From a virus: DNA of 29,203 nt. The position numbers and the translations under genes are program-made. Location: the IMG/VR virus record IMGVR_UViG_3300033144_001375, positions 1-29,203 of that record; one strand, given 5' to 3'. Numbering within the stretch: position 1 is the first letter of the stretch; every line of letters starts with the position of its first letter. The notes beneath the pieces were generated by a model. It worked only from the letters and a program-made list of their open reading frames with translations. It did no database searches and was not told where the DNA came from. Positions 1 to 29,203 of this stretch are shown one piece after another.

Positions 1-531
1 GTCCCGATATCCGTTAACTATCCGTTTTTCTTCAAGCCGATCCAGGATGGTATGGATCGTCCTAAGACCGAATTGGCATATAGAGTCCCAGCTTCAAAAC
101 TTACTAGACGTAAACTAGATGACAATGTTAAACTTAAAGAGTTGCATGGATTAGATACGACTATTGACTGGAAAAACACAGGTGATAACTCATATGATGG
201 GGAAAAGCTAAAACTACTAGCACATGATGAAAGTGGTAAATGGGAAAGACCTGATAACATATTAAATAACTGGAGAGTTACAAAAACTACATTAAGACTA
301 GGAAGAAGAATTGTAGGTAAGTGTATGATGGGCTCAACTTCAAATGCTTTAGATAAAGGTGGAAACAACTTCAAAAAACTATACTACAATAGCGACGTTA
401 CAAAAAGAAATAGAAACGGACAAACAAGTTCTGGCCTCTACTCTCTTTTCATCCCTATGGAATGGAACTACGAAGGATTCATGGATACTTTTGGACTACC
501 TGTATTCCGAACACTGGGAAAACGAAGTTGA
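1..531 (+). CDS. Terminase large subunit, ATPase-side fragment (5' end outside window)
   Basis: This is the 3' part of the ATPase domain of the phage DNA-packaging motor. The frame is open from base 1, so the true start lies upstream; the ATG at 52 is internal. Hydrophobic residues followed by a DE pair (LKLLAHDESGKW, about 75 codons in) look like Walker B with the catalytic Glu. The later MMGSTSNALDKGG resembles the coupling motif III of large terminases. After SGLYSLFIPMEWNYEGF the frame ends at a TGA (529-531), while the protein clearly resumes in the next frame as ENEVEGLKSDQDSLNEY. The terminase is therefore broken into two frames here. The position just before the portal gene is the normal one for TerL. 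The first 100 bases are richer in G+C and in C/G-ending codons than the rest of the window. Family assignment is strong; whether the break is natural is uncertain. Confidence 0.85.
   Translation, partial: VPISVNYPFFFKPIQDGMDRPKTELAYRVPASKLTRRKLDDNVKLKELHGLDTTIDWKNTGDNSYDGEKLKLLAHDESGKWERPDNILNNWRVTKTTLRLGRRIVGKCMMGSTSNALDKGGNNFKKLYYNSDVTKRNRNGQTSSGLYSLFIPMEWNYEGFMDTFGLPVFRTLGKRS
505..531 (+). other. Frame-change junction inside the terminase gene
   Basis: Coding quality switches from frame 1 (last convincing residues GLPVFRT, ending about 513) to frame 2 (first convincing residues WENEVEG, from 515). Frame 1 terminates at TGA 529-531. Joining the frames needs a net +1 (or -2) change. Deleting a single base near 513 would give VFRT directly followed by WENEVEG. 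No inserted intron or endonuclease gene is present. Candidate causes are a real deletion, an assembly or consensus error, or programmed +1 shifting. Confidence 0.7.
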
Positions 532-1489
532 AGGATTAAAGTCAGATCAAGATAGTTTAAACGAATATTATAGACAGTTCCCAAGAACTGAAAAACACGC
601 TTTTAGAGATGAGACTAAAGCATCTTTGTTTAACTTAACTAAAATTTATGAGCAAATAGATTATAATGAAGAGTTAAATAATAAAGCTGCTGTTACAACT
701 GGAAGTTTTCAGTGGTGGGAAGGTATACCTGATACAAAGGTAATATTTGTTCCTAATTCAAATGGAAGATTTCAAATATCTTGGATACCACCTAATAATT
801 TACAAAATAATGTAATAATAAAAGATGGACATAAAAAACCTGGAAATAATCATATCGGAGCATTTGGTTGTGATTCTTATGATATTAGTGGTACTGTCGA
901 TGGTAAAGGGTCTAAAGGATCACTTCATGGGTTAACTAAGTTTTCCATGGAAGATGCTCCTCCTAACCACTTTTTTTTAGAATACTTAGCAAGGCCTCAA
1001 ACAGCTGAATTATTTTTTGAAGACGTTCTTATGGCTTTGCATTTTTATGGAATGCCAATACTCGCAGAAAACAATAAACCTAGATTATTATATTACTTAA
1101 AACGACGAGGATATAGAGGTTTTTCTATGAACAGGCCAGATAAAGTTTGGAATAAACTATCGGTATCTGAAAAAGAAATAGGTGGCATACCAAACTCAAG
1201 TGAAGATATAAAGCAAGCTCATGCTGCTGCTATAGAAGCATATATAGATTCATATGTAGGCTTTTACAATGATTCTTATGGAGATATGTACCATCAAAGA
1301 ACGTTAGAAGATTGGGCACATTTTGATATAAATAATAGAACAAAGCATGATGCTTCTATAAGTTCAGGTTTAGCTATTATGGCTTGTAACAGAAATAAAT
1401 ATAAACCAATAGCTGATAGACAAACTAAAAAAATTGATTTAGGTTTTGCTAAATATGATAATAATGGATTGATTTCAAAAATAATGTAA
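512..1489 (+). CDS. Terminase large subunit, nuclease-side fragment (out of frame with upstream part)
   Basis: This is the C-terminal, RNase H-fold nuclease half of the large terminase, which cuts concatemeric DNA during packaging. The open frame extends back to an ATG at 359, but bases 359-511 encode convincing terminase only in the other frame, so meaningful coding in this frame begins near 512 (HWENEVEGLKSDQ). Visible features are the FYRQFPRT-like segment (here EYYRQFPRTEKHAFRDE), then GAFGCDSYD with the first candidate metal-binding Asp, an acidic position in ILAENNKPRLL, and TKHDASISSGLAIMA near the C-terminus with the likely last acidic ligand. It stops three bases before the portal ATG. 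From memory, homologues have a stretch of roughly 20 residues between the VFRT and WENEVEG segments that seems missing here, which points to a short deletion plus frame change rather than one extra base. Confidence 0.85.
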   Translation, partial: HWENEVEGLKSDQDSLNEYYRQFPRTEKHAFRDETKASLFNLTKIYEQIDYNEELNNKAAVTTGSFQWWEGIPDTKVIFVPNSNGRFQISWIPPNNLQNNVIIKDGHKKPGNNHIGAFGCDSYDISGTVDGKGSKGSLHGLTKFSMEDAPPNHFFLEYLARPQTAELFFEDVLMALHFYGMPILAENNKPRLLYYLKRRGYRGFSMNRPDKVWNKLSVSEKEIGGIPNSSEDIKQAHAAAIEAYIDSYVGFYNDSYGDMYHQRTLEDWAHFDINNRTKHDASISSGLAIMACNRNKYKPIADRQTKKIDLGFAKYDNNGLISKIM

Positions 1490-1492
1490 TAA

Positions 1493-3886
1493 ATGATTTA
1501 TACTAATACACAAAGTTCTTTCCCTGATCAGGTAGTTCCTCAAGAAGAAAAAATGAGCTTAGACTATGGTTTAGCTGTAGCAAGAGCAATAGAAGGAGAA
1601 TGGTGGGCAAGTGGAGTAGGAGGCGCTAGATATACTAATAATTATAATGTTTTTCATAGAAGAAGGTTATATGCTAGAGGAGAACAATCTATACAAAAGT
1701 ATAAAGATGAAATGTCTATCAATGGAGATTTATCTTATTTAAATTTAGACTGGACGCCTGTTCCAGTTATTCCAAAATTTGTAGATATAGTAGTTAATGG
1801 GATGTCAGAGAAAATATATGATATTAAAGCATATGCTCAAGATCCTGCTTCTCAAAAGAAAAGAACTGATTATGCTACAATGCTACATAAAAATATAGCA
1901 ACTAGAGACTTCATGATGGAAGTTCAAACCCAAATGGGGATGGATATTTCAGAAGTGCAAGGCATGCAAAATGTTCCAGAAAACGAAGAAGAGTTAGAAA
2001 TACATTTACAATTAGATTACAAGCAATCTATTGAAATAGCAGAAGAAGAAGCTATAAACAACACTTTAGCTAGAAATAAATATGAGTTAACTAAAAGAAA
2101 ACTATTTAAAGATTTAGTTGAACTTGGAATAGGTTGTGTAAAAACTAATTGGAATAAAGCTAATGGTGTAACAGTAGACTATGTTGATCCAGCTAATGTT
2201 GTTTATTCATATACAGATGATCCTAATTTTGAGGATATATATTATGTAGGTGAAGTTAAGAATATATCTTTACCAGAGTTGAAGAAAGAATTTCCAAACT
2301 TAACAGCTGACGAATTAAATATGATTCAAAAATTTCCTGGTAATACTAACTACAGAAGAAATTACCGTGGAAACAGAGATGACGACACCGTTCAAGTATT
2401 GTATTTTGAATACAAAACATATGGTGAGCAAGTATTTAAAATAAAGAAAACAGCAAGTGGTTTAGAAAAAGCATTAGAAAAACCTGATGTGTTTAATCCA
2501 CAACCAAATGATAATTTTGATAGAGTATCTAGATCAATAGAAGTATTATATAGTGGAGCAAAAATACTAGGACATCCTATAATGTTAGAGTGGAAGGTAG
2601 CTAATAATATGACACGTCCTAAGTCTAATTTATGTAAAGTAAACATGAATTATGTATTATGTGCTCCAGATTTGTATAAAGGTCGTATAACTTCTTTAGT
2701 AGAAAGAATGATTAGCTTTGCTGATATGATACAACTTACTTCATTAAAACTACAACAAGTATTATCTAGAATGGTTCCTGATGGGGTTTATCTAGACGTT
2801 GATGGGTTAGCAGAGGTAGATTTAGGTAGTGGTACAAGTTATAATCCAAAAGAAGCTTTAAATATGTATTTCCAAACTGGTAGCATTGTAGGTAGATCAA
2901 TGACGCAGGATGGAGACATGAATCCAGGTAAAATACCAATACAAGAATTGAATAGTAATAATGGTATGGCTAAGATACAAAGTCTTATACAAACTTATCA
3001 GTATTACTTACAAATGATAAGAGATGTAACTGGACTCAATGAAGCAAGAGATGGTAGTAACCCAGATAAAGATGCACTCTTAGGATTGCAGAAACTGGCC
3101 GTAGCACAATCAAATGTAGCTACTAGACATATACTAGACGCCGGATTATATCTTACGCTTAGAGCTTGTGAAAACATATCTTTACGAATTGCAGATTCAT
3201 TAGAGTTTGCACTAACAAATGAAGCTCTAGTAAATAGTATTAGTTTGTACAATGTAGCAACACTAGAAGAAATAAAAGAATTGCATTTATACGATTTTGG
3301 TATATTCTTAGAACTTGAACCTGATGAAGAGGAAAAACAAGTATTGGAACAAAATATACAAATAGCAATGCAGCAAGGTGGAATTAATCTTGAAGATGCA
3401 ATTGACATACGTCAAATAAATAATTTAAAATTAGCCAATCAACTATTAAAGCTTAAGCGTAAGCAAAAAGCTAAACAAGATCAACAACAGCAAGAAAAAA
3501 TGATGCAAATGCAAGCTCAAACTCAAGCAGAAGCTGCAGAAAAAGCTGCAATGGCTGAGGTACAAAAACAACAAGCGTTAGCTCAAACAGAATTACAAAT
3601 TGAACAAGGAAAGTCTCAATTTAAAATTCAACAAATGGATAAAGAATTAGCTATCAAAACTCAACTAGCAGAACAAAAGTTTGGTTATGATATGCAGTTA
3701 GCACAAGTTGACGTACAAAAGTCAGTTCAAAGAGAACAGATGATTGAAGATAGAAAAGATCAAAGATCTAAACTAGAGGCTACTCAACAAAGTGCAATGA
3801 TTCAGCAAAGACAAGATGATTTACTACCAACTGATTTTAGAGATCAAGCTAATGGTGAATCATTAACCCAGCAAATGGGAATGTAA
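1493..3886 (+). CDS. Portal protein
   Basis: This is the dodecameric portal at the unique head vertex, through which DNA is packed and ejected. It is called from its position directly after TerL and before the scaffold/capsid pair, its length (797 aa, in the range of podovirus portals) and its layout: a mixed alpha/beta body followed by a very long helical tail. From about residue 640 to 780 the chain is rich in Gln, Lys, Ala and Met (for example KQDQQQQEKMMQMQAQTQ), predicting a continuous coiled coil that would form the portal barrel reaching into the head. The segment EEEAINNTLARNKYELTKRKLFKDLVELGIG and the following acidic DPNFEDIYY loop match what I recall of portals of crAss-like and related phages. 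The start ATG lies 3 bases after the terminase TAA with no Shine-Dalgarno sequence. No transmembrane or enzymatic motifs are seen. Confidence 0.85.
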   Translation: MIYTNTQSSFPDQVVPQEEKMSLDYGLAVARAIEGEWWASGVGGARYTNNYNVFHRRRLYARGEQSIQKYKDEMSINGDLSYLNLDWTPVPVIPKFVDIVVNGMSEKIYDIKAYAQDPASQKKRTDYATMLHKNIATRDFMMEVQTQMGMDISEVQGMQNVPENEEELEIHLQLDYKQSIEIAEEEAINNTLARNKYELTKRKLFKDLVELGIGCVKTNWNKANGVTVDYVDPANVVYSYTDDPNFEDIYYVGEVKNISLPELKKEFPNLTADELNMIQKFPGNTNYRRNYRGNRDDDTVQVLYFEYKTYGEQVFKIKKTASGLEKALEKPDVFNPQPNDNFDRVSRSIEVLYSGAKILGHPIMLEWKVANNMTRPKSNLCKVNMNYVLCAPDLYKGRITSLVERMISFADMIQLTSLKLQQVLSRMVPDGVYLDVDGLAEVDLGSGTSYNPKEALNMYFQTGSIVGRSMTQDGDMNPGKIPIQELNSNNGMAKIQSLIQTYQYYLQMIRDVTGLNEARDGSNPDKDALLGLQKLAVAQSNVATRHILDAGLYLTLRACENISLRIADSLEFALTNEALVNSISLYNVATLEEIKELHLYDFGIFLELEPDEEEKQVLEQNIQIAMQQGGINLEDAIDIRQINNLKLANQLLKLKRKQKAKQDQQQQEKMMQMQAQTQAEAAEKAAMAEVQKQQALAQTELQIEQGKSQFKIQQMDKELAIKTQLAEQKFGYDMQLAQVDVQKSVQREQMIEDRKDQRSKLEATQQSAMIQQRQDDLLPTDFRDQANGESLTQQMGM

Positions 3887-3904
3887 ATTATATAATATCA
3901 TATC

Positions 3905-5029
3905 ATGGAAGAACAAAAAGAAGAAGTAAAACAAGAAGGTGACTTTAAAATAAAAAAGAAACCAGGAAGACCTAAAAAATTAACTAATAAAAAAGGAGAA
4001 ACTCCAAAAATAGAAATTAAAAAACAAGAAAATGCCGATACAGAGCCAAGCACAATGGGTGTATCTGCTGAAAAATCTACCGGAAGTGTTCAGGAAACTA
4101 AAGTATCCGAACCAGAAGTTCAGCAAACTCAAGAAAAGGTCAATGAAGAAAAAATAAGCCCTATACAAGAGGTAGTTAAAGAGCCACAAGTAGAAAAAAG
4201 TCTCCCTACACCTAAGCTGCCAGAAAGTGTACAAAAGTTGGTAAACTTTATGGAAGAAACAGGTGGAGACATGAAGGACTATATTAGATTAAATGCTGAC
4301 TATACTAATATAGATGAAGATGTTTTACTAAAAGAATATTATAAAAATTCAAAACCACATTTAGATGATGATGAAATTAGTTTCATTATGGAAGAAAAAT
4401 TTAAAGTGGATGAAGATTACGACGAAGAGCGAGAACAGCGTCGAAAAAAACTCGCTAAAAAAGAAGAGGTTGCAAAAGCAAAAGACTTTCTTGAAGATTT
4501 AAAATCAAAATATTACGAAGAAATCAAGTTGAGGCCTACCGTAAATAATGAAATGTCTAAAGCAAGTGAGTTTTTCAACCGCTATAAGAAAGAACAAGAA
4601 GTAGCTAAGAAACATCATGACGATTTTAAAAATGTAACTAATAAGTATTTTTCTGAAGAATTCAAAGGTTTTGATTTCGCCGTAGGAGAAAAAGCATTTA
4701 GATACTCTGTTAATAATCCTAATGAAGTTGCTGAGGCCCAATCTGATATTTCTAATGTGCTTAAGAAGTTCTTAAACGAAAAAGGAGAAGTTGTAGATTA
4801 TAAAGGTTATCATAAAGCTATGTATGCTGCTAGAAACGCAGACACTATTGCAAGTCATTTTTATGAGCAAGGCAAAGCCGATGCTACTAGAGATGTTATT
4901 GCTAAATCTAAAAATGTAGATGCAGGAGTTAGACAAACTAAAGCTCCGGATGATTTATATTTAAATGGTTTTAAAGTTAAAGCTGTTAGTGGCGTAAATA
5001 GTTCTAAATTAAAAATAAAACGAAAATAA
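3905..5029 (+). CDS. Putative head scaffolding protein with AT-hook-like motif
   Basis: I do not recognise this 374-aa protein by sequence. Its position between portal and major capsid protein, high charge, abundance of Lys/Glu and predicted helices suit a scaffolding protein that guides prohead assembly and is later removed. Residues 1-30 are strongly basic and contain KKKPGRPKKL (residues 17-26), whose GRP core flanked by basic residues is an AT-hook signature for minor-groove binding. Residues about 30-105 are a disordered Glu/Pro/Gln/Lys-rich linker. Residues about 150-235 (DEDYDEEREQRRKKLAKKEE onward) look coiled-coil, and a more folded segment follows to a basic C-terminus (SSKLKIKRK). 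The ATG at 3905 is 18 bases after the portal stop, in an A/T-only leader. An internal head protein that binds DNA is the main alternative. Confidence 0.55.
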   Translation: MEEQKEEVKQEGDFKIKKKPGRPKKLTNKKGETPKIEIKKQENADTEPSTMGVSAEKSTGSVQETKVSEPEVQQTQEKVNEEKISPIQEVVKEPQVEKSLPTPKLPESVQKLVNFMEETGGDMKDYIRLNADYTNIDEDVLLKEYYKNSKPHLDDDEISFIMEEKFKVDEDYDEEREQRRKKLAKKEEVAKAKDFLEDLKSKYYEEIKLRPTVNNEMSKASEFFNRYKKEQEVAKKHHDDFKNVTNKYFSEEFKGFDFAVGEKAFRYSVNNPNEVAEAQSDISNVLKKFLNEKGEVVDYKGYHKAMYAARNADTIASHFYEQGKADATRDVIAKSKNVDAGVRQTKAPDDLYLNGFKVKAVSGVNSSKLKIKRK

Positions 5030-5044
5030 CAAAAACTTAAAATT

Positions 5045-6487
5045 ATGCCTTTAGGAAATTTTATAGTACAAAACGCTGGATTACTTCCAACTCAAGATCA
5101 ATCAGTTTTATCAACTAATTATCTTCAGTGGACTGATCCAAATCAAGGGGATTTTGCTGACTTTGCTCAACAATATTTACCTGAATTGTACGAACAAGAA
5201 GTAGAAAGATTCGGTAATAGAACATTATCTGGATTTTTAAGAATGGTTGGCGCTGAAATGCCAATGACATCTGATCAAGTAATTTGGTCTGAACAAAATA
5301 GATTACACATTGGTTATGAAAACGTAAGTAAAGTAGATACTGCTACAGACGCTACTTTTACAGTTAATGTTCCAGCTGGTAATGAAGTAGTAATTAGAGT
5401 TAATCAAACTTTTGTAGTTTTTGATCCAGCTTCTGGATTAACACTAAAAGGTTTAGTAACTACTGCTCCTAACCCAGGTAACCCAGGAGTATTTACATTT
5501 CAAGGTGCTTGTTACACAGCTCCTAACTTTGCCGCTTTAAATGCAGTAAACCTTAAATTATTTGTTTATGGTTCTGACTTTGCAAAAGGTACATTAGGAA
5601 TGGATGGATCAGTTACTCCATCATTTACTCAGTTCCACAATAAACCTATTATCATCAAAGATAAATACGAGGTTAATGGTTCTGATACTGCTCAAATTGG
5701 TTGGGTTGAAGTTGCTACAGAAGACGGAACATCTGGATTCTTATGGTACATGAAAGCTGAATCTGAAACAAGATTAAGATATGAAGATTATCTTGAAATG
5801 GCAATGGTTGAAGGTGAATTAGCTGCTGCTGGTTCAGGTGTTGCTGGTTTACCAGGAACTCAAGCTTCAGGTGTTGGTACACAAGGTATGTTTGCTGCTC
5901 TTGAAGAAAGAGGTAATGTATACGCTGGTTTTGCAGGTGCTGCTAACCCAGGTGCTGGTGCATTAGGTGATTTTGACCAAATACTACAACAATTAGATTT
6001 ACAAGGAGCTATTGAGGAAAACATGTTATTCTTAGATAGAGCTACTGCTCTTGACTTTGATGATATGATTGCTGCTCAAGCTGGTGGTGGTTATAACAAC
6101 ACTAGTGCTGCATCTTATGGTCTTTTTGACAATGAAGCTGAAATGGCACTTAACTTTGGTTTCTCTGGTTTTAGAAGAGGTTCTTATGACTTCTACAAAA
6201 CTGATTGGAAATATCTTAACGATGCTTCTACAAGGGGAATGGTTGACAATATTAAAGGTGTTTTAATACCTGCAGGTACATCAACTGTATATGATCAAAT
6301 GTTAGGATCAAACATCAGACGCCCTTTCTTACACGTAAGATATAGAGCTTCTGAAACAGACGATAGACGAATGAAATCATGGATTACTGGTTCTGTAGGT
6401 GGTGCTTATACATCATCTTTAGATGCTATGGAAGTTCATTATCTTTCTGAAAGATGTCTTTGTGTACAAGCTGCTAATAACTTATAA
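5045..6487 (+). CDS. Major capsid protein (HK97-fold type)
   Basis: This 480-aa protein would be the main shell subunit. It is called from its position after portal and scaffold, its typical length, and its Ala/Gly/acidic composition without long charged helices. The N-terminal segment (FAQQYLPELYEQEVERFGNRTLSGFLRMV) looks like the N-terminal arm and helix of crAss-like and related capsid proteins as I remember them. Residues about 245-310 form a long helix followed by a Gly/Ala-rich stretch. The C-terminal half contains DKYEVNG-like beta strands and the RRPFLHVRYRASETDDRR segment. Codon choice stays close to that of its neighbours, with a somewhat higher use of GGT and GCT. It starts in AAAATT-ATG with no Shine-Dalgarno sequence and ends 3 bases before the next gene. 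The only doubt is the exact capsid family. Confidence 0.85.
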   Translation: MPLGNFIVQNAGLLPTQDQSVLSTNYLQWTDPNQGDFADFAQQYLPELYEQEVERFGNRTLSGFLRMVGAEMPMTSDQVIWSEQNRLHIGYENVSKVDTATDATFTVNVPAGNEVVIRVNQTFVVFDPASGLTLKGLVTTAPNPGNPGVFTFQGACYTAPNFAALNAVNLKLFVYGSDFAKGTLGMDGSVTPSFTQFHNKPIIIKDKYEVNGSDTAQIGWVEVATEDGTSGFLWYMKAESETRLRYEDYLEMAMVEGELAAAGSGVAGLPGTQASGVGTQGMFAALEERGNVYAGFAGAANPGAGALGDFDQILQQLDLQGAIEENMLFLDRATALDFDDMIAAQAGGGYNNTSAASYGLFDNEAEMALNFGFSGFRRGSYDFYKTDWKYLNDASTRGMVDNIKGVLIPAGTSTVYDQMLGSNIRRPFLHVRYRASETDDRRMKSWITGSVGGAYTSSLDAMEVHYLSERCLCVQAANNL

Positions 6488-6490
6488 ATT

Positions 6491-7195
6491 ATGGGAGCAT
6501 TAAGAGTAAATTTAACAGATGGTACATCAACGTATATTGATTTAACAGACGCTATATTAGTTAGGTCGATTGATAATAACCAACAATCATTCAAAATTGA
6601 AGTTAACAAAAACACTGGAAGTATAATATATAACGTTACTAGATTCAACTCGTCTCCTGGTACGTCTAGTGAGGGTGTTACTTGGGCGATTGCAATGGAT
6701 GTTGCTTATACAAAAATTTCAATTGATCCAATACGTTATGGTTATCCAGATCTTGGATCTGATCCGCAAACTTATATAGCTTATGATGATGAGAAGTTTC
6801 TTGCTGCGGCAATAGCTTCTGCTTTGAATAATTCACAAGAACCTGCTGTTTTAACTAATAGAACCGCTATTAGTTCTGGTGTTAGTTCTACTTCAGATGG
6901 AAAAGATCTTAATAGTATTATTCAGGATCTTTGGACTGAAGCTCAATCAGAAGCTGCAGCTACATTAGCGGATTGTTTGGCTGTGACTGACGACGGTAGT
7001 ACTTTTGATGGTGGGGGATGTAGTTGCCCATCTTTAACACCTGGCGTTTCTGGCGCTGGTGGAGCAAATGAGGCATGTTGTAAAGCTTGTTCGGATGCAA
7101 TACTAACCGCACAAAAAGATGTGATAGCTGCTATTGGTGGAGATATCATTTGGAAGCATCAGTATCTGTTTGACCAGGTTCAGGCAGAGATTTAA
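6491..7195 (+). CDS. Head-associated protein of unknown function, cysteine-rich C-terminal region
   Basis: This 234-aa protein has no recognised family. It follows the capsid gene by 3 bases, so it is likely made in large amounts and may be a decoration, head fibre or minor head protein. The first 100 residues look beta-rich (VNLTDGTSTYIDLTDAILV, FKIEVNKNTGSIIYNV). The C-terminal third holds six cysteines at residues 162, 177, 179, 196, 197 and 200 within a Gly-rich segment (DGGGCSCPS ... NEACCKACSDA), unusual for an intracellularly assembled head protein; they could bind a metal or form disulfides after release. Its N-terminus (MG, then alternating VNL/IDL strands) faintly resembles the 270-aa protein two genes on. 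An intrinsic terminator follows directly. Confidence 0.6.
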   Translation: MGALRVNLTDGTSTYIDLTDAILVRSIDNNQQSFKIEVNKNTGSIIYNVTRFNSSPGTSSEGVTWAIAMDVAYTKISIDPIRYGYPDLGSDPQTYIAYDDEKFLAAAIASALNNSQEPAVLTNRTAISSGVSSTSDGKDLNSIIQDLWTEAQSEAAATLADCLAVTDDGSTFDGGGCSCPSLTPGVSGAGGANEACCKACSDAILTAQKDVIAAIGGDIIWKHQYLFDQVQAEI

Positions 7196-7222
7196 CCAAA
7201 CTATATAGATACATATAATAAT

Positions 7223-7250
7223 TCCCCTCTTTAATTAGAGGGGATTTTTA
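7223..7250 (+). terminator. Intrinsic (Rho-independent) terminator
   Basis: An 8-bp perfect stem (7223-7230 with 7237-7244, TCCCCTCT pairing with AGAGGGGA), a 6-base loop TTAATT, and a run of five T (7245-7249). It lies 27 bases after the 234-aa gene and only 12 bases before the next start codon, so no promoter fits between. It probably lets only part of transcription continue past the capsid genes. Confidence 0.85.
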
Positions 7251-7261
7251 AACAATAAATT

Positions 7262-8074
7262 ATGGGAAAAATAAATGTTAAACTCTCTAATAATTATACG
7301 GTAGATCTAGATGATGCTGCTGCTAAGTATAGAGCGCTAAATTACACTACAGAATTAGTTATTCCTGATGTTGTACCTGGATCTTGGCAAATGACAAGTA
7401 AAAATAGTATGCAAGATAGTTTTGGAGCTATTGCTAAATTAGCTAATCCAAATGGTCCACTTCAATATTGTTTGTTTTATGTTTGTTTTTTGAAAAATCA
7501 ACAAATTGGAGTTAATAGTATATACGAAAAAGTATTAGACATACAGCGAGACAACGGTGAAATAACTAATGAATTAAGAGAACTACTAGAAGGAGGGACA
7601 ATTACGAGTTATGAAGATTATCAATCAGCACCTCCACAAATAAAACCTTTACTTAAAGAAAGATCATTATATCTTAGACCAGCTTTATTAGCGGTAGAAG
7701 ATTTAAACGAACTTTCTGAAGCAGATTCATATGATTATGATTTTGCTTATGGTAGTTCAATGTGGACTGATCAAGCAAATTTCTTTGTTGACCCTTTTAG
7801 TTTTTCAAAGCCTACAACATACAGAAGTAGTAAAAGAACAAAAGATGATTATCCGGGATCTACAATAATTCAACCTGGAGCTTATGGTGATAATCCATGG
7901 CCTAAAGATGGAATGACATCATTTTTTAGTGCGAATATTGAATTTTCAGAGTCTATATCTGCTTTAAATGAGGATTTCAACGCAATTAGTGAAGAGTGTA
8001 AAGCAGAGCAAGAATCACAGTGGGTACAACAATGGGACGAAATTAATTCAGGCCCTGGCCCTGCCGAAGAATAA
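7262..8074 (+). CDS. Hypothetical virion-associated protein
   Basis: This 270-aa protein is not recognised. It begins MGKINVKLSNNYTVDLDDA, echoing the start of the 234-aa protein upstream, so the two may share a small N-terminal beta element. The middle is helical and acidic (DNGEITNELRELLEGG), followed by a Tyr/Ser/Asp-rich section. The C-terminus is Gln/Glu-rich and ends in a short Gly-Pro-Gly-Pro tail. There is no signal peptide, membrane segment or catalytic motif. It sits between two terminators together with the 249-aa gene, forming a two-gene segment inside the head module. A structural, head-completion or assembly role is inferred only from position. The start AAATT-ATG lies 12 bases past the terminator T-run. 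Confidence 0.6.
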   Translation: MGKINVKLSNNYTVDLDDAAAKYRALNYTTELVIPDVVPGSWQMTSKNSMQDSFGAIAKLANPNGPLQYCLFYVCFLKNQQIGVNSIYEKVLDIQRDNGEITNELRELLEGGTITSYEDYQSAPPQIKPLLKERSLYLRPALLAVEDLNELSEADSYDYDFAYGSSMWTDQANFFVDPFSFSKPTTYRSSKRTKDDYPGSTIIQPGAYGDNPWPKDGMTSFFSANIEFSESISALNEDFNAISEECKAEQESQWVQQWDEINSGPGPAEE

Positions 8075-8091
8075 AAATAAATAAAAATAAA
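8072..8091 (+). repeat. Perfect tandem 10-mer duplication in an intergenic leader
   Basis: The decamer TAAAAATAAA occurs twice back to back, starting with the stop codon of the 270-aa gene and running into the leader of the next gene. It is A/T only and probably a replication-slippage duplication. It leaves an unstructured leader, favourable for initiation without a Shine-Dalgarno sequence. Confidence 0.7.
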
Positions 8092-8108
8092 CAATTATAT
8101 TATATATT

Positions 8109-8858
8109 ATGAAAAAAGAACAAAAATGGGAGCTTAAAGATAGAAATTATTATCTTTCTAATGAAATGTCTCCTTTAACATATACACTAGCTTCAAAACA
8201 TACTAGAAGATTTCCTTTACTATGGTTTGATGAAGAGAAAGGACATAACAGAGAAATAAGATATGCTACTAATCAAAAATCTATATTTGTAGATGAACAA
8301 GATGGTATGGCTACTCTTGAACATATTGTTTTTGAAAATGGTACGCTACATGTACCAAAAGAAAAACAAAATCTACAAAAACTACTTTCTTTATATCATC
8401 CACATAGAAATAAGAAGTACAAAGAATTGGATGCAGTACAAACAGCACACGATGATATAGATTCTATAGAAGCTGAATATCAAGCTTTGTCTATGGCAAG
8501 AGAATTAGATATTGAGCATGCAGAAGCTATATTAAGAGTGGAAGTTGGTTCAGGTGTTTCAGGGATGAGCTCTAAGGAAATAAAAAGAGATGTTTTAGTA
8601 TTTGCTAAAAGAAATCCGTATTTATTCTTAGATTTAGTTTCTGATGAAAATGTACAACTTAGAGATTTTGCTATTAAAGCAACTGAAGCTAATATAATTA
8701 AACTTTCTCAAGATCAGCGAACATTCGCATGGGGTAGCAATGGTAAAAAATTAATGACAATACCTTTTGATGAAAATCCATACTCAGCTTTTGCTGCGTA
8801 TTTAAAAACAGACGAAGGAATTGAAGTTTACAAATCTATCGAGAAAAAGTTAAAATAA
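8109..8858 (+). CDS. Conserved phage protein of unknown function, likely head-related
   Basis: This is a 249-aa soluble protein. Its N-terminal half (RNYYLSNEMSPLTYTLASKHTRR, PLLWFDEEKG, REIRYATNQKSIFVDEQDG) has segments I recall from uncharacterised proteins in many phages of aquatic bacteria, where it lies among head genes. The second half is helical: a Lys/Asp/Glu-rich region and then RDVLVFAKRNPYLFLDLVSDENVQLRDFAIKA. No enzyme motif, membrane segment or signal peptide is visible. The gene follows the 270-aa gene after a 34-base A/T-only leader and ends 15 bases before a strong terminator, so it closes a transcription segment. A role in head assembly, as a minor head or scaffold-like factor, is an inference from position. 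Confidence 0.65.
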   Translation: MKKEQKWELKDRNYYLSNEMSPLTYTLASKHTRRFPLLWFDEEKGHNREIRYATNQKSIFVDEQDGMATLEHIVFENGTLHVPKEKQNLQKLLSLYHPHRNKKYKELDAVQTAHDDIDSIEAEYQALSMARELDIEHAEAILRVEVGSGVSGMSSKEIKRDVLVFAKRNPYLFLDLVSDENVQLRDFAIKATEANIIKLSQDQRTFAWGSNGKKLMTIPFDENPYSAFAAYLKTDEGIEVYKSIEKKLK

Positions 8859-8859
8859 C

Positions 8860-8871
8860 AAGTGATTATAA
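8860..8871 (+). repeat. Intergenic 12-mer, copy 1 of 2
   Basis: AAGTGATTATAA occurs here, just before the terminator hairpin, and again at 16638-16649, directly before another start codon. Both copies are intergenic although intergenic DNA is scarce in this window. It contains a TATAA-like core and could be a promoter element, a processing site or chance. Confidence 0.35.
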
Positions 8872-8873
8872 TT

Positions 8874-8899
8874 AAGGCGGCTATGCGGCCGCCTTTTTT
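8874..8899 (+). terminator. Intrinsic (Rho-independent) terminator
   Basis: An 8-bp perfect stem, six pairs being G-C (8874-8881 AAGGCGGC with 8888-8895 GCCGCCTT), a 6-base loop and six T at 8894-8899. It is notably GC-rich in an AT-rich genome. The next ATG is 17 bases after the T-run, so the tail genes must be reached by read-through, antitermination or a promoter within this site. Confidence 0.9.
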
Positions 8900-8916
8900 A
8901 TTACAAAAATATTAAA

Positions 8917-9717
8917 ATGGCTATAAACGTAAATACAGTATACCAAACAGTCTTATTGATTTTAAATAAAGAACAAAGAGGTTATATTACTCCTAATGAG
9001 TTTAATAAAATAGCCACACAAGTGCAATTAGAAATATTTGAACAATATTTTGAAGATCTTAATCAACAATTAAGGTTACCAGGCATGGAGGATGAGTATG
9101 CAGATAGAGTAGATAATATAGAAGAAAAAATATCTATATTTAAAACCTATGGAAACGCTGCTTACTACACAGGCAATCCAGCTGGTTCAGAAGTTCCTTA
9201 TTTTTATTTACCAGAAGATGTACATAGAATAGGTACTATAATGTATAAAAACGAACAAGCCTTACAAATGACTAATAGAGGCGAATATCTACATTTATAC
9301 ATGTCTAAACTTACTAGACCAACAACAAATTATCCAATGTACATACAAGAAGGCAATGTTTCACCTATAGATCCAGTAACTGGTACTCTACTATGTGAAG
9401 ATTGTATTAGAACTTACGTTTATCCTGAAGAAATTACTAAAGCTGTTTCTTTATCTTATATACGAAAACCAAGAAACGTAATTTGGGCATATGGTATAGG
9501 TAGTCAAGGTCAATATATTTGGGATGGAAGTCCTTCAGGTGTGCCTGGAGTTATAATTCCAACTAATGGCTCAGTTGATTTTGAACTAGATGCTACAGAA
9601 CAAACTGAAGTAATAATTAAAATTTTAATGTATGCAGGAGTAGTGATTAGAGATCCTCAAATAGTACAAGCGGCAGCTGCACAAAATCAAGCAACAGAAG
9701 TAAATCAAAAAAGCTAA
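8917..9717 (+). CDS. Head-tail connector / tail ring protein
   Basis: This 266-aa protein starts the tail module. The N-terminal helix region (VNTVYQTVLLILNKEQRGYITPNEFNKIATQVQLEIFEQYF) matches what I recall from a family in crAss-like and other Bacteroidota phages placed before the second ring protein; such proteins are thought to form a ring below the portal. The middle is beta-rich, with a CEDC-like pair (LLCEDCIRTYVYPEE). The C-terminal region is a helix (TEQTEVIIKILMYAGVVIRDPQIVQAAAAQNQ) typical of packed ring subunits. It starts 17 bases after the terminator T-run and ends 3 bases before the 443-aa gene, so the two are probably translationally coupled. The exact place in the tail is inferred. 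Confidence 0.65.
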   Translation: MAINVNTVYQTVLLILNKEQRGYITPNEFNKIATQVQLEIFEQYFEDLNQQLRLPGMEDEYADRVDNIEEKISIFKTYGNAAYYTGNPAGSEVPYFYLPEDVHRIGTIMYKNEQALQMTNRGEYLHLYMSKLTRPTTNYPMYIQEGNVSPIDPVTGTLLCEDCIRTYVYPEEITKAVSLSYIRKPRNVIWAYGIGSQGQYIWDGSPSGVPGVIIPTNGSVDFELDATEQTEVIIKILMYAGVVIRDPQIVQAAAAQNQATEVNQKS

Positions 9718-9720
9718 TAT

Positions 9721-11052
9721 ATGTCATTTCTAACTAACACTCCAAATGGTGGATTAATAAATGAAACCAATGAACAATACTACGTAGGTCACCAGTCTGT
9801 TATAGCTGATGGAAGCACTTCTTACAAATATACTTTTGACGAAACATTAACTTTAGGTAGTGCTACATCATGGATAAGCACTGACCCTGATTTTCATTTA
9901 AATAATTTTGAATTACTAGTTAGCCCAGGTGGATTAGATCCATATGTGTTATGGGATGGCACTAATGGAGGTATTGCTGGTACTTATGGGTTTAGGGTTT
10001 CACAGTTTTCCAATATACAACCTTTTAGTATTATAGAGTTTTTTGATGCTGATCCTTTATCTCCTACTTATTTACAACCAGCTAATGCTGTTACTGCGGG
10101 ATGGTACATACAAGTAAGACTAAAATCACAATTAGTTGATGGAGCGCCTAACTATGGTGATTATCAATACATATCTATATTTGAATTAGTAAATAATTTT
10201 ATGATAGGTTATGTTGGAAGAGATAAATTAATACCAAGAGTAAAACGAAGTGATGTTTTGTTTTATGCTAAAAGAGGGCTGCAAGAGTTTTCATATGATA
10301 CATTAAGATCTGTTCAATCTCAAGAACTTACTATCCCTCCTAGTTTATCTGTAATACTACCACAAGATTATGTTAATTATGTAAATCTTTCATGGGTAGA
10401 TAGACAAGGTGTAAAACATATTATATATCCTACTACTTTAACTAGTAATCCTACTGAAATGCCTATACAGGACACTAATATTACTAATAGTCCTTTTGGT
10501 TTTAATTTTCCAAGTGAGGGGTATGGTATTCCAGTACAAGACGATTTTGGAGAGAACTTAGAAGGTACTTCAATGACTGAAGAGAGATGGCAAAATATAC
10601 ACCCTTTTAATCAACCATCTGTAGAGCCGATATTCTCACAAGGTATTGGGGACAGTATATATGCAAGAAGAGAAGTTGCTTTACTAGGGCAAAGATATGG
10701 ATTAGAACCAGAATTAAGTCAATATAATGGATGGTTTACTATAAATAAAAGAGAAGGAAAAATATCATTTAGTAGTAATCTTAGTGAAAGACTAATATTA
10801 TTTGAATATATATCAGATGGATTAGCGTATGAAGAAGATACTAAGATTCCTAAACTAGCTGAAGAAGCTTTATATATGCACATAGCATATAATATATTAG
10901 CTTCAAGAAATAATATTCCTGAGCATATAGTCCAACGTTATAAAAAGGATAGAAGAGCACAGTTAAGAAACGCAAAAATTAGATTATCTAATATTAAACC
11001 TGACGAGTTTGTACAAGTTATGCGAGGAAAATCTAAATGGATTAAATATTAA
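9721..11052 (+). CDS. Head-tail ring protein with extra N-terminal beta-rich domain
   Basis: The 443-aa product has two parts. Residues about 155-443 carry the segments I remember from a conserved tail-ring family of Bacteroidota phages (functionally like P22 gp4 head-tail accessory factors): ELVNNFMIGYVGRDKLIPRVKRSDVLFYAKRGLQEFSYDTLRSVQ, then LPQDYVNYVNLSWVD, and a basic C-terminal end (QRYKKDRRAQLRNAKIRLSNIKPDEFVQVMRGKSKW). Residues 1-150 are a Gly/Ser/Asp/aromatic-rich beta domain before that core; from memory most relatives begin close to the VNNFMIGY segment, so this looks like an added module. It follows the 266-aa gene by 3 bases and precedes the 1853-aa hub gene by 4. A ring under the portal is the best interpretation. 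Confidence 0.7.
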   Translation: MSFLTNTPNGGLINETNEQYYVGHQSVIADGSTSYKYTFDETLTLGSATSWISTDPDFHLNNFELLVSPGGLDPYVLWDGTNGGIAGTYGFRVSQFSNIQPFSIIEFFDADPLSPTYLQPANAVTAGWYIQVRLKSQLVDGAPNYGDYQYISIFELVNNFMIGYVGRDKLIPRVKRSDVLFYAKRGLQEFSYDTLRSVQSQELTIPPSLSVILPQDYVNYVNLSWVDRQGVKHIIYPTTLTSNPTEMPIQDTNITNSPFGFNFPSEGYGIPVQDDFGENLEGTSMTEERWQNIHPFNQPSVEPIFSQGIGDSIYARREVALLGQRYGLEPELSQYNGWFTINKREGKISFSSNLSERLILFEYISDGLAYEEDTKIPKLAEEALYMHIAYNILASRNNIPEHIVQRYKKDRRAQLRNAKIRLSNIKPDEFVQVMRGKSKWIKY

Positions 11053-11056
11053 TTAA

Positions 11057-14000
11057 ATGCCAGAAGTTAAAAATACATTTATCCAGTCCAAGATGAACAA
11101 GGACATGGATGGTAGAATATTACCCAATGGTCAATATAGGGATGGGCAAAATGTGCAAATCAGTAGATCAGAAGGAGATGATGTAGGAGCATTAGAAACG
11201 GTTTTAGGAAATGATTTTAAAACCAACTTTGGATTAGATGATGATAATTTAGTAGCTATTGGTAAATTAAGAGATGATACTGGGGATGCTATTTATTTAT
11301 TTTTAACTAATTATACAGATTGTTCATATGATCAATTAAGTAATCCAACTTATAAAGTAAGTGGAGTATCTTGCTATATAGTAAAATACGATTTAAGATC
11401 AAATCTAGGAACAATATTAGTAGAAGGAAATTTTTTAAATTTTTCTACTACTCATTTAATAACAGGAGTTAATTTACTAGAAGATTTATTATTTTGGACA
11501 GATAATAGAAACCAACCTAGAAAAATAAATATTACTTTAGCTACTCCAGGACACTACACAAATGAAGATCAAATCTCTGTTTCTAAGTACTACCCATATG
11601 AGGCTATATCTTTATTAAAAGAAAATACTCAAAGTATTTCTCCTGCTCTTCAACCGCCGTTTGAATCTACTATGTTAGATACCACTTCTGAGTATCTACC
11701 TATACATACAGCTGCTAAAATTTCTGAATTAAACGCTCCCAACGCTAACGATATTAAAGTTTTTGGATGTTACGATAATATAAAACCAAACACACCTGGT
11801 TTTATAGGTAATGATGGAAATTTAATGACTGGCGCTGCGGTAAACACTACTCCAGTCATTGTAGACAACGTACAAGTAGACTATGGAACAAGCACTACAG
11901 TTATAAGTATAGTTACTCCAGATAATCCTACGGCTGTTCCTAATGTAATATCTAATCTGGAAATAGGAGATATATTATATTTTCAATTTTTAAATCCTGA
12001 TTATCTACCAGCATGGCCTGGTGATCCTGATTATTTAAAAAATAGATTTGTAAGATTTAGTTATAGGTTTAAGTTTGAAGATAATGAATATTCTTTAGCG
12101 GCACCTTTTACTCAAATAGCTTTTGTACCTAGACAAGATGGATATTTTATTGGAGACAATGCAGTAACTAATGGTGTAAATGATAGAACTGGAGTTGCTA
12201 ATGATGTTGTGCCTGGCTTAGTAGGTCAAGAATCTGCTACGTTTGATACTACTGTAGTAGATTTTATGCAAAACAAGATTACAGATATTACTTTAAGATT
12301 ATTAGCGCCTACGCATAGAAATTTAGTTAATGCTACGCAATATTCAGGTTCAGCTAAACAACCTGATTATATGAATTGGAGTGAAGTAGAATCTAAATTA
12401 AAAATTAAAGAAATTGAAATACTTTATAAAGAAGCTGACTCTAATAAAATAACAGTGTTAGATACTTTAACTTTAAATGATTTTAGTTCTATTAATTCTA
12501 AAAATCTTTATTATAATTACCAAAGTAGAAAACCTTGGAAAACAGTTGTTCCTAATCAAACAACTTGGGTCAGTTCTCAAGTTCCTGTAAAAGCATTAGC
12601 TCAAGAAGTTTCTGGAAATAGAGTAATGTATGGAAATTTTATAGATAAACATTCTACTCCTTTAAATTTAAATTACACGTTGCAAATTGGAGATAAACCT
12701 GAAATTCCAGATGTAGATCCTGGTAATCCTCCTCCAAGCAACTTATTTAGTAGCGTAGCTAATGTAAGAAAAGAGTATCAAAACCACACTTTAAAGCAAA
12801 ATAGAACATATCAAGTAGGTGTGGTGCTTTCAGATAGATATGGAAGATCTTCCAATGTAATATTATCTTCGGTTCAAGTAGATAATCAAGATCCTGAAGC
12901 AAAAGGATCTACAATATTCCACACTTATAAAAATCCTGAAGATCAAATTATTCAAGATAAGTATTCAGTTCGTTACGTAGCGCTGCAAGATCCTACTACA
13001 TGGCCTGGTGATATGCTTAATATAACTTTTGAAAATGCTATTCCTCAAGCTAAAAACAATACAGGATATCCAGGTGTTTATTCTAAAGATGACGGATCAA
13101 TAGATTCGGTTATTATACAAATTACTAACCCAACTCCTCCTTTTAACCCGGCTTTAGCTGGGTGTACTTTTACTGTAGATATAGCTAATAGTTCAGGAGG
13201 TACAGGTACAATAGGAATTGAAGTAGGTCCAGGTGGTGAAGCCATTTTTACAGGAGTTGGAGACCCGGGAAGTGGTTGGACTAATGGTGCTAACTTTACT
13301 GTAATTGGTTGGCCTGCTTTCTTCCCAGGATGTGCGCCTTCTCCCGTGCCTAGCATTCAAGGTATAGTACTTACACCTAAGGAAAATCCTTTAGGATGGT
13401 ATAGTTATAAAATCGTCGTAAAACAACAACAGCAAGAATATTATAATGTATATCTTCCAGGTTCTATGGCTGGTTATCCGTGTTTTCAAAATCCATCAAA
13501 TACTGCACCTTTTAATATATCTACATTAGTTAATGTTGATCCGGCTGAACCTTCTTCAGATTCAACATCGGTAGATCAAGAGTATGGAGCTATTCCTCAA
13601 ATGATTTATCCTACTGGTCAGTCAAAAAGTACATCGCATATTGTATTATTTAGTGATAATATAAATAAAGTTCCTAGAGATTTACAAGAATTAGGACCTT
13701 TACAAGATGAATTTAGAAGTGGAGAAGAAGTATTTATACGAGTAGAAAGTATACTTTTGGATGGTGGAGCTACTTTTGATGATACTTATTCAAGTAGACA
13801 ATATGAACCAAATGTTTTAGGAGATAAAGTAATTGCAATAGCTTCCATGGAAAAATTAGGATTAGGAGATTTAACTACTAGTCCAGCGTTTCCTATTATA
13901 CCTAATTTATTTTATAAAGGTGATACTAATCCTTTAATTGCTAGAATTGAAACAGAAAATATGTTTGGGATTCGTAAAGGAGATGGTGGTAATTTATGTG

Positions 14001-16618
14001 AAGCAGAATATTTTCGCCCTGCTGATGCACCTGCAGACAGCGAAGTTGTAAGAAATACTAGATATAGTTATGGACCCACTTTAGCGGTGTTAGAAACCAA
14101 ACCTGTAGAATCTTTATTAGACATATTTTGGGAAACAACTACTTCGGGTTTAATACAACAACTAAACTACGATATTGAAAATAGTGATAACACTATACCT
14201 TCTGGACTAACTCAAGTTGATATAACATGGAGTGAAGCAGATGATTATGGTGATGTTATTTCTAACGATTTTCAAGCTGCTGGGCCTACGGGAAATCCTT
14301 TAGGAGCAGGTGTTGAGGTAGAGTTGATAAATGTAGTAGATGGTAACGGAACTTCTTACTTTGGAGCTTTTGACTTAAATTCAGTAGGTGTAGGTGAATA
14401 TAATATTAGTATTGCTCCATGTAATACTGGCGGGTGTCCTGGATTTTTGTGCTGGGAAGATCCTGCTAAAAATATATTCTTTTTTACGTTTGCACTTACA
14501 GATCTAAGTACTGGACTTATTAGCAATGTTGAAGCGACAGGTTATGTATTTAACAGAGAACCTATTGATAGAGGGGCACTAGATGTAAATGGAGGTGCTT
14601 TAAGCACTAATCTAAAAAGTTGGTTAAAAGAAGTAAATTGTGATGGATCTAATAATTTAGGATATGATGACGGAGTTAATCCTATAAATAATCCAAGAGA
14701 TGCTGTGTTTACTACTTTAAGAGCTGAACAAGGTGGACAAAAATTTGGTTTAAGTAGTGTTATAAGAAGAACTTTTTCTTGGCCAGGAGAAAATTTAACT
14801 GATGAAAAAAGATTTTTAGATCAGTTTATAGTTAAAGAAAGTTTAATTCCTAACGCACCGTTGAATTTTGGAAAGATAAAACCTGATTCAAATAAATACG
14901 TATTTTGGGATAGACAGTTAGATCCTGGTTACCCACTGGGAGAAACTGAAGATACTTTAAAAGGTTGTGGTGGAGATGTAGAAGAAGCGTCTCCTAAAAA
15001 TAGATGTGGTGGTGCTAGTGGTTTTAGAAGTTTTGGGTATTTTGGATTAAGAAATTATTATGAAGGATATCCTCCATATAGTCCAACTGCTAACAAACCT
15101 GACGGTTGGCCTAGTGATCAAACAGCTTTGTTTGATTTAAGTTCTACACCTTCTGACGCTGATAATTTCCTACTATGTGGTGATGGTAGAAATAAACAAA
15201 CTGTACAATTACAATATCTATATGATGTTGACCAATGGGAAGATACTCAATCTGCTAACTTTCCTGATGCAGCTCCTCCTTATAATAGTATACCTTACCC
15301 TAATATACACGATGGAGTTAAAGTTTCCGCACCTTTATACATGGGTAAAGATGAAGGACCTAACGCTGATAATGTTAAAATACATCCTAGTTGTGGATTA
15401 ACTAAATTTAATTCTGCATATGATTGGGATGGAGAATTTAGAGTAGCTAATGGAGCTTGGGGAAGTGATCAACCAACTGAAACATTCCCAATTGGCGGAA
15501 ACACAGCGGGTACATTTGGAGAAATAGAATGGTCTATACCAAGAATGTATCAAGTAAGTATGATGATTCCTTTTGGAGAAGAACAAGAAGATTTAATAGG
15601 TGATTTTAATGTTTTAGGAGATATTTTTACTCCTACTGGAAGATTTCCTAACGTTGACGAACCTACTGAAGTTGGCACTATGGGTAACTATGGTTGTGGT
15701 GGATTAAGTGGTAATAATCCTGACTGTTATATGGATTATCAACCAGCAGGAGAAGTTGTTTTTGGTTTATATCAAACATTTAAAGGAACTCCTCCAGCAA
15801 CAGGTAAAAATTCTATTTTAAATTATATACCGAGCGGTCCTATATATTGGGAAAATAAATCTAGTCAATTAAATGATTCACCAGCTATTGGTGGAGAGAG
15901 TATAGTAGGGCTCAAGTATAATCAGAGAAATGGAATAGTAGATCCACTAGAAATATTTCCTTATCATTATTGGCCAGATTTAAATAAATTATTAACTCAG
16001 TCAACAAAACAACAAATTGTTGATTTTAGAGGTAATCCTTTAGATCCTGCTAATACACCAGCTTTTATGAAATTGCAAAATGGCGCCAACACTTTTTATC
16101 AATGGAATAGTGAGCATGCTACATGGAAGTATGAAAGATATCCAGGGTATGATCAAACTTCTCCAGTAACTCCGGAAAACCCTTCAGAGAATAAAAACTT
16201 TGGAGAAGGTCATTGGGAAATTAATGAAGATAAAGCTATTGGACCAGCTGAAGAAAAAAATATTTTAAATTATTTATTTTATTTAGGTGGAATTGATCCA
16301 ACAACAAAACTAGGTAACATAAACAATTTACAAAGGTTCTTTATGAATCCTATAGCTAATACAGGTCAAGGATATAATCAAGTAGCTAAAGCTTTTTTAA
16401 GTGCTGGATTTGTACAAGATCCTAATAACTTTCCTCAACAACCTTGGAGTGGTCCTCATGAATACGGAAATGGTATGCCTGGTGGAAGATATATTGTAGT
16501 AGTAAGAGCAACGGATAAAAATGGAGCAGCAGACGGCATGTATTATGAATTTGAAGTACCAGTTTATTTACCATGGTGGTCCACTAGAACTAATTGCCCT
16601 TTGCTATCTAACTTATAA
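11057..16618 (+). CDS. Very large tail hub/nozzle-like structural protein
   Basis: This is 1853 aa with no membrane segment. The first 250 residues (NKDMDGRILPNGQYRDGQNVQIS, EGDDVGALETVLGN, LEDLLFWTDNRNQPRKINI) resemble the beginning of tail nozzle/stabilisation proteins of the T7 gp12 / P22 gp10 type, which are beta-propellers at the tail tip. Later segments also seen in Bacteroidota phages, from memory, are NRTYQVGVVLSDRYGRSSNVILSS (about 585), GWYSYKIVVKQQQQEYYNVYLPG (about 780) and NINKVPRDLQELGP (about 870). Residues about 700-757 hold an insertion ending GSGWTNGANFTV, like a small Gly-rich beta repeat used in phage fibre proteins. The C-terminal 500 residues are rich in Gly, Pro, Asn and aromatics and contain several Cys. 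It is much longer than T7 gp12 or P22 gp10 (roughly 800 and 470 aa). It probably forms the tail hub with the 648-aa protein. Confidence 0.7.
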   Translation: MPEVKNTFIQSKMNKDMDGRILPNGQYRDGQNVQISRSEGDDVGALETVLGNDFKTNFGLDDDNLVAIGKLRDDTGDAIYLFLTNYTDCSYDQLSNPTYKVSGVSCYIVKYDLRSNLGTILVEGNFLNFSTTHLITGVNLLEDLLFWTDNRNQPRKINITLATPGHYTNEDQISVSKYYPYEAISLLKENTQSISPALQPPFESTMLDTTSEYLPIHTAAKISELNAPNANDIKVFGCYDNIKPNTPGFIGNDGNLMTGAAVNTTPVIVDNVQVDYGTSTTVISIVTPDNPTAVPNVISNLEIGDILYFQFLNPDYLPAWPGDPDYLKNRFVRFSYRFKFEDNEYSLAAPFTQIAFVPRQDGYFIGDNAVTNGVNDRTGVANDVVPGLVGQESATFDTTVVDFMQNKITDITLRLLAPTHRNLVNATQYSGSAKQPDYMNWSEVESKLKIKEIEILYKEADSNKITVLDTLTLNDFSSINSKNLYYNYQSRKPWKTVVPNQTTWVSSQVPVKALAQEVSGNRVMYGNFIDKHSTPLNLNYTLQIGDKPEIPDVDPGNPPPSNLFSSVANVRKEYQNHTLKQNRTYQVGVVLSDRYGRSSNVILSSVQVDNQDPEAKGSTIFHTYKNPEDQIIQDKYSVRYVALQDPTTWPGDMLNITFENAIPQAKNNTGYPGVYSKDDGSIDSVIIQITNPTPPFNPALAGCTFTVDIANSSGGTGTIGIEVGPGGEAIFTGVGDPGSGWTNGANFTVIGWPAFFPGCAPSPVPSIQGIVLTPKENPLGWYSYKIVVKQQQQEYYNVYLPGSMAGYPCFQNPSNTAPFNISTLVNVDPAEPSSDSTSVDQEYGAIPQMIYPTGQSKSTSHIVLFSDNINKVPRDLQELGPLQDEFRSGEEVFIRVESILLDGGATFDDTYSSRQYEPNVLGDKVIAIASMEKLGLGDLTTSPAFPIIPNLFYKGDTNPLIARIETENMFGIRKGDGGNLCEAEYFRPADAPADSEVVRNTRYSYGPTLAVLETKPVESLLDIFWETTTSGLIQQLNYDIENSDNTIPSGLTQVDITWSEADDYGDVISNDFQAAGPTGNPLGAGVEVELINVVDGNGTSYFGAFDLNSVGVGEYNISIAPCNTGGCPGFLCWEDPAKNIFFFTFALTDLSTGLISNVEATGYVFNREPIDRGALDVNGGALSTNLKSWLKEVNCDGSNNLGYDDGVNPINNPRDAVFTTLRAEQGGQKFGLSSVIRRTFSWPGENLTDEKRFLDQFIVKESLIPNAPLNFGKIKPDSNKYVFWDRQLDPGYPLGETEDTLKGCGGDVEEASPKNRCGGASGFRSFGYFGLRNYYEGYPPYSPTANKPDGWPSDQTALFDLSSTPSDADNFLLCGDGRNKQTVQLQYLYDVDQWEDTQSANFPDAAPPYNSIPYPNIHDGVKVSAPLYMGKDEGPNADNVKIHPSCGLTKFNSAYDWDGEFRVANGAWGSDQPTETFPIGGNTAGTFGEIEWSIPRMYQVSMMIPFGEEQEDLIGDFNVLGDIFTPTGRFPNVDEPTEVGTMGNYGCGGLSGNNPDCYMDYQPAGEVVFGLYQTFKGTPPATGKNSILNYIPSGPIYWENKSSQLNDSPAIGGESIVGLKYNQRNGIVDPLEIFPYHYWPDLNKLLTQSTKQQIVDFRGNPLDPANTPAFMKLQNGANTFYQWNSEHATWKYERYPGYDQTSPVTPENPSENKNFGEGHWEINEDKAIGPAEEKNILNYLFYLGGIDPTTKLGNINNLQRFFMNPIANTGQGYNQVAKAFLSAGFVQDPNNFPQQPWSGPHEYGNGMPGGRYIVVVRATDKNGAADGMYYEFEVPVYLPWWSTRTNCPLLSNL

Positions 16619-16637
16619 GGTAATTAATTAAAAAATA

Positions 16638-16649
16638 AAGTGATTATAA
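16638..16649 (+). repeat. Intergenic 12-mer, copy 2 of 2
   Basis: This is the same AAGTGATTATAA as at 8860-8871. Here it ends 3 bases before the ATG of the 648-aa gene, so as a promoter it would leave no leader; it might instead be part of the initiation region or a processing signal. Confidence 0.35.
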
Positions 16650-16652
16650 ATT

Positions 16653-18599
16653 ATGGCTTATCAGATACCTATAAAATATTTTAACTCTTTTTGGCTAAAG
16701 AAGGTTGTTGGAGATACTAGCGAAAATCCTAGAAACGAAATAGAAAGTGCTGGAGGAACATGGGATTATGAATCTACAGTTACAACAAGTGTATTAACTG
16801 GTGGAGGAAGAGGCAAAGATACACAACCCTTACCTTATATTTTACCTACGTGGCCTGGTATTCCTTGGGGTAAATATTTATCTAAACCAAATTTAGAAGA
16901 TCCTACTGTTACTAACGCATATCCTTGTTTTCCATGGGGTGGTAGAGACTGGGATATTTATAATGCTGGAGATGATTTGCCAGATTGTGGTGGTAGTTTA
17001 ATAAATTCTACACCTTCACTAGAAGAAGGTAGAGAAAGAAATTGGGCTATTGAAGAAGCAAGAATTAGAGGAGGTTATAATAATACTACTGTAGATTTTG
17101 GAGTTAAAGCTTATTTAGTAGAAGATGAAAATTTAGCTGAAAATAGATTTAACACTATAATCTATTCAGGCATATATAATTCTAGAACTGGTTTAAATGA
17201 AACAAATGTATTCAACAATGCTGATGGTTCAATAACAGTTTCTTTAGATCCAATAAATGGTAGTATACAAAAATTATATGCCTATGATACCAACCTAACA
17301 ATTTTTCAAGAAAATAAAATTAGTAGAGCTTTAATAGATAAAGATGCTATTTATTCTGCTGAAGGTGCTGGCACAGCTGTGTCCTCTACCGAGTTAGTCA
17401 TTGGTCAAGTAACACCTTATAAAGGTGAATATGGTATTAGTAAAAATCCAGAATCATGGGCACAATTTGGATTTAGACAGTATTTATCTGATAAATATAG
17501 AAGTGCTATATTAAGATTATCAATGGATGGAATAACTGAAATATCTAATTATGGTATGACAGATTATTTTAGAGACGAACTTGCTTTAATAAATGACAAC
17601 CCTATTGTAACAACAAGCACCTATTCTTATTTTGATGAAGGATTAGATCCATCTATTTTTATTGGTTTTATATATGTAGACGACATAGATTGTGATTGCT
17701 CAAACAATATTCCAATAGGATCTTTAATACAAATTAATGATAAAACAATTCCTGGTTTATTTGTAACTTCAGTATCATCCACTAGTATAAATGGAAGATG
17801 TTTTATAACTACTTCTATTCCTTGGAGCCCGTCTCAATTTGGATTAGCTGTATGGCCTGAAAGTGTTAATTTTGTGTTTACTAATAAAGATGTAGTTCAG
17901 GGAGCTTTTGATACTCATAATAAAAACTATGTAGTATCTTTACAAAACTATGAAGGCTCTACAAACGCTTGTACACCAGAATTTAATTATAACACAGTAA
18001 GTTTTGATGAAGCGATTAATGGTTGGGTAAGTTTCTTTTCTTACAAACCCGCTGTCATGGAAAGTTTAAAAAACGACTTTTTCAGTGTAGATGGACACAA
18101 TGTTTACAGGCATTATGATGGTCCTAAATTTGGTAATTTTTACGGTGTTCAATATACTTCTTCCATTGAATTTATTTTTAATCCTAATCCTTCTATTAGT
18201 AAAAACTTTCAAACAGTTTCTTATGAAGGAACTAATGGATGGAGAGTAGATCATTTTGTATCAGATGCCACAGAACAAATGTTTAATGTATTTAGTGGAA
18301 CTTATAATGCAGCAACCGATGTTACAAACCCTGTGTTCAGTTTAGAAGAAGGTTTGTATACTAATCCTAATACTCAAATGCCAGAGTATTCAGGTTTTTA
18401 TTTAAAAGAAAATAAATACTGTGCAAATCTAATAAATAATAGTGTACCATTTGAAGGAGAAGTAGTATTTGGTTCTTCTATGAGTGGTATAAAAGGATTT
18501 TTTGCTACAGTTCAATTTTCTACTGATAATCAAACTGATGTTGGTGGAATGAAAGAACTTTATGCAGTATCAAGTAAATGGGTGGTATCATCACAATAA
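16653..18599 (+). CDS. Tail stabilisation / muzzle-like structural protein
   Basis: This 648-aa protein has a pattern I associate with tail-end proteins of crAss-like and related Bacteroidota podoviruses. An N-terminal Gly/Pro/Trp-rich part (WPGIPWGKYLSKPN) is followed by RIRGGYNNTTVDFGVKAYLV, then NRFNTIIYSGIYNSRTGLNETNVF, YAYDTNLTIFQENKISRALIDKDAIYSAEG, and GISKNPESWAQFGFRQYLSDKYRSAILRLSMDGITEISNYGM. These read as successive beta-propeller blades like those of P22 gp10-type proteins. It follows the 1853-aa gene after 34 bases, and both may contribute to one tail hub; in relatives parts of the two may be fused (inference). The gene stops one base before the GNAT start. The tail role is well supported by context; its precise position in the tail is not. 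Confidence 0.7.
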   Translation: MAYQIPIKYFNSFWLKKVVGDTSENPRNEIESAGGTWDYESTVTTSVLTGGGRGKDTQPLPYILPTWPGIPWGKYLSKPNLEDPTVTNAYPCFPWGGRDWDIYNAGDDLPDCGGSLINSTPSLEEGRERNWAIEEARIRGGYNNTTVDFGVKAYLVEDENLAENRFNTIIYSGIYNSRTGLNETNVFNNADGSITVSLDPINGSIQKLYAYDTNLTIFQENKISRALIDKDAIYSAEGAGTAVSSTELVIGQVTPYKGEYGISKNPESWAQFGFRQYLSDKYRSAILRLSMDGITEISNYGMTDYFRDELALINDNPIVTTSTYSYFDEGLDPSIFIGFIYVDDIDCDCSNNIPIGSLIQINDKTIPGLFVTSVSSTSINGRCFITTSIPWSPSQFGLAVWPESVNFVFTNKDVVQGAFDTHNKNYVVSLQNYEGSTNACTPEFNYNTVSFDEAINGWVSFFSYKPAVMESLKNDFFSVDGHNVYRHYDGPKFGNFYGVQYTSSIEFIFNPNPSISKNFQTVSYEGTNGWRVDHFVSDATEQMFNVFSGTYNAATDVTNPVFSLEEGLYTNPNTQMPEYSGFYLKENKYCANLINNSVPFEGEVVFGSSMSGIKGFFATVQFSTDNQTDVGGMKELYAVSSKWVVSSQ

Positions 18600-18600
18600 A

Positions 18601-19008
18601 ATGGAATTTAATATAAGAAGAATAAACGAAAGCGATTGGGGAACTTTTGAAACATGGTGGAAAGACTGGGGTTTTGAAGTATTGCCTAATAAGGATTTTT
18701 TACCAGACAATGGAACTAGTGGTTTAATAGTAGAAAAAAATAATAAACCTATTGTATCTACATTTATTTATACTACTAATTCTAAAGTAGCGATATTCGA
18801 GTGGCCTTTGTCTGATAAGAAATACAAAGAAAAAGACAGAGAACTAGCTATAGAGTTGTTAATATCAGGAGTAGAGAACGTGTGTAAAGCACATGGATAC
18901 AAATATTTACAATTCTTTGGAGATAATAAAAAATATATACAAAAACTAAAAGATTTAAATTTTGTAGAGGGAGATGGAGGTTATAGTTTAATAACAAAAA
19001 AAATATAA
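18601..19008 (+). CDS. GNAT-like small protein (putative N-acetyltransferase) inside the structural module
   Basis: This 135-aa protein has the size and layout of a single GNAT domain: beta strand and helix at the N-terminus (FNIRRINESDWGTFETWWKDWG), central strands (GLIVEKNNKPIVSTFIY and KVAIFEWPLSD), a long helix (DRELAIELLISGVENVCKAHGYKYLQ) and a final strand with GY-like ending. From memory, similar proteins with the motif WW..W and FLP.NGT.G occur between tail and internal virion genes in phages of aquatic bacteria. The usual R/QxxGxG/A acetyl-CoA loop is not clear, so activity is doubtful and a structural role is possible. I chose the ATG at 18601, one base after the preceding stop; an in-frame ATG at 18562 would overlap the upstream gene by 38 bases. 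Confidence 0.6.
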   Translation: MEFNIRRINESDWGTFETWWKDWGFEVLPNKDFLPDNGTSGLIVEKNNKPIVSTFIYTTNSKVAIFEWPLSDKKYKEKDRELAIELLISGVENVCKAHGYKYLQFFGDNKKYIQKLKDLNFVEGDGGYSLITKKI

Positions 19009-19009
19009 T

Positions 19010-19747
19010 ATGGGAGCATCAACAGCAACAGCATCAGCGGGTATGTTAACAGGAGTAGGTATGGGAGCTTACACTGCTTATCAAGCAAATGAACAGCAAA
19101 AAGAATTTGCAGCTAAAAAACAACAACAAGAAACTTTAATGGAACAGTTAGAAGCCAATAGACAAACTATATATAATCCTATGGCAGGCTTAACTAATGA
19201 AGCTGAAAAAGTTGGTGTTGCTACACAAGCAGCTAAAATAGAAGCTGAAGAAGCAGACATGGCGTTAGCTAATACTCTTGATACAATAATGGCAACTGGT
19301 GGTGGAGCTAGTGGAGCTACAGCTTTAGCTCAGGCGGCGCTTAAATCTAAACAAGGTATTTCTATAGATATTCAAAAACAAGAACTTCAAAACGCTAAAA
19401 ACTCTGCGTCTACTCAAATGAAAATAAATGAACAAAAAGCACAAGGAGCTAAATGGGCTTTTGAAGAACAAGAAACTAGAGACATGCAGCAACTAGATAG
19501 GGCTCAAAATAAAATTGATAAATTTGAGGCTCAAGAGTATGCAGCAGAAGCTCAAAAAATGGCAGCGTTTGGTAATATAGCTAGTAGCTTTGTAAGCGGT
19601 GCGGGTAATATTGCTGCTGGATCACAAACAGATAGTATTAATAGAGAACTTAATCAATACTTACAAGATCATCCTGAATTAGACTTTGACTCACTTGGCA
19701 GGCTAATGCTGTTACAAGGAGGAGGTTACAACGCAAATAATAGATAG
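19010..19747 (+). CDS. Internal virion protein, T7 gp14-like
   Basis: This 245-aa protein starts with a Gly/Ala/Thr-rich, mildly hydrophobic segment (residues 1-26, ASAGMLTGVGMGAYTAYQA) and continues as a long Gln/Ala/Lys/Glu-rich helix with heptad character (NEQQKEFAAKKQQQETLMEQLEANRQ and, later, EEQETRDMQQLDRAQNKIDKFEAQEYAAEAQKM). A short Gly/Ala hydrophobic patch (SSFVSGAGNIAAG) is near residue 195. This layout fits T7 gp14-type proteins, which are packed in the head and ejected to form the outer-membrane channel for DNA entry. The position, between tail genes and two very large internal proteins, is the same as in T7-like phages. It ends TAG, the only non-TAA stop of an intact gene here; a TAA follows at once and overlaps the next ATG. 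Confidence 0.65.
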   Translation: MGASTATASAGMLTGVGMGAYTAYQANEQQKEFAAKKQQQETLMEQLEANRQTIYNPMAGLTNEAEKVGVATQAAKIEAEEADMALANTLDTIMATGGGASGATALAQAALKSKQGISIDIQKQELQNAKNSASTQMKINEQKAQGAKWAFEEQETRDMQQLDRAQNKIDKFEAQEYAAEAQKMAAFGNIASSFVSGAGNIAAGSQTDSINRELNQYLQDHPELDFDSLGRLMLLQGGGYNANNR

Positions 19748-19749
19748 TA

Positions 19750-22593
19750 ATGGGTTATACATCAGAAAGAACAAATATAAATAAATCCTTAGAGAGTTTA
19801 AATCAAGAGACACAAAGACTTCAGAAACAAACTAACTATGAATTTGACAGACTAGACCAAAGAAGAAGGCAAAATCAAAGTGCCAACATGAATTGGTTAG
19901 CTCAAAATCAGCGTAAGCTAGATATGGGCATGCAGCAATATCAAGAGTTACAAGACTCTTATGAACCAGACACTGGCTATACTGAAAAAACTAAGGCCAT
20001 GATGAGCGGTATGAGAGATGAATATTATAATCTTTTACAAAATAAAGTACCTAAATTAGATGGTGAAGGTAATCCATTAAAAGATAAGCAAGGAAACGTT
20101 ATTTACGAAGAAAACATTAGAGCTGCTAACGAGCAAAGAGATAAATTAATGAAGGGTGTAAAAGAAACTTCTATGGCTCAAGGTAATTTTGCTGGTGTAC
20201 AGGGTAAGATGGATGCTGCTTTATCTATAAACAACGAAGCTCCCGGATCATTAGATCCTAGAACTAATGCTGATACTACTGCTTTATTTAAGCCAGGTGT
20301 CCAAAAAGTTCCAAGATGGGATTCTAAATCAGGAAAAGTTGTTTTTGATATACGTACACCAAAAATGGGTGAGGATGGAGAACCAGTGATAGAAAATGGT
20401 GAACCAGTGTATGAAGAAGAAGTTAGAACTATAAGCGCAGGAGAATTTAATAGAGATGTAGAGTCTGGAGCTATTGGTATATTAACATATGGAGACGGTG
20501 GAGAGGATAGAAATGCTTTACAAACTGAAGCTTTTGACCAGCATTACAAAGACAAGTTTAGTAAGTTTAAAGATATGACAGATTTAAATGATATTAATAC
20601 CTATAATGATTTTAGAGAAACTTTTGCAGGTTATGAAAAGCATTTAAGTCAAATGGACGTAAGTAAAATTCTAGATGATAATCAAGGCATGTCTAAGAAC
20701 TGGACAGATGTATTAAATAGAATAGCAAGAAATGCTAGCAGTGATTTTTATGGAGACAATGAAAATCCTTTTAGAACAATGTTAGAGGATTTTGGTTTAA
20801 AAGATGAAGATGGAGATGGAAAAATTAGTGGTGATGAATTAAATGCTATTGGTGGAGCTTGGAAACCAGGTAACACAGATCAACGTGCATTAGCAGAGAA
20901 GTTTTATAGAACATATGATCCAAGTAGTGGTATATTACCTACTTATCTAAACGACATGCTTAAAACATCTCAAACAATTGGTGCAGATCAATTAAGTCAA
21001 AAAGATAAAATAAAAAGAGATACAGAAGATAGACTTTCTGGAAAAGTTACTACTCCTACATCTAATAACGCTAATAAAAACAAAAATAAACCAAAGCCTG
21101 GTAGTAAAAATAATAAACAAAACCCTAAAGCAAAATTTCCTACTTATCAAATAGAAGATGAAAATGGAGAAAAAAGCGATTTTAATTTTGAAGAAGATTT
21201 AGTAACTGATGAGGGCACTTATAAGTTTTCACCTACAAGTACTCCATCTTTGATAGTAGTAGACGGACCTAATGGTAAAGAAGTTATAAATACATCAGGT
21301 ACAGCTTTAAGCGAAAATCAAAGAAAACTAATTGAAGACCAAGCTAAAAAACAAAACATTGAAATCAAAATTAATGAAAAAGATAGATTAGATGAGTTAA
21401 ATTCTAAAAAAAAAAGTGATAGTAAAGTAGATGATAAACAAGAAAAGCCTGTAGAAGATACAACTGTAGATGAATCAGTAAATGAAAATCAAGCAGATGA
21501 TACAGAAGCTCAAGCAGATGACGCTCAAGAAGAAGCACCTGAAGAAGCACCTGCAATTGAAGGTGATGAAACAAATGAGCAAGTAGAAGAAATAACTAAT
21601 GAGCAAGTAGAAAGCGACTCAAATATTGACAAAACTACAGGTTTTCTAAACAATAAAGGAGGAATAAAAAGTTTTACTCCAGAAAAAACTGTTGTATACG
21701 ATGATAGTAATTTAGAAGCTTTAAAAGGTTCACCTGAAGAAGTTCCTGCACTTAACTTTATGTTAGGTATAGAAAACACTGTTGGTTGTGTTGATGATAA
21801 TGGTAATCCTAAACCTTGTACCGGCTACGCTGAGGATAAAGATATGATAGCTGAAAATATTCAAAAGATAAACAATACTCATTTAGGAAAAGGAGAGTGG
21901 ACTGATCAGTATGGTAACAAAAAACTAGCTTTGAATAATAATAAGGTTTTTGGTGGACAATGGGATAGTTTACCTGAACAAGTTCAAACCTCGCTTTTAC
22001 AATATAACTTTAATAGTAGTTGGGATCCTAGAACTATAGTAATGCTAGCCAGCGGTACGATGGATAATACGGGTAGTAATAGATCTCTTAAAGGAGAAGA
22101 GTTAGATAAAAAGTGGAATGAAGTAAGAAATTCTATTAACTATACTGACCCAGCTGCAGATAATTATATGGATCCGATCGACATGGATTATCATATGGAT
22201 TATTTTTATGACAATACATTTGGAGATGAAGAAGATTATAAATATAAAGCTACTGGAATAGCAGAACCAACTGATGAGTCCTTAAAAGCTGATCATGATA
22301 AGTATTTAAAAGAAATAGGAGATGGAGATAAAGACGCTGGAATTGGAGTACTTACAGAATTAAATAGATTAATGGATATAAATTCCAATTTAAAAGTACT
22401 TGATGATGATCTAAATATAAATCCAAAATGGCAGGAGACTCACGATAATTATATGAAATACGCAAATGACCATAATATTAATCCACAAAATTTACGTATA
22501 TTACCAAAAAATGTTAAATCATATAGAGCACGAATGGATTTATTAAAGAGTAGATATAACGAATATTATGAAATTCCAGAATGGAGACAATAA
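19750..22593 (+). CDS. Large internal virion/ejection protein with EF-hand loop and possible lysozyme-like domain
   Basis: This is 947 aa. Residues 1-80 are a Gln/Arg-rich coiled coil. Residues 352-363 (DEDGDGKISGDE) are a textbook EF-hand calcium loop with Asp at positions 1, 3 and 5, Gly at 6, Ile at 8 and Glu at 12. Residues about 430-460 are Lys/Asn-rich and about 560-630 an acidic repeat linker. Residues about 668-790 may be a lysozyme-like fold: a Glu (E675) in MLGIENTVG, then a Gly-rich turn and PCTGYA, followed about 65 residues later by LPEQVQTSLLQYNFNSS, similar in pattern to the helix of phage muramidases. A capsid-packed ejection protein with cell-wall opening activity, functionally like T7 gp16, is plausible. 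The C-terminal 150 residues are acidic and helical. The gene starts 2 bases after the TAG of the previous one. Location is well supported; enzyme activity is speculative. Confidence 0.6.
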   Translation: MGYTSERTNINKSLESLNQETQRLQKQTNYEFDRLDQRRRQNQSANMNWLAQNQRKLDMGMQQYQELQDSYEPDTGYTEKTKAMMSGMRDEYYNLLQNKVPKLDGEGNPLKDKQGNVIYEENIRAANEQRDKLMKGVKETSMAQGNFAGVQGKMDAALSINNEAPGSLDPRTNADTTALFKPGVQKVPRWDSKSGKVVFDIRTPKMGEDGEPVIENGEPVYEEEVRTISAGEFNRDVESGAIGILTYGDGGEDRNALQTEAFDQHYKDKFSKFKDMTDLNDINTYNDFRETFAGYEKHLSQMDVSKILDDNQGMSKNWTDVLNRIARNASSDFYGDNENPFRTMLEDFGLKDEDGDGKISGDELNAIGGAWKPGNTDQRALAEKFYRTYDPSSGILPTYLNDMLKTSQTIGADQLSQKDKIKRDTEDRLSGKVTTPTSNNANKNKNKPKPGSKNNKQNPKAKFPTYQIEDENGEKSDFNFEEDLVTDEGTYKFSPTSTPSLIVVDGPNGKEVINTSGTALSENQRKLIEDQAKKQNIEIKINEKDRLDELNSKKKSDSKVDDKQEKPVEDTTVDESVNENQADDTEAQADDAQEEAPEEAPAIEGDETNEQVEEITNEQVESDSNIDKTTGFLNNKGGIKSFTPEKTVVYDDSNLEALKGSPEEVPALNFMLGIENTVGCVDDNGNPKPCTGYAEDKDMIAENIQKINNTHLGKGEWTDQYGNKKLALNNNKVFGGQWDSLPEQVQTSLLQYNFNSSWDPRTIVMLASGTMDNTGSNRSLKGEELDKKWNEVRNSINYTDPAADNYMDPIDMDYHMDYFYDNTFGDEEDYKYKATGIAEPTDESLKADHDKYLKEIGDGDKDAGIGVLTELNRLMDINSNLKVLDDDLNINPKWQETHDNYMKYANDHNINPQNLRILPKNVKSYRARMDLLKSRYNEYYEIPEWRQ

Positions 22594-22604
22594 AATAAAA
22601 TAGT

Positions 22605-25600
22605 ATGGACGAAAAATATTGGGAAAACTTATATAGTAATTTCAAAAACTTTGAATTGTCTCAGTTAGCTGGTGATGACTTAATGTCTTTAGAAGAGTTT
22701 AAAAATTATGTAAACGAAGATCCTTTATCTTTTTATCATAACCATGAAGAAGATATTCAAAACACACCAGGAATGGTAAAGGCTATTATGCCTTTATTAC
22801 AGCAAAGTAATAAACCTGGAGCACCAACTGGAAATGAGTACAGTTTAGATTTAACTGAAACATCTAGTGGACTTCCTTCTGAGGAAATTGATTTTACTTT
22901 AGAAGAAGATACAACTTATCCTGAGATAGTTCATAGAGATAGCGGAATTACATATAATGCTCCAGAAGAAGAAGAAGAAGAAGAAGAAGTGGAGGGAGTA
23001 ACAGGAGCAACTGGAATGGACTTTACTGGAATGGACTTTAGTTTAGCAGAACCTGAACCTACTGGTGTACAAGGTGTTACAGGATTTCAAGGTCCTACAG
23101 GAGCAGCTGGCGTAGAGGGAGCAACAGGAGCAACAGGAGCAACTAGTGTGGAAGGCTTTCAGGGACCAGCAGACTTGCCAATAATTGGTCTTAATGATTC
23201 TGAATTTGATGGTCCAGACATACTAGGTGGAGACATCAATTTCTATAATCAGGGTGGTTACAAGAATTTCTCGTATATAGGTGATCAATCTGGAAAATCA
23301 ATGTCTAAAGAAGAATGGGATTTTTATGATAGTGAAGAAAATTTAGTTAATGCTTTAAATAATGACGTAAGATTCAATATGAATTTTGAATTTGAAGAAG
23401 ATACAAATTTTGAAGATGTAATTCAGATATATGACAAAAGGAAAAAGAAGTATTATTATGTTCCTTTAAACACTTCATATAATAGAAAAGAGTATCCAAA
23501 TAAAGATTATTCTAAAGATTTTGAGTCTTTTCAAAAAATTACGCAACTTGGTATTGGTCCTGACGAAAATGTTGAGTATCAACCAGATTTATTAGGAACT
23601 TATCATGAGGAGGTATACAATGATGATGGAACTATTAATGTAGAAAAGAGTACAAGCCGAGACAGTTTTAAAAATTTTTATGGTGATAAACCCCTGGCAA
23701 AATCATCAGTATCAGTCATTGACGATGAAGGGAATATTAGAGAAGAAGAAGTATATGATTTTGAGTTAGGAAAAGGTGATAGACAAGCTTATAGAGATTA
23801 TTACGTTGAAATACCTGATTATAATAACTCTGATGATAATGCTACTATAAAGATCAAAGCTACAGATAATCATATTGCTAGAGCTATAACTTTAACAAGT
23901 AAAAATGGAGGTACTATTGAAGATAATCTTAAAACTATCATAGAACAAGATGAAATACTACAACAAAAATATAAATTCGACGCACAATTAATAGGTAAAC
24001 AAAACGCTGTTGACATTGACGTTGACAAGGTGTTAAATAATATATTAAAAACACAAGAAGGTAGAGATTTTGTTCTTGCAGGAGGAAAGGGGTATGATAT
24101 AAAGCTTCTTGCACCAACTAACTATATGTACAAATGGTCTGGAGCATCAGGGCTTGAGGGTAAAAAACAAATAGCACAAACTATCAATTCGTTTGCACCG
24201 TTATTAGATGAGCAATTTCCAAAAGAAGCAGAACTTTTAAAAGCTCAAGAATTATATTCAATGTTACCTGAGAATATACCTACCAATCCTGAAGATAGGT
24301 TACAATGGTTGAATGTTGATGGTAATTATTCTCTGTTACTTAAAGAAAAGTCTAAATGGTTATTGAATCAAATTCACAACAGTGACACTCCTGTAATAAA
24401 AAGGCTAAAACAAATAGCTACAGAATTAGAAAATACAGAGATTGTAAATGCTGAGGTTAAAGATATGGCAACTCGTTTAGAGAGGTTATATCCTGGTGCT
24501 ACTAGAGAAGAAATAAATGCTAAAGCTAATTTCGCTGTTAATACAGATTTAACTTTTGATCAAATAGATATATTCGCTTCTGATGGTTATGGTGTTTTTG
24601 GAGTTACTAAACCTACACAAGAGCTAGTAGATATAAGTACTAATTTTCATGAAAGAAAAATAAGGTTAGATGAAGCTAGAATGAATACTTATTGGGATGA
24701 GTTTAAGAAAAATGGAGGTAACCACGCTGCCGCTCAAGCTGTTGCTTTAGAAAAACATCCTGTAAGTACAGAAGATATTGTATCTCAAAACGAATTAGCA
24801 AGTGCTGCTCAAAACTTTTTAAACGACCCTAAAGTAAATATTTATGCAGATATTGAGGGTAATTATGGTAACACTATATATTCTAGGGGAGAGAGAAAAG
24901 GCGATGCTTATATTAAAGATAAAATTACTGAATATCAATATGCTAATGCTGATTGGTTGAACGGTAGAATAATGAAAAATAACGCTGAAATTATTCAACT
25001 CGCAACCCAATTAAGTCAACAAGGCATGGGCATTTATGAGGGTGAAAATGACATGAGCTTCATAAATAAATCTTATGAAGGATGGATGGCTGCTTTAGGA
25101 GATGATGATAGTGTTTTTAAGGATTTTGAAAAAATTTATGAAATAGCAAAGACAGGGGAACTACCAACAAAACTAACTACTATTCCTAATAGTGACCACC
25201 CATTAGTTAAAGCTTGGAATGATGCAGTAGAAGATAGAGCTGTTTTAGGTATATCTAAAGTTTTAAACGTAGATTGGACTACTTCTATGAGAGATGGTTT
25301 TTGGGGTAATGCCGGAAACTGGGGATCTGCACTGAATTTTGAAGAATTAACATATACCGAAAACAAACATAGATTATTTAAAGAAATTGAAGCAAGTGGT
25401 ATAGAGTTAACAGATCAGGATAAGTACGACATGCAACTTTTAATTGGTAATTCAGAAAAAATTGGAGCTGCTGTACCTGAGTATACTAAAATGGGAGTTG
25501 AAATGGGAGCTACATTTTTACTTACTGGTGGATCAGGTAATGTTGCGAATGTTATGAGATGGGGTGCTACAAATCTTTTTAGAGGAATGGGAACTGCTGG

Positions 25601-28600
25601 TATTAAAATGGCTCCAAAAACAGCTGCAGCTCTTACTAAGTTCACTACTGGAGTTGGAGTTGAGTTTGTAGGATTACAAGGAGCTAGTGTTATAGAACAG
25701 CAAGTTTTTAACAATGAAGGAATGTCTGCTGGACATAACTTTAGAATGGCTCTAACAATGGGAGCTGGTAGACTTGGTGTGGCAAAAATAGGAGATAAAA
25801 TAACTAATTCGCTTTATAAAACAGCGACAAATCAAGCTAATAAAGGAAATTACTCTTTAAGTAATGTTTTAAAATGGAGTGAAACAACACCAGGTTTAGA
25901 AACTATAAACAAAGCTATTAATTTTTCAGTTAAACAACCTGGAGCTGCTGCGATTATGATGCAAGGTGAAAACGCTATAGAAGGTTTAATAAGTGGTCAA
26001 AGCATGGATGAGATATTTCATAACATGACAGATGGTGATCAGCTTTTTGAAACGTATGCTTCTTTTGCTTTAATGCAAATTATGCATCCTATGAAATCTT
26101 TTAAAGAAGCTAGAGAAACTTATAAAAGAGAAGTAGATAGGATAGCAGGTGATATTCCTATGTGGAATTCTGGATACCGTCAATTAGGTTTAAAAGAAGT
26201 AAGAGGAACTGAAGTACATTCTGATGCAGACGTAGATGTAGCTGTAAACAAAAAGATTAAAGAAATAAAAAAACAAGGCGGACAAAATGTAGCTGAACAA
26301 ATTGCATACATAAAGAGTGTAGGAAATAAATTAAAACAAAAAGGATCTTACCATGAGTTTGTAGAAGAGATGGCTAAAGAAGAACTTGCTCAAAAAGAAA
26401 CTGCTAGTCAAGAAGAATATGGTAAAAAATATGAAGATTTAACAGCTTCTGAAAAAAATATAATAGATAATAATTATGCTGAGTTAGCTGTTTTTCACAA
26501 TACCGCTAGATTAAATGCTACTGTAATGGCTATAAACAAAGGAGTTCAAATAGGTCCTGAGGATATTTTAAATATTACTGAAGCTGGATATTTAAATGAT
26601 GGTAAAGCCGTTATATATGAACTAATGGTTAATGGCGGTATGTCTGAGTTAGCCGCTACTCAAATGTACGCTCAATCTAGATTAATAGGAGATTATGCTA
26701 AGTCTGAATTTAGTATGGATCCCAAAGCTTTAAGAAGTGAGAATGGAAAGGCTTTTATATCAAATTCCATGGAAATAGTTAATTTAAGTTCGGAGGTTAA
26801 TAGATTAAAAGAAGTTTTAAAAACTTATAAAGCTGAAGGAAAAGAATCATCTGAAGAAATTAAAATAGGTAATGAGATAAAAATGTATGAAGATCTCATT
26901 GTTACAATGGAAAATGCTAATACTACTTTAGTAAATTCTCAAAGATTAATGGAGATGGCAGAAATATATCAACCTACAGTTGATTTAGCTAAAAAAGCTG
27001 GTCATCAAGTATTTGAAGGTAACACTGCTGAAGTTAATAAATTAAAAGAAGAATTTGTTGGTGTAGAGTTTAGTGAGATTGAAAGTGGTTTAATGGGAAT
27101 AGACACTCGTAAAAAAGTTATAAATCCAGATACAGGTAGAGTTATTAACAACCCTAATTACAACAAGCCTATACAAATATTCAATACAGACTTTGTTAAA
27201 CCTGGTACAGCTGCTCATGAAGTGTTAGGACATGCGTCTCAAGAATTGCTAGTTGGTGATGCTGCTATTAGTAAGCGTAAAGCGGATATCATGAAGAAAA
27301 ATCCGGAAATGAGTGAAGAAGTAGCTGGACAACAAGCTTTAGAACAAACATTTGATTATATAGATAAGGTAAAAGCTAGGATTAAAAGCAAACGTGGTGG
27401 AGAGTTTGAAAAGATAGAAGCTGAAATGGAAAAGCGTCCAGGTTATATAGAATATAAAGAGTCAGTAGAAGCGGGAGGACCTAGAGACATTGCTATGGAA
27501 AAAGAATTTTTAGCAGAATTTGTAGAAATGGCAGAAGCTGGAGGTTTTGATACTGGTATTAAGACTAAACCTACTGCAAAAACAAAACCAAAATCTATAT
27601 CTCCGAGAGATATGAAACCCGCTGAGTATGCAGACTTTATTTTAGAAGGTGGAACAAGAGATAAGTCTATACTAGAAGATGCTGTAAAATCAGACCGAAA
27701 TAAACTAATTAGATTACAAAATAAGTATGGTGTAAAACCTACTGAAATGATGGCTTCGGATAAAGGTATTAGTGAAAACTCTAAAAAAATTGCTGAAGTA
27801 AATAAAAAAATCAATGATAGGCTTTTAGAAAACGAAGAGTATAAGCGAAGCGTAGAAGAAGGAAAAGAAGAAGTTCCTCAAGAATTTAAAGACGAGTTCA
27901 TAACCAATAACATGGGGAGAGCTATGGATTTAGCTAATAAAGCTAAAAATAATCCAAACTTTTTTGGTGAAGGACAATCATATGAAAGTTGGGTGAGCGG
28001 ATATTATGAAGAATTAGTAAAAATTGCTAACACTTATAAACCATCTAGTGCTAAAGTAGTAAAAGACAAAAATGGTAAAGTAATAGGTAGACAAGATTTT
28101 GGTGCTTATATGAATGGTATAATCGCTAAAAGATATGGGGATGTATTAAACAAAGTTACAGCCGGAGAAACAAAAGCTCCTACAGTAAAACTTGATAAAG
28201 AAGTAAAAGAAGGTGAACGTAAAGTAGATGTAGTAGATGAAGCGTTAGATCCACAAGCAGCGTTAGAAGCAAAAGAATCGTCTACTAAAGAAAAACCTAC
28301 CACGTCAGGTGTTGATGCTACTAGAGTAATAAAAGATCCAGCTAAATTAAAAGAGTATGAGAAAAAAGTAGAAGATGAATTTATGAAACAGATTACCGAT
28401 AAAGATGGTAATATCATAAAAGAAAAACTGGAAGATTTAGATTATTCTACTAACGAAGATTTAGCTAAAGAAAACACAGCTGATCTATTCGGTATTGATG
28501 TTAAAACTTTAGAAGGTAAAAATCCTAGATATAGTAGAACCGATAAGAAAGGTAAAGTAAAAGTTGAAGATGGTAAAGTTAAACAATCAGAAAATTACAA

Positions 28601-29203
28601 CTTAAATAAAAAGTTATATGAAATATCTGATACATACGTTAAACTTTTAAATGAAACTAATTTATTTCCTAAAGATATTATAGAAGCTGACATTAAAAAA
28701 GCTCAAGAAAAATATAAAAATAATCCTACAGAAGCTAATAAAAAAGCCTTACAAAAGTTAAAAGACATAAAAAGACTTCAAAAAGGACAAGTCACAGGTG
28801 ACCAAGCTAAACAAGGTACATCGTTAAAAATAGATCCGTCAATACTTAAAGCTTTATATAAGAGCTCTGGAGTGAGATCTATGGGTAAGAAAAGCCAAGG
28901 AGATATAAAGTCTACTAGGATTGATGTAAAAGAGTTTAGAGAGCGTGCTGGTATACAATCGCCTGGTGCTTTTGAATCTAGAAGCTTAGATAAATTAACA
29001 GCAGCTGAAAAGTTAAAGTTAAGAAATCAAGATACATTAAAAGCGGCGTTAGCTAGAAACTATGGTAAACTTCTCAACAATAAAATTAAGCGTAATATAT
29101 TAGAAGATTTAGGTAAGAAGCAAGAAGTAGAACTAGCAAAGCAGCTTGAGAATACAATAAAAGAACTTAAAGCTGGTTCCAGTGAGTTTTCTGCTTCTCC
29201 TGT
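22605..29203 (+). CDS. Giant multidomain virion protein with collagen-like tract and HEXXGH zincin-like site (3' end outside window)
   Basis: The frame from ATG 22605 stays open for 2199 codons to the window end; I read it through without a stop. In order it has: an acidic N-terminus; eight Glu (121-128); a Gly-x-Thr/Ala collagen-like tract (about 131-189); a mixed soluble region (200-950) with EF/IPR-like helices; a Gly/Ala-rich hydrophobic segment (about 962-1065, MGVEMGATFLLTGGSGNV onward) that could contact membrane; a helical region; HEVLGHASQE at 1538-1547, a HEXXGH site; and EKEFLAEF at 1632-1639, a candidate third zinc ligand (ExxAE). The rest is Lys/Glu-rich helix, ending GSSEFSASP. 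It follows the internal protein genes by 11 bases, so it is likely packed in the head and ejected. Polyvalent phage proteins often join such domains, and a virion RNA polymerase further on is possible but not visible. Confidence 0.8.
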   Translation, partial: MDEKYWENLYSNFKNFELSQLAGDDLMSLEEFKNYVNEDPLSFYHNHEEDIQNTPGMVKAIMPLLQQSNKPGAPTGNEYSLDLTETSSGLPSEEIDFTLEEDTTYPEIVHRDSGITYNAPEEEEEEEEVEGVTGATGMDFTGMDFSLAEPEPTGVQGVTGFQGPTGAAGVEGATGATGATSVEGFQGPADLPIIGLNDSEFDGPDILGGDINFYNQGGYKNFSYIGDQSGKSMSKEEWDFYDSEENLVNALNNDVRFNMNFEFEEDTNFEDVIQIYDKRKKKYYYVPLNTSYNRKEYPNKDYSKDFESFQKITQLGIGPDENVEYQPDLLGTYHEEVYNDDGTINVEKSTSRDSFKNFYGDKPLAKSSVSVIDDEGNIREEEVYDFELGKGDRQAYRDYYVEIPDYNNSDDNATIKIKATDNHIARAITLTSKNGGTIEDNLKTIIEQDEILQQKYKFDAQLIGKQNAVDIDVDKVLNNILKTQEGRDFVLAGGKGYDIKLLAPTNYMYKWSGASGLEGKKQIAQTINSFAPLLDEQFPKEAELLKAQELYSMLPENIPTNPEDRLQWLNVDGNYSLLLKEKSKWLLNQIHNSDTPVIKRLKQIATELENTEIVNAEVKDMATRLERLYPGATREEINAKANFAVNTDLTFDQIDIFASDGYGVFGVTKPTQELVDISTNFHERKIRLDEARMNTYWDEFKKNGGNHAAAQAVALEKHPVSTEDIVSQNELASAAQNFLNDPKVNIYADIEGNYGNTIYSRGERKGDAYIKDKITEYQYANADWLNGRIMKNNAEIIQLATQLSQQGMGIYEGENDMSFINKSYEGWMAALGDDDSVFKDFEKIYEIAKTGELPTKLTTIPNSDHPLVKAWNDAVEDRAVLGISKVLNVDWTTSMRDGFWGNAGNWGSALNFEELTYTENKHRLFKEIEASGIELTDQDKYDMQLLIGNSEKIGAAVPEYTKMGVEMGATFLLTGGSGNVANVMRWGATNLFRGMGTAGIKMAPKTAAALTKFTTGVGVEFVGLQGASVIEQQVFNNEGMSAGHNFRMALTMGAGRLGVAKIGDKITNSLYKTATNQANKGNYSLSNVLKWSETTPGLETINKAINFSVKQPGAAAIMMQGENAIEGLISGQSMDEIFHNMTDGDQLFETYASFALMQIMHPMKSFKEARETYKREVDRIAGDIPMWNSGYRQLGLKEVRGTEVHSDADVDVAVNKKIKEIKKQGGQNVAEQIAYIKSVGNKLKQKGSYHEFVEEMAKEELAQKETASQEEYGKKYEDLTASEKNIIDNNYAELAVFHNTARLNATVMAINKGVQIGPEDILNITEAGYLNDGKAVIYELMVNGGMSELAATQMYAQSRLIGDYAKSEFSMDPKALRSENGKAFISNSMEIVNLSSEVNRLKEVLKTYKAEGKESSEEIKIGNEIKMYEDLIVTMENANTTLVNSQRLMEMAEIYQPTVDLAKKAGHQVFEGNTAEVNKLKEEFVGVEFSEIESGLMGIDTRKKVINPDTGRVINNPNYNKPIQIFNTDFVKPGTAAHEVLGHASQELLVGDAAISKRKADIMKKNPEMSEEVAGQQALEQTFDYIDKVKARIKSKRGGEFEKIEAEMEKRPGYIEYKESVEAGGPRDIAMEKEFLAEFVEMAEAGGFDTGIKTKPTAKTKPKSISPRDMKPAEYADFILEGGTRDKSILEDAVKSDRNKLIRLQNKYGVKPTEMMASDKGISENSKKIAEVNKKINDRLLENEEYKRSVEEGKEEVPQEFKDEFITNNMGRAMDLANKAKNNPNFFGEGQSYESWVSGYYEELVKIANTYKPSSAKVVKDKNGKVIGRQDFGAYMNGIIAKRYGDVLNKVTAGETKAPTVKLDKEVKEGERKVDVVDEALDPQAALEAKESSTKEKPTTSGVDATRVIKDPAKLKEYEKKVEDEFMKQITDKDGNIIKEKLEDLDYSTNEDLAKENTADLFGIDVKTLEGKNPRYSRTDKKGKVKVEDGKVKQSENYNLNKKLYEISDTYVKLLNETNLFPKDIIEADIKKAQEKYKNNPTEANKKALQKLKDIKRLQKGQVTGDQAKQGTSLKIDPSILKALYKSSGVRSMGKKSQGDIKSTRIDVKEFRERAGIQSPGAFESRSLDKLTAAEKLKLRNQDTLKAALARNYGKLLNNKIKRNILEDLGKKQEVELAKQLENTIKELKAGSSEFSASP
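22965..22988 (+). repeat. (GAA)8 triplet tract encoding eight Glu
   Basis: Eight perfect GAA codons in a row inside the giant gene, just before the collagen-like tract. A perfect triplet run can change length by slippage without breaking the frame, so the acidic spacer length may vary between related phages. Confidence 0.9.
22995..23172 (+). repeat. Collagen-like Gly-x-y tract
   Basis: Residues 131-189 of the giant protein repeat Gly every third position for long runs: GVTGATG, TGVQGVTGFQGPTGAAG, VEGATGATGATS and EGFQGP. It is interrupted by two copies of TGMDF and an SLAEPEP stretch. The DNA shows short direct repeats of GGAGCAACA. Such tracts form trimeric stalks in phage fibres, but this one sits near the N-terminus of a putative internal protein. 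Confidence 0.8.

Follow-up and report, generated by a model that had tools for sequence, protein, structure and literature searches.

A giant, probable polyvalent ejection-type protein of a Bacteroidota podovirus with an apparently exchangeable N-terminal payload and a constant C-terminal part

The window analyzed here, namely the entire 29,203-base virus record IMGVR_UViG_3300033144_001375, ends in a giant open reading frame (22605–29201) that starts with an ATG and runs through 2,199 codons without a stop, remaining open at the contig end. It adjoins virion genes encoding the terminase, the portal, capsid-type structural proteins and a crAss-type muzzle protein (Table 1). An earlier note on this DNA had singled out a giant multidomain frame of at least 2199 residues, placed it as the last virion gene and listed a collagen-like tract, an acidic run, a hydrophobic Gly/Ala segment, a metallopeptidase-like site and long Lys/Glu helices within it. 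The frame and its setting are borne out, as is its terminal position in the virion module, but the contig holds only the N-terminal ~60% of the protein. The acidic run consists of eight consecutive glutamates (EEEEEEEE), and the collagen-like tract includes, at aa 154–180, nine consecutive in-phase GXY triplets, as against at most five in 2,000 shuffles; this tract is matched by PHROG tail-fibre and collagen models, with the Pfam Collagen match falling below the Pfam cut-off. Lys and Glu together account for 24–29% of aa 1601–2199. The middle segment is indeed rich in Gly and Ala (23–24% at about aa 900–1100), but no 19-residue window of the protein exceeds a mean Kyte–Doolittle value of 1.2, and it thus shows no clear transmembrane helix. 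The multidomain character extends to a zincin-like and a sigma-like fold within the window, with further domains in the relatives.

Table 1. Coordinates of the giant protein, its parts and two neighboring genes in the window
Feature	Position	Strand	Basis or remark
crAss-type muzzle protein (PF25729 C-terminal domain)	16653..18599	+	marker for finding relatives
947-aa gene directly upstream of the giant	19750..22593	+	syntenic with the virion proteins phi18:3 gp121 and phi38:1 gp100
Giant polyvalent ejection-type protein, N-terminal ~60%	22605..29203	+	2,199 aa without a stop codon
Acidic run (aa 121–128)	22965..22988	+	
Collagen-like GXY tract (aa 131–190)	22995..23174	+	lineage-specific, outside the part common to the closest relative
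Gly/Ala-rich middle domain (aa 724–1198)	24774..26198	+	within the window, the region of the giant with the widest distribution among relatives
Zincin-like metallopeptidase domain (aa 1440–1702)	26922..27710	+	AlphaFold2 model, weak zincin-fold match, family alignment
HEVLGH (HExxxH) predicted zinc site (aa 1538–1543)	27216..27233	+	
Sigma-70 domain-2-like module (aa 1721–1855)	27765..28169	+	profile and structure matches; reverse search negative

The contig covers part of the genome of a Bacteroidota podovirus with affinities to the Pachyviridae, the Pervagoviridae and Elemovirus. Matches to PHROG head families were obtained for the terminase, portal and structural proteins, and the portal is 42–50% identical to those of MW202828 and the Flavobacterium elemo phages, with further matches in Cellulophaga, Tenacibaculum and Maribacter phages that are partly classified in the Pachyviridae and Pervagoviridae. 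The giant is carried by phages of marine Bacteroidota. Two genes of the window appear divided. The terminase large subunit (1–1489) is spread over two overlapping frames, 1–531 and 359–1489, which match consecutive parts of one PHROG profile, with a frameshift around nt 520 that is either real or a sequencing error. Further, two adjacent genes at 11057–18599, coding for 1,853 and 648 aa, match different parts of phrog_14478, a structural profile of 1,474 positions; a gene that phi38:1 and other relatives have in one piece is apparently split in the window. The 947-aa gene directly upstream of the giant is also variable, being 60% identical to its counterpart in the related locus L005 over the first 416 aa only.

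Neither a direct scan of viral contigs with the window giant as the query nor a tblastn search of phage records with it recovered a relative; the family was reached via the muzzle gene, which led to 70 related loci. The closest relative (L005/L078) is 36–38% identical over about aa 230–2198 of the window giant, the first 228 aa finding no match in L005; identity to L005 is 70–91% for virion genes g8 to g14 of the window lineage, as against 36% for the giant. Since the giant of L005/L078 extends 1,508 residues past the window's end, the full window protein is predicted to be about 3,700 aa long. The complete relatives range from 2,112 to 3,697 aa, and one of 3,864 aa is open at its own contig end. 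A degenerate-pattern search returned no contig overlapping the window past 29203; hence, everything said here of that part is drawn from the relatives (L078 and others). In these, the early stop without further domains that would have told against a longer chain is absent, in keeping with the earlier note. Giants also end the virion module in the Flavobacterium phage elemoC (3,694 aa), MW202828 (3,859 aa), the Tenacibaculum phage Gundel_1 (2,482 aa) and the Cellulophaga phages phi18:3 (1,935 aa) and phi38:1 (1,691 aa). As for the middle domain, a 7-member alignment was too diverged for scanning, and a scan with a two-member alignment returned only an already known contig.

In about 110 relatives the domain order is the same: the variable N-terminal region contains a metallopeptidase and often a sigma-70 domain-2-like module, and a HAD phosphatase and a conserved C-terminal domain of ~660 aa follow. 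Among the 116 proteins longer than 2,000 aa, a set that includes the window's giant, profiles built on the relatives detect the C-terminal domain in 113 and the HAD region in 109; the zincin and sigma-like profiles score in 102 and 71, respectively, counts that are approximate since the inclusion threshold in profile iteration was permissive (E<0.01, small set). In Pfam, neither the zincin nor the C-terminal domain has a significant match, and none of the known large-polyvalent domains scored in the giants.

The metallopeptidase-like site of the earlier note recurs in most of the family. An HExxH or HExxxH motif occurs at the equivalent place of the alignment in 111 of the 116 long proteins, and 112 such sites were counted over 125 sequences where about one is expected. 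The two histidines and the glutamate are invariant in the family alignment, with a mean column identity around the site of 18%, and the third zinc ligand is probably provided by EKEFLAEF (aa 1632–1639). An AlphaFold2 model of aa 1440–1935 (mean pLDDT 73), which was compared with PDB chains, shows a beta sheet followed by the active-site helix in its zincin part; among the chains ranked by Foldseek, to which this comparison was confined, zincin-fold chains match the N-terminal part of the model weakly (VIA-align Z about 5). Both HEXXH and HEXXXH have been described for polyvalent peptidases (PMC5512222). In this family the longer spacing is seen in the window, L078, L128, L149, L163 and L186, and on the tree of the C-terminal domain it lies on separate branches, requiring five changes for the five tips present there. 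The 3,859-aa giant of MW202828 bears two HExxH sites, at residues 1615 and 2500.

The module that follows the zincin is more ambiguous. With the same model, Foldseek gave nothing at E<=0.001, with sigma factors recurring among the weak matches; the VIA-align rows covering model residues 282–416 are mostly sigma domain 2, the best reaching a Z of up to 7.3 with an rmsd of 3.2 over 90 residues, a value of the kind that, as the VIA-align warning has it, arises by chance for helical models. A 30-member profile of the region returned sigma factors as its first four PDB matches (E 0.0014, 0.011, 0.017 and 0.14) and as most of its 22 matches, and the best Pfam family among the profile members is Sigma70_r2 (0.0015). 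The sigma register is the same by sequence and by structure, and control regions elsewhere in the same proteins yielded no sigma matches. These points argue against a mere helical resemblance with no bearing on transcription, a reading that we nevertheless take to be only somewhat less likely than not: besides the chance range of the Z value, hhalign gives an E of 0.003 but a probability of 10% for the region, and in the reverse search a profile of true sigma factors found nothing in the giants above shuffled controls. Further, the seed region was initially delimited by eye, on account of its sigma-like look. On balance, we lean toward a real relationship with sigma domain 2, supported, not proven; a role in transcription we rate lower. 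In the open-access literature searched we found no report of a virion-delivered sigma-like module.

Past the window's end, the HAD part of the relatives matches the polynucleotide kinase profile phrog_415 (4e-7). Its alignment conserves the DFDDT, TAR and DD motifs, and HAD motifs I, II and IV are found together in 85 of 113 proteins. The best fold match of the L078 HAD part among the chains compared is the 3'-phosphatase of T4 Pnkp (Z 10.8, rmsd 2.4, 120 residues). By its motifs and modeled fold, this part is thus predicted to be a Pnkp-type 3'-phosphatase. In L067, a P-loop kinase (AAA_33, 4e-15) is nested in the HAD domain shortly after DFDDT; this insertion, of the AAA_33/zeta-toxin type, occupies residues 1636–1783 of the giant and yields a nested kinase-phosphatase. 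The ~660-aa domain that follows is encoded by at least 515 stretches in virus contigs, with no tblastn match in cultivated phage records, and in a fold search its model matched the C-terminal regions of many viral proteins that carry a polyvalent annotation (E about 1e-8 to 1e-5). When genomes were searched for it, only phage-looking contigs in MAGs were returned. Such contigs (L107–L115) sit in MAGs binned as bacteria or archaea, namely Flavobacteriaceae, Cryomorphaceae, Aliivibrio and Woesearchaeota; they are probably phage, some of them misbinned, and several hint at Flavobacteriia hosts.

This constant C-terminus also bears on the suggestion of the earlier note that a DFDGD-type RNA polymerase might lie beyond 29203. 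A crAss-type virion RNA polymerase protein with its catalytic part past the contig end would fit a phage that encodes a crAss-type muzzle, and giant cargo proteins related to RNA polymerase are known from the crAss001 virion (PMC10172136). However, where that part would be expected the relatives carry the DFDDT-type HAD phosphatase and the conserved, helical 660-aa domain instead, D-x-DGD pentapeptides occur in only three of 125 giants, isolated and in unrelated contexts, and the DFDGD motif is absent from the window. The relatives thus largely refute the polymerase reading, which we regard as extremely improbable.

A comparison of closely related contigs brings out how the two parts of the giant evolve. 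It covered 63 contig pairs with a C-terminal domain identity of at least 85% but short of 100%; contigs recur among the pairs, and these cannot be counted as separate events. In 19 of the 63, less than 10% of the intervening N-terminal DNA could be aligned. The breakpoints are clustered: upstream homology ends 2–240 nt past the start codon of the giant (16 measurable pairs), and downstream homology resumes 17–176 nt before the start of the HAD domain in 18 pairs and 41 nt after it in one. For example, L124 and L159 have flanks that are 78% and 90–97% identical, with almost no payload aligned by blastn. Their payloads retain distant protein similarity in parts (26–32%) and thus represent strongly diverged forms, not proteins without any relationship. 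The converse is seen in L143 and L159, where the payload is 93% identical in protein over 1,656 aa (91% in DNA) and the C-terminal parts are only 70–72% identical. Such near-identical N-termini on diverged C-termini, together with the converse pairs, lead us to view the giant, as far as sequence comparison goes, as a constant C-terminal carrier with exchangeable N-terminal cassettes that make up the first two thirds of the chain. An assembly artifact is an unlikely source of the N-terminal variation, given the open frames, the clustering of the breakpoints and the upstream homology that reaches up to the start of the giant. We did not find this carrier-and-cassette arrangement, or the sigma-like module, described in the papers searched.

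The link of the giant to the virion, raised in the earlier note, is upheld by homology. The syntenic gp123 of phi18:3, annotated from MS/MS proteomics, matches relatives of the window giant at E=6e-20, and this annotation suggests that the giant is packaged in the particle; it is probably also ejected into the cell. We consider it likely that the locus encodes, as the last gene of its virion module, a polyvalent ejection-type protein of ~3,700 residues whose payload is exchanged as a unit while its C-terminus stays, with packing, ejection and the individual activities being inferred. Briefly, we advance the following plausible course of action. The giant would be packed in the phage head, with the constant C-terminal part acting as a carrier that fits the virion and might heal nucleic-acid ends. 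The payload would then exit before the DNA or together with it, and the metallopeptidase in the payload could cut either the giant itself into working pieces or host proteins. The payload might be swapped because its targets differ from host to host; these may include the transcription machinery of the host.

Alternatively, the giant could be a purely structural ejection (pilot) protein like T7 gp16 or crAss001 gp45, i.e., a fast-diverging channel-former in which the zincin and sigma-like folds are decayed or serve maturation only, and the payload varies under loose structural constraint. Ejection proteins are indeed known for mosaic domains and for a variability that few other virion proteins reach (PMC8954989), the metallopeptidases of polyvalent proteins may be confined to processing steps that precede or take place in the head (PMC5512222), and, of what the window encodes, the Gly/Ala-rich middle is shared most widely. 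Nevertheless, the persistence of the zinc-site motif in 111 of the 116 proteins amid strongly diverged surroundings, the joint retention of the three HAD motifs and the kinase nested in the phosphatase of some members speak against the purely structural account, which we regard as rather unlikely. A more far-reaching version of the ejected-payload reading, which we hold to be unlikely and put forward only as speculation, is that of a polymorphic effector turned around: the C-terminal carrier, combining an end-healing phosphatase and a packaging domain, would be constant and bear exchangeable N-terminal cassettes of ~1,500–2,200 residues, which in many members might deliver into the cell a sigma-domain-2-like module that redirects or blocks the host RNA polymerase before phage gene expression.

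The way in which Bacteroidota podoviruses, including relatives of the abundant crAss-like phages, take over their hosts within minutes of infection is still mostly an open question. Should a virion-borne payload be exchanged like a cartridge, it would probably be the part that meets host-specific targets or defenses, and the breakpoints would show what to clone and test. If true, the delivery of a sigma-like module from the virion would be a new way of seizing transcription.

Against this backdrop, the giant can be set beside several known systems. Its predicted phosphatase is likened to T4 Pnkp by fold, and by the P-loop kinase that some relatives nest in it; however, T4 Pnkp is a free enzyme, whereas the HAD domain of the relatives, beyond the window end, is part of a virion-type protein of ~3,500 aa. 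Among the cultivated phages, phi18:3 gp123, phi38:1 gp101, Gundel_1 gp74 and elemoC gp20 occupy the same place in the virion module and have regions homologous to members of the giant family, but are too diverged for tblastn from the window; the phi18:3 and phi38:1 proteins are without the zincin motif (HExxH) and the conserved C-terminus, of which Gundel_1 keeps a part. The N4 virion RNA polymerase, to which a zincin domain is fused as well (PMC5512222, PMC10172136), and crAss001 gp45–gp50 are likewise giant cargo-type proteins encoded with virion genes, whereas the present family has no fitting RNA polymerase motif. A further parallel is offered by the polyvalent proteins of phages and conjugative elements (Iyer et al. 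2017, PMC5512222), giant multidomain chains encoded among virion genes that combine a zincin with unrelated enzymatic domains. The giant belongs to this known class as a variant of the polyvalent ejection proteins: it adjoins virion genes, its HEVLGH site is of the HEXXXH type, and it unites at least two unrelated activity domains, namely the zincin and sigma-like domains in the window, along with the HAD domain and some kinases in the relatives. Since zincin-bearing polyvalent proteins have already been described (PMC5512222), the "undescribed system" of the earlier note was too strong a term. A look through the text of PMC5512222 for sigma, phosphatase and polynucleotide kinase turned up none of these terms. 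The giant family, without a significant Pfam match to polyvalent domains, stands apart within the class in terms of: (i) a constant C-terminal unit of HAD and 660-aa domains; (ii) a wholesale exchange of N-terminal cassettes; (iii) the addition of a putative sigma-70 domain-2-like module.
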